DNA of 64,000 nucleotides from Puccinia triticina (Eukaryota; Basidiomycota; Pucciniomycetes; Pucciniales; Pucciniaceae): the NCBI RefSeq assembly GCF_026914185.1, contig NC_070565.1:2232001-2296000 (forward strand). Direction: 5' to 3'. Position 1 is the stretch's first letter; the number at the start of each line of letters is the position of its first letter. Shown here in pieces: positions 1 through 64,000 of this stretch. The position numbers and the translations under genes were made by a program. The notes beneath the pieces are model-generated. The model was not told the origin of the DNA and did not search any database. It was given only the letters and a program-made list of their open reading frames with translations.

Positions 1-378
1 GCTTGGGTTTTCTCTTCCCCTGTAGTCTCATTATTCTTACGCTTTCAAGCAAGCATTTGGCGCATGCCTTGGTGCTTGCTCTAGGCCAGCCCAAATACCT
101 TTAAGGGGTATTTCAAGCTGGCCGTGTGTGGGTCGGGGGGGGGGGGGGGGGCTTCAACCCCGTGTCCCCCGAGTCTCTGAGTACGACCCAGAATTGTTTT
201 TAGGTCTTGGTGGCTTGAGAGGAGGGAAGAAACCCCCCGGAGCAGAAGAAAAAGAGCACGCAAGTGGGGGATCAGTGCTAGACCCATCAACTCTGGCTGG
301 AAAACCGGAAGCCTGAGCCTTGCCCAATAACCCACTTCTTGCGGTCAAAACTTGACAGAGTTGAACTAAACTGTGTGT
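1..378. other. left flank of the DIRS-order element, no gene
   Basis: No supported gene. There is a run of 17 G at 135-151. The open frames here lack any recognisable motif. On the minus strand this is the sequence downstream of the tyrosine recombinase, so it may hold the terminal repeat of that element, but the window edge prevents a check. Confidence 0.4.
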
Positions 379-1420
379 TTACTCCCCATTTACCCACCTG
401 CCTTCTAAGATGGACAGTAAAGAAAGAGAGTTTTCAAGTTGAGTAGGTGAATACTGTCGAATATATAGCTTGTAGCAGTTTGACTGCCATCTTCCCAAGG
501 GGCAGATCTCTTGGGTGCTGATTCCTAGGGCCATCTGTAAGGAAGCGCTCCCTACGCGAAAGGAGTGGCCGGAGAGTCCGCCAAAACCACCTTTGGCGCA
601 TGTCTTTGTGAGCACCAAAATTACCGCTGAGCGTGTTAGGTGCTGCCGTCTCCCGTTGATGTTGTACCCAAAAAGGGAGGTCCCCATTGATCCTGCCTCG
701 TCTAGCCTCCGTTGGACTGCCAGAGTGGGACATAGGCCATGAGGAAGCTTCATCAACTTGATTAATTGAACTTCGCCTGGCTTGCATGTTTTTGCACTTC
801 AGAGCGATAGGATTGTCTGGTTCTGATCTCCTTTGCTGAAGTCAGAGGTTAACAGCTTCATTGATTTGTCCATTGGGCCATCTTTCATGTCGTAAGTCAG
901 CTCTGCCAGGCAAGCCATCCCCCAGAAGGCAACTAATGCCAGATCTAGTGTTGCTTTCTCTTCAGCCGTGCCGTCGATGAGCTGTTCTGCCAGAAAAAAC
1001 AAGTGGGACAGGTGGACTGCTTCCTCCCTTGGTTTCTTGGGGGTTGCAGCGTCTGCTTTTGCAGATGACTTGAGGAACACTTCAATTTGGCCTTCCCATT
1101 CTGATGGATATGGCTTCTTATGGTAGAGGTGCCACGCCTTGAGCCCGGAAAGGTACTTTGTTAGTGTGGTTGCTGCTACATTGTGGTTTCCCGGGTTGCA
1201 TTTGTCTCTTCCGGCCCAACAGCAAAAGGTTTCGATGTCTTCTCCTGTAAGTGGGAGTTCAAATCCGTTCGGATAAACTCTTTTTGAGCTTTTTAACAGC
1301 CGCGTTGTAGCCTTTTAAAGTATTCAAAGCGTAGCCTTTCAGGTAGCGCACTTCTTTCTCCAAAGGTGATTGCGGAGTCGTACCGTTGGAGAGGAAATCC
1401 TTGATTTTGCCAAGCTCCAT
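379..1420 (-). pseudogene. tyrosine recombinase of a DIRS-order (Ngaro/DIRS-like) retroelement, broken
   Basis: Tyrosine recombinases of this order integrate a circular DNA intermediate by strand exchange. The C-terminal part (756-379) shows the family signature: GHSFR, a GRW box, and YKLYIRQY with the candidate nucleophile tyrosine. The middle part (1080-799) has the helical core with DLALVAFWGM. The N-terminal part begins at the ATG at 1420-1418. A frameshift near 1290 separates it from the core, and an in-frame TGA at 801-799 separates the core from the catalytic part. That stop sits in a conserved stretch where arginine is expected, consistent with CGA to TGA. A Crypton recombinase would look similar; the DIRS assignment rests on the matching RNase H across the Gypsy insertion. 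Confidence 0.75.
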
Positions 1421-1632
1421 CGGCCCGAGTTCTCAAGGGATTATTGGTAGAGTGTAGATTGGAGTCTCAACACTTGCGTGGCATCGCCACAAATAATGCA
1501 TTTCTCTACCCGGAGGGTCCCGCAAACATGTTTGGGTTTAGAGGGAAAAGATTTTATGCTAACTACATGATTTGATACGTGTTGCGACCTAGTGTGTACT
1601 AGTGTTGCCAAAACAAAAGGTCTAGGTCAAGC
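1421..1632 (-). other. DIRS-order element, spacer and end of RT/RNase H frame
   Basis: Joining 14457 and beyond to 1632 across the Gypsy insertion lets the minus-strand RNase H frame run about ten more codons into this stretch before a stop. The remainder is the short spacer before the recombinase gene. This supports both pieces being one element split by the insertion. Confidence 0.5.
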
Positions 1633-2593
1633 TGTCAGCCGTAGAGTCATCACAGCTGACCTAAAAGCTGCCTGTTCTACCTTTGTTACATATGAATTAC
1701 TTTATATCTTTTTCATCTTAAGAGATAACCTTGTTTTGACTTCATATTCTGTTTCCTCATGCAATTTTAACCCTAGTTACAACTTATCAATTCCTTGTAA
1801 CTATACTCCTTCCCTGAGTTATTGAGTTGTAGCGCGCATGCGCAGTTGTGACGTGTCAGCGCTACCAGGCGCACCAAACCACATGTACATATGTAAATTA
1901 CATAAGCAAACTGTGAAAATTTTCGTAGTCAGGATACCCCTTGCCTGAGGCGGATCTACAGACTTCAGCACACCAGAACCACACCCCAGATAACCCCAGG
2001 ATCACCACCAAAGAGTTTACAACACTCCCAGTATACCTACCGTCACAGGCGCCTAGGATATTGACAGTAATTAACCTCTTTCACTGAACCTTGTTTATCT
2101 CAGAGGTACAACTCTGTGTCTTGCTTGATCTGTTCTTTTCTGCTGGCCTTTGCCTTCTCTTGATCACAGGGCTGTCCCTCCATAACTGCTGCCCTTTGCC
2201 TTCTTTTGATCACAGGGCTGTCCCTCTATAACTGCTGGCCTGTGCCTCTTAATTGACCAAAGGGCTGTCCCTTCATAATCACTGTTCTTTGCCTCATTCT
2301 TGGTCACAGGGCTGTCCCTCATATCTGTCAGGATCCCTCCACGTTTCTTTAGTGAGAGGAGGCTGTAGCACTTCTAGCACAGCTTGGCAGCACTCTTCTG
2401 AAGAGGTAGCTTTGCCTGTGGACGTGCATTCTCACCACAATAATCTTGAATATCTTCTTATCCTGACTCTGCTCTGTTTCTCTTTCTCTTTCTCTCTCTC
2501 TCTGTTAATTGTATTTTCTTTATCCAAAGAAATCCAATTATTCCCCCCTTTCTTTCTTGTGTCCTGCTGTCACTAAAGAGACTCAGGCTCACA
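1633..2593 (+). repeat. 5' LTR of the Gypsy chromovirus
   Basis: Runs from TGTCAGCC to GGCTCACA, 961 bp, and matches the 3' LTR almost throughout. It has 13 nt near 1930 that the other copy lacks. An internal four-unit tandem repeat lies at 2141-2322. Confidence 0.95.
2141..2322 (+). repeat. four tandem ~46-bp units inside the LTR
   Basis: Units share CACAGGGCTGTCCCT and a preceding TTTGCCT. They recur about every 46 bp, four times, with the third and fourth diverged. The same array is in the 3' LTR at about 14004-14185. Repeats in this position often act as enhancers in U3; that role is an inference. Confidence 0.85.
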
Positions 2594-2611
2594 ATTGGGG
2601 GCCTCATCGGG
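2594..2611 (+). promoter_or_regulatory. candidate primer-binding site of the Gypsy element
   Basis: Directly after the LTR come AT and then TGGGGGCCTCATCGGG, which has the TGG expected opposite a tRNA 3' CCA. The minus-strand Gypsy relative has ATTGGGGGTCTGG at the same place (about 18126-18108). The tRNA cannot be named without the genomic tRNA set; it resembles the proline-type sites of other retroelements. Confidence 0.55.
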
Positions 2612-3371
2612 AAAATTACTCACCTTTTCATAATTCTAGACTGCTATAAAGCCAAAGGACTGATCATCCTGACTAAATCAAACAAAAAACTCTTAAAATT
2701 TGAAAAAACACTTTAAAAATTTTTCTACATATCCTACTAACGCTCAAATTCTTCCAAAATTATCCAAAATTGCTTTTATATTGATAAATTTCCTAACTGA
2801 ACCCTTGATAATTTTTTTTACGTCCTGTGTACTTGTGAAAGTGCAGAATTGCGACTCCTCCGCACCGCTATTTATCCCTTCGTCGGACTTATCCTCCCCA
2901 GAACCCTCTATATCTTCGGATCAAGAAGAGATAGCAAAAAACGGAGTAAGCTCAAAAGATTCTCCTCCTTCTGTACTTCAATTACCGCAACTGACCATAA
3001 AATTTCTTGTAACGGCGCAGACTAGCGCAGACAAAGAAAACTACAACAATAGAGTAGTAGCAGATCCTTGTAACGGCAACTTGATTAGTAGCACCTCGTG
3101 AACCCCTATTGCTACCGCAAAAGCGCCGAAAACTCGCCGAAAGAAGACTATAGCTCCTGTTAATATAGCAGAGTGTACCTCTAATTCCACAGCGAATTCA
3201 AGCGCAAAAGAAATCAAGAAAAAATTTTCTTCTACTACTAGGAAAAGCAAAAGAATCTCCGCTAAATCTAAACCCTTAGGTATTTACCATTGAATAATTC
3301 TTAATCCTTCCCCTTTCCCAAGTGATTATCCTCCTTCTTACAAATAATCACTATGCCTCCCCACCTTAGAA
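2594..3371 (+). other. Gypsy leader with a broken open frame
   Basis: An AT-rich leader. A 133-codon frame (2700-3101) continues after one TGA for about 65 more Lys/Ser-rich codons to about 3292. It has no recognised domain. A 77-bp piece (2889-2970) recurs in the centre of the foldback element at 60649-60725. It may be untranslated leader or a small upstream ORF. Confidence 0.45.
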
Positions 3372-4355
3372 ATGGCAGAGACCTCTCAGAAGAATTGCGC
3401 CACCGCTACCGCCTCAGCCCCGCCGCAAGAGAACGGCTTCAAAGAGCTAGAATCAGCCTTGCCGCCTCTGCAGGAGGATTTCCTCAAGCTCCCCGAGGAG
3501 GAACCACTTCCACCAGACACAGGGATCCCCCCGGCGCTATACCAGCTAAGAGAAACGTCCATAGCCCTAGCGTCGAACAGATCCACACCAGTTCCACGGC
3601 CTATAGACAGGGAACATATAGATCTTACGGTGAACCTCCCTCTGACAAGTCAACCGCTCTCCCAGCCTATCAACCCAGAGGGCATGAGACCCACGGCGCC
3701 GCCCAATCTAGCCCTCCTTCTGTACACTCAGAGCCCTCGACGGGAAGCGTCCTCAGGCCCGATGGATCTTATTCCAGAAGAGGAGGAATTATCCAGCCTC
3801 ATCAGCATGTTCAACAAACAATTTGACCTCTTTGTCCGAGCCAGGGAGGCGCAGAACATGTTAACCATGAGGCGCCTCCTCTCCCAAGCTTCTCTAACGC
3901 AAGAGATGATAATAGAATTAGTTGAGAGGAACGACGGTATCCGTCTCTGCCAAGAATGGATACCCAGAGACAAACTACACAACCTGGAAGCCTCTTTAAT
4001 GAATCAGAACAACGGCCCAGGACCGCAGAACTCCACGGCGCAAATAACCCGGCCTCATTCGCAGCTAGCCATAGTGCCGCACGCCAGCCAGCAACCTATT
4101 CTAGCGACGCCAAAACCAGAACCAACGGGTTCTCAACTACGGGCTATAGCGCAGGAGTTCCAGGGTCCTATCCCCTCCAACCAGGCTCAGTTTCAACTAC
4201 AGCCTCAATCCCAGCCGCGCCTAGAGAGCCAGCATTACCAAGGACCTCCCATGCCGCCGCTGCCACCGCCGCAGACGCTCCAAGTGAGGCCGCCACCAGC
4301 TTCTATACCGCGAGAGGTGGTTCAATTATTCCGCCCCAGCCAGCATCCTAAAACT

Positions 4356-4392
4356 TGTTAGATTATGAATCTGGCAACTCAGGATTTGTAGC

Positions 4393-4424
<32 letters not shown>

Positions 4425-4426
4425 AA

Positions 4427-4466
<40 letters not shown>
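4356..4466 (+). repeat. 5' LTR of the miniature element
   Basis: 111 bp with 7-bp imperfect inverted ends TGTTAGA/TCTGACA. It contains the tRNA-like gene and a T-run terminator. It differs from the 3' copy at one position (A at 4384 versus C at 4594). Confidence 0.93.
4382..4451 (+). tRNA. tRNA-like gene inside the 5' LTR
   Basis: It folds as a tRNA. The acceptor is GGATTTG/TGGAGCC with one mismatch. The D-arm is GCTT/AAGC around AGTGGTA. The T-arm is CCGGG/CCTGG around TTCGAGT, with a consensus B box GGTTCGAGTCC (4431-4441) and a good A box TAGCTTAGTGG (4389-4399). TTTT at 4457-4460 would terminate pol III. The anticodon stem pairs only at its three outer positions and the loop reads CTAGAGT, so the isotype is unclear and aminoacylation is doubtful. 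It probably works as an internal pol III promoter or a tRNA mimic. Confidence 0.8.
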
Positions 4467-4480
4467 GATTTACAGTCTTG
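4467..4480 (+). promoter_or_regulatory. candidate internal (half-tRNA) primer-binding site of the miniature element
   Basis: GATTTACAGTCTTG follows the LTR with no gap. Its reverse complement matches the anticodon arm of fungal tRNA-Tyr as I recall it (loop with GTA). The Copia element at 48115-48128 has the same motif with one change in the same position relative to its LTR. Priming by an internal tRNA fragment is known for some Ty1/Copia elements. Confidence 0.65.
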
Positions 4481-4565
4481 AGCTCAAAGAGCCAAGCGTA
4501 CCTGCAGAGGAGAGAGCACACCAGCGGGTCTAGGAGAGCCTTAGAGCATCCAGATTCCGGGAGGA

Positions 4566-4602
4566 TGTTAGATTATGAATCTGGCAACTCAGGCTTTGTA
4601 GC

Positions 4603-4634
<32 letters not shown>

Positions 4635-4636
4635 AA

Positions 4637-4676
<40 letters not shown>
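4566..4676 (+). repeat. 3' LTR of the miniature element
   Basis: Identical to the 5' copy apart from C at 4594, which makes the tRNA acceptor stem fully paired (GGCTTTG with TGGAGCC, including G-U pairs). It is followed by AAACT. Confidence 0.93.
4592..4661 (+). tRNA. tRNA-like gene inside the 3' LTR
   Basis: Same fold, A and B boxes and anticodon arm as the copy at 4382-4451, but the acceptor stem pairs over all seven positions, so this may be the ancestral form. A TTTT terminator lies at 4667-4670. No intron or long variable arm is seen. Confidence 0.82.
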
Positions 4677-4903
4677 AAACTGGCGGCTACAATCCACACC
4701 ATTATCCTCAAATGCCGCAAGGATTCGCAGGCCACAACCCCCCCCATCCTCAAAACAACTGGAGAGGATCAGAGAGGAGCTGGAGACGCCCACAGGACGA
4801 CACTCAGAGAGTCCTACAAATAGGAGAATACCTCATGAGAGCCACACGAGGAGTGAGGAGAGGCTATGGACGAGGGAGAGCCAGGGGGAGAGGCCCTTGT
4901 TAG

Positions 4904-5769
4904 ATGAGTCTTTAACTAAAAGTTCCTTAAGTAGTGATTCCCCATTAGGCCTTAGTTTAGATATTGACAACCTCTCTGATCCCTCAAATAGAGAATTTTT
5001 CCTCAATAATCTTAACTCTGAAATGTCTAGAAGTGGTCCCTTGTTTCTAGAAGAAAAATTACAAGTCTTGTTCTCTAAATTTCTCTCTGAATTATCTGGT
5101 ACTGTTGAAACCATTCCTGGTATTCTTCTTGAATCTTGTGTCAGCAATTTTAAAGATGTCCTGAATCATTCTATTCTTGATTTCTTTAAGAATGAATTCA
5201 TTCCTCTTTTGCTTGACCAAATCCTGAACAATGTAGGTGAAAGTGCCAGAGAGAAGTCCACAGTGAATAACAATGTGTTAGAACAACTGAAGAAACACAT
5301 AGATGAGAAGTTTGAGACAGTTCAAGATTTAATTCTGGTAAATGAATCCCAATGTCATTCCAACATGGATACAATTGGTCAAAATCTGAAAGATTTTGAA
5401 GAGAAAGTGAGCAACAATCTTTCATCCATTGGTAATCAGATCAATGACCTTCATGCCAATGAGCACAACAGATTTGAACAATCCATGAGAAGATTCAGTG
5501 AAATATCTTTAGTAAACTCTGTGAGCTCAAAGCTGGATTCCTTGATAATACCAGATGACAGAGAACAACCCCCTCATCTCTTATACAATAATCCCTTTCA
5601 GAATGTCCACCATGAGCAACAACAGGAACACAGAGCCCCACCTCCTGTTCCTACTCCTGAACCCCAGAGACCAACAAGAGATAACTTTCCCAAGCCTGCA
5701 GACAATACTCCTGATGCAAATGCTCAAGAGGAATTCCCCTACATTGATCATGGAACAGTAGACTTATGA
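4904..5769 (+). CDS. Gypsy ORF2, coiled-coil Gag-associated protein
   Basis: About 290 codons, open without an ATG until 5023. The frame is -1 relative to ORF1, and ORF1's TAG lies inside ORF2's codons TTA GAT. Expression by -1 frameshifting is therefore plausible; a G-run lies at 4884-4888 in the overlap. The protein is acidic with long amphipathic helices (about residues 100-210) and a Pro-rich tail. It ends at TGA 5767-5769, which overlaps the ATG of ORF3 (ATGA), a layout that suits reinitiation. The minus-strand relative has a comparable coiled-coil ORF (15984-16616). No named domain is recognised. Confidence 0.65.
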
Positions 5770-6777
5770 GGAAGGAATTGTGGAAAGGTATTCCTAAGAA
5801 TGGAGACTGGGAGAAATTCTCTGGAGAATTGCCTTACAATCATGAACTTTGGATTAAAAACACTGATATCCTGGTTAGAGACTACTTGATGCTGGATAAC
5901 ATGATAATCAGTAGATTAACAATCTTGTTGACTGACACTGCAAGGAATTGGTACCTAGGAATCAGAGACCAATATAGAAACAAATCTTGGGCTTGGTGGA
6001 AGAATGCCATCAGAAATAAGTTTGGCACTGAGAACTGGAAATGGAAAATGCAACAGGAGTTTGAGAATGATCACTTTGCCTATGATGGGAGGAAAATCCA
6101 TATATGGTTTGGTAATCAGAGAGAAAGACTGAAAGCTTATCAACCTGAACTCAGCCAGTATCTTATTTGTGAGAAAATCTTAAAGCAATGCCCTCCAAAC
6201 CTTGAGCATGCTATTAAAAGCAGATACAAAAGAGATGCTACTGAAATGAGTTTTGAGGATATGGTTATAATTGCTGAAGAAGTCATAGACAGAGTCATGA
6301 AAAGGAACAAGCCTGTGACAAACAATTATAACACTCCTAACAGATCCCAATGGAGAAACAATCCTGCCCCTGAGAAAACTGATAAGCCAACTGACTCCTC
6401 TACCAAAAAAGAATCCTGTCTCTGCCCCTGAGAAAGAAAAACTTATATGTCATTTTTGCAAACAAACTGGCCACTTCTCCAGGGAATGCCCTAAGAAGAA
6501 GAACAGAATCAATAATGTAGGAATGGATGATGATGATGATCCCAAGAGTGACAATGGAGAAGACCAAGGTGAACCACATAAGTCTGAATCAGAACTGGAT
6601 GAAGAGGAAGAGAATCATAGAACCAATTACATGATCCTTGCCATGGACAATGGAAATGGTGCCAATTATGATCCCTTAGTTGATTTTGATTTTGGAGCAC
6701 ATTCTGTAGAGTGTGAGATAAACCAAGACTTCTCCATTGCTGAAATTCAAGCTGAAACTCATCAACCTCAGACCTAG
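5766..6777 (+). pseudogene. Gypsy ORF3, Gag capsid and zinc knuckle with one frameshift
   Basis: The capsid part (5766-6431) starts with an ATG overlapping ORF2's stop. It has the retrotransposon Gag fold signature: W at the start, ARNWYLG in the middle, helices to about residue 180. A +1 shift at the A-run 6404-6409 joins it to the nucleocapsid frame, whose CCHC knuckle is CHFCKQTGHFSREC near 6446-6488. An acidic tail rich in Asp/Glu follows, ending at TAG 6775-6777. The shift may be programmed or an indel in the A-run. It would form the virus-like particle core and bind RNA. Confidence 0.8.
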
Positions 6778-9048
6778 GACAAATACTGCCAGTCTTCCCA
6801 CATAGAGGATGCTAGACTCATGAAATGTAAACCTGATAGAGGAAAAGCTCATCTTACTGGAAAAGCAAATCTCACTACTGTCCTCATTGAATCCAGAGAA
6901 CACTCATGTCTTCTTGATAGTGGAGCTTCTTGCTCAATCATCAGTAACAGATTGCTAGATTATGTAATACCAGAATGGGAAAACAAGCTCATGCCAATCA
7001 ACCATGCTAAATTTCACAGCTGTAGTGACCAATTACAGCCAATGGGCATAATAGAAATGGCTTTGGTTTTTCCTCACACCAAAGGTTCCATTAGAATTCT
7101 AGCAGAATTTGTAGTTATAAAAAATGCAAGAATAAACTACCTTATCCTTGGAAATGATTACATGTCTCTTTATGACTTTGATATCACAAACAGCAAAGAG
7201 AGATTCTTTACCATTGGAAATGAGAACAAGAGGAAGAAATTCAGCTTTAAGTCTCATCGTCTGGAGAAAATGAGTCCTTCCAATGAAATTTCTGCTGTAA
7301 AGAAGTCCCATCTTCAACTGCAGCAATTTATTGTAGAAGAACTCTGTGAAGCCAAGTTCAGTGATAAGTTGACTATTGAGCAAAAGGAGAAGCTGTTTGA
7401 AGTCCTCTACAATAACAACCTTGCCTTCTACAACACCAACCAGCCCCTTGGTGCCATTAAAGGTCATGAAGTTCATATCAAGTTGACAACTGAGAGACCT
7501 TATCCTCCTCTCCTCAGAAGACCTCCTTATCCTGCCAGCCCCAAAAGCAGAGAAGCTCTTGAGCAACATATTGAAGAGCTAGTAAACCTGAATGTTCTAA
7601 GGAAAGTTGGTCATAATGAAGTAGTTGAGATCATTACTCCTGTAATCATTGCCTGGCATAATGGAAAATCCAGAATGGTAGGAGACTTCAGAGCTTTGAA
7701 TTCCTATACTGCTTCAGACAGGTATCCCATTCCCAAGATCAGTGAGACTCTGAACAACCTGGCCAAAGCCAAGTATCTGACTAGTATGGATGTACTCAAA
7801 GGTTTTCACCAGAATGTCATTGCAGAAGATTCTTGACATCTACTCAGGATTATTATGCACAAAGGAATCTATGAATACCTGAGAATGCCTTTTGGGATCA
7901 AGAATGCCCCCTCTCATTTCCAGAGAATGATGGACATTGAGTTTAGAAAAGAAATTGATGAGAAGTGGGTCATTATTGACATTGATGATATCATCATTAT
8001 GTCCAACACTTGGGATGAACACCTCAATAGGATAGACAGGATACTGAAAGTTGTCATCAACATGAACATGAAAATCTCCCTGAAGAAGTGTAACTTTGGA
8101 TTTGATCAGATCAAAGCTCTAGGCCATCTTGTCTCTGGCATTGCCATAGGAATAGATCAGAATAAAGTAGCTGCTGTCCTCCAAAAGCCTGTGCCTAGTA
8201 GTAGGAAAGAAATGCAATCCTTTCTTGGTTTTGCTGGTTACTACAGACAACACATTGAGAAGTTTGCAGAGATAGCAAAACCTCTAACTGAACTGACAAG
8301 GATTGATGTCATATATGAGATGACTCATCATAGGATAGTAGCCTACAACTTGTTAAAAGAGAAACTGACAACAGCTCCATTGCTACTGTTTCCTGACTGG
8401 GCCCATCCCTTCACACTATATGTAGATGCTAGCATGACTGGTCTAGGTGCTGCTTTACATCAAGTCCAAGTCATTTATGGAGTAAGAAAAGAAGGGCCCA
8501 TTGTTTTCATATCCAGACAACTGAAGGACAGTGAAACAAGATATGGGGCTAGTCAACTTGAATGCTTATGTCTGGTCTGGGCCCTGGAAAAACTCCATTA
8601 CTACTTGGATGGCAGTGTCTTTCATGTTGTAACAGATTGCACAGCTTTGAGATCACTGTTGAACATGAAGACTCCCAACAGACATATGCTCAGGTGGCAG
8701 ATAGCTATTCAGGAATACAGAGGCAATATAACCATAATCCACAGAGATGGGAATATTCACAAGAATGCTGATGGACTGAGCAGATGGGCTTTGCCAAATG
8801 ATCCTAGTAACCCTGCTTATGACCCAGAAGACAAAGATGATGATAGATTCCCCATCATGGGCATCCATGTCTCTACTTTCAAGAATGAGTTCTTTGAATC
8901 AGTGAGAGAAGGCTAAAAGCAGGATAAGAACACCACTATATTTTCTGAACTTTTGTTGAAAAATGCTAAAGATGCCCAGCTGAAAAATTCTTTACAAGAT
9001 CCTTGGAGAAAGCTATATGATGAAGGAAGATTCTCTATATTTGATGGC
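6778..9048 (+). pseudogene. Gypsy protease, reverse transcriptase and RNase H
   Basis: Same frame as the nucleocapsid, directly after its TAG, so TAG readthrough or a decayed sense codon are both possible. Protease active site DSGAS lies near 6916. The RT fingers (about 7500-7830) end at an in-frame TGA at 7834-7836. The palm continues from 7837 with YEYLRMPFG and the catalytic IDIDD (normally YVDD-like). RNase H has [11 protein letters not shown] near 8420 and a later DGLSRW. A TAA at 8914-8916 interrupts, then the frame runs open to 9048, where the Gag-only element begins. The TGA at 7834 is probably CGA changed by a C to T transition. Confidence 0.88.
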
Positions 9049-9406
9049 TGTAAGGACTCTACTTAGGGGTCCTTCACTGTCTGTCGAGAGGGGGGCACAG
9101 TAGGGGGAGCCTCGAGACAAGTCTGGTTCACGGGGCTATCAATTGCAATATGGGAGCAGGAGGGAAGCTAGCCGGGAGAGATATGAGTCAGGGATCTCTG
9201 GTGAGTACATACAATAAATGATAAAAGAAGAGGGAAAGGGACAGGGAAAAGAGGAAAGGAAACAGGGATGGCTTACCCAGCCGGGAGAGATATGAGTCAG
9301 GGATCTCTGCCGGCTAGGCGAAGTGCGAGGACCAGAAGATATAGTTGAACGGGGAATGCGCCTGTGATTGTCCTTGTGAAACCTCGCGGTGCGCGGGGGC
9401 TTCACA
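9049..9406 (-). repeat. 3' LTR of the Gag-only element, with duplicated hairpin module
   Basis: On the minus strand it starts TGTGAAGCCCCCG and ends GTCCTTACA. It contains two copies of a 31-nt hairpin-forming module (9309-9279 and 9200-9170) with AGAGAT/ATCTCT arms. Between them lies an intron-like stretch, GTAAGCC at 9276 to CAG at 9198, 79 nt. Confidence 0.9.
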
Positions 9407-11472
9407 GTCTCCCCCCCTATAAAAAAATGAGGGGGAGGGTCCCTCCAGCTCAAAGGTGACAATTGGGAGGGAGTCGGGACAGTGGATCGGTCGGGCTGTC
9501 GGTTCTTCTTAGCCGCAGGTGGTTCGGGTTGTGGCTGGCTGATGGGGTGGTAACCCCGTTGGTCTTGTATGGCAAGGGCGGCGGGAAAAGGTCCAGGGAG
9601 TGATGGGAATCGGCGGCAGGGTGGCCTACTCAATGCACACAAGTTTGGCGGGGACAATCGCGCCTCAGTTGTTGTTATTGATGGCATCGAAGTCGGCCGC
9701 TTCAAGGTCGGCCTGCGGGCTCGCCAGTCCAGGATCGGTGGGGCCAAACGCGGTCTCTGAGGCAGTGGGAGCGAACACATTCTCCGAACTGTAGGGGACC
9801 CTCGTAAGCATCGGCCTCTGTGGAATTGGTGGGTCGGTTTGAGGGGAGACTGTACATACTTGGCTCTCCCGCCCTCGGCAATGGCGCCGCAGGCCTTGAG
9901 GAAGGAGGCCTCATCAAATTGAGGGGTTTCAGGGATGAATTCATCGTCTTGTGTTGCCGATGAGACGGCAAGCGTTTTGATTGCGTCGGGGTCACCCGCT
10001 ATAGCTGCCGCCTGCATGTTGTCTTCAACGGCCGTCAAATGCCAGTTCTCGAAATCGTGAGCCAATTCGTCCAAGTGCCCGTCCACACGAGCCAGACAAG
10101 AGGCGGACAGTTCGTCCAAATCAGGTGCTTCGTTCGTGAGTCCTGCAACGCCTGCGGGACGACCAATTGGGCGGCCGGCGGCCGACGGGCTTGTTTTTGC
10201 GGGCCCACTATTCTTTGATGCCCAAGCCACCGGAGGGGTGTAGTCAGCCGGTTTTGGGGGTGGGACAAACGAGGCCGGTATCTCCAACCGGCTCTTGTCC
10301 ATGGGATTGGGGCAAGCTCTGTGGGCGCTTCCACAGTGTTTCTTGCAGAAGTGGCACAGCCCGACGCTGTCCATATAAGCGTGAAGTCGCCAGATTGTGT
10401 CCACCGTCTTGTTTGAGGCAGTGTTTGTGGATGCAATCCGGCGTAGTCGTAATGCGGACGATTTAAGCAGATTTGAGTAGAACCCGCTGGTGCGACTCTC
10501 GAACTCGCCGTATTTGAAGTTCGCCGACCGTAAGGTTTGGTGATCATCGATCTTTGCTTGAAGGACCTCTGGGAGGCCAAAGGTTACCGCCTCGGCTAGC
10601 TCATAGTCATTGATTGAATGTTTGTCGAAGTTGACCAGACTTTGTAACATTTGCGCACGGGTACTGAACTCTAGGAAGGTCTTGGTTTCAGTCATCTTTA
10701 GCTGGGCAATGTTGCGCTTGAGGGCCGTCTTCCATTCGACGGGGAGGGCAAATTCAAACATTCGTTCTTTGAAGTCTTCCCAAGACTTCCCTTCATATTT
10801 GGCGAATTCGTTCGAATAGAACGAGAGAAGGTTTGTTTCCGAGATGAGTCCGCCCACAATGAGGCGTTTATTGTCTGCGTGTGTGACCGACTTTGTCGCA
10901 AAAAAAATCTGTAGGGCTTGGATCCAGCGGAGGAAAGCCTCGACCTCTTGAAAGGAGCCTTTGAAGTATGGGCCGTCCGAAATCTTGAATTGCTGAAGGT
11001 CGATGCGGCCTGGAGCGAGTTGTGGGGCCGGAGTAGACTCAGTTTTTGGGATCGTGTTCTTGCTCCAGGCGTCCAGTGCGGCCTTCACATCGGCCCGAGC
11101 TTGGTTTTGAACCGCCTTCAATTCAGCTCAAGCTTGCGCCTGCGCGGCTTGTGCCGCTTCCTGCGCCGCGAGCAGTTGCTTCACCGTGTTTTGCTGTAGG
11201 ACCAGGATCGCTTGGATCAGGTCGTTATTGGACATCTCCTCCGGCGCCGAAGGGTTGCCGGAGGAGCCTTGTTGGTTGAGCTGGTTCATTGAGGTGGTGT
11301 TGGGGTTGATGGGCTGATTCTGATCAGTTGAGACGTTTGGCGATGGAATGTTGATGGCAGTGGGTGCAGCAAGGGTTGCTTCCAAACAAGCGCGGCGCCT
11401 GATTTCCCGGGCAAGCTGTTCTGGGTCTTGTAAAGGGATGAGGGGGTCGGTGTTTGACTGTCGGGTGCTCAT
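9407..11472 (-). pseudogene. Gag of the Gag-only element
   Basis: The protein starts at ATG 11472 with a Gln/Ala-rich coiled region, is broken by TGA at 11130-11128 (CGA expected, TCG context), and continues in the same frame as a capsid domain. The capsid has FKGSFQEVEAFLRWI near its start and WEDFKERMFEFALP in the middle. A cysteine-rich knuckle (CHFCKKHCGSAHRACP) follows near 10330. The last roughly 230 codons of the open frame are low complexity, run into the LTR down to 9139, and are probably out of frame, since another frame (9995-9702) overlaps them. No protease or RT follows. Confidence 0.75.
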
Positions 11473-11703
11473 AAGAGGAAGGTCCGAGTCGTCGATTGTT
11501 TCCGTAACAGTTCAGTGATCAGTAGAGGGGGGAGTTTGCAGTGAAGGGGTGTTGTGAGGAGGGGCAGTCGTAGTGGCAGTGGGCAGTGAGGAGGGCAGTC
11601 GCAGTGGCCGTGAGCAGTGGGGGCAGTCGCAGTTGATCGGAAAAAAAAATTTCCGTTCGCCAAAATGAGGAGTCGGCAAAAGGGTGGAACCAGAAAAAAA
11701 AAG

Positions 11704-12061
11704 TGTAAGGACTCCACTTAGGGGTCCTTCAATGTCTGTCGAGAGGGGGGCACAGTAGGGGGAGCCTCGAGACGAGTCTGGTTCACAGGGCTATCAATTG
11801 CAATATGGGAGCAGGAGGGAAGCTAGCCGGGAGAGATATGAGTCAGGGATCTCTGGTGAGTACATACAATAAATGATAAAAGAAGAGGGAAAGGGACAGG
11901 GAAAAGAGGAAAGGAAACAGGGATGGCTTACCTAGCCAGGAGAGATATGAGTCAGGGATCTCTGCCGGCTAGGCAAAGTGCAAGGACCGGAAGATATAGT
12001 CGAACGGGGAATGCGCCTGTGATTGTCCTTGTGAAACCTTGCGGTGCGCGGGGGCTTCACA
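11704..12061 (-). repeat. 5' LTR of the Gag-only element
   Basis: 358 bp and 97 percent identical to the other LTR. The duplicated hairpin module and GT-AG spacer are retained. Five of the eleven differences are TCG versus TTG on one strand or the other. Confidence 0.92.
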
Positions 12062-12066
12062 ATGGC

Positions 12067-13470
12067 CTCATCTAATTCAGAGAGAAACATAATTCTGTCC
12101 TAGTCCTAGCTGACAAAGAAAGTATCAACACCATCTTGCATGAATGCCATGACAGTGTCTACTCTGGTTATCTTTCTGAAGACAGGACTTGGGAGAAAGT
12201 AGCTGATACTGCTTGGTGGGCTAACTGGAGACAAGACACTGGTGAATACTGCTCTTCCTGTGATAGATGCCAGAAAGCCAATAAAGCCACAGGCAAGAGA
12301 TTTGGACTGCTCATGAAAATTGAAGAACCCTCAAAGCCATGGGATGTAATTAACATGGATTGGGTAACTTCCTTATCCCCTGGAGGAGCTTCTAGTTTCA
12401 ATTCTTGTCTGGTAATAGTAGAAAGATACTCTAAGACCCCAATATTTGTACCCTGCTTCAAGGATGACTCTGCCATGGACACTGCCATACTGTTTTGGAA
12501 CAGAGTAATGCCTAGAACTGGCATCCCCAGAATCATCATCTCTGACAGAGATCCTAAGTTCACATCTGAATTCTGGACTGGTTTACATAGTATGCTAGGA
12601 ACAAAACTCTCCTTATCCACTGCTTACCACCCTCAGACTCATGGATTAGCTGAAAGGATGATTCAAACACTTGAAGATATGATCAGGAGGTTTTGTGCAT
12701 ATGGTCTAGAATTCAAAGATAATGATGGTTACACTCATGACTGGGTTTCACTTCTACCAATCCTTGAGCTAGCATATTGCACCAGCATACACTCAACCAC
12801 TGGAAAACCTCCTGCCATCATGGAGAAAGGCTGGATCCCAAACCTTCCCAGAAATTTCTTGAAGCAAGACTCTGTAGACATTCATCCTACTGCTCTTGCC
12901 TATGGGAAAATCTTTGAGAAAGCTAGAAAACATCCTGAGCAATGCATAAAAGAAGCTACATCCTACAACAAGGAGAGATGAGACAAGACTCACAAAGAAC
13001 CATCCTTCAAAGTTGGTGATAAAGTCCTAATATCCACAGCAAACTTCAACAACCTGTCTGGCCCTAAGAAGATGAGAGATTCCTCCACTGGACCATTCCT
13101 TGTGAAAGCTTTACATGGGAAGAATGCTGTAGAAGTGATTCTGACTGAGGAGTTCAGCAGGAAACATCCTACATTTCCTGTCAGCTTGGTGAAACCATAC
13201 AAAGACCCCAATCCAGATAAGTTCCCCTTGAGACAGAAAGTTAGAGTTGTTATTCCCCCCATGGATAAGACCCCTCAGAGTAAAGTCATACAGAAAATTC
13301 TCAGAGAAAAGAGATTAAGAGTGGAGAACAGAGATGTTATGATGTACTTGGCTAGATATAAAGGCATGAGTGCTGATCATGATGAATGGCTCCTTGAGAA
13401 GGACATTCCAGATTCTGCTATCCTTCTCAGGAAATTCAGAAGTGAGGAGAGGTCTACCCCTGTGGTTTAA
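12067..13470 (+). pseudogene. Gypsy integrase with C-terminal chromodomain
   Basis: Continues the pol frame from 9048. The zinc-binding N-terminus has H...H and CSSCDRCQ (about 12250). The catalytic core carries the DDE residues in MDWV, ISDRDPKF and GLAERMIQTLEDM. An in-frame TGA at 12979-12981 breaks it (arginine expected; CGA in ACG context). The GPF-like tail leads to a chromodomain with YLARYKGMSADHDEWL near 13350. Chromodomains of this class target heterochromatin. The frame ends at 13470, shortly before the purine stretch and the 3' LTR. Confidence 0.88.
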
Positions 13471-13495
13471 TTTCTTACAGAAATCCAATCCTTTT

Positions 13496-13507
13496 GGTGG
13501 TAGGGAA
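13496..13507 (+). promoter_or_regulatory. candidate polypurine tract of the Gypsy element
   Basis: GGTGGTAGGGAA lies directly against the 3' LTR, where plus-strand DNA synthesis would start. It is only moderately purine-pure. Confidence 0.5.
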
Positions 13508-14456
13508 TGTCAGCCTTAGAGTCATCACAGCTGACCTAAAAGCTGCCTGTTCTACCTTTGTTACATATGAATTACTTTATATCTTTTTCATCTTAAGAGA
13601 TAACCTTGTTTTGACTTCATATTCTGTTTCCTCATGCAATTTTAACCCTAGTTACAACTTATCAATTCCTTGTAACTATACTCCTTCCCTGAGTTATTGA
13701 GTTGTAGCGCGCATGCGCAGTTGTGACGTGTCAGCGCTACCAGGCGCACCAAACCACATGTACATATGTAAATTACATAAGCAAACTGTGAAAATTTTCG
13801 TAGTCAGCCTGAGGCGGATCTACAGACTTCAGCACACCAGAACCACACCCCAGATAACCCCAGGATCACCACCAAAGAGTTTACAACACTCCCAGTATAC
13901 CTACCGTCACAGGCGCCTAGGATATTGACAGTAATTAACCTCTTTCACTGAACCTTGTTTACTCAGAGGTACAACTCTGTGTCTTGCTTGATCTGTTCTT
14001 TTCTGCTGGCCTTTGCCTTCTCTTGATCACAGGGCTGTCCCTCCATAACTGCTGGCCTTTGCCTTCTTTTGATCACAGGGCTGTCCCTCTACAACTGCTG
14101 GCCTGTGCCTCTTAATTGACCAAAGGGCTGTCCCTTCATAATCACTGCTCTTTGCCTCATTCTTGGTCACAGGGCTGTCCCTCATATCTGTCAGGATCCC
14201 TCCACGTTTCTTTAGTGAGAGGAGGCTGTAGCACTTCTAGCACAGCTTGGCAGCACTCTTCTGAAGAGGTAGCTTTGCCTGTGGATGTGCATTCCCACCA
14301 TAATAATCTTGAATATCTTCTTATCCTGACTCTGCTCTGCTTCTCTTTCTCTTTCTCTCTCTCTCTCTTAATTGTATTTTCTTTATCCAAAGAAATCCAA
14401 TTATTCCCCCCTTTCTTTCTTGTGTCCTGCTGTCACTAAAGAGACTCAGGCTCACA
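13508..14456 (+). repeat. 3' LTR of the Gypsy chromovirus
   Basis: 949 bp, from TGTCAGCC to GGCTCACA, followed by the duplication CAAGC. It carries the same internal tandem units as the 5' copy. Confidence 0.95.
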
Positions 14457-15060
14457 CAAGCGGTAACATTACAGGCAGTTGATATCCGGGCTCTAGTCCA
14501 GTGCTGTCACCCCTTGAAAGGGTGTCAGCCTTGTTTTCTGCGGAGGTAACCCTCTTGGCGACTATGTCGATCTGGAGTTCTACCAAAAGCTTTTGAATAA
14601 GCTTCCACTCTTCATTAACGTTAAAATCATGTGAACGTCTGTTTTGGATGGCCGCCTCCATGGTGGTGTTGTCCGTCCAGACTATGAAGGTCTTGCCGGC
14701 GCGTGGGCCTAGCTTCTGGAGCATACAGAGCCCTATGCGTATGGCGGCTGTTTCCACCCAGGCAATATTCCTACGTGGTAGTGAAACACCCTCCCAACCT
14801 TCTGCCAGCCGGAATCTGGCCCAGTGTTGGCCAATTAGAACGCCTATCCCGTAGCTGATTGATGCGTCCCCCACCCAGCCGATTTTGGTAGGTTTGGGGT
14901 TGGGAATGATTTGTGTCTTTTTGAAAGAGCACAGCGTCAGCATCCAGTGTTTGAGGTCTATCCTCACGGTGGTTGTGACGGGTCTCTTGGCCTTCTTGTT
15001 TTTCCAGATCTTTAACCAGGCGTAAAGCCCGCAGAGGTAGCACCTCAGTTGCGGGAGGAG
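14457..15060 (-). pseudogene. RT thumb and RNase H of the DIRS-order element, fused to a Gag fragment
   Basis: From about 15050 downward the minus frame reads GLYAWLKIW (connection region) and then an RNase H-like domain with VWTDNTTMEAA and ENKADTLSRG, typical of DIRS/Ngaro RT-RNase H proteins. Upstream it is joined in frame to a Gypsy-type Gag zinc knuckle (CYNCGEKAPCRSGLCP), so the reverse transcriptase itself is missing. The frame ends into the Gypsy LTR and would continue to about 1600 without the insertion. Confidence 0.72.
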
Positions 15061-16029
15061 GTAGGATGGACAGAGACCGGACCTGCAGGGGGCCTTTTCC
15101 CCGCAGTTGTAACATTCAGGGATTGCAGTCCTCTTTATAGACGGATCTCCTGCGGGAGGCTTGGGTGTTTCAGATTTGGGGAGATCTCTCTTTTCTGGAA
15201 CACTATTTCTCACATACTTTTTGTTAAGACCATTCAGGACTACAGTTTCATGGAATATTCCTATAAATTCAGCTAGGTTTACATTCATGTCACTGAGTCT
15301 GCATCTCATTAAGCTTTCAATTTGTCCTCTACACTGATTAAGGAGTCTGTCATTGATTTCTTCTTTAGATGGATTGTTGTACATAAATCTATCCTCTTTT
15401 TCTGGTGCAAGCACCATTCTGAGGCAGTTTCTTTGGTTGGGTCAAAGTAATCTGCTTCAAATGCTTGGTGCTTTTGCAGTTCTCCAGACTCTGGTTCCCC
15501 ATTCCTCTTTTATAAGCTCTTTCCACGCACTCCAGCTTTGTTCACCTACTTCCTCTCCTTTGGTGATGAACCAATCTGCAGCCACGCCTTCAAGGAGTCT
15601 AGGCATCCTGGAAATGACTGCTTCCTCATCTGCGCAGTAGGATCTTAACATATGATCAATGGTCCTGATGAAATTCATATGATCATACTCTCCTTTGCTG
15701 TCAAACTTAGGCCAGTCTTTGACTGGAGGCATTAGTTTATTTACCTCAACCATGTACCGGGTTCTGTAAGGGGTATTCTGGCGTGGATTATTATTCTGGG
15801 GAGGAGCAGAGTTACGCATAAAAGGGTTATTATGCCTGGGAACCTCTGCTTGAGGTGTGTAGTGTGGTTCACACGGTTGTTTTCTCTCTTGATAAGCTTG
15901 GCTGCCATATGAGGTATTTTTGCCACGCTCCTGAGCCGCTGGGAGAGGAGTCTGATTATCATTGAGATAACTGTTGGCACTCTTCAGATGTGGAGGAATG
16001 TCTCTTTGAGTACCATTATAATACTGCAC
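15061..16029 (-). pseudogene. capsid and zinc-knuckle Gag of a second Gypsy element
   Basis: The 16029-15457 frame contains a capsid domain (WPKFDSKGEYDHMNFIR, then AADWFI). It shifts frame near 15500 and again near 15410. The 15417 frame continues with the C-terminal capsid helices and ends in the CCHC knuckle. The domain order matches ORF3 of the chromovirus at 5766. The start overlaps the end of the coiled-coil ORF. The element is truncated at about 15060. Confidence 0.72.
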
Positions 16030-16616
16030 CTCAACTCAGGTACGGGAGCGTAGTTTTCCGCAATATGGGGAATATTACAAGGAGCTTGGGCTTTGATATC
16101 AGAGGTTGATTTCAAAGTCTTAATTTCCGCAGAGAGCGTAGAAATTTGAGACGTAAAATTCTCTGTAAGAGCATGAATTTTGCCATCCATGTTGGAATTG
16201 AGTTGTAAGATTAATTCCTTAATCTCAAAGTTCTCTGCTTTTTGTTTGGCAAAGTACTCTTTGTCCAATCTGGTCACTATGTGATCAGCGGTGGAATTGA
16301 GCACAGCAGCAGAATTCCTGGAGTACTGTAAGATCTCAGACACATCATACTTGGTGTCATGGGTAGTATTTTTGAGGCTCTCACAATCTTTTCCAATCTC
16401 AACAATAAGCTCACAATGCTTATTAGGCAACTCAAGGGGCAGTGGCCTCTCCAATTTTTGGAGGACAGATAAGGTTCTAGAGTTGACAGCTTCTTTTATT
16501 TCTTTTAAGCTGTTATCAATAGTATTTACAATGGATTTTAAATTTGTTTTGCTATTGTGGTCTAGAGTAGAAAGATTGACATTGATAGCGTCAAGAGAAT
16601 CAAAAAGGGAAGACAA
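15984..16616 (-). CDS. coiled-coil ORF2 of the second Gypsy element
   Basis: About 210 codons with long heptad-like helices and no named domain. The layout resembles chromovirus ORF2. Its frame overlaps the end of ORF1: the TAG of ORF1 at 16628 is part of CTA GAT in this frame, the same arrangement as TTA GAT at 4900-4905. It has no ATG near its start, which again suggests frameshift expression. Confidence 0.6.
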   Translation of the reverse strand: MSSLFDSLDAINVNLSTLDHNSKTNLKSIVNTIDNSLKEIKEAVNSRTLSVLQKLERPLPLELPNKHCELIVEIGKDCESLKNTTHDTKYDVSEILQYSRNSAAVLNSTADHIVTRLDKEYFAKQKAENFEIKELILQLNSNMDGKIHALTENFTSQISTLSAEIKTLKSTSDIKAQAPCNIPHIAENYAPVPELRCSIIMVLKETFLHI

Positions 16617-16627
16617 GATACCTAAAT

Positions 16628-17464
16628 CTAGTCAATGTTCTTGTAGAGATTTGCTGCGATCTGAAGGAGGTCGGTCGTGCGTTTCCATCTGGCGGGGTTG
16701 TCGAAGTTGATCGAACTCGAGCTCAAACTGCGATTCTTGCCGCCTTCGATCTTCTTGAACTTCATGACCTGTTTCTTGGCGGAGCTGGGAAGTGGAAGTT
16801 CTCGGCTTCCCAGGGATTCCAGCCTTTGACAAGAGCTTCGATCTCGTGGTTCTCCATGAGTTTCTGGAGAGCCTTCTGGGATTCTTGAGCCGTAGTGAGC
16901 AAAGCTCGCAGCCCGGCTGTTGCACCATTGTTTGTGATTGCTAGGTACTGCTTCCAAGTACTCATGTGCTCACTGGCCCGGAGTTTGATCTGTTCTTCCT
17001 TTGACAGGGTCTTGATCTCGGGAGTGATGGGGCGTGTGCAGATAGGAGCCAATGAGGTAGGGCAGAGTTTGTCAATCTCGTCGATCTCCATAGCGGACTC
17101 GTTTGGCTCGGTCGGACAAGGGCCGTCCTTGGATGGAGGAGGGATCTCGGAGGGAGCCGGGGTAGAAGCTGGGGTAGCGGGCATCAGGTCCTTGCGGGCA
17201 ATCGTGGTGACCTGCATCCTCTTGACCCGGTCTTGCAGTTCCTTTGCCGCCGCGAGCTCGCGTTGGAGGTGGGAGTGGCCTTTGTAGTTTGGGACGAGTT
17301 GATCTGGTTTTTTTGTTGACCATGATGAGTGATCGGTTCGTCGGAAGGAGGGTGAGTTTTTGGGAAATTTTTGGCTTACTAGTGGGGGTTTTGTCAGCGG
17401 TTGAAGCTGTTGGGGCGGGAGTCGGGTTATCAACGGTAGTCTCGGCGGCTATGCTGGCAGACAC
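16628..17464 (-). pseudogene. ORF1 of the second Gypsy element
   Basis: Assembled from overlapping frames: an N-terminal part near 17464-17370, the main 17433-16762 frame (Pro-rich linker, then a helical region with EHMSTWKQYLAITNN) and a C-terminal part 16800-16628 ending YKNID. At least two frameshifts separate them. The helical middle is laid out like that of chromovirus ORF1. Function unknown; Gag-associated by position. Confidence 0.55.
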
Positions 17465-17532
17465 TGTAGGTTGGATAAGAGTGGAGGGTGATATCAGTAC
17501 CTAGTAGATAAGTTGATCAGGAGAATTGAGAA

Positions 17533-17820
17533 CTAAAGAGAAAAGAACTTACTCTTGGCGCGGTATTCGGCATTGTAGAAAGCTTTCTTTTTAGCTTTGG
17601 CTTCTTGGCGGTATCGTTGGATTTTGAGGAGGGTGTCAAGGTCCTCTTCTTTGCGGATATGGGCGTGGTAGGCGGCGAGGATGATTTGTTCCTTGGGGGT
17701 AAGCTGTTCCCACGAGGTGGGTTGGTAGTCGCGGAGTGAGGCTTCTTTGCGCAGGCGCAGCAGTTTCAGATAATACTGAATTAATTGCGCGTTCTCCTGC
17801 GAATTCACTGGAAAAAACAC
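17533..17820 (-). CDS. first exon or leader ORF of the second Gypsy element
   Basis: 95 codons, MFFPVNSQENAQ start, then a charged helical region. A splice-like donor GTAAGTTC follows AAAGCC... near 17551, with acceptor candidates CTACTAG and CCTACAG near 17503-17463, so it may splice to ORF1. The family is not recognised. It lies between the primer-binding region and ORF1. Confidence 0.5.
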   Translation of the reverse strand: MFFPVNSQENAQLIQYYLKLLRLRKEASLRDYQPTSWEQLTPKEQIILAAYHAHIRKEEDLDTLLKIQRYRQEAKAKKKAFYNAEYRAKSKFFSL

Positions 17821-18126
17821 AATACAAAAGTCAGAAATTAGACTTAAAATTTTGTAATTTTTAGATGAATTCTGAAAAAAATAATGACTAACTTGGATGA
17901 ATTTTTAGGGTTTTTTGGTTTGATTTTGGCGTGAAAAGTAGAAAAAAAGGACATTTTTTGTCAGTTTTAATGTTTTTAAAGGCGTAAAAAATTCAGAGAG
18001 TAGTGAGAATATTTTTATTTATTTTTTAGAGTATATTTTGGAAATTTTTGACGTAAAGATTTAAGATTTATAAGGGCTCTTTCTTTCAAATGAATTTGAA
18101 GGAAATTTCCCAGCCAGACCCCCAAT
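17821..18126 (-). other. AT-rich leader and primer-binding region of the second Gypsy element
   Basis: No gene. At its right end the minus strand reads ATTGGGGGTCTGGC directly after a TGACA LTR end, matching in position and start the candidate primer-binding site of the chromovirus. Confidence 0.5.
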
Positions 18127-19782
18127 TGTCAGCCTACGTGATGCCAAGGATATTATCCTTCTAGCTACATGTGGTGCAAAGCAAAAGATTAGAGTTATAA
18201 AACTCTAAGGCAAGGCTATAAGGGATAATTCCAACGTAATTGTTGGGAATTATGGCGTAAGAAATAAGGCAATTTGGGCCAATTTGACGTAATAAAATTG
18301 ATATAATTAATTTTAAGAGGGGCCTGATAAATCAGGGGTGTTTAATCCCTCTAAAATGAAGAACTGGGGCCTGTAAACAGGTGTGGTTTAAATCCCAGGA
18401 AGAAATGGCGGAGAATCTCAAGAGAAGGGGCTTAAACTTACTAGTATAAGACCCTAGAGGCACTTGAGGTTCTTCAGGCGTGAAGTTGGGCAGTTGGAGG
18501 CGCTCAGAGGAGGTAATCTTGAGGGCAAGGTGGTTACTGGGCAGCTTCAGGGCGGAAATTGGGGCTAAAAATCACGAAAGTAGGTATTTTACCTGGCAAA
18601 TCACAGGCTAATCAGGCTGTTGAAGGCGGGTAAAATTCTAATGGGTAATGTAAAGATGGGGAATCGCGTTTTGGGCGGAGAAAGGGCCCTTTTTATAGCC
18701 TAGGCAGGCCTCCATGGGCGCCCAGGGAACATGGGGACACTTGTGGGCGCATTCTGAGGCATTTTGGTTGCGCTAGAAGGCGCTGTGGGTCGTGGAACCT
18801 TGGGGCTTGGATACAAGGGTTGCCAAGGACCATTTACAGAGGTTCTGCGTGATTTTACACATGCCTTACACGTCATGGGGGCTGGTTTGGGGGTTCTGTG
18901 ACGCTCATTTCCGTGGAAATGTGCCACAGAAGGTACTAGAACTGGCTTCTGTGTGCTTGTACACGTGAAAGCAGTGCTTTAGTCATGTTCTTGAGGCGCT
19001 CATCGATTGCTCCAGTTCATTTGACCCCTTCTACACATTTACTGCAGTTGTAATTTACGTGTAGTTAGGCTTGGGAGAAGCTGGGGCGCTTTCTAGTGTC
19101 TCTTTGTGCACGCTGCAAGAGCTCTTTTCAATCTAGAATGTTTTATATTGAATGAAGTGGTAATTACATCTTGTTTGGTGATTAATTACATGTGTACAAG
19201 CCCTATAACACATGTAATATTGTTATTGGGGTGTATTCTGGCCCATTCTTACTTATTGGTAGCCTGAGAGCTTTGGTTGCGGGCTAGTTTATGCATTATG
19301 CATATATGTACACTATGGGCGCGGGCTTGAGCTCTAGGCAACAGAACACGCGGGCTTGGGTGCTCCACGCAACAAATAAAGCTATCTTTTGAACTGTACA
19401 CAACACCTCAGTTACGTCACTGAAAATGGTTGTAAATATATGTACTTATATATATATGTGCATACAAGTGCATCCACGCAGGGCGTGATGCACTTCTGTA
19501 AACTTTGTAGTTATTTTACACAAGGAAGGGGTAATAATTAAGGGTACTTGTAAGTGAGGTGCCCTAGATTATTTTACCCGTAGAATAAGAATCTTCTATA
19601 ATATTTCACATATTAATTACATAAAGCTGAGTAATTAATTATTTACATATGTATTTAATGTTTTTGCATAGTTTTACATATGTAAGAGTAATAATGTCTC
19701 TTTCATATGTAACACTAGTTCTTATGGTTTTATTTGTATTATTCCTATGTCACGGTGGCTCTGCCATAGTAGCCAGCTGACA
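18127..19782 (-). repeat. probable 5' LTR of the second Gypsy element
   Basis: On the minus strand the segment ends TAGGCTGACA just before the primer-binding motif. A matching start TGTCAGCTGG occurs at 19782, giving 7-bp inverted ends TGTCAGC/GCTGACA and about 1.66 kb. The inner end is well supported. The outer end is a guess, because no second LTR is in the window. The stretch has no gene; short open frames such as 18700-18927 have no support. Confidence 0.45.
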
Positions 19783-19789
19783 TTTCTGG

Positions 19790-20580
19790 TCAGCTGATAC
19801 TCAGCTTTAGCTCCAAGCTTATGCTCAGCTTTGTTGCCCAGCTCATGCTCAGCTTTGTTGCTCAGATCAGAACCAGTCCTGGACCAGCTGCGTTTCAGCT
19901 TCATTCCACTCATGGCTCATCTTAGACTCATACTAGGACTATCATTGGCCCAGCCAATGCTCAGCTTTGGACCAGAATTGGCTCAACTGATTTTCAGCTT
20001 TGGATAAATCTTGGCCCAGCCAATGCTCAGATTCTGCGTCTGACCACTCCTGTAACAGCTTATGCTCATCTGTGGACCAGCCTTGGCTCAGCTGATGCTC
20101 AGCTGTGGACCAACCTTGGCTAAGACAATGCTCAGCTGTGGACCAGCCTTGTCTCAGCTGATGCTCAGCTGTGGAACAGCCTTGGCTCAGGTGATATCAA
20201 TCTTTTGAATAGTCTCAAAACATCTGATACTCAGCTTTAGAACAGCCTTGGCTCAGCCAATGCTCAGCTTTGTACCAGCATTGGCTCAGCTGATGCTCAG
20301 ATTTTGAAAAGTTTTGGCCCAGCTGGTGTTAATCTTTGGAACAGTATTGTCCCAGCTGATCCTAAGCTCTGCACAAGCCTTTTCCAAGATGATGCTCAGC
20401 TTTGGACCATTGCTGGCTAAGCTGATGCTCAGATTTGGAATATTCTTGGTCCAGCTGACACTTGAATTTGTATCAGGCTTGGAATATCCAATGCTCAGCT
20501 GTGGCCCAGGCTCAGCCAATGCTCATCTTTGGCCCAGGCTCAGTCAATGCCTACTGCTCAGCTTATGATGAGCATCAGCT
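19790..20580. repeat. minisatellite of ~36-bp units
   Basis: About twenty degenerate units built on TTGGCTCAGCTGATGCTCAGC and CTGTGGACCAGCC words. Open frames on both strands here translate the repeat and are not genes. Confidence 0.85.
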
Positions 20581-20897
20581 GTTCCTGGGAAAAAATTAGG
20601 ATCAGCTGACTGTGCCACATTGAGTGCTCTGGTGCAGTCCTGCAAGCTCTACAAGTGCTGGTGGAGCAGACTTGGAGCAGCGCTGGTGTAGCTCTGGAGC
20701 AGAAACCAAAGCTGCATCATGTCACTTGCCATCAAGTGACTATTTTTTTTTCCTGGTGTTCAAGTTGCGCGATGTTGTTGAGTGCGCGCTTGCGCAGATT
20801 GAAATGAGAAAATGAAAAGGGCAAGTTTTGACGAGTTCAAGGACAAGTATCAGGCAAGTTTCAACACCATGATCCAGCACTGAAGATTGGTTGGGGA
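20581..20897. other. intergenic stretch, nothing recognised
   Basis: No gene or repeat family recognised. The last 8 bases, GTTGGGGA (20890-20897), are the left duplication of the following element. Confidence 0.5.
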
Positions 20898-21786
20898 TAG
20901 AGATGGGCGCACGTAACCCGTTGCGGGTATCCGCTATCCGCTGGCGGGTACCCGCTGGAGGCCCTTGGGTACCCGCCAGCGGATGCCGATTTGGATGCGG
21001 ATGTCTGAGATTCCGGCAAAATCCAGCGGGTACCTGTGTATTCCGGCGGGTATCCGCTCTCCATCGGGCATGGGAGCTGCAGCGGTAGGCAGCCATAAAG
21101 CCGTTCTATGTTGCTGTTGATCAGGGGGAGTCCCTCCTGGTTGACAGCAACATACAATAGTTGACCGGGATGAATCCTTCCCGGTCAACAGGCATATCGA
21201 CCAGTCGACCGGGAGGAGTCCCTCCCAGTTGACAAATAGACATACCAGTCGACTGGGAGGGACGACTATACACACCAGTTAACCGGGAAGAATCCCTCCC
21301 GGTCAACAACTATACACACCAGTCAACCGGGAGGAATCCCTCCCGGTTGACAAGTAGACATACCAGTAAACCGGGAGGGATTCCTTCCGTTCAACGACTA
21401 TACACACCAGTCAACCGGGAGGAATCCCTCCCGGTCAACAGTCATAACAAGCAGTCGACTGGGAGGAGTCCCTCCCCATATCAAGGAGTCTACCGGGAGG
21501 AGTCCCTCCCCATATTGAGCAGTTGACCGGGAGGAGTCCCTCCCGGTCAACAGCCATATCAAGCAGTTGACCGGGAGGCGTCCCTCCTGGATGACAGCAT
21601 TATGCAGCAGTCAACCAAGAGAAGTCCCCCCCGGTGGACAGTTTTGAGGGGCAGGTATCCAATGATACCCGCGCGGGTATCCGCCCAGGCGCGCGGGTAC
21701 CCGCTGTTGGATGCGGATGCGGATGCGGATGCCAGAAAATGGCTAAAATCAACCGCGGGTACCCAGATGCGGGGTGCCCATCTCTA
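20898..21786. mobile_element. non-autonomous hAT-type element filled with tandem repeats
   Basis: 889 bp with terminal inverted repeats TAGAGATGGGC / GCCCATCTCTA-type ends and a perfect 8-bp duplication GTTGGGGA (20890-20897 and 21787-21794), both diagnostic of hAT. The interior has CGGGTACCCGC-rich ends and a tandem array (about 21120-21620) of units with GACCGGGAGGAGTCCCTCCC. No transposase. Confidence 0.88.
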
Positions 21787-21994
21787 GTTGGGGAATATTA
21801 CACTATGAAAAAAAATCTCAAGAAACTGCTGTCAGTTGACATCCAGCATACTCAAGTTAATCCTCAATTAGAACAAGGATCATACCCATGAATGCCAATT
21901 TTCTTCTACCCTGCAATCTTTGCACATTGCCTAATTTATGCAAGCTAATTCTGAACTACAAAAAAAATATCACAGGTTTCAAGATACTCAGTTG

Positions 21995-22495
21995 AGACCT
22001 GTGCAATCCCCCTTTCATGTTCCCCTACCCCTTTCAAGTGTACATACTGATTTCATGTGCACATATCCATTTTGTGTGCAAATACCCATTTCATGTGTAT
22101 ATATCCCTTTCATGTGCACACCCCTTTCATGTTTGCACCTTTCCTGTGCACACCCATTTCATGTTCACACCTTTCCTGTGCATGCACCCCTTTCATCATG
22201 CATAAATACCTCTTTCATTTTTAAATGCCCCTTTGATGTGTACAAACCCCTTTCATGATGTGTACGTAACCCTTTCATTTTCACATACCCCGTTGATGTA
22301 TACATATCCCTTTCATGAATACCCCTTAGCTGTGCACATACCCCTTTCATCATGTGAAAATATCCCTTTTATGTTTAAATACACCTTTTCACATTCCCCT
22401 TTCATGCGTACATATCCCTTTCATGTGTGAATACAATTTTGATGTTATTCCTTTCATGTGGAAATACCCCTTTCATGCAAGCATAACCCATTCAT
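21995..22495. repeat. short tandem repeats of CCCTTTCATG
   Basis: CCCTTTCATG followed by 8-15 variable, mostly GT/AC-rich bases recurs about twenty times. The open frames here are translations of the repeat. Confidence 0.85.
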
Positions 22496-22781
22496 AGGTG
22501 CATGCACTACATCTGTTAATGATAGAATGCACATGGAAAATATCTAGTCTGGAAGATTCATGGAATGAACAGGGAAGAACCCAGGTTCAAATCAAAGTAA
22601 TATCAAAGTTATTGCATGTCAACTGACACCAATTTGTTGAGTTTTTTTCACAGTGTTAGATAGTAGTGATGGTGAGCAGTTTTTATGCCTGTCAACTGTA
22701 CAGGCAGCAGCAGAACACACCTTCATGGGTAAATGGAGTGTCTCACAATGTGGGATTTTTCTGAGAAATGGTGCTTGTTAG

Positions 22782-23882
22782 CAGAGATGGCCCCGTGGGA
22801 CCCGGGTACCCTTGCAGGACCAGGGTACCAGGTCTTTTTTTCTGACAAACAGACACCTGGTACCGCACCTGGTACCGCCTGACAGGGTACCGGCGGTACC
22901 TTATGGGGGTACCAGGGGTACCTCCCAGCTTTTTCTAGTAGTAAAATAATTTATTTTCCAAACTTCAGGCACATAGCATTTTTTACAAAACTATTGCAGA
23001 TCACTTGTCATCATCCACAACAATGACTTTTCTTTTACATTCTTGGTTTGTCTTGTCTTCTAATATGCGCCCTTCTTTCCACTTCATCAAAGTGCCAGGT
23101 TCAATCTTGTTGTTCTTTGAGTAGAAGGCAACTGTCATCCCCCTGGTCAGCGACCAATGCGCAAGTCTATGCCGCTTTGATGTGACATAATCTCGCCCAA
23201 AGCTAAATGAGCGCTCTACATCAACGGAAGTTCCTGGAAAGTTTAATCATATGCATGTGCATACATAAAATGTCTGAACTCCTGAGAAAAGCTGTGTGGT
23301 GGACAGATGGGTACACGCATGGGGGTCAAGTTTTCCTTGCGCATGGTGCGCGCCGTCGGCCGTCATTAGGTCCCGCGACTCAATGAAATATGATTAGGTA
23401 ATATGATTAGGTCCCGCGACTCAATGAAACTTTGATTGGGTCCCGCGACTCAATGGGAGTTATGGCGCAGTCCCCAGCCCTCAAGACTTTCTCAGGTCCA
23501 ACAGCGCGGCGTGGTGCGCATCCTCAAGGTCTCAGGTCTGACAGCGTGGCGTGGCGCGTGCATCCTCAAGGTGTCCCAGGATTTCTTCCTCTTTCTATTC
23601 TCTTCTATGTTTTTGGTTTTGTTATATTTTTGTCTTGTTTTGTTTCAGTTGTCTAGTTGTTGTAGCGCGCGCGTGCGCGCTAGTTTGTGGGTCCTGGAGT
23701 ACACCGGGGATCTCTGGCTGGGCATGTGCGCCAACGGTACACCGGCGGTACACCCGGGTGTCTTCAGTTTTTTACCCCCAAAGCAGGCACATGGTACCTC
23801 TGGGCTGGTGCGCCGGCGCACCAGAGGGTACCCTCCAGGCGGTACCAGGTACCCCCAAGCCGGTACCGCAAGGCCATCTCTA
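22782..23882 (-). mobile_element. hAT-type element with a remnant transposase exon
   Basis: 1101 bp with inverted ends CAGAGATGGCC / GGCCATCTCTA and a perfect 8-bp duplication CTTGTTAG (22774-22781 and 23883-23890). Both ends are rich in GGTACC words. Inside are a short tandem repeat of GGTCCCGCGACTCAATG (three copies, 23368-23452) and a C-terminal hAT exon on the minus strand. Confidence 0.9.
23001..23240 (-). pseudogene. hAT transposase C-terminal dimerisation exon
   Basis: The minus frame reads TSVDVERSFSFGRDYVTSKR, then LTRGMTVAFYS, and ends at a stop at 23003-23001. This is the hAT C-terminal dimerisation region that normally packs against the catalytic core. A CAG just upstream (near 23235) looks like a 3' splice site. 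The rest of the transposase is absent, so the element depends on another copy. Confidence 0.85.
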
Positions 23883-25141
23883 CTTGTTAGTGGTTGAATT
23901 TGCAGACTCTTTCTTGGCCGGTGCCAGAAGTGGTTATATGAGAGTACCATAGAAGTCGTGACTTGTGTGGAAAGCACCGCAGAACGTGACTGGGGTCGGT
24001 CAACTCAGACTTTTCTGACTGGCTTGCATGGAAGCTTTGTGTTTGGACTTGCAAATTCCGATTCTGGCGGGATGTGAGCAGAAATTGTACATGCAGCCCT
24101 GGCCGGATATTCACAGCAGGATCCAACTGGATTGGGGCCTTGTGACTGCATGTTTTCTGTAATACGGCAACAGAAATGTATACAATCAGCCTGTCTGGCA
24201 AAGTTGCCCCACCACATCCTCTCCCAACCCTGAGACCCAACTCCACTTAAATTATCTCAGAACACACATCTACCCAAAGATCTGTCAATGGCAAACGGAA
24301 CCCCTGCATGTGTGTCTCTGCAACCATTTTGGCTGCAACAAAGCACAGCATGAAGAAGTTGGTAGAGGGATTGTTCCGGGCAGGGTTTTGTTGCCGGGAG
24401 TTTTTGTACAGCATCAGAACAAACGGACCATGGAAGAATCCAAGAGCGCTGGTAGACATGAATGAGACTTAGGCCAGTTGGGTGAGTCAAAAGCATCCCA
24501 ATTCCCATTTTAGGCTTGCTGAAACTCACATGGCTCATCATAAATTTGGCCAGAGTGTTCCAATGGCCACCACTTTGGCGTCAACCAAAGTAGCTGGCGG
24601 TGTGGAAATTAAGGTGGTCCTGCAGGAAGCTTATTGCAAGCAAGTCATGCTTCAATTGGCTTCATCAGTTTTTTCTAACAAGCTCAGTAAAGCTGGGGCG
24701 GCAGTTTTTTTGGAGGCAGCAAGAAAAGACGTTCAATTTTTGGGGCAAATCTGGAACTTGAACGCAGCAACCACCATTGATCCAACCCTGATTGTTTGGC
24801 AGATCCTCAAGACTCAAAAAGCAGTGTTCCATTGACTGGGCCTGAATCCAACTTTATCAACAAGAATATGCTGTAAGAAGTGCTTTGCATTGTACTCTCT
24901 AACACCTCAGTCTGCCAAAAAAGCAGAACTCTGCACCCAACCGTTCCTCTTGCCGCCCCAGGGCTATTGTAAGTGGGCCAAGGCAGAGAATCTGAGCCCA
25001 ACATGCAATGAAGCCCTCTACAAGATCAACAACACCGCTCAAAACGTTCCTGCTTGCACATTCACCTATGTCTCATTGAAGTCGTGGTTGACGAACCGGC
25101 TTCTACAAGGGACTTCTGGAGATTTGCTTGATACTAGTCTG

Positions 25142-26665
25142 CAACAATGGGAAGTTACGTTATATGTAAAAAAAAGTAACAGATAATGTAACTGAATTGG
25201 TGCCATTATCATTGTGCTAATGGCAGCGTTGTTTTAGTTACATTATTTTTTGATTTTTTGTCTGTTTTATTAGACCTGTTACGTTATCCCCCGCAATCTG
25301 AGGAGGATAATGTGCGGATAACGCGGGTTTTTTGCCAATTTTATGGTGCTTTTACGCCAGATAACGCGGTTAGCGCTTTATTGGTGTTATTTTTTGCGGC
25401 ATCACCAGGGGAGATTTTGACGCACTCTCCAGAGAGTGCCATACTGTAACCTTTTTTTGTAACTGTGCTGGATGCCTTTGATGAAAGTGGTGCAAGAATT
25501 AATGAAAAATTCTGGAACTAATCCACAAATGATTTGAAACTGATCCTGGATCCATGCATCAACCATCCAGAAGTCATGCAGAAATCAACTGGAAAACAAC
25601 TGAAATGGGGTTGAAAACACTAAGACAGAATGGCCACAATCAAAGCATAATTCAATTTGAAGTGTTTGGTAATTAAGATGAATTCTTGGGTTTCAATTCA
25701 TATTATTTATATGCGCATGAAGGTGGTAATTGTTTTCACTTTGCCAATGTAGCTGTCATGTGTGCGTGTGTCAGTTTGTTACAAATTGCAGGTTGGGCCT
25801 CCTTCAGATCAACAACATGTACATCCCTCTTAGAATGATGTGAAAGGCCCATCCAAATTGGCATATTTCCCTAAAGAAGGCCGGTATCATCTAGAATTGA
25901 GCCAAAAAAAAGGATGAAAATAGGGTGAAAATATGAGTCAAGTCAAGCTTTGAGGTGTGTGGTCCCAGATTTCAGATAGATATCCTGGCTTCTTAACATA
26001 TATAAGCTTGTGAGTTGTTTTTGTGTTTGCTTGTTTTCCAATGTCTCCATGTACATGCATGTGAGTTTTTTTCCATTTTGCCAATGTCACCTTTGTGTAC
26101 GCGCGTACATTAGGGTGACAGATCACTGGAGGCACCTTTCACAGCTCCATTACCAGTAAAAACTGGTCAGAAAGCCATGAAAGCCCCCGCAGGTCACATC
26201 TACATTTTTTGGAACCCCTTTGACATAGAGAAATTGATCAACAGAAATTCACCATAAATGAGTAATATTTGGGCATTGATTAACTATGATTTCATGACAG
26301 ATTGTAATTAAGTTATACATAGAAAATTGAATGGTTCTATACAACATTGCACAAGGTCCTGTGATAATTCCACATCACTTCCGACACACTTCCCATTGAC
26401 TTATGAAGATTTTATCAATGATTTCCTAATCCACATCTGACTCACATCAGACCCAGAACAACATAAAATTAGACTCTGGCACTCTCTGGAGAGTGTGTCA
26501 AATTCTCCCCTGGTGCATCAAGGCGGAAAGTACCCTCCGTTACGTTATCCAAACAAGCGCAGGAACATTTCACCAGATAACAATAAAGCGTTATCTGGTA
26601 ACGGTGGGAAGTTATTTTACAAAAATCCCGCTGGATAATGTAACGTAAGTAACTTCCCATTGTTG
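25142..26665. mobile_element. non-autonomous DNA transposon with long inverted ends, 7-bp duplication
   Basis: 1524 bp with terminal CAACAATGGGAAGTTAC on both ends (inverted) and a duplication TAGTCTG (25135-25141 and 26666-26672). The inverted similarity extends patchily about 200-300 bp inward to a palindrome (GCACTCTCCAGAGAGTGCC at 25422-25440 and its relative at 26478-26495). Excising it with one duplication copy restores the transposase codons for SLAASNW, matching SLAANNW in copy B. The middle has no gene. The superfamily is not assigned; 7 bp is unusual. Confidence 0.85.
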
Positions 26666-28831
26666 TAGTCTGGCGGCAAGCAACTGGCCGGATTAAAGAC
26701 CATTGGAGGACGTGGGGCACGGGAGTGTCTGGCAACAGTTTCCAGATGGCAATGCAGCTACCGGAACGTATACACAGACTTCTGGGAACCTTGTCTTCAG
26801 TCTGTATCTTGACTGGTTTGCGCCTGAAGAAAGCTCAAATCTGAGCAAGAAGAACAATGTAGGGGCAATAACTTTAATTTGCCTGAAACTTCCTCTGAAT
26901 CACCAATAAAAGGTCCAAAACATCTTTCTTTTTGGCGTCATTCCTGGACCAAAGGAGCCCAAGCTTGAGCAAATGAACCACGTGTTACAACCTTTGGTAG
27001 AGGAGCTGAAAGAGTTTTGGGGCGGAGTTTTTTTTGATTCAACAAGCCGTCATCTGACTGGGAGAACAATCTGTGCAGCAGTATTCCCACTGATTGCTGA
27101 CTTGCCAGCCATCCGCAAGACCACAGGATTTGGGAGCCACACTGCAACCTATTCTTTTCTTTCTGCCTTCTCAAAAAGCGTGAAATGGAAGAGACTGATA
27201 CCACCAAATTTCAACCACAAACTGACAAGTTACACCTTCAACACGCATCTGCATGGTTGAAGATTCAAAAATTCACCAAGAGGAAGCAATACGCCAAAGA
27301 GCACGGGGCAAGATGGAGTGTCTTGAATGAGCTGTCATATTGGCAACCAGTGTGGCACTGTGCAATCAAGTTGATGCATGCACTTGTCCTGGGTGGTTTG
27401 AAAGACCATAGCATGTGTTTCTTTGATTTGCCGGCAGCCAGGGCACAACTTGAGATGTTTCAAGAGGTCAACAAGGCCTGGCAGAACAAAAAATCTTATA
27501 CTGAGCCTCCATTCACTGATCAGCTGCAAACAAGATGTTCCAAGGGATTGAAGGGAAAAAGGAAACTGGAGAGTGTCATTCCTGGGACCACGCATGCTTG
27601 CAGGCCTAGCAAAAGAACACGTCAAACGTCAACCTCTTGTGGTGGGAGGAGCACCACCCCTGATTCTGCGCAAGTCCCCCTAGTTCAACCCTCTGCCAAC
27701 CCTGCCCCCGTTGCTGGGGCAAACTTGGACACTTCATCCACCCACTCCTATACGCTTTGAATGAGGAAGAAGAAACTCTCTGCAGAATACAAGGAAGATA
27801 CTGACAGCACATCTGATGAAGCTGCAAGCAATGAGAATGCCAAGGTTGGAGCTAGGCCATCCAAGAGTGCAAGGTTGCAACAAGATGGCAAGGAGTGTCC
27901 ACGATTGTATCCAGAAGAACTCAATGTGGTCAGCCGGACCATTCAGCATACAGTGTTGCCCTTGTGGATAGACAGGGTGCCCCACAACCTTGGTTCAGCT
28001 AGCCATGGTTCCTTGAAGGCAGCGGAATGGTTAATCCTGTATAAGGTCTATTACACCATTGCACTGATTTGGCTCTGGGTACAAGGTCTGAAGGATGCTG
28101 CTACAGTTGAAAGCACACACCAATTGTTGCTGCTGTTGGAATCAACAACCACACTTTCTAACATTGAACATTTCTTGACTCTTCCAATCATACAAAGGAA
28201 AGATCTCAGGGAGCTAGATAGCATGATACTGGCCTACCAATGATGCTTGCAAGATGGCTGGCTGGCCAAGGCAACCAAGCCAAATCTACACCTTACACAG
28301 CATTTCAACAAAGTAATCCACAGGCTTGGACCGCCTCGTTTGACAACAGCTTGGGAACAAGAAAGAGTGAATGGGATGTTGCAGAAGCTACCCACAAACC
28401 ACCACCCTGGTACGTGCTCACATTTTTCATGGCTGTGGCATCTGACCAGATGTGCTGACCCCATATGATCATGTTAACCAGATGAAATACCTAAGACGCT
28501 GCTAAACAAATGGCACATCAACTCAAACCTTTGTTCCCTTACAAATGACAACATGGACGCAAGTGGCTTGACCAAATCAGAGTTAGAGGGAGGTGGCACA
28601 ATGACCATTCAACTCAAGAAGCCTTTGTTCTTGAAGTGGAAGCAAGTGGTGAAGAAGTCAGGACGCACACGGAAGTTGATGCAAACAAGTGGCGGGCAGC
28701 GTGATTTACTCCGGACGGTCCAAGTGGTGCACAGTGTTTGCGTCAACCGGAAGATGTTCACCACAATGCAACGTCACGAAGGCAATTCATTTGTTGAGTT
28801 TTTTCTTGGTGACTGTCAACGTTCTTGTTGA

Positions 28832-29228
28832 GGTTTCACTTGAGGACTGAGGGATTGAGAGGCGAGGAGGAGGGGTTGAAAGAGGAGCTTTGCTGAATGT
28901 TGTTGGCTCAGGTGGGGCTAGAGTGGTTTTGGCTCAGACTAAATAGTTTTGTTTCTTCTCCGAGGAGCGGAAACAAACACACAACTAGAGAGCCCCCTGC
29001 ACAAGATCCAGAGGTGGCCTGGAAGCATGTAACACGCCTGACAACAGGAACAGGACATGTCTGGAACAGGGACAGGGACAGGAACAGGAACAGGAACAGG
29101 AACAGGAACAGGAACGGGGACAGGAACATGAAAACTTAGAAAGAGAGTGGACTAAAAGGCTCAGATTCTGACAGTTTTGGCAAAATAGACAATATCTTCC
29201 AGTCAACACAAACACCAGACCAAACATG
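28832..29228. other. unidentified insertion or intron in CACTA copy A, with microsatellite
   Basis: Interrupts the match to copy B between the EGNSFVEF and VVKPFGEL segments. It includes an (AGGAAC)n microsatellite at about 29051-29128. No duplication was found. Confidence 0.5.
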
Positions 29229-29367
29229 AGTAGTGGTGAAGCCATTTGGAGAACTGCAAAAAACTGAGGACCCGTATGGTGATTACCCTGATCTTAATTG
29301 TCAATTGTTCAAGGCACAACACAACACGGCATCCATGATCATCAGTGAAAAAATCATTGGGCATGTT

Positions 29368-29716
29368 TGTAAGCCCCCTCCTTTGGGGTCTCACAAAGCC
29401 TGTCACAAGTTCAGTCACAATCCATCAGTACTTAGTCTTCTTCCCTCTGCGTCCTTCCTAGCTCGGCAGAGTATCCTGGACCCTTATGATCTCTCCCGGT
29501 GCTAGGTAAGTCTTCTCTTTTCCCCTTCCCCCTTCTTTCTCCCTTTGCATTCTAGTTGTACTTACAGAGAGTATCCTGGACCCTTATGATCTCTCCCGGT
29601 GCTAGCTCCCTGAAATACAGTACCCGTTGGAACTAGAACTGCCTGAGCCTCAAGCTCTGTCCCCTTTCAAGCCTCCGCCCAACGGCCCAGTGAAGAGCTC
29701 CAAGCAAGCTCTTACA
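29368..29716 (+). repeat. solo LTR b, with duplicated hairpin module
   Basis: 349 bp, TGTAAGCCCCC...AGCTCTTACA, with a perfect duplication ATGTT (29363-29367 and 29717-29721) inside CACTA copy A. Two identical 38-nt modules (29468-29505 and 29568-29605), each ending GGTGCTAG, flank a 62-nt GTAAGT...ACAG stretch (29506-29567). Confidence 0.92.
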
Positions 29717-30008
29717 ATGTTGCAATCATGTGTCAGGATCTCGGCACTTTTGAATTTGACGGTGGTTCAATCACTGCAGCCGGCTTAGGCACCTCTGTAA
29801 GTCCTGTGGGTCGCATCACTTCCCCACCCTATGTGCGTAGTCTGAATGTTAATGTTTGGCCCCTGTTTAATCCTCTAGGTTTGGGAAAGCCTGGTAGATT
29901 AATTGTGATGCAAGCGTGTCAAAGGGAATGGTTTTTGGGCAAGACTCTCTGATTTGGTGGTGTGGGCCACATGTTTGTTGCACAAAGTTTTGAATTCCTT
30001 GAGCGCAT

Positions 30009-30347
30009 TGTAACCCCCCGCCTTCAGGGTGTCACAAGATGGATCACAGGATCCCAAACAGACCCATACTTAGTCCAACCATTCCCCCGCCCCTCCTAGT
30101 TCAGCAGAGATGTTCCTTCCATCTCTCCTGAGCTAGGTGAGTCCACACAGTTTCCTCTTCTCTCTCCTTTCCTCTCAGCTTGTACATAGTCTAACAGAGA
30201 TGTTCCTTCCATCTCTCTTGAGCTAGAATTGCACAATCAAAGGAAACATTGGTTCCAGAAGTCCTCCCAAGGCCTCAGCCTTGTCCTCAGCCTCGTCCCC
30301 TCGCCCTCGTCATCACACAGTGAAGCTCTCGTTGTTGAGAGCTTACA
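30009..30347 (+). repeat. solo LTR c, with duplicated hairpin module
   Basis: 339 bp, TGTAACCCCCC...GAGCTTACA, flanked by CGCAT and CGCAC (4 of 5 match). Two 31-nt modules (30106-30136 and 30196-30226) with AGAGATG/CATCTCT arms flank GTGAGT...ACAG (30137-30197). Its start is alignable with solo LTR b (TGTAA-CCCCC-CC and GTCACAAG words). Confidence 0.82.
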
Positions 30348-30852
30348 CGCACCCCCCCTTGTCTCCACCCATGCCAAGTTGAACAAAGGCAGAGAAGCAT
30401 TGTATGTCTAAGCCATTAACATGCTTTCTCCATTTTTCAATTGCTCTCTGTCATCATTATTCTTAGCCCATCAAAAAACATCTTATCTTTCCCCCTGACA
30501 ACTCCAGTACCGCCTTGATGGAAGCCCTCTGGCACTCCTGCTCTCAGGTGAAATATTGTTTCTTGAATTTATATATTGAAAATTTTTTATAAACAAGAGT
30601 ATTATTCTAATAAGAAATACAGTCTTAGATCTTGGCATTGTTTCAGATGCCCCTGCAGCGGCGAAGCCGCCTTTGTCTCTAGTTTGAATAGGTATTCCAC
30701 AAGTTATTCTCTTTGCAGAATGAAGATTTGTTGCTCTCTGATCTTCAATGATCAGGGCTAAAAAATCAATTGTCTAGCAAAATTTGTGCCTTTGCACCAT
30801 ATAAAATAGGGTTATCCGGGTAAGTCAACCCCCAACTTGGATGATAATAAAA

Positions 30853-31610
30853 CGGACTTACTTCGCGCACTGCGAAAAGCTCTTCGCGCACTGTGCAGTG
30901 CGCAAAGTTTGCAAACACTTCGCGCACTGCGCGTGAAGGGCGCAACTTTTTCAAATTATTTTTTGACCAATCAATAGAAAAGCTTATTATTGTCCTCTGT
31001 GAATTTATTTGGATTTTTTTGAAGCTTCTCTGTATGCTTAAAAATTCCACCAATAAAATGAACAAGTACAGTCACTTGGGGACCTGGAATCCATATTCCC
31101 ACCAGTCAAAAAATCCAAATAATTTAGCGAATTATGATACATATGAATTCAAACTTTTTAGAATTTTTTGGCCACTTTGTGCAAGAATAAGGCTTTCAAA
31201 AATTAGGAAAGTTCACCACTTACTGGTGCATTTTGGCATATCTTGAGAAAAAGTTACTGGTTTTTGAAAGCCTTGTCCTTGTACAAAGTGGCCAAAAAGT
31301 TCTAAAACTTTTAAATACATATTTAATATGATTCACTAAATCATTTGGATTTTTTGGCCTGTGGGAATATGAATTCCAGGTCCCCAAATGGCTGTACTTA
31401 TTTTTTTTATTGGTGGGATTTTTAAGCATACAAGAAAGCTTCAAAAAACTCCAAATAAATTCACTGAGGACAATTCTAAGCTTGTCTATTGATTGTTCAA
31501 AAAATAATTTGAAAAAGTTGCGCCCTTCACGCGCAGTGCGCGAAGTGTTTGCAAACTTTGTGCACTGCACAGTGCGCGAAGAGCTTTTTGCAGTGCGCAA
31601 ACTAAGTCTG
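30853..31610. mobile_element. foldback element, near-complete 758-bp palindrome
   Basis: Two arms of about 370 bp (30853-31225 and 31240-31610) are inverted copies, ending CGGACTTA / TAAGTCTG, with an 8-bp duplication TAATAAAA (30845-30852 and 31611-31618). The outer parts carry GCGCACTGCG words. Open frames in the arms mirror each other and are not genes. The duplication length fits hAT. Confidence 0.88.
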
Positions 31611-34600
31611 TAATAAAATCATTGAAACATTTTTAATGCTTGATATTGGACCTTTAGATTGACCCCTGATATTCCCTTTGTGGAATCTTTTTTCAGTGAT
31701 CCAGGCCTCAAAACATACAATAAAGTTGTTTAGCAACAAACCCAATCCTACAAAAGAACAAGTTTGTGGTTTTCCCACTCAAATGTGGCATTTTTCAATC
31801 TAAAAAAAAACTATATCTCTAGTACGTCTGTGAGAAAAGAGTGCATCAGCACATCCTTCAGAATTACTTACCTCTGTTGATGAACAGACATCTCCTCTCA
31901 ATCCATGTTTTCACTTAGTGTATCTTCCAGATTGTTCTTACTTTTTGTCCATGTGTCTTGAATGGTATGCGTGTGTCTTGAATTACTAGTAGATGGGTGT
32001 TTGGATGTTTTTGTTTGCATAAGTTGTGTTGAGGTGTTCCTTCTCTTACTTTGAGGAATCCTCTCCGGGTGATTTGTGATGAGAATGTGTGTCAACAATT
32101 CAGAATTTTTGTAACAATGTGTAGTGTAACTTGCTGGTCATCCTCTGCTGCTTGAGTTTCATGTAACCTCCTGTATTTCTGGAAGTGATGTGTCTTCTGT
32201 GGCTGACCCTGTACTGTGGAGTTGGAGAGTGCTACCCCTACTTGCAGGTGTTTCAAACTTTGTTCTTGCCATCTTCAAGCTCTGATACAGGTAGTAGCTG
32301 ATCTGCAAGCCTGGTCAATATACTTTCTTCCTTTCTGTTCTCTTAACACAAATGTTGTAGGCTGATGTGTTGAGTACAGCTTTTTTTTAATCTGAAGATC
32401 CAAATAGAGACAGAAGTTGCTCCGTGCTGCTGGCAGAGTTTTGGTGGTAACTATTTGGTCCGGCAGCCTTGGCAATTGAGAATGAGTACGTGTCAGCCAA
32501 ACTGCCTGGAAGTCGGGGGTCTCAGGCTCTCTCAACGTCTCAGTTCGTCCCCTCTCCAACCAGCTCAGATAGGCTCTTGATGGGTATAACAAGAAGAGCC
32601 TGTGGTGAGTTCTTTCCCTCCTCATCGACTCCTGTTCCTCGAATAATTTGCGCACCACTCATCCACTCATCAATCTTACATATTGAGCTTGCGGGTGTTG
32701 TTAGTGATCATGGCCTATCCTATGTCCTTGAAGAATTCCCTTTGTCCATCCAACCCTTCCGAGGAGGTATGTATTCCTTCGTCATCCAAGACCCCAATGA
32801 ATATTAGTCTAACTCAATTACTTCATCCGTTCTCCCTGCAGGACATGCTTGCAAACTCTCCGAGTGAGCCTCGGGCTCCTACCTTTGCCTCCGTACCGGG
32901 TTGTAGCACCCTTTGAACCAACCCAGAAATCCTTGAAGGTCCCACCAGGGGGGAATTGGTGGCACTCTCTGGAGAGTGCCAGACCGTAATTTATGTGGGG
33001 AAGTGCTCCATAAGTAAGCCATGGCCTCATGTGTGACTATGTCATGAGTCAGCTGCATGTTGTGTTGATCTGATGCCTATCTTCATCTTATGTTCATGCA
33101 TGAAATCTGGTAAGTGAAATTTACCGGATGACCATTGGTAAGTCATTTTTCAATCATTTCCACTTTGGCTTCCTTGAACCACCTGTGGGCCCCATGTGCA
33201 GATTCTGTAGTAGCTTGTCAACACAGATCAACTTGCAAGAAGAAATCATGTCCACAGGTGGCAACATCTCACCGTTCTATGGGGTAAGTGGAGGTCATTT
33301 CTTCTTTCCAAGATAGATAGCCAAGCCAATTGAAAGATCGAGGATTGGTGATGTGCTAAAATAAAACACATGACATGCATAGGGCCAGAGGAAAGGTGGA
33401 ATCAATTGTGGAATTAGGTCATATTAGTAACATAAGTAAAAACTCATCAACCAGAAGATTACAATCTCCAGCAGCATCATTGGTGATACACAATTCCTGT
33501 CTGAGAAGTTGAATTCACACAGTCCATTCCTGATGTAGAGGAATGGTATTTGTAGAATTCATCCAGTTGATATGTGTTTCTCCTGCAAAAACTAAACTAT
33601 GACAGCACAAAAAGCTCCCCTTGGCTCCCTTCATTCAGGACAAGGAAGGTGAAATCCACACAGCACTGTGTCATCTGATACTAATTCCGCTGTATGTTCA
33701 GGTTTTATCCTCCAAGTAAAAATGGATCTTTGGCAGAATGCATCCAGGTTACTGCTTTCTGACATTAAGTGACCTCACTGTGAGACAAGCAACATGGTCC
33801 TGGATTGGATATATTGTCTTGAGTGCATTGTGGAGTGAATCCTGGATGGCCGACCACTTCACTTCCACCCTCCTGCCTGCACAACCCAACTTTACCCCAT
33901 TCTTGAATGTCTAAGCCCTCCTCCTCCTCCATGTGTCACGTAAAAATTCTAAGTGAAAAAACCGCAAGATCAAGGAAGATGATGCATATTGGGCTGTTTC
34001 CATACTTAAAATACTTAAATAGCTAGAGGGCATGATTGCTAGCAATGAGCGAGGCAGTTTCATAATTTGGAGATGGGAAAAATGGGTTCATGCAGGTTAT
34101 ATAACAAGGGTAAGAAAAGCGGGAACCATACACCGGGTAACCATGTCACCGCCATCCATGGTCGGACCACAATCAATCTACCCCTGACAAGTGCCCCCAG
34201 AATACCATGAAGCATTGCCAACTCAACAAGCTAGGTCAGATCAGACGCGTTGTTATTGTGTGATTATAACACTGAAAAGAAGATGGGATAGGCAGTATCA
34301 CAATAGAGCCCCAACTATGTTGCAGCCATGATCTCACCCTGTATAATCCCTGCTTGATCTGGGATTATATAGCCGGAAAGGGGAAGGATAACACGGTGAA
34401 TTCCATGGGTATTGGGAAATAATGAGCAGGCAAATTGTGTGAAGAAGCTGTGTTGCCATCTTGGGACCCTTCCATTGCCAATATTCAACAAGAACCATAT
34501 CTACTTTCTTGTTCAGGTCACTACCACAGGACTTCTGGGAGCAAGGTGTACTATTTTGTGGACTTCACTCCTGCCAAATCAATCTCCTTCAAAACCACTG

Positions 34601-35830
34601 TGGAATTGTTGATCTCCTTACTGGGTAATCAGCAGATGTCTGAAAGTCAAGGAGAGGGTTTCCTATTGTTCTAGATCTTCGGTGGCTTTTAATTGAGCCT
34701 GAATGCATGAGTGTATAGCCTCCGAGTAATAAATTTCATAGAGAGATGCTACTATTGCTTATATCCAAGCTACTTATGGGTGAAAGATCATCAAAGTGGC
34801 AGCTTGAGCAAGTTGTTGGCACAAGATAGAAATCAAATCCACTCCTTCCCTCCCCTTGTACTTCAAATTACACACAGGGAAAAACAACATCTGTAAGACG
34901 CATCTGCCAGGCATTACTCCAAAACCTTCAAGCACCACGGCAAAAGTGATGTCGAGATGGGTTGATTTGGACAGGCAGCACAACATCTAGCCCTTTCTAA
35001 GCTTTGCTTATGCCTCAATCTGTCAGCATGGAAAGTTGATCAGCTGCTGCAAATCGGGGAAGTGCGGATTTCCTGGTGTATCTATTCTGTGGGGCCCATT
35101 GAGCCCTTGACGATGTGCTTGAGCAAGTGCCGGATGGGAATATACACCTGTTGCTGCCTGCCCCTGTACAACCTCTTCACTTTGACCTGGGATGGCTGGC
35201 TCCAACAGAGGTGAATTGCAGGGCTCCTCTTGGACCTCTCTGGAAATCTCGGGCAAGGATCAACGATCAATCCCCCCAAATGTTGGCAACCTTCCCTCCT
35301 GACCCAGTTAGAGGATCTGTAGAAGGTGGATAGATGTCTATGGCTGAAAGGAGATGTGGGTTCTGTTCAGACTGTATGATTTCTAGTTGTGCCTTGGCTG
35401 GAAGTGCCACCGGAGACTCAGGTCCGGGTGGTGGACTTAGGATGGCGGCTGAGGTGGAAGTCATGCCATAGCGGGTGTGCAGTTTTTGTGAATTAGTGAC
35501 TTAGCAAGTTCTGCTGTTGGCTCCCAGGCCCACTTCAGACAAGCTGTATCTGATCATAACCATTCAGGGTGTCTCAGGAATTGGGTTGAGGGCAGAGGGT
35601 GGAGCAGCCGTGGATCGCTAGTAGCTTGACTATGATTCACAACGACAGGGCCGAAATTCTGACCTTGTCAGCAACGGAACAGTCCCACAGCAACCACCTG
35701 TCACAGAAGTCTACCATAATGAACGGCCGGACATTACGGTGGACATAGACGAGGTTTCCCCCCCCCCCCCCCCCCCTGGCCTGCGTTTGTATGGATCAGG
35801 TGAATATGAAGGACCTGCAGAAGTTGGCCT
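31611..35830. other. gene-poor stretch
   Basis: No supported gene. Splice-like exon fragments occur, such as 34495-34674 and 33128-33316 (each near GTAAGT or GT motifs), but none shows a known domain or a continuous frame. A palindrome GGCACTCTCTGGAGAGTGCC is at 32961-32980, preceded by an ACCAGGGGGGAATT word like that inside the element at 25142-26665. A C-run lies at about 35758-35777. Confidence 0.4.
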
Positions 35831-37005
35831 ATGAAAGGATTGCGGGGCCAACAGGCAATCAGGGCAGTTCAACCCTTCCCCAAATACGGACATACATCAG
35901 ACCATGACACCATTCTTCTTTCGCGCTTGGCAGGATTTGTTTGGGTGAGTCAAAGGGTGGTGGGGACGTATCCTCACTGTTTGAATGCAAGAAAGGGGAA
36001 ACATCTCCCAGATGACGTACATGGGTAAACAGCGAGCACAAGATGCTTTCCCTTTGTTTCAGTTCCAAGGGCATGATTGGCCAACACCGGTCATATGACT
36101 CATTCTGGGATGATGAATCTGCAACAGTGGTCCTCTCTGTTGTCTCCCTGATCTGCCTCACTGGTTTGGTTCCTCTCACCCTGCGACATCAATATCCTCA
36201 GCATGATCGAGCTTGCCGGCAATATCCATATGTCAAACACGAATCAGGATGATATACGTGGTGTAGACAATGAGATCCATATCAAGACTTGCATCGTGTC
36301 TTATCAGCTCCCCTCCGATGTTGTCAGGTCGGCGCACCAACAGTACAATGTTGTGCTTAAGTCAACTTCAGCCAACGTGCCAGCCATTCTATACGACTTC
36401 TGCACTCAAGTTTTCTTCAGCGGCCAACTCATCGTTCATCCCGATTCGAGGCCCCCCACAATTCTAGTTGAACGTTTCAGATGGCAGGTCCACCGGGGAC
36501 ACTTTCCACTCGCTCATGATTTTGAGGATACCCACGCCTCTGGTACAGCTTATGTAGTTAAAGTCCATATGAATCCGATTGTTGGTTGTGTGCGGTTCGT
36601 TGAAGTTGTTAATCCAGAAATGAAGGTGGTAAGTGTGCTTCTCTTGTTTAGTCAAAACCCTCTGCATTTCTTTTGCTCTTGTTGGCTAGTTTTGATTGCA
36701 AGTCGCGGGCACTGACTTGGAACTATAGGGCAAGTGTGGTCACATGAAGCTGTTGGCTACAAATGCCCTGGTACACGAGCGCTTTCAAACTCTTCGCCGG
36801 GGGGATACTATAAGGTTCGGTGGGATCACAGCAAATGAATCAAGTAACGGAAGCAGATTACTGGCCATAAGGGTACGCTGTATACACCCGCGGTTTCAGT
36901 GCCTTGGAAGGAGGACTGACTTATTCTACAGGTCAAGTGTGCCTCCAAGCTTGAAAGAGTTGATAAGACCACCTACCAATTAAGAGCCAACCCGAAGAGA
37001 CATTT
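35831..37005 (+). CDS. unrecognised spliced gene or remnant
   Basis: Three exon-like pieces: about 35831-35942 ending before GTGAGTCAA; 36203-36627 (helix/strand mix with DVVRSAHQQYNVVLK and ILVERFRW) ending at GTAAGTGTG; and 36729-36870 starting after an ATAG acceptor, with HMKLLATNALVHERF, before GTACGC. The intron ends look canonical, but the first junction gives a stop in one reading. No domain recognised. It could be a decayed host gene or a transposon-carried ORF. Confidence 0.35.
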
Positions 37006-37597
37006 CAACCTCCGAGTAAGCAATTGGAACAGACCTGCAAGGACGAGACGAGTCCAGCGGAAGAAAATCCATTGTCCTTGATTCCAGGCTCTGGATCCGA
37101 TAGGCCACAGTAGATCATATCCTGAGTTGCACACATATGCCCGAATACTCCCTTCGCACCCTTGGAATTTGTTCCTGCTCGTCCCGACCCTTGAGATCCA
37201 TCTTTGTTTGTTCTCTAATTGGTGGCATGTGTCGGCAGCAACAATCACACTGCTGGCTGTTTGAAATTAAGCTTGTGTTGTTGGGCAGCTGCATCTATGT
37301 TCTGCTCAATTGTATGATTGAGATCAAGCTTTGATCCTCTGGAGCAGTGCAGTGTCAACTTATGTGAAATAGTATTTGAGCAAACCTCCGCAGGGCAACA
37401 CCAAAATCATTGGCACAGTGGGTTTACATCTCTTCTGTGTATTTTTCATATCTCACGGAGAATGGGTGGGTAAAGACAGCATCAAAAGAAGAAATTGTCG
37501 CCTTATTTACAATTCAGCGATGTGCTCCTTCAGTAAGAATCGGGACAAAGATACATGCGCTCAGGTGCACTCGCAAGTTCTAGTTAACAACATAGGT
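37006..37597. other. intergenic stretch, nothing recognised
   Basis: No supported gene, repeat family or RNA. Short open frames lack motifs. Confidence 0.4.
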
Positions 37598-40126
37598 TTA
37601 TTTACGTGTAATTTGATGGGGGGTGTGTGGCATAAGAAAGGGAGAAGTAGGTTTCAACGTATTCCAATGATTAAGGAAGTCGGTAGTTATTGCCTGGGCA
37701 AGCTGGTATCGGGTGGGGACTTGGACCGAGGCAAGAGAGCAAAGCTTGTCCGGAGACTGGAAGACAGGAGCGAGCATCTTGACCAGAAGTGCGGAAAGGC
37801 TACGCCAAATGGTTTCTTTGCAGGTGTGTGACGTTGAAGAGTGCTGCTTGATGATAGAGATTGCCTGAATGAATGACATGCACGTCAACACTCCAGCTAT
37901 GCAATGATCCCGTGATGTAATGAAGAGTCCGCGAACTCCAGCAAGGATGAAGTAAACAAGGGGCTGGAAGTTCTGCTTCTTCTGATACTTTTGGAGCTTT
38001 TGGACTGCTGCTTTGGGGAACTGAGTCAGAGCCGATGGATCCGGCTCGGTAGGAGAGAGTTGTTTGTCTGAGTTGTTGGTGGAAGCTTGATTGGCACGGG
38101 TGTTTGCCTTCTTTTGCGCTGCCGTCAAGGGAGCCTTGCTCAGGGAGTGCGTTTGCATTATGATATAGGCCATCAGAACATCTATGATAACGTTGCGGAA
38201 GTCATGAAGGAGATCGACGGAGTGCATGCGCTGGTTGGGCTGAAGAGAACGGTTGCTCTGATCTGAGGGCGGGTCGAAGGTGGATGATGAGTTTTTCAAA
38301 GTGTCGAGGTAACGAAGTGCTTTGACGCCCCTTGTGACGTGATCGTCCGTTGGTTGGGAGTTGATTGGTGGCGGGATGAAAAAACTATCAGCCATCAGTT
38401 CAACGGAGGCAGCGACAACCTTGGCCCATTTGGCGGTGACGTATTGGGGGGGGGGTAGTGCAATCGGTACAAGCAACGGACAAGAGTGGACTCTGGATGT
38501 TGAGTTCTTTTGAAAGGGGGAATGAAGGAGCCAGGCGCGAGGTCATTGTTCTTATTGCCGAACTCAGTTAGCAGTGGGAAGTCGAGCAAATCCGGGCAAT
38601 ACCACTGCTCCTGATGAGAGGGGCTGAGGAATTCATCGGCTGAGGTAGAAGGAGACTGTCAGCTGTTGTAAATCAAGTCGCACCATCGACCAGCAGTCAA
38701 ACTCACCCAGAGATGTTATTGTCTGGATCCAAGAGGAATAGGAGCAGGAGATGCGTCCCAATTGGAAGGAGGGAGCGGCCAGAGGTGGATTGTGCAGACC
38801 CTGGGCGCAGTTTTCGAGCAAATGGGAGAGAGAATTCCAAGTGGCCACATACTTGGACCAGGACGGTTTTGATCCAGCCCACTCCTGAGTGATAGAAACC
38901 ACTTGTGCTCGGATCTGGTCAGACTTAATGATCGTGAGGTGAGGAAGTGGAGAGGTGGCGGTCTGTTTGGATGATTCAGTTGGACGCTGATCAGTATGAG
39001 TTGTGGTCGAATTCAAGGGACCACTAGCAGCAGGAGTGGGGCCATGCTCAGCCGTAGGAAGCGGGAGGGATTGAGGCTCCCCGGATGTCTGATTTGCTGT
39101 AGCATCTTTGTGAGGCGCGGGGGATGGGGATTGCTGGGGGGCCAAACCGTGTTCGGAAGTAGTTGATCCCTCGGCGGTGGGATCGCTCAATCGAGGGTGT
39201 GTGGAAGCGTCTGGTTGCGCACCACCGGGCAGTGTGACTTGAGATGGGTAGTCGTCAGGTCTGGCAAGACGTAGATTTTGGCTAGTTTTGTCGGCAACGG
39301 CGTTGGGCTGCCCAAAAGGATGGCTCAGCGCCGGCGGGGACCACGTCTTCCCAGGAGAATTGGTCCTTGTCCAGCGAGTCGGTAGGTGGGAGGCCGGCTA
39401 GGGTTGTCTGAGGAGTCATGATTGGCGCTAGGGAAGTGCTGGCCAATGCTGGGGTCTTGTCAAGGAGATTGACCACCTTAACCGATTTCTCCTTTGGTCC
39501 TCGTTTGATGGGTGGCCGCTTGTGGAATGGCTTCCCCATTGAAACCGCTGTGGTTGAGGGGCTGGTGGGTTGGGCAATTCTGATATCCTTGTCATTGGGG
39601 ACAATGCCGGTTTGTTCCCATTCTGTAGGGAGAAGGTGGGTGGTGAGTTGCAAGGCATTGAATTGGTGGATCATGAGGATACAGGACAACCCACTTTGTC
39701 TGCTCCGTCTGATGGAAAATGCTAGATCTTGAGCTTTGCGTTTGCAGCTACGGGGTAACTTGAGGGCAAGGATTGCTAGAGCTTGTTGCTCGGCAGCTCC
39801 AATGCTGCGATCAAACTCATCGGCGGTAATCTCCTGGATCTCGGTTGACAGAATGGATTCTTGAGGTTCAAGGGAGGCGGAGGATACCGACGGGAGGTTC
39901 TGAAGGGCAAACTGGGAGAATGAAGGTGGGGCGGTCGGAAGCCCCGGATAGTTCTGAAGGAGGTCCTGTTCAGCTGATGCAACGCCAAATCAGCTTTGGC
40001 ACGGCAGGACAAGCAGGAATGGCTGAGATTTGACTTACTGGGAGGTGGAGTGGCAGACAGCCGATCACTGGTAGGAGGGGTGGGTGTAGACTGGTCGGAC
40101 GGGTTTGATGGAGGGCGATCACTCAT
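37598..40126 (-). pseudogene. unrecognised spliced gene with two frameshifts
   Basis: Starts at ATG 40126 (MSDRPPSNPSDQ). Exon 1 ends at 40039. A 65-nt intron (40038-39974, GTAAGT...CATCAG) joins in phase to a helical region with RSIGAAEQQALAILALKL. A 1-nt shift near 39310 moves to a Pro/Thr-rich linker. A second intron (38706-38640, GTGAGT...CTCAG, 67 nt) also joins in phase to DEFLSPSHQEQWYCPDLL. A run of ten G at 38446-38455 causes the second shift, and the frame then runs to 37598. A TATA-like ATAAATAC lies at about 40250-40243, upstream. Two phase-consistent introns argue for a real gene; the G-run may be an assembly error. Function unknown. Confidence 0.65.
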
Positions 40127-41957
40127 GTTGGTGGGTGTGGATTAAATCTGAAGAGGAAGAATGGGTTTGAGAGTGGCGGAATGTGAGGAAAGCGGAGGAC
40201 GATGAGTGGGCAAAAGAGCGAGGGCAGGGTCAGGAGAACCCCGTATTTATGGGCGACAGAAGAAGGGGGCACTTGTCCTTTGTGGGGCCCCAATTGTATG
40301 GGAGCTGTGTGGGGTCACTTTCAACTTCTCCCTTTGAGAAGATCTACAAGAATGTTTGCTTTGGGTGACCGAATACCCCGCTGCTGATGATGGCTTCCCT
40401 TATTTGCACATGATGATATGTAATTGGGCAAGCGTGACGCACGCTGAGCATGGGAGATCCGTTCCCACCCCCATTCTCAGCGTGCACAATGTGGCTCCTC
40501 CCGGTGATAGGCCAGGGAGAGATCCTTGATCAGGGCAATGATATTGCGGGGTGAGGACGTGACTTGGTTCAAGGGCAGCGCGGCCGGATCTGTGCTGTGG
40601 CAGGGTAAATGTAGGGGGAGGACTGAGCATGTATGTAGCACTCGGTGCTGCATGCTCAGTCTTCCAGATGTTCTACCAAACGTCACAGTGGACAACATAG
40701 TTGCCTAGATTATCTGTAGTGTGACACCTTGGCAGCGTGGCAACGGCTTGGGTCAGCAGGTGGATAGATCTTGAAGTGGTGAATGAGCTCCCTGGGCAGG
40801 CGTTGACAGTGGGTCCTGCAGTTGGATCCTTCGGTACGCGGAGAATAGCACAACTTGGGTGTCGAGATGATTCAGGCACGCCTGAAAGCTCATTGGGGTG
40901 GGGCCTTGGTAGGCTTGATCTGCCACATGGTTGAGACATCAGGCCTGGCTGATCATTTGGCATTTGTCCACCCTGACGTTCGGCCGAGCGTCATGGTGTG
41001 CATCAGATGCCGGCCGGCGTGGACAAGTCACAAGCACATATCACAACCCCGCCACCGATTGTTGGTGCTTCAGCCGATCTCTGTATAACTCTGACGGCCC
41101 CACATGACCCTATCAATGCGCACCCACAGCATTATTGGCAGCGGTGCTTGGGTTTGGGAGACACGTGAAGCCGACCCAACTGCATTGCGGAAGGAGCGAT
41201 GATTGAGCGCAGTGCCTCTGGTGGTGCTTATCAATCATTACTGACACCGATGCGAGACAACCAATGAAACCAAAGGGTTGTGCACCGCACACATTGTGGG
41301 CTCCCCACCCTCTTCAGCCATAACATGACCCACCAGCTAGCCAGGAGGTCCCATCTTGAGCGTGTTTGGGTAGAATAGGAAGGGCAGATGAAGACTGGGA
41401 ATGTGGCCCCGTGTCGGGGACCAATGATTGCTTGTGCAAGCAACCTCACTCCGGTGGTGAAGGGCTGCCCCGGCCAACACCCCAAATTCATGAACCCACA
41501 CCTCTCGCGTGGCCTGTAAACGCGTGCGCAAAGGAGCAACTCCATTGGCTCTTGGGTGATGAGATGTCATTGCTGTAGGCAGCGAGGGTGATAGGTGCGC
41601 CGCAGGAGGGGTGACATCCTGTGCTTGTCCACCCCGACCTTTGGCCGATGGTTGTGGTGGACAGCGTATAGGGCAAGAACCCGGTCATGCCCACAGTGCC
41701 CACATGGTTGTCTCCCCCAACGTTCGGCCGGACGTGAGGGTGGACACAAGCAGGGTGGCCTCGGAGTCCTGCCTCTGCCCGAGGGCCATGTAGCAAGGAT
41801 GGGTGGAAAGTCAGCCTGAGCCTCACTCAGGGGTGACGCGTGTATTGTCATCGTCTCTGAGGGCACTCATAAAGAGGTTACAACTACAAGATTTATATAA
41901 AGGGAATTATGAATTATACCGCTTCGTGGAGGCTCCATCCCTGCATGGGACAGCCCT
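40127..41957. other. intergenic stretch with recurring palindromes
   Basis: No supported gene. Imperfect palindromes of about 36 bp built on GTCCACC, ACGTTCGGCCGGACGT and GGTGGAC occur at 40966-41000, 41627-41662 and 41711-41745; a weaker one is at 40670-40698. Most open frames span these repeats. Confidence 0.5.
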
Positions 41958-43382
41958 TCAAGTGTCCACCTGCATCATGCCCGTTGATATCACAGCGGGA
42001 TTTGGAGCTGAACCACTGGGCCCCGCCGGTGGTAGGCCGGTGGAATTTGGCGCTTGGGCGGATGAACTCGTGCCAGTGGTGCTAGTGTGTCGGAAGCAGA
42101 TATCTTCTAGGTTTTTTGCGATCGTACTGAGGTCTATTGCTGCTACCGTCGACACAGTCTCCTGCTCATAAGTGCTGAGTTTCGACCAGTATTCTTTCCT
42201 ATAACAATCGAGCGGCAATCCTCGGGCGACTCCAATGATTCCCTTTGTTGGTTTGAAGTTGCGTCGTGAGCAAGGATACATCTTGGCATGGGTTGCAATC
42301 GTTTGGCGGTGCTGTGCCTGGGCTTGGACCATCTTGTCGATGCAGTGGAGGATTGTCGTGAGGTCGTCGCTCCGCCATTCAGGCACAAGGCTGATTGGGT
42401 GGTTATTTGGGCCGCCATCTTCTATGTCAGAGCTGCACTCTTTCTGCTCCACAATGTGTGCCAGCGCGATATTTTTGGGAAACAGCTTGTCTACTGCTCC
42501 GCATCTGTTTTCCTTGATCTGCGTTTTGCGAGATGATGATTGGTCAATATACAGATTTGCAAGGCCGGGAAAATCTCCTCTCTGGATCTCGGAGTTACTT
42601 ACCTTCTTCTTCCAGCGTTGGTATTGTCCCTTTGCCGATTTCTCGCCCTTCATCTGATCGTACACGTCAAGCGGCATATCTTGATAGTCCCGCAGCTCTT
42701 GTGCTTTAGTCTGGAGCCACTGATGGATGATCGCCGGGGCTTTGCCGGCTTGCGCGTCACTGACTTGGGTTGTTCGGCGAATCCACTCGACAGCCTTGAC
42801 AGCTAGTAGCTCAACAACTGCTGAATTCCATCCAGAGCTGTCCCCCGGTCCCTTCGCCCATTCAAAGGTCATCCTACTTATGCCCGCGAATGCCAGGGAC
42901 CTTTTGACATCAGCTTGGGTTTGGGGGCTGATTGGCTTGCAGCCTTTGGCTGCACGTTTGACAACAACCGAAGTGAATGGTGGTGAGACCGCATGGCGCC
43001 GTATCTCTTTTTCGGCAGTGGCAACAAAATGGTTGATTTCCGCGGGGCTCTTGCCGGATAGTGCTTCACGAAGTCGATCGAGCTGGGTTATTATAGCCTG
43101 ACTTCTCTTTTCAACCCAGTAAAGATCGGCTAGTTCTTTTTCAGTAGGAGTTTGGGGGTAATCTTGTGGTTTTTCCGGATAGCCAAGGAAAAACTTGACA
43201 AATCCTTGGATATCCCGCAAATATTTGTTGCAGTGCTTGGTGAGCGCGCCCTTTTCAGCTATTCCTTTCGCACAACGCCCGGATCGTCGTTTGCCGTTCA
43301 TCTCCTCCGCTTCCATCCTCCCTTTCCTAGCATTCTCCACTACAAACTTTGGGTCCAATCGTGAGCTATCGCCGACCTCCAC
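41958..43382 (-). CDS. unrecognised 474-codon ORF
   Basis: Uninterrupted frame, so one of the best preserved genes here. Basic and helical, with FVKFFLGYPEKPQDY near the N-terminus, DVKRSLAFAGISRMTF in the middle and RRNFKPTKGIIGVARGLPLD near the C-terminus, then a Ser/Thr/Pro-rich tail. No named domain recognised. The frame stays open upstream to a TTTTTTAG acceptor at about 43418, so 43382 (GTG) is not a true start and an upstream exon is likely. It may be a transposon-associated protein or a lineage-specific host gene. Confidence 0.65.
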   Translation of the reverse strand: MEVGDSSRLDPKFVVENARKGRMEAEEMNGKRRSGRCAKGIAEKGALTKHCNKYLRDIQGFVKFFLGYPEKPQDYPQTPTEKELADLYWVEKRSQAIITQLDRLREALSGKSPAEINHFVATAEKEIRRHAVSPPFTSVVVKRAAKGCKPISPQTQADVKRSLAFAGISRMTFEWAKGPGDSSGWNSAVVELLAVKAVEWIRRTTQVSDAQAGKAPAIIHQWLQTKAQELRDYQDMPLDVYDQMKGEKSAKGQYQRWKKKVSNSEIQRGDFPGLANLYIDQSSSRKTQIKENRCGAVDKLFPKNIALAHIVEQKECSSDIEDGGPNNHPISLVPEWRSDDLTTILHCIDKMVQAQAQHRQTIATHAKMYPCSRRNFKPTKGIIGVARGLPLDCYRKEYWSKLSTYEQETVSTVAAIDLSTIAKNLEDICFRHTSTTGTSSSAQAPNSTGLPPAGPSGSAPNPAVISTGMMQVDT

Positions 43383-43433
43383 TGGTTTATTCTGGGCCTC
43401 CCCACAACCACCACCTAAAAAAGAGGCAACAGA

Positions 43434-43658
43434 TCAGCTGACTCGTGCTGTAATTTTAATTGCTGGGTACATTCTCAGATAGGACCTCGACTTGCCCTCA
43501 GCATTGGTGTTCATCGCGGATTGACCCTCCGGATTCGTGGCCCTATCTTTAAACTCGGGGACCAGACGATCAACCAGGGCAGAGATCCATTGGAAGTCTT
43601 GATCAGGACTGGGGGGGGGATCACCCTGCTGATCAGCGGGAGTGGTTGGGTTATTCAT
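43434..43658 (-). CDS. probable first exon of the 41958-43382 gene
   Basis: ATG at 43658, start MNNPTTPADQQGDPPPSPD, then an amphipathic stretch FQWISALVDRLVPEF. It lies 50-250 nt upstream of the acceptor. I could not find a donor giving a consistent phase, so the exact junction is unresolved. Confidence 0.45.
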   Translation of the reverse strand: MNNPTTPADQQGDPPPSPDQDFQWISALVDRLVPEFKDRATNPEGQSAMNTNAEGKSRSYLRMYPAIKITARVS

Positions 43659-43872
43659 CTATGAAGTGTGTATGGCAGTAGTAGGCAGGGCCACCAGAGG
43701 CTAGGTTGATGGTGGTGAAGAAGGCCGTGGGATGGATCTGCTTGGGTGGAATGTGTGCCTGTTGTAACTTATAATCCAACCTGAAAAGATCAGAAACGAA
43801 GCTGGGGCCCAATGGGGGAATAAATATGTTGCAACTTAGGCGGAACAATGCAATATCTGGATAATTATAAAG

Positions 43873-46800
43873 TCAAGACACAGTTGCAGCCGAGATACAA
43901 CAGAAGAAGGAAAGAAGTTGGTCTGGGATCGGGTAGCCCTCGGGAGAAGAGGATGACCTCTTGAAGGCACCCACCCCTTCTAATTGTGCCCTCCGCGGCT
44001 GGCCGAAAAACCTTCCCCGCAGACGCAACTGCTCCCCTTGATCCCTTTCTACAAGGAGTCTTTGACGAGGCTCTCCCAGCCCTTCGGGGACCCACACAGG
44101 CACAAACAATCATGATTAGGCACTGAGAAAACAACAAACAGAGGCCATTCATGCAAGGTCACTCACCGCGGTACCCAATCCAACTGCACTGATTGTCTTT
44201 GGGGCAATACCGAATGTTCCCCCTATGTTGCGCGTCATAGCTGCATGCCCAATCACCCGATTTGCCTCGACTACCACAGACGCATCATGAGCGTCCCTGA
44301 CCAGACGACAGTTGAGATCGGGATAGTCACCGTATGGATCTTCGAGTCTTTGGAGTTCCTTGAATGGGTTCACAATGAACCACCTCTGCTGAGGTGTTTG
44401 GTCAGATTCAAAGATGTGCTCTATCTGACCAAATCTTTGGTCCTTGCCCCAGTGAAACTCCACCATGCTGTTACCTTCATGATGCTCAACTGCCGTGAAG
44501 GTCTTGCGGTTGATCTGAAAGCTTCGGAGCACTTCCACCGTGGGATCGAGGTTTTGCATAGCTGGAGTCAACTCAAGTTTGGCTCGTGTGCCTTCTTTTC
44601 CGCAGACCGCACGTTTCCACTTTTGCAACGTAGGCTGATCCAGGGTTAATTTGACCTGTGTTTCTGTATCCTCCTCCACACCTTTGGAGGAGTGTGACCC
44701 CTGTGTGTTGCGGCGAAGCAAACACAAATTTGAGTTGATATGCCACTTGTGCAACAACGTCCTGGGAATATCGTCTGCAAAACATCAACAGTACATCAGG
44801 ACCTGTTCCGCGTAGTAACATCGACAGAAATTTACACAAACCAAGGTGATGATTTGTGGTTAACCTCTGTAACATCCCGTTCACCCGCTCCTGCGCCCAC
44901 GCCGCGGTTGATTGGGGAGGGCCAAACCTCCTGATAACATCGGAGAAGTGCTGGGTAAGATGCAGATTTGGTTTGCTGGTTTTACCAGGCCATCCTTTCT
45001 GCAGACAGTTTCGGTAAATCAATATCAAGCTATCGAGCTCTCTGAGACCTCGGACGTGAATGCTCGGAAGAGTCAGGAAATGGGCAATTTTACCCAGTGT
45101 GGAGGTTGATTCTAGCAGGGCCAAGATTTTTTGTTTGCTTTCCGGCATAGCAGCTTCCCCAAGAGACTTTACCCAGAGCGGAATGAGAGCAACAGGATAG
45201 TAGACCTTATATAGGATCAACCACTCGGCTGCCTTCAGTGATCCGTGAGTCGCAGAGCCCAAATTGTGAGGCACTCAATCAATCCACGACGGCAGAACAG
45301 TATGTAGGATGGTCCTTCGGACAACATCTAGTTCCTCCGGCAGAAGCTTGGGGTGATCCTTATCTTCAGCCGCTGCGACTGAGGCGAGAGTCCCCCTTTG
45401 CATACCTGTGACAGTGTAGTCACTGCCGGTCTCTTCATCACTGTTGCTCGGATCCTCATCTGGATTCAATTCGTAAAGTGCCTTCTTCCTTAGGCGCAGC
45501 AAATAGGAATGTGTTGATGCCGAATCAGAGCTTTCCCTGGGCCGGGCTCTGGAGGTGCCAGAGGAATCCAAGTGACTAGGAGGGGGGGCACTCGGACCAG
45601 CCTCATGAGGTGCACTTGAACGGCTCTTTTTGGTAGGTCTTTCGGCTCTTGGACTTGCGGTTCCCGAATGATCTAGCTTCCTCTTCCCTTTTGACTTTCT
45701 CGACACACCAAACCGCTTGTTGAAAGGAGGCTCAGTGTAAGATTTAATGTTCTGCCATGCATCGTCTAGCTCTTGCATGGACTTGAGTTGTGCCCCCGCT
45801 GCGGGCAGAGACAGGAACTGCATGCTGTGGTCTTTCAGATCACCCAGGACCAAAGCATGCATCAGTTCCACCGAGCAGTGTTTAATGGGTCGCCAGTAGG
45901 GCAACTCGTTCAGGACACTCCACCGCGCGCCCTTCTCTTTGGAGAACCGCTTCCTTTCCGTGAAATTTTCCAATTTCTGCCACTCAGAGGCGTTTTGGAG
46001 GTGAACATCATCCGTCCGACGAAGAAACTTGTCGGGATCCGTCTCATCTATTGCTGATTTTGGTAGCAGACAGAAAGAGCAAAACAAGGTCGCCGCGTGA
46101 CTTCCAAATCCGGCAGTCTTACGAAGCGCCGGTAGATCTGCAATGAGCGGGAAAACCGCAACACGGATGGTCCTCCCAACGACAGGAAGACTGGCAGACT
46201 GCAATGCAACCCCCTTCCAGAATTCCTCCAGCTCATCAACAAGAGGTTGCAAAACGTGGTTGAGTTGCTCCTGTCTAGGTTCCTTGGGGCCTGGGATAAT
46301 TCCGAAGAGGAAAATGTTTTCCGGTTTGTATCGATGAGTTGCGGGTAGATTCAGGCAGACTAAAGTGATTGCCCCAACGGTTGTGTGTTTTCCCAGATTT
46401 GAGCTTCCTTCCGGGCCAAACCAATTGAGATATAAACTGAAGACAAGGTTCCCAGAAGTTTGTGTAAATTGTCCAGTGCCATCATCTGAGTTGGGAAATT
46501 CGCGCCAGACATCTTCCATGGGTTGATCTTCCTGCCAGTTGTTTGCCGCCAGACTGAACTCTAACAAGGCCTCAAAAGAAGGTTCCAGGAGGCGTCGCCG
46601 TAACCAAGACTTGAGAGAAACGTAGTTGAATGTTCGAACAGGCGTTTCGTGACTGCTCTGATTGATCTTGTAAAGCGGCTCGTCACAAGTTGGAGTGAGT
46701 TTTTGCGACTCAGCCCACTTGCAATAACCTTGTTTAGGTGACAGGTAACGTTCTGTACATTGTTTACCCTTCCCATGTACGGTTGCCATTGGGTACAATT

Positions 46801-47411
46801 TGAAACAACGTACACAACATACTTGACTGGTCACCTCAGGGTTCAAGCCAAGCCGATGGAATACCGCCTCCTGCGTCTTTGGGATTTGTCGGACGATTGT
46901 GCTCGTGTCAATTTTTTTCCAAAGGGCCGAGCTCCATATCTTGCCGAGCAACACAACGTTTTCACGGGCAGCTTGTAAGAAATCCACCGCCCCTGCCTTG
47001 CTGAGCCTGTTGGAGAATACCGATGACGCCATTTGGATCATCACTTGTTTGCAAAAGACCTCATCCAGATAGACTAGTGTTGGATTTGGGGTGCCTCCTG
47101 AAACAGAAGTCGAGGCCTGCGGAGCACCCTTCAAATGTCCCCAGGTCAGCTGCCCAATCCTCAACGTCGAAGTCTTGGCAATGCTGATTTGGATTTCTAC
47201 TCACTAAATCTTGGTTCGAGGGTCCTGAGAAATCTGCTGGTTGAGCCACAGTGCGCCTGGACAGCTCCAGGGCCACTTGCATCTGGTGCTTGTCAAAAAC
47301 CCTTTTGGACACAACCCTGCCCGCGACAATGACTCCGTCTTCCTCCTTGTGTTGCATGGTCTTGCACCCGGTGGGTTCACAATGACAGACATACTTGGGT
47401 AGGTTCACCAT
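43873..47411 (-). pseudogene. CACTA (EnSpm) Tnp2-type transposase, copy B
   Basis: Exon 1 (47411 to about 47200) has the Cys/His start YVCHCEPTGCK and GRVVSKRVFDKHQ. An intron to about 47100 ends TTTCAG and joins in phase if the donor is GTAGAA. Exon 2 (to 44842) carries the Tnp2 core: FSLYLNWFGPEGSSNLGKH, IFLFGIIPGPKEPRQEQLN, GFGSHAATLFCSFC; then a nuclear, Lys/Ser-rich linker. A TGA at 45277-45275 replaces the arginine that copy A has (WIDRVPHN). A 67-nt intron (44841-44775) leads to exon 3 (to 44167), and a GTGAGT intron leads to a last exon near 44122-43873. Only one clear stop separates it from an intact gene. It would bind and excise CACTA elements. Confidence 0.88.
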
Positions 47412-47426
47412 ACTTTGAATCTATGC

Positions 47427-48114
47427 TGTGAGTATAGAGGTTTGGAGGGTAAGTAAAATATTTTGACTTCAGCTGATTCCTTTGTCCCAAACAGCCAGGT
47501 CATCAGACAAAGAGCCAATACAGACCAAGCACTGCGAGCAATCTTCAAGGTACGTATCACAGGCTGGTCCAGGAGCTGAGGCCTGATAACTGATAGAAGT
47601 TTAAACTCTTCAGTACAAACAGCGCCAAAGCACACTCAAGCCAAAACGGCCCCAGCCTCAGAGAGCAAATAACCCTGGCATTGACTGAAGGTGAGTAGCT
47701 CCTTCTGCAGAGCCCATGCAACATAATAGACGGTGCTGACATGAATGTGTATCAGACTACAGTTCTTCTGCCCTTCTATCCCGACGCACCACCAACAGTG
47801 TAGGCTCGTAGCCCAACAAGGCAAAGCGCAAGAGCGACTTAGCTTGAGTCTGCTCCAGTCTTCCATGACCAGATACTGACACCATGCGCAGCTATCCCTC
47901 AGCTTACCCAACCCAATAGCACACGCTCCGCGTGATCTCAGATACTACTCAGTATCCCCTCAGGAACCTGTTTTAGCTAGAGAAGGACTAAAATCCGCTC
48001 TTAGGTAAAAATCATTTCCCACAATTTATACTTAGCAAATATACAAGATTTGTACTTAGTCTAAACAGAGTCTAACTAGCAATAAAACAACTCTTAGTTG
48101 CTCCATTTCCAACA
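47427..48114 (+). repeat. left LTR of the Copia element
   Basis: Starts TGTGAGTATAG (uncertain) and ends TTTCCAACA. It matches the right LTR from about 47472 on. Its first part is unrelated to the right LTR and probably replaced or deleted. Confidence 0.75.
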
Positions 48115-48128
48115 GATTTACATTCTTG
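48115..48128 (+). promoter_or_regulatory. candidate internal tRNA-Tyr primer-binding site of the Copia element
   Basis: GATTTACATTCTTG lies directly after the LTR and differs at one base from the motif after the LTR of the miniature element. It is complementary to the anticodon arm of fungal tRNA-Tyr apart from that base. Confidence 0.6.
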
Positions 48129-48175
48129 GTTGCTTGAACACAACTACCTCAATAGGCAACTAGGAGCGGATCAAA

Positions 48176-51100
48176 ATGTCTGGCAGATCCTTGAAAAACA
48201 ATCCCGCACCTACTCCTGCACCCGTCGCTGCCGCCAGCCCATCAGATGATAAGGATTACATCAAATATCCTATCCTTGTTGGCAAAAAGTTCCCCATATG
48301 GCAACGCAAGATTTGAAGTTACCTCAAGGTCAAGAAGCTTGTTCAGTGCATTCTTGAACCTATGGAGGAAGGACCGACAGAGGAAGATGAGCTAAAATAC
48401 GCCAAGGCCGCTCATATCATTGGGGGCCATGTATACAATACTATCTACAATCACATCATTACGGAGGAGAACAAATCTGACGCCTACAGTATCTGGACTG
48501 ATCTCCATGAAGAATACACCTTGTCTTCAATCTTGGTGGTGTACCAAGTTTGGTGTAAATGGGAGGATGTGCAGTTTAATGAAAACATTCCAAAGTATAT
48601 CACAGATCTGGAATCCGTCTTGGCCAAATGCAGCGCTATGGGCTTTGACGTACCAGCTAAGATATTCAGCTGCGCAATCATTGCAAGGATCCACAAGAAA
48701 CGACCTGCCTTGATGGAAACCTTAGTCAGCAATACCAAATTGCTTTCACAGCCTTGAAAAATTATTGCTAAACTCAGAGATATTGCTCACCACAATGCTG
48801 TGGCTCTGTCGAAGGCTGCTCAGCTTTACTTGCAAGGTTCATCTACGGCATTGGCCACATCTGCAGGCGGCAAACCCGGCGGCTCTGGTTTTCAAAAACA
48901 AAATCAACCATCTTGTTGTGGCGGCCATAACCCGGATGCCACCAACCACACAGAAGCCACATGCTGGAAGCTTCACCCTGACCAGTACCGCAAGACGCGC
49001 GCCGCGGGTACCGGGCTTGTTACTACTGTAACCACACTGCAAGCCACAAGTGAACCCATCATAAGGCCATGCTTTGGTTATCTTACTGGTCCTAAAAATT
49101 CCAACAGAAGCCCTCATATGGTCCTAGATTTGGGAGCCAGCCACCACATGCTGAATTCCCTTGACCATTTTGGCCAAACCACGCCAGTGTCAATCAGCAT
49201 TGCAACTGGTAACCGTGGAGACCAGAAAGAACTCCTTGCCACAGCCAAAGGCGACACCACTCTCAGGTTCACTAACGGTGCCACTCTAATTCTCAAAGAC
49301 GCACTGTTTGTGCCCAACATCACAAGAAATCTTGTCTTGTTTGTCCAACTTCTCGACCAATCCGCTACTGTCTCCAACACGGCCACAGGATTTGAAGTAA
49401 AAATTGACGACTTAAGCGCGATTTCTGTGGACACTTCCAACCACATATTTGAGATCATCGGTATTCGAGACACTCAAGATGTTCCTAAAGCCAACCTACC
49501 GGAAACCAAGCAAATTACAACGGTTAACAATATGGTTAAGTGGCATAATCGGCTCGGACATGCAAGTTGCAAGAGAATCCAAGCCATGACCAATCTTCCC
49601 AATCATCAAGGTCCTGTGCTTGCTTGTGACGCCTGCATGAAAGGAAAAATCAAGCGAGTGCCGTTTGCCAGTCACTTCAAGCCTGCTACAAAGCCGCTTG
49701 AAATCGTGCACGCTGATTTGGTCGGTCCAAATTCAATTAGTCTAGCCACCAATGCCGGGGCTCAATACTTCCTTACCCTGGTCAATCAATTTACCAGATA
49801 CATTCACACTCAAATCATGAAGCACAAGAGTGACGCAAAGGCTGCAATTGTTGACTTCAAAGTCTTCTTTGAGAAGCAAACGGGATGCGAGGTCAGGAAG
49901 CTAATTAGCAATGGTGGTGGCAAATTCGTCAACAAGTCACTCCACGAAATCTTGAAGGAAGAAGGCATCCAGCATACGGTCTCACCCCCGTACACTCCCC
50001 AGCACAATGGATTTGGTGAAAGAGTGAATCGCACAATCATCAAGACGACGCGAACCCAGATGATGCAGACCAATCTCGCACCTGAGTGGTGGGCTGAGGC
50101 GGTTTGAATGGTCACCGCAATCTCCAACTGTCTACCTTCACTGTCTAAAACCAACGCTTCTCTGATGGAACTCATGTTTAAAATCAAACCCAACATGAGT
50201 TTCTTTAGGCCTTTTGGTTTTTGAGCGTGGATAGTCAAACCAAAACAGTGCCAACAATCAAAATTTGCGGCTATCTCATGGGACGGCATCATGCTGGGCT
50301 ATGATAACGACTTCTTGGCTTATTGGCTATATCAACTTGAAGACAAGGCCTTTGTGACTACAAAGCATGCACACTTTGAAGAAGCTGACTTCCCGGTCTG
50401 TGGCGCCGTAAACCAAAGTCTGAATCACTATGGGCTAACCAAACTCCCCTCCTTCGCTCATGCTGAGCCTCTCCCCTTCTCAGAAGAAGAGGATGTAGAA
50501 GATCGCCTGCGTGACCAGCTACAAGAAGAGCAGGAAATTTGTGAAATCCAGGAGCTGATGGGAAACAATCAACTTGAGTCGACTCCACCGCCTGAAGATC
50601 AAGACTTGTCTGAAGATATGGCTGATCCAAGCATGCTGAATCACCTGGGGCAGACTTGCACCCTCAAAGTCATTGGCCCGGGTCAGCCCACACTAATCTC
50701 AAGTGATATTGATCCAAGTAATATCAGGACATACAAGCGCAGACAAGCTTACCTCACAAAGACCAAATCAATGGAGCCATCTAACCACAACCAGGCAATG
50801 AAAGCCAATGATAGCCTCCAGTGGAAGGAGGCCAAATTGAAAGAGGTAATGAACATGAGAAACCACAAAGCCTGGATTGAGCGACAAAGGCGCAAAACCA
50901 ATCGACCCATACCAGCAACTTAGGCTTTCCGCAAAAAGCTTGGTCCTGACAACCAAGTTATCAAATACAAGGCGCAAATCTGTGTGCAGGGCTTTCAACA
51001 ACAGCATGGGCTCAATTTCGGCAAAACATATGCGCCTACTGGAAGTCCAGGATCATTCAGGCTCCTTATCTTGTTTGCAGTGGACAATGATTACAAGATC

Positions 51101-52360
51101 CACCAACTTGACGTAAGAAGCGTATTTCTAACATGCAATCTTGATGATGAGGTTACCCTGCTGCTTCTGCCGGGTTTGGATCTTCCAACCGGAACGGTTC
51201 TGGAGCTTTGCAAAGCTGTGTATGGTCTTCGGCAAGCTCCCCTTGTTTGGTATTATAAGCGCTTGTTGACTTTGCTCAAGAAGATTGGATTCACGGTTTC
51301 TCTAGCGGATCTGTGTGTGTACTACCGGGTCAATGTCGCCGGCAAGGAAACAACGTTCCTCTATGCGCATGTTGATGACTTGATAATCATAAGCAAAAAC
51401 CGCAGATCTTTTGTCAAGAAATGGAAGACAAATTCAAGATCAAGTACCCGGGAGAAGCAAAATTCCTGTTAGGCATGAACATTGAGAAAAAAGACTTTGG
51501 AATCCACATCAACCACGCTCAGTACATTGAGCTGAAACTAGTTGAATTTAACTTTCAAGACCTTCATCCAGCATCCTGCCCGCTAAACCCCAAGGTCCAA
51601 TTGAAAAAGGCCACTGCGGAGGAAATCTAAGAGTTCAAGCAGCTAGGCGTCAACTACAGGGCCCTGGTGGGCTCCCTCAATTACTTAAGTGTGTTCACAA
51701 GGCCAGACATAGCGTACGCTGTAAGCGCGTTGTCCCAGCACCTCAAAAACCCGGGGATCCACCACTATCATGCAGCTCAGAAAGTCTTTTGCTATCTTCT
51801 TGGAACTAAAACACACGGTCTTTCCTACCAGAAGAACACTGACTCAAGCTTGCGGGCCTATGTTGATGCCGACTGGGGGAACTGCCAACACCGGAAGATC
51901 CACTACTGGCTTTGTTGTACTCGCCGGAAACCACCTTCTCTCTTGGAAGTCATCCAAGCAGCCGACTGTGTCTCTCTCTATGGCAGAAGCTGAGTACAAG
52001 GCACTGTTGGACCTTGGCAGGGAGCTAGCGTGGTACAGAAACCTGATCTCAGAAATTGGAACACACTTGATCCTGAAAGATATCAAGGTTATGGTCAACA
52101 ACAAAGGTGCAATCAATCTTGCCAATAGTGAGACTTCTCAAAATAGCTTTCAAACCAAGCACATGGATATTTGATTGCACTTCATCAGAGAACTAGTAAT
52201 CAACAACCTCATCAAACTATGCGTGCAATCAAACACAAACGCTGCAGATTTACTCACCAAACCAACCGGAAGAGCAACTATCAAGAGATCACTTGCTGTA
52301 ATCCACGTCAAGCCCTTATCCCAAGATTCTGCAAATCTCTCAGCTCAAAGAATGGTGGGC
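48176..52360 (+). pseudogene. Copia Gag-Pol polyprotein, multiply broken
   Basis: Starts at ATG 48176. Gag (UBN2-like, YPILVGKKFPIWQRK) is broken by TGA near 48316 and a frameshift near 48755. The zinc-knuckle region is degenerate. The protease motif is DLGAS (usually DSGAS, about 49126). Integrase shows HNRLGH, HADLVGP and the catalytic ISNGGGKF (D replaced by N). RT has VYGLRQAPLVWY and HVDD instead of YVDD. RNase H begins YVDADWG (about 51860), shifts frame, and continues with SLSMAEAEYKAL. Stops at 50105, 50222, 50921, 51628 and 52172; those at 50222 and 52172 fit CGA to TGA. Clearly inactive. Confidence 0.85.
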
Positions 52361-53469
52361 TGTGAGGATCCGGACTTAGCCCCGCGCCCAAGAGGCGAAG
52401 AGGGCTCCAGATGAAACCTAACTCATCCAAGGAGATAGGTCAGTGACCACTCCCCAGGCGCATGCATATGCAATGGATGGATAAAGCTAACAGCTGATTC
52501 CTTTTTCACAAACAGCCACGTCATCAGACAAAGAGCTGATACAGACCAAGCACTGCAAACAATCTTCAAGGTACGTATCACAGGCTGGTCCAGGTGTAGC
52601 TGAGGCCTGATAACTGATAGAAGTTTAAACTCTTCAGTACGAACAGCGCCAAAGCACACTCAAGCCAAAACGGCCCCAGCCTCAGAGAGCAAATAACCCT
52701 GGCATCAACCGCAGGTGAGTAGCTCCTTCTGCAGAGCCCATGCACCAGAATAGACGGCGCTGACATGAACGTGTATCAGACTACAGTTCTTCTGCCCTTC
52801 TATCCTGAGGCACCGCCAACAGTTTAGGCTTGTAGCCCAACAAGGCAAAGCGTAAGAGCGACTTAGCTTGAGTCTGCTCCAGTCTTCCATGACCAGATAC
52901 TGACGCCATGGGCAGCTATCCCTCAGCTTACCCAACCCAATAGCACACGCTCCGCGTGATCTCAGATACTACTCAGTATCCCCCCAGGAACCTGTTTTAG
53001 CTAGAGAAGGACTACAATCCGCTCTCAGGTAAAAATCATTTCCCACAGTTTATACTTATGTAAGGGGTGAGAATCCCCCTCACTGGACAGGACAAGATGA
53101 ACTGGGAAACAGGCTTGAAGGGGCACGAGGAGAGGTTTCTAGGACCAACCAAAGGGGGGGCTTGGATTGCTGGTTCAGAGAGACTGCTAGTCAGTTCTCT
53201 ACTAGAAGGATGAGAAGAGAGAAACACAAAAGGAGAAAGAAAGAGGCTTACCTGGTTCAGAGAGACTGCTAGTCAGTTCTCTACTCAACCAGGGAGGAAG
53301 GTGGGCGGAGCTATAACTGAGTATGTGACATGTGAGAGTCACTTGTGACTCCTTGTGAACCCCAAGGGAGGAGGGGGGTTTACAACTTAGCAAATATACA
53401 CGATTTGTACTTAGTCTAAACAGAGTCTAACTAGCAATAAAACAACTCTTAGTTGCTTCATTTCCAACA
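52361..53469 (+). repeat. right LTR of the Copia element, split by a solo LTR
   Basis: Begins TGTGAGGATCC after a purine-rich AAAGAATGGTGGGC and ends TTTCCAACA. The 326-bp solo LTR and its 5-bp duplication interrupt it at 53054-53389. Confidence 0.82.
53059..53384 (-). repeat. solo LTR d, with duplicated hairpin module
   Basis: 326 bp with a perfect duplication ACTTA (53054-53058 and 53385-53389). The left Copia LTR at 48025-48045 shows the unoccupied site. On the minus strand it starts TGTAAACCCCCC and ends CCCCTTACA. Two modules (53285-53252 and 53203-53170), each ending CTGAACCAG, flank a 50-nt GTAAGCC...TTCTAG stretch. Confidence 0.92.
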
Positions 53470-53835
53470 AGATCTATCTGACGGACACACTAGTCCTGCC
53501 GGCCACACCCATCTGGCGGTCAGGAGAGGCGATGCAGATCAAGTCGCCATCTCCTGAATTGGATCCTCCCCCCATCACAGCCCTACCCGCAGACCTCCTG
53601 CGCTTGGCAAAAGCTGCCACAGATCACTCTGCCAGATCCACTGGTCCTCCGCCTGCCGCTGACGCTGCAGCACAGCCCACAACCATCCAGGGCTCCGGAC
53701 AGGTGATGAGGATTGAGTTGCCACCTCTTGACTCCTGTCCTCCCCACATCACAGCATGAGCTGGGGACCTCCAACCCTTGAAAAAAGCCGCCACAGATCT
53801 ATCTTTAAGATCCACTAGTACTCCGCCTGCTGCTG

Positions 53836-55112
53836 ATGCCGCCGCTGACTCCGCGCCGCCCACATCCATGTCGCGCTCAAGAGAGGCAATGCACAGCAGT
53901 CCTCCCGCGTTCCAATGCCGCCCCAGATGCTGGTCATAAGCCCACTAGTCCTCCACCTCCACCAGACAGCACTGCTGGAGATACCCGCCCAGCAGCGCCG
54001 ACTGCCTGCTGCGCTTCTGAAGCGGCCATTTCTGCTGCTCCTGACTCCGTCACAGCCGCCGTTCTCCCTGCGTTCTCGTCTTGACCTGCCACAAAGGTGC
54101 AACCTGAAGTGGGCTCCAGGGATTCTTCCCTCACTACAATCCCCGCCGCCAATGATGGAATGAATCTTGAAAATGCTCCAGAACCAACTCCCGCTCTGCA
54201 AACTGAATTGACAAAAGAAAAGGGCAAATCAAAAAAAGGCAAGGATTCTGACAAGGATCCAAATGTGAAGGGGACACGCAAGGGGAAAGCAGATATGACT
54301 GAAGAGGAGAAGAATGAAGCTGAGAGGAAGGCTGCCGAGTTGAAAAAGGCGAGTTTAGGGAGCAGCTACCGCAAAGTACTGCAAACGGGAGGTGAGAACA
54401 TTTTCCACTTTCCCTACATTTCCCTTTTCTGCTGATAATATGTTTGCTTCTTTCTCCCCCCTTCCGCCGAGTCTTCATGGAGAAGGTCTGCTCTTGTGAC
54501 CGCTACAACGCCGCCCACGCCACCCACAAACAGATGCAGAAGGATGCTCAAAACCCCAAGTGGGACTATGGCCCACCGCTCATGACCTTGGTCCTGGAGA
54601 TGGTTGAATGGGGCCAGAATGATGTCTTTCCGAGGGAATTCTACATAGATGGGAAGGTATTTTCCACTAGCGCTGCAGCTGTGCAGGCCTTCAAGGTGAT
54701 CTTGGAATTGGACTTCCAATTGTGCTTGAGGCAGTGTAAGTGTTTTCTTTTTCTTTCCCCCATCCTTCCCCCTGCCTGTGCTCCCCTTGTCCTTTGTTGT
54801 GTTTGCTTGCTAACCTCCCCCAACTACGCCATGTCCACAGGTCCTGGACTGATTCAAGTTGCCGCCAACCATCCCTTCTTCAACAAAGATGTCATCTGCC
54901 TTGAGCTCATCAAGCAGGCCCGTGAATCAGAGGATGAGGTCAAGGCAACGTTGTGGAAGATACTCTACCAGATGATGATGTGTACCAACTTTACCTCCAA
55001 ATATACTGAAGACAAAGAGACCCAGTCCTTGTTTTTGTCTGCTTTCCGGAAACTCCATACCCTCGCCAAATCTAGCTACAAACTCTTTCACCATTTTATT
55101 CCCATGCCCTGA
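53836..55112 (+). pseudogene. unrecognised spliced gene, Lys-rich N-terminus
   Basis: Pro/Ala-rich N-terminal frame (repeats of KAATD...RST...PPAADAA extend upstream to 53532) with a TGA at 54082 (CGA expected). From 54097 a Lys-rich region leads to an 80-nt intron (54392-54471, GTGAGA...CCGAG). It joins in phase to FMEKVCSCDRYNAAHATHKQ. A second intron (54736-54840, GTAAGTG...TCCACAG, GCTAAC branch site) also joins in phase and has a length divisible by three. The last exon ends at TGA 55110-55112. Probably a lineage-specific gene family; no domain recognised. Confidence 0.65.
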
Positions 55113-55129
55113 CCCAAGCACAAGCACTG

Positions 55130-55270
55130 CCACCATAATTGGCTTGGCTGAGGTTATCCCAGTTTCACTGGGATGCACTCAACCAATTTAAACTTGGTTG
55201 ATCTCAACCAACTAAATATAAACCCAAGGTGCATCCCAGTAAAACTGGGATGACTTCAACCCAGCCAAAT
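55130..55270. repeat. small inverted-repeat (MITE-like) sequence
   Basis: ATCCCAGTTTCACTGGGAT near 55156 and ATCCCAGTAAAACTGGGAT near 55234 are palindromes and face each other with GGTGCATCCC/GGGATGCACTC extensions. About 100 bp in all. No duplication identified. Confidence 0.5.
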
Positions 55271-55454
55271 ATGCTGGCAGTGAAGCCAAATACCAACACC
55301 ATCCTCCTTGCCGGCACGTTCATAAGATCAGAACATTGGAAGCATGCGCAACCTCTTCACTGCCTCCCTTGGATGAGCCCCTCAATCCCACCAATCCCGC
55401 CGCTGCTCCCATCAAACCAGCGCGCAAAGCAAACACACCAACATTCTCCTCTTC

Positions 55455-56948
55455 TTGCAGAGACGCATTTGGGAGACAGTTCTTTGCTGCCTCATGATGA
55501 TGCACTTGAAGTGTACAGCCGACCTTGCGGCCTCCAAATCAAAGGATTCAAATTTTAATTGCTGTTGGACTGCTAGGCAAGACAAGGGGTTGATTAAAGT
55601 TGACCACAACCAGAGCTTGTACGACACTGGCGACCCATCCGCGACCCCCTCCCACAATGACGTCAAGCGCCGAAACAAGATGTGCCTCTCCGCTTTTGGC
55701 TTGATGGCGGTCTTCTTCCTCTACGGTGCAGCTGGTTGGTGGCACGACCTCACAGACTTGCACAACTACAACAAGCATGACGTCTGGGCGCTCGTCCACC
55801 TTGCCCATGCCAAACACAAATGGCTTTACAAGCAAGGCCACTTTAGAGAACAACACCAAGAAGAGACGCCGTGGTACTGCCATGACAGCTTTGTCAGATG
55901 GCTCCTAGTGGAATGCGGCTTTGAGAGTAAGATGCCTGAAGTTTATAACTGGGGATTTATTCCGCAATTCTTGTCTACCAAAGTTAGCAAATGGCAACTC
56001 TCCCAATTTGCCCTCCACAATATTTTGCATGAAGTTTGCTGCACAGGACCGGGTAAGTCTGGCAACTACAACAAATTCCCCACTCCCAACGTGAATTGAA
56101 GCTGTTCAGATTGCGCTGCCGCCGACCGGTTGCAATCTCACATCTCATCCAAGTGGCAAGATACGGTTCTAGAATTCAGGTCAAGACTAGATATAGCTGT
56201 GGCTTATCATCCCACCAACGTTTGCAACTGTGAAGACACTTGCTGTCATCACCCTTCACACTTCTCTTGCCGCCCTCCTGTTTCAGCCAACTCTCCAGCA
56301 CCCCCACCCTCTTCTGACAAGACGGAGGGACATGCCGCAGACAATTCCGCCACCCACAATTATCCCAAGAGCTCAAAGATCCACTCCAACTCTACCTCTC
56401 CAAACCCAGTGAGCCGCCCAAAGACCAAGCACAATAAGCCTCTGAAGCGTGGGCAGAAACTCATTGCCGTGGTTGTTCCTGCTGAACATCTTCACTCAAC
56501 CAAGAAGACGTGGCCTAGCAGACCGGACCCCAAAGCAAAAGACGGCTGAAGCGTGGACTTGGGGGAGGCCAATGCCACGGCGGACCGGGACAAGTTGTAA
56601 TCAGAGCATGAAAAAGGTGGGATTGATGGGGCAGAGTGCTCCTTGCACTCAGATTTGGATGCTGATGCAGAAGGGGAGGAGGAGGAGGAGGAGGAGGAGG
56701 AGGAGGAGGAGGAGGAGGGGGAGGAGGAGGAGGAGGAGGAGGAGGAGGAGGAGGAGGAGGAGGAGGAGGAGGAGGAGGAGGAGGAGGAGGAGGAGGAGGA
56801 GGAGGAGGAGGAGGAGGAGGAGGAGGAGGAGGAGGAGGAGGAGGAGGAGGAGGAGGAGGATGAAGAGGAGGAAGAGGTGAGCCGCAGTAAAAGGGAGAAC
56901 CCCTACCATGACCTTTTTGCAGAGGTCTCCTCTTCTGATGAAGAGTAG
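55455..56948 (+). pseudogene. unrecognised gene with a long poly-glutamate tract
   Basis: One reading frame runs from a TTCTTGCAG acceptor at 55454 to TAG 56948, broken by TGA 56097, TGA 56547 and TAA near 56598. The first TGA fits CGA in TCG context. The N-terminal half has HDLTDLHNYNKHDVWALVHL and ESKMPEVYNWGFIPQF. A Cys/His patch follows (CNCEDTCCHH), then a Lys/Pro-rich linker, a GAG-repeat coding about 60 Glu (56676-56860), and an acidic end SRSKRENPYHDLFAEV. It may be the 3' part of the gene at 53836-55112, since both use the same frame. Function unknown. Confidence 0.6.
56676..56870 (+). repeat. GAG/GGA trinucleotide microsatellite
   Basis: An almost pure (GGA)n run of about 190 bp. 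It codes glutamate in the gene frame; the other frames give poly-Arg, poly-Pro and poly-Leu shadows. Confidence 0.95.
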
Positions 56949-57380
56949 TATTTCCCATTTCCTTATTTTCTTTTCTTTCGTATCCTGGTGGTATGGCCCT
57001 ATTGTTTTCTCTTTTTTTTCTGTTTTAGTGGTAATCCTATGCACTTGTGAAATACTAGGCACTGGAGGTGAATACCTGTAGGCAGGGAGGAAGACTGCCC
57101 ACTTGTAGAAGTAATTTGTGATTACATCACCCATCTATTGGTTGGGTTTTCTCAATTCCATGCTGTGGTGGCAAGGGAAGTTGCAGGCAAGTGTTGCAGG
57201 GAATCTACAGCTGGGCATGGGAGGAATGACTCCACCACCTGGGGCTGTGGAAGATATGATCTTAGGGTTTTTTGTCTGTACAGAGTTTGATACATTCCAT
57301 CTTGTGGTCTTGAAGGGAAGTTGCGGTTGGTTATTGTAGGAAATCTTAAACTGGACATTGGCAGGCTTACTACTCCCCCA
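56949..57380. other. intergenic stretch, nothing recognised
   Basis: No supported gene. Two loosely similar pieces (57170-57240 and 57310-57360, GGAAGTTGC...GGAATC words) hint at a diverged repeat. Confidence 0.35.
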
Positions 57381-57381
57381 A

Positions 57382-57700
57382 AAACATAAATCATGTGTTT
57401 GGCTCCATCAAAATGTCTATTTCTTTATGTAATCAACCACCCTCACCCCAGTAATGCATGTGGTCCAGCAAAACTAGGCATCCAATTGCGGATTCTGGGA
57501 ATTCTGCTACTGGACTTTGGCAGAATCACTATTCCACAGAAAGCATAAATCATGTGTCTAGCTCTATAAAAATGTCTATTTTTTTATGTAGCCAGCCCCC
57601 TCACCCCAGTCATGCATATGTTCCAGCAAAACCAGGTGTCCAGTCGCGGATTCTAGGAATTCTGCGACTGGACTTTGGCAGAATCACTACCCCGCTGTGG
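57382..57700. repeat. 158-bp satellite, two units
   Basis: Two units beginning AAAACATAAATCATGTG (57382 and about 57540), the same satellite as at 58607-59440. They lie outside the left end of the inverted-repeat element. Confidence 0.85.
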
Positions 57701-58480
57701 TACGCAAAAAGAATGTGAAAAAATTAAAAAATTTCTCATGTACATACAGAAGGCCTCAAGATACCATTCATTGGACACCATAAATGGACTCCACGGCCAA
57801 AGTAACCCCTAGTCCCCACCGGAAACATCACTGGAGCCCTCACTACACTGGAAGTTAAACCCTTTGGACAACCTGTAGCACCCAGTCAACCACCTGTCAG
57901 GCTCCTCAAGTCACATTTGCCGCACCATTCTATCCCCACTACATATATTGGTTTGTATTTGTTTGTTATGTACATGACATCATGCAGCACTGCCCCTGCA
58001 GGCTGTGCCCCTTCAACTGAATGGTTCCCCAAATTCTAGTTGCTTCTAACTCCACTTTGTTTGGTCTTATTACATCACCTGATCAGTCCCTGCACAGCTT
58101 ATGCCCCCCTTGCATAAATTATGACATCATCTGGCACAGCCCCTCCTCATGTATGCACCCCTTGCATAAATTGTACACAGCCACTCCCTCTTAACTCCCT
58201 CATGTTTTACAGCCCAGGCCAGCTAAAATATCTCACTCAGGGGCTGCCCTGGAGCCGAAATCCCTCACATTTTTCTATATAACGAGCTCTCTTCCACCCC
58301 ATTTGTAGTTGCTGATTTTATTACTCATCAAGTTTTATACTCACCCATCACCCAAAACACTTACATACCCCCTCAACCCTCTTACTTACATATAACAACC
58401 CTTACATACTGAATAACAACCTTTTTTATAGTGTGTAAAGAGAAAATAATCTTGAGCTAACCACTCCTATCACTTATTAA

Positions 58481-58511
<31 letters not shown>

Positions 58512-58606
58512 AGCTGGTAGTATAGAAGGGCAGAGCTTGCACCTCCTTCATCCCCTTCTCAATTCAGCAAAAGGGTTTCACAACCAATTTTGAGTCTTCC
58601 ACTGCC

Positions 58607-59440
58607 AAAAACATAAATCATGTGTCTGGATCCATAAAAATGTCTATTTTTTTATGTGACCAACCACCCTCACCCCGGTCATGCATATGTTCCAGCAAAA
58701 CCAGGTGTCCAGTTGCGGATTCTGGAAATTCTGCAGCTGGACTTTGGCAGATTCACCAATCCGCCAAAAACATAAACCATGTGTCTGGATCCATGAAAAT
58801 TTCTATTTTTTTATGCGACCAACCACCCTCACCCCAGTCATGCATATGTTCCAGCATAACCAGGCGTCCAGTCAAGGATTCTCGGAATTCCGCGACTGGA
58901 CTTTGGCAGATGCACTACTCCGCCAAAAACGTAAATCATGTGTCTGGATCCATAAAAATGTATATTTTTTTTATGTAATCAACCACCCTCACCCCAGTCA
59001 TCCATGTGGTCTGGCAACACCAGGCATCCAGTTGCGGATTCTGGGAATTCTGCCACTGGACTTTGGCAAAATCATTACTCTGCCAAAAAAATAAATCATG
59101 TGTCTAGCTCCATAAAAATGTCTATTTCTTTATGTAATCAACCAGCCTCACCCCGGTCATGCATGTGATCCGGCAAAACCAGGCATCCAGTCGCAGATTC
59201 TGGGAATTCCGCAACTGGACTTTGGGAGAATCACTACTCCACCAAAAACATAAATTGTGTGTCTGGATGCATAAAAATGCCTTTTTCTTTGTGTAATCAA
59301 CCACCCTTATCCCAGTAGTGCATAGGTTCCAGCAAAACCTGTCATCCAGTCGCGGATTCTGGGAATTCTGCAACTGGACTTTGGCAGAATCACTACTCCG
59401 CCAAAAACATAAATCATATGTCTGGCTCCTGAAAATTGTC
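58607..59440. repeat. 158-bp satellite, about five units
   Basis: Units beginning AAAACATAAATCATGTGTC start near 58607, 58767, 58925, 59084, 59245 and 59403. Each contains CCAGCAAAACCAGG and GATTCTGGGAATTC words. Open frames here are repeat translations. Confidence 0.9.
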
Positions 59441-59464
59441 TCCTTTTGTTTTGTGGTAGATTTA

Positions 59465-59800
59465 CCTGGGTAACACCTCAGGTTTCCTGGGTTAAACTTC
59501 CAGTTACCTGGGTCACACTTCTGATTACCTGTGTAACACCTGTGGTTACCTGGCTAACACCTTTGGTTACCCGGGTAACACCTTGGTTACCTGGGTAACG
59601 CCTTTGGTTACCCAGGTAACACCTTTGGTTACCTGGGTAACACCTTTGGTTACCTGGGTAACACCTTTGGTTACCCGGGTAACACCTTTGGTTACGTGGG
59701 TAACACCTTTGGTTACCTGGGTGAAACTTTTGGTTACCTGAGTAACACTTGTCTTGCTTTTTTGTTAGCTGGGTACTACTTTTGGTTACCTGGGATGGGG
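59465..59800. repeat. ~19-bp tandem repeat GGTTACCTGGGTAACACC
   Basis: About seventeen units of TTTGGTTACCTGGGTAACACC, each containing the palindrome GGTTACC-GGGTAACC. The unit is self-complementary, so the array could form hairpins. Confidence 0.9.
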
Positions 59801-60128
59801 GGTCCTGGGACCGAGGTGGAGGGCCAGTTGATGCTTTGTTTGACTCTTTGATAGGTCGCAGCAGCTGGGGAAGTCCTGGGGATGCAGGTGAGCAGGTCAG
59901 ACAAGTTGAATGTTGGGCTAATGTCCCTGACAATGTAAGACTCAAAAGTGGTTGTGAAACCCATTTGCTGAATGGAGAAGGGGATGAAGGAGTTGCAAGC
60001 TCTGCCCTTCTATACTACCAGCTACAAGACCCACCAAGCTTGGCTTGGCAAGTTTTAATGTGGTGGTAGGAGTGGATGATCAAGATGAGTTTGTTCAATA
60101 CACCATATAAAGATTTTTTGTTAATATA

Positions 60129-61459
60129 GGGGGTTGAGAAATCGACTCCCAAAAATTAAAAAATCGACTCCCAAATCGAGTTTACGTCGCGCAGACCGCC
60201 GCGCGACATCTGTCCCGGGTCCCCATGACCCAAGTTTGACCCGGGGGCATTTTGGGAGTCGATTTTGTAATTCCGAGATCCCAAACGGGAGTCGGAATTT
60301 TAATTTTGCAAAAAATGCCGGAAAATAAAGAAAAATTTATACCTCCGCACTGGGGCACCCAAAGCCCCCCAAAATTTTACAGCACTCTAGATACACTCCC
60401 TAGAGCATATTTTAAGCTTCACGGCATTAGCACACCTCAGGGAGACCCTAAGTAGCCGGGGGCGGATTTGGCGGATTTCCTACTAACGCAATGCGCCATG
60501 TCCTGAGATACGGGGATCCAAATGCCCCCAAAGTTTTTCTGCCACATAAATACACTCTCTAGAGCATATTTTAAGCTTCACAGCATTTGAAAACCTCAGG
60601 GAGACCCTGTGTAGCCGGGGGGATGGATTTGGCAGATTTCCTACTACTTATCCTTGCTTGAACCCTCTATATCTTCTGATCAAGAAGAGATAAAAAAAAC
60701 GGAGGGCGCTCAAAGGATTCCTCGCCCTCCTCTCTACAAATACCGATACAGACCGCAAAGATATTATCTCAGGACATGGTGCATTGCGTTAGTAGGAAAT
60801 CCGCCAAATCCGCCCCTGGCTACACAGGGTCTCCCTGAGGTGTGATAATGCCGTGAAGCTTAAAATATGATCTAGGGAGTTCATTTAGAGTGCTTTAGAA
60901 TTTCGGGGGCATTTGGATCACCGTATCTCAGGACATGGCGCATTGCGTTAGTAGGAAATCCGCCAAATCTGCCCCCAGCTACACAGGGTCTCCCTGAGGT
61001 GTGGTAATGCCGTGAATCTTAAAATATGCTCCAGAGAGTGTATTTATGTGGCAGAAAAACTTTGGGGGCATTTGGATCACCTTATCTCAGGACATGGCGC
61101 ATTGTGTTAGTAGGAAATCCGCCAAATCCGCCCCCGGCTACACAGGGTCTCCCTGAGGTGTGCTAATGCTGTGAAGCCTAACATATGCTCTAGAGAGTGT
61201 ATTCAGAGTGCTGTAAAATTTTGGGGGGCTTTGGGTGCCCCAGTGCGGAGGTATAAATTTTTCTTTATTTTCCGGCATTTTTTGCGAAATTAAAATTCCG
61301 ACTCCTGTTTGGGATCACGGAATTACAAAATCAACTCCCAAAATGCCCCCGGGTCAAAATTGGGTTATGAGGACCCGGGAAAGACGTCGCGCGGCGGTCG
61401 ACGTAAACTCAATTTGGGAGTCGATTTTTTAATTTCTGGGAGTCAATTTCTCAACCCCC
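60129..61459. mobile_element. foldback element with a captured Gypsy leader fragment
   Basis: 1331 bp. Arms of about 520 bp are inverted copies ending GGGGGTTGAG / CTCAACCCCC. Flanking TTAATATA (60121-60128) and ATAATATA (61460-61467) match at 7 of 8. Within the arms a CCTCAGGGAGACCCT...GGCGGATTTGGC block recurs four times. The centre (60649-60725) matches the chromovirus leader at 2889-2970. No gene. Confidence 0.82.
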
Positions 61460-61562
61460 ATAATATATAAGGGTTGTTATGGGTATAGTTGTAAGTTGTA
61501 AGTGTTGACAGTACAAGGTGGTGATTGAATCACTGATGAGTAATAAACTGAGGAACAAAAAT

Positions 61563-61583
61563 GGGGGGGGGGGGGGGGGGGGG
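61563..61583. repeat. run of 21 G
   Basis: Homopolymer inside the right arm of the inverted-repeat element. Its length is likely uncertain in assembly. Confidence 0.9.
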
Positions 61584-61932
61584 AGAGCTCCTTATATAGA
61601 CAAATGTAGGGGGTTTTAGCTCCAGGGCAGTCCCAGTGGGGGATTTTTGCTGGCCTGGGCTGTGTACAATTTATGCAAGGAGTGCATGCATGATGCAGGG
61701 AACAATGGCATGTGATGCAATAAAACCAAACAAAAGTGATGGTGAAAGTTCTAGACTGCGGAGAACAATGGCACAGACTACAGGAGCAGTGCTGAATGAT
61801 GTCATGCAGATAGCAAGCCAAGGAAAACTAATATATGCAGTGGAGATACCATGGAGCAGGGAAATGTATATGTATATTGGGGAATGACAGGGTGATACAG
61901 GTTGTCCGGAGGGTCTAACTTCTAGTGCAGTC

Positions 61933-62559
61933 ACTACCAAGATGGATGAATATGCAATGTTGTATATTGATCAATATAGTGTATATTGATCAATATAGCG
62001 TATATTGATCAATTTTTTTTTTTTTTTTTTATTCCTGTTGATACCTTTGCCTGTGTTCCATGTCTTCTTAATACTCTTCTATAATCTCTCTCCTTCCCCC
62101 TGTGTTAGCTTCAAGCCAAAGGAGTCTTTTTTTTTTCCAGATAAAATTCATGAATTTCTACATACACCATTCAATTCTTCCTGAAAATGCAAGTTTTAGG
62201 ATTAATCCAGGGTAGCTGAGGGGTCTCAATTTTTTTTTTCTTTTTTTTACATCAACAATTGATGTTATCAGAAGTCGCCAAATCTACTTTTTTTCAAAAA
62301 AGGAAAAACATTGACCCATGACCTCTCTCATGATACCATCCTGCACTCATTCTTAACTTGGTTGGTTGAACTTCTTGAAGATATTGCATATCATACTGGG
62401 AGTACCACATGCATAGAAGGCCTTTTTGAAATTAGTTTACCATGGTTTAGCACATTTTTGTCAGGTTCTTTTTTTATCTACTTTTGTTATCAACCGCAGA
62501 TTGATGAGGAATATTTCCTCAGAAAATTTCATGGGGAAATTTTTCTGCATATAAAACCC
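61933..62559. other. intergenic stretch with short AT repeats
   Basis: Three copies of TATATTGATCAATATAG-type palindrome at 61962-62010, then T-runs. The 62311-62655 open frame has no recognisable motif and partly overlaps the satellite, so it is not called. Confidence 0.4.
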
Positions 62560-64000
62560 AGAAATATTATATTTGGGGTCACATCCCTTATGCAGCAGCT
62601 ACAATCTGATCAGTTGCCAAATAGCACTCGACTATATCTCATCCCAGCCTGGTAATTCTTCCAAAATATTGGTACCAAAATGTTTACAAGCACACAAAGT
62701 TTCATAATTTACCTTTGCTGACCGCAAAACCCCCAAATGTAGCACCTACAGTCTGATCAGTTTCCAAATATCACTACTTTGGTAGCTTCTTGGTTTTTCT
62801 GCCACTATATCTCATCCCAGCGTGGGAATTCTTCTGTCATATTGTAAAAAAAATATTTACAAGCCTCAAAAAGTTCATTATTTACCTTTACTGACCACAA
62901 ACCACCAATTTTAGCAGCTACAGTCTGATCAGTTTCCAAATATCACTACTTTGGTAGTTTCTGGGTGTTTCTGTTGCTATATCTCATCCCAGCTTGGAAA
63001 TTCTTCTGCCATATGGTTACCAAAATGTTTAAAAGCGGCCAAAGTTTCATTAAGTACCTTTGCTCACAACAAAACCCCCAAATGTAGCAGCTACAGTCTG
63101 ATCAGTTTCCAAATATCACTACTTTGACAGTTTCTGGGTGTTTCTGCCAATATATCTCATGCAAGTGTGGGTATTCTTCTGCCATATGGTTATCAAAATG
63201 TTGAAAAGCCCCCAAAATTTCATTATGTACCTTTGCTGACCACAAAACCCCCACATGTAGCAGGTACAGTCTGATCAGTTTTGAAATATTACTACTTTGG
63301 TAGTTTCTGGGTCTTTCTGCCACTATATCTCATCCCACCGTGGGAATTCTTCTGCCATATGGTTACCAAAATGTTTACAGGCAGCCATATTTTCATTATG
63401 TACCTTTACTGACCACAAAAGCCCCAAATGAAGCAGCTACAGTCTTATCAGTTTCCAAATATTACTACTTTGGCAGTTTTTGGGTGTTTCTGCCACTATA
63501 TCTCTTCCCAGCGTGGGAATTCTTCTGCCATATGTCCACCAAAATGTTGAAAAGCCCCCAAAGTTCCATCATGTACTTTTGCTGACCACAAAACCCCCAA
63601 ATGTAGCAGCTACAGTCTGATCAGTTTCCAAATATCGACAGTTTCTGGATGTTTCTGCTGCTATAAAGGCGTGGGAATTTTTCTGCCATATGTTTACCAA
63701 AATCTTGACAAGCCCCCAAAGTTTCATTATGTACCTTTGCTGACCACAAAACCCCCAAATGTAGCAGGTACAGTCTGATCAGTTTCCAAATATCACTACC
63801 TTGGTAGTTTCTGGGTGTTTCTGCCACTATATCTCATCCCCGCGTGGGAATTCTTCTGCCGTATGGTTACCAAAATGTTGACAAGCGGCCAAAATTAAAT
63901 TATGTACCTTTGTTCACCACAAAACCCCTAAATGTAGCAGCTACAGTCTGATCAGTTTCCCAATATCATTACTTTGGCAGTTTCTGGGTGTTTCTGCCAC
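62560..64000. repeat. ~172-bp satellite array running off the right end
   Basis: About eight units, each with ATATCTCATCCCAGCGTGGG, CATATGGTTACCAAAATG, ACCACAAAACCCCCAAATG and CTACAGTCTGATCAGTTTCC. Units start near 62635, 62814, 62978, 63152, 63324, 63496, 63658 (deleted) and 63824. No gene. Confidence 0.92.

What the first reader, a model, noticed from the sequence alone, without database searches (positions are those of the whole stretch)
4356..4676. A 321-bp miniature LTR element with a tRNA gene in each LTR
Seen: 111-bp LTRs one base apart, TG...CA ends, AAACT duplication, purine tract, and in each LTR a tRNA fold with A box, consensus B box and a TTTT terminator. Removing it restores the host ORF1 frame. 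Known: plant Cassandra elements carry 5S rRNA promoters in their LTRs. Inference: this is the tRNA counterpart, transcribed by pol III or exploiting tRNA mimicry, in a fungus. I do not know of a described rust family like it.
Basis: partly seen in the sequence, partly recalled or inferred. Interest (0 to 1): 0.9.

Follow-up and report, generated by a model that had tools for sequence, protein, structure and literature searches.

The report
Tiny tRNA-bearing jumping element (Helenus)
A 321-base mobile element with a tRNA-like gene in each end repeat belongs to an already described group called Helenus, and some copies in the same genome are fused to larger Copia elements, which points to Copia as the machinery that copies it.

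Summary
In detail: 111-bp LTRs with one mismatch, 99-bp interior, TG..CA ends, AAACT duplication, and a tRNA match in each LTR (Rfam 42.1 and 36.8 bits). At least 53 matches lie in the genome; 23 of 35 inspected rows have perfect 5-bp duplications, no two alike. Seventeen natural empty sites confirm the insertion.

The novelty claim does not hold. Kojima 2024 (PMC10886601) named such elements Helenus, reported 113 families in rust fungi, and described the anticodon-loop primer site, 5-bp duplications and Copia dependence. Here the primer site matches the genome's own tRNA-Tyr in spliced form.

What I add: natural Helenus/Copia recombinants joined at the shared primer site, in both directions. 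Of 38 Helenus-LTR-to-primer-site joins 2 lead into Copia; of 40 Helenus interiors 2 follow a Copia-type LTR end. Two of these four chimeras have matching 5-bp duplications at their outer ends, so they most likely formed before integration. One carries a Copia 3' LTR whose end is replaced by 37 nt of Helenus LTR. This is strong genomic evidence that Copia reverse transcription handles Helenus. RNA polymerase III transcription remains untested.

The parts
4351..4355 (.). left target-site duplication AAACT
   Evidence: empty sites
4356..4466 (+). 5' LTR, 111 bp, TG..CA
4382..4452 (+). tRNA-like sequence of the 5' LTR (ARAGORN: Ser-AGA; acceptor stem has one mismatch)
4389..4399 (+). A box (LTR positions 34-44)
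   Evidence: motif name recalled
4431..4441 (+). B box GGTTCGAGTCC (LTR positions 76-86)
   Evidence: motif name recalled
4453..4460 (+). TTTCTTTT, putative weak pol III terminator; TTTCTTTTC kept in 50 of 64 near-full LTRs
4467..4485 (+). primer binding site: first 12 nt exactly complementary to spliced tRNA-Tyr(GUA), 17 of 19 identical by hand count
4486..4558 (+). rest of the 99-bp interior
4559..4565 (+). purine run GGGAGGA, putative polypurine tract
   Evidence: by inspection
4566..4676 (+). 3' LTR, 111 bp
4592..4662 (+). tRNA-like sequence of the 3' LTR (acceptor stem pairs throughout, G-U included)
4599..4609 (+). A box, 3' LTR
4641..4651 (+). B box, 3' LTR
4663..4670 (+). TTTCTTTT, 3' LTR
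4677..4681 (.). right target-site duplication AAACT
3372..4355 (+). host ORF piece interrupted by the element; a reverse transcriptase/RNase H piece lies at 7855-8913, probably of the same retroelement

Best explanation
The element is a Helenus-type TRIM: a non-coding LTR retrotransposon whose LTR is largely a degenerate tRNA gene. Inferred: the internal A and B boxes start an RNA polymerase III transcript within the 5' LTR; the short T4 run in the 5' LTR is partly read through and the same run in the 3' LTR ends the transcript, so the tRNA-like part is the terminal repeat R of the RNA. Supported by sequence: the RNA is primed by the 3' end of a tRNA-Tyr half, cut in the anticodon arm, as Copia elements of the same genome appear to be. 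Shown by recombinants: Helenus and Copia sequences are joined at the shared primer site, and in one case near the end of Copia R, in elements that integrated with 5-bp duplications. The best reading is that Copia proteins reverse transcribe and integrate Helenus, and that more than one Copia family can do so.
For: Copies: 53 matches, 72 LTR matches, 42 interior matches, all lower bounds. TSDs: 17 of 26 rows and 6 of 9 perfect, all 23 different; 13 of the 48 loci fetched were not put to this test because they are fragmentary or lack an outer end. LTR/LTR difference 0 to 9.9%, median 2.7%, in 15 chosen two-LTR copies. Primer site: 12 nt exact match across the splice junction in the 4 tRNA-Tyr gene copies compared (5 genes found). 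117 primer-site-like places against 3 for the reversed control. Of 20 such loci fetched, 11 share Copia coding sequence with L111 (matches over 150 nt), 7 have paired LTRs, and 13 have CTTAG or a variant starting at -22. Chimera 1 (L111, C16:4457992-4463331): AATGT, Helenus LTR-interior-LTR, primer site, Copia gag, 1128-aa pol frame with rve and RVT_2, Copia LTR whose native last 14 nt are replaced by 37 nt of Helenus LTR, AATGT. Chimera 2 (L036, C5:1612221-1613239): GAGGA, 799-bp Copia LTR, Helenus interior, Helenus LTR, GAGGA; the LTR's ends are confirmed by two solo copies with their own TSDs CAAAT and GATTT, and both flanks are open in the phase that one insertion would give. Chimera 3 (L044/L109, C10): Helenus LTR directly before the primer site and gag of a different Copia family. 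Chimera 4 (L042, C11): Copia-type LTR end before a Helenus interior.
Against: No expression data: pol III transcription is inference. Among 64 LTR copies the A box varies less than average but the B box varies more (mean minority frequency 0.0099 and 0.0837; boxes against rest, permutation p for lower = 0.92), mostly at CpG positions, so copies of this one family give no support for selection on the promoter. The T4 run lies at the weak end but not outside other tRNA genes (5 of 22 ARAGORN records with an intron have 4 or fewer). The cDNA jump in chimera 1 lies at LTR position 75, not at the start site that a pol III model predicts. Chimeras 3 and 4 have no matching TSD. Chimera 1 needs a further step to explain its extra Helenus LTR-interior unit, and its first Helenus LTR lacks the bases around the LTR/primer-site border. 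GAGGA occurs four times in the 578 bases upstream of chimera 2; its place rests on the LTR start seen in the two solo copies.
Confidence: 0.8

Rival explanations
1. The chimeras arose after integration, by ectopic recombination or gene conversion between a Helenus copy and a Copia copy at the shared primer site, or by misassembly, and say nothing about co-packaging.
For: The shared primer site gives about 12 nt of identity at the joins; chimera 3 has lost its 3' part and chimera 4 has no TSD in the sequence read.
Against: A crossover between two loci would join the left flank of one to the right flank of the other; both chimeras with both outer ends resolved show the expected 5-bp TSD, about 1 in 1024 each by chance. 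The hybrid LTR of chimera 1 changes template near the end of Copia R, not at a long homologous stretch.
Confidence: 0.13
2. The element is transcribed by RNA polymerase II and the tRNA-like part is a passenger or serves RNA structure or packaging.
For: No transcript data; the B box is not specially conserved among copies; the element lacks a strong terminator.
Against: The 3' LTR has no AATAAA, ATTAAA or TATAA, while 13 of 20 primer-site loci carry an AATAAA-like signal, loosely defined, between -29 and -33; both boxes and the T run are present; Kojima 2024 reports box conservation across families.
Confidence: 0.2
3. The element mainly spreads working tRNA genes.
For: ARAGORN and Rfam call it a tRNA.
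Against: By inspection an anticodon stem of 3 pairs with a long loop; ARAGORN isotype Ser without the long variable arm of Ser tRNAs (recalled); fold no better than shuffles. Kojima 2024 reached the same view for most families.
Confidence: 0.03

Closest known systems
Helenus (Kojima 2024, PMC10886601), fungal families
   Same: Length 321 bp within the reported 311-1263 bp; tRNA-derived LTR with both boxes; 5-bp TSD; primer site complementary to the tRNA-Tyr anticodon arm; solo LTRs; many families in rusts; Copia dependence proposed from primer-site similarity and one shared interior.
   Different: Whether this family is one of the 113 catalogued could not be tested (no family sequences were at hand). 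The paper infers Copia from similarity; here there are physical Helenus/Copia recombinants. Its text has no word beginning 'chimeric' (0 occurrences).
Cassandra (plants)
   Same: Small-RNA gene inside the LTR; tandem LTR-interior arrays (PMC7215508, passages).
   Different: 5S rRNA instead of tRNA; that paper calls Cassandra's autonomous partners unknown.
Tandemly arrayed TRIMs of plants (PMC4717578, passages)
   Same: Three-LTR, two-interior arrays; here L015 and L019 with intact TSDs.
   Different: Plant families; no tRNA mentioned in the passages seen.
Ty5 and Drosophila copia priming
   Same: Primer is a tRNA half cut in the anticodon arm (stated in PMC10886601).
   Different: tRNA-Tyr here; initiator Met there (recalled).
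Mosaic autonomous/non-autonomous LTR retrotransposons (wheat Quinta lineages, PMC11302176, passages)
   Same: Sequence exchange ascribed to template switching.
   Different: There related lineages recombined; here the partners share little beyond the primer site as far as seen.

Membership tests
Helenus | LTR retrotransposon about 1 kb or less without coding capacity | tested here: met
   321 bp; the longest ORF overlapping it other than the host's is 87 aa and runs outside it
Helenus | tRNA-derived sequence in both LTRs | tested here: met
Helenus | 5-bp TSDs (fungal families) | tested here: met
   23 of 35 rows perfect; the 12 misses are 7 truncated or fragmentary copies, 2 chimeras, 1 truncated solo LTR, 1 full copy without TSD, 1 with 4 of 5 bases
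Helenus | primer site complementary to the anticodon arm of tRNA-Tyr, Ile, Asp or iMet, spliced form | tested here: met
   12 nt exact, 17 of 19 identical to spliced tRNA-Tyr of this genome
Helenus | polypurine tract before the 3' LTR | tested here: inconclusive
   GGGAGGA present, short; by inspection
Helenus | multicopy with solo LTRs | tested here: met
Helenus | sequence match to a catalogued family | not testable with these tools
   Repbase and the paper's supplement not available
Helenus | RNA polymerase III transcription | not testable with these tools
   also not shown in the paper
Cassandra | 5S rRNA-derived LTR | tested here: not met
   only tRNA matched in Rfam at E 0.01
tRNA-derived SINE | no LTRs, target-primed integration | tested here: not met
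   two LTRs, TG..CA, primer site, 5-bp TSDs

The most novel reading that the evidence does not exclude
TSD-flanked Helenus/Copia recombinants show that RNA of a tRNA-promoter TRIM is co-packaged and reverse transcribed with Copia RNA, and that the only sequence the partners need to share is the half-tRNA-Tyr primer site. One tRNA-promoter TRIM can then use several Copia families and swap whole LTRs with them, so that a Copia element can receive a pol III-type LTR and a Helenus a pol II-type LTR.
Probability: 0.7. Interest if true: 0.62.

Novelty: new member of a known kind. Interest (0 to 1): 0.48.

Why it matters
Which autonomous elements move the small-RNA-gene TRIMs (Cassandra, Helenus, Ajax) is open: Cassandra's partners are called unknown, and fungal Helenus was tied to Copia by primer-site and TSD similarity and one shared interior. 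Natural recombinants with intact duplications answer this from DNA alone, and the same search (a TRIM LTR joined to a foreign interior at the primer site) can be run in any long-read genome. They also suggest how LTR promoters can be exchanged between unrelated families.

Tried and rejected
Selection on the promoter boxes among copies: not supported. Thermodynamic test of the tRNA fold: not significant. Empty-site resumption for the L044 chimera: its Copia is cut off near L109r 3100, where repeats of the target family resume, so no TSD can be read. TSD for the L042 chimera: GTTTA was not found upstream in the roughly 1 kb read. Reading L111 as a Copia nested in a Helenus LTR: rejected, because its Copia lacks a 5' LTR and the last 14 nt of its 3' LTR. 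Pfam at E 0.001 gave nothing for four host ORF pieces and RT with RNase H for the fifth. Literature: searches; the only paper found with the words Helenus, retrotransposon and TRIM was PMC10886601 (parts 1-4 of 6 and the figure section read, the rest not). PMC11302176, PMC10853983, PMC7215508 and PMC4717578 were seen as found passages only; other papers only as listings. I found no report of Helenus/Copia chimeras in these searches, which cover open-licence papers only.

Full report
What is there. The element at 4356-4676 is as described: 111-bp LTRs with one mismatch, a 99-bp interior, TG..CA ends and AAACT on both sides. Both LTRs match the tRNA model of Rfam over its full length (36.8 and 42.1 bits, cut-off 29). 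It sits in an ORF upstream of a reverse transcriptase/RNase H piece of the type seen in Ty3/gypsy elements (recalled). Seventeen other copies of that host stretch lack the element; their left and right matches overlap by 5 bp in 15 and by 4 bp in 2 (40 of 201 candidates scored).

A family. The genome (122.8 Mb in 18 contigs, unnamed) holds at least 53 matches to the element (40 of 69 candidates scored), 72 to its LTR (40 of 69) and 42 to its interior (40 of 43). I fetched 48 family loci. Perfect 5-bp duplications were seen in 17 of 26 rows and 6 of 9 rows, all 23 different. The misses are five truncated copies, one full copy (L020), one with 4 of 5 bases (L027) and two chimeras (L028, L044); a truncated LTR and two interior fragments. 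The other 13 loci (L026, L033-L043, L120) were not in these rows, being fragmentary or lacking an outer end; L036 among them is chimera 2 below. Eight of the 23 are solo LTRs. Two are tandem LTR-interior-LTR-interior-LTR forms (L015, L019). LTR pairs differ by 0 to 9.9%, median 2.7%, in 15 two-LTR copies, so the family has been active over some time, including recently.

Primer. The interior begins GATTTACAGTCTTGAG, the complement of the anticodon arm of tRNA-Tyr. Five tRNA-Tyr genes with introns were found (a sixth match of that pattern is not one). In the four gene copies compared, the first 12 nt match exactly across the splice junction, taking the intron to start after TGTAA; by hand count 17 of 19 are identical. 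So the spliced tRNA is the likely primer. The same motif with up to one mismatch occurs 117 times against 3 for the reversed control. Of 20 such loci outside the family's simple copies, 11 share Copia coding sequence with L111, 7 have paired LTRs, 13 have CTTAG or a variant starting 22 bases before the primer site, and 13 an AATAAA-like signal between -29 and -33; L050, L067 and L068 show neither signal, and L068 is an old relative of the element itself.

Known already. Kojima 2024 (PMC10886601; [quoted passage not shown] The present element meets the features that I could test, except that the polypurine tract is only a short run. Whether it is one of the catalogued families could not be checked.

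New here: recombinants. I classified the joins in all 48 loci. Of 79 Helenus LTR 3' ends, 38 are followed by a primer site: 36 lead into a Helenus interior and 2 into a Copia; the other 41 run into other sequence. Of 40 Helenus interiors with their start, 37 follow a Helenus LTR, 2 follow a Copia-type LTR end, and 1 (L037) is unclear. Chimera 1 (L111): AATGT, then Helenus LTR-interior-LTR (the first LTR and interior have lost the bases around their border), then the primer site, gag and a 1128-aa pol frame of a Copia, then a Copia LTR, then AATGT. Two other LTR copies of that Copia end ..TTAGTTG TGTGATTTCTTTCA (L122, L124; a third, L123, is broken earlier); in the chimera the last 14 bases are replaced by the last 37 of a Helenus LTR. 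That is what is expected if first-strand cDNA begun on Helenus RNA jumped to the 3' end of Copia RNA. Chimera 2 (L036): GAGGA, a 799-bp Copia LTR, Helenus primer site and interior, Helenus LTR, GAGGA. Two solo copies of the Copia LTR with their own duplications confirm its ends, and the two flanks, read apart, are open in the phase that a single insertion gives (33 and 67 codons). That fits transfer of Copia plus-strand strong-stop DNA to a Helenus cDNA at the shared primer site. Chimera 3 (L044) is the reverse join with another Copia family but has lost its 3' end. Chimera 4 (L042) is more diverged and shows no duplication in the sequence read. Matching duplications at the outer ends of chimeras 1 and 2 place the recombination before integration. 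The order of strand transfers, and the origin of the extra Helenus unit in chimera 1, are inferred.

Transcription. The LTR has both pol III boxes and TTTCTTTT and lacks AATAAA, ATTAAA and TATAA. TTTCTTTTC is unchanged in 50 of 64 near-full LTRs (of 85 LTR matches). In 22 ARAGORN records with an intron, out of 40 tRNA loci fetched from 57 listed matches, the longest T run within 30 nt has a median of 5; 5 of 22 have 4 or fewer. A T4 run would be a leaky terminator, which the model needs, because the 5' copy must be passed. Against it: the B box is not conserved more than the rest in this family, and no RNA data were available.

Verdict. The element is real and of an already described kind. Its surroundings in the genome give the added value: natural recombinants that tie a tRNA-promoter TRIM to Copia reverse transcription.

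Noticed in passing
window 47600-50923, primer site at 48115-48129: A degraded Copia (integrase and Pol_BBD domains) with a tRNA-Tyr-type primer site GATTTACATTCTTGG and CTTAG upstream lies in the same window.
   Followed up: partly
L078, L108 (C6:4463555, C10:3311637): tRNA-like sequences followed by TTTT..TTTCTGACA look like LTRs of at least one other Helenus family, called tRNA-Ser-TGA by ARAGORN.
   Followed up: no
L073-L076, L102: Near-identical tRNA-Asp sequences with differing flanks; seven further hits share the score of the first four. Whether gene copies or a mobile unit is not clear.
   Followed up: no
LTR positions 80-81 (window 4435-4436, 4645-4646): The CpG of the B box varies in a third to a half of copies, which suggests cytosine methylation and deamination of these elements.
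   Followed up: no
window 45275-47161, minus strand: ORF with a Transposase_21 (tnp2) domain.
   Followed up: no
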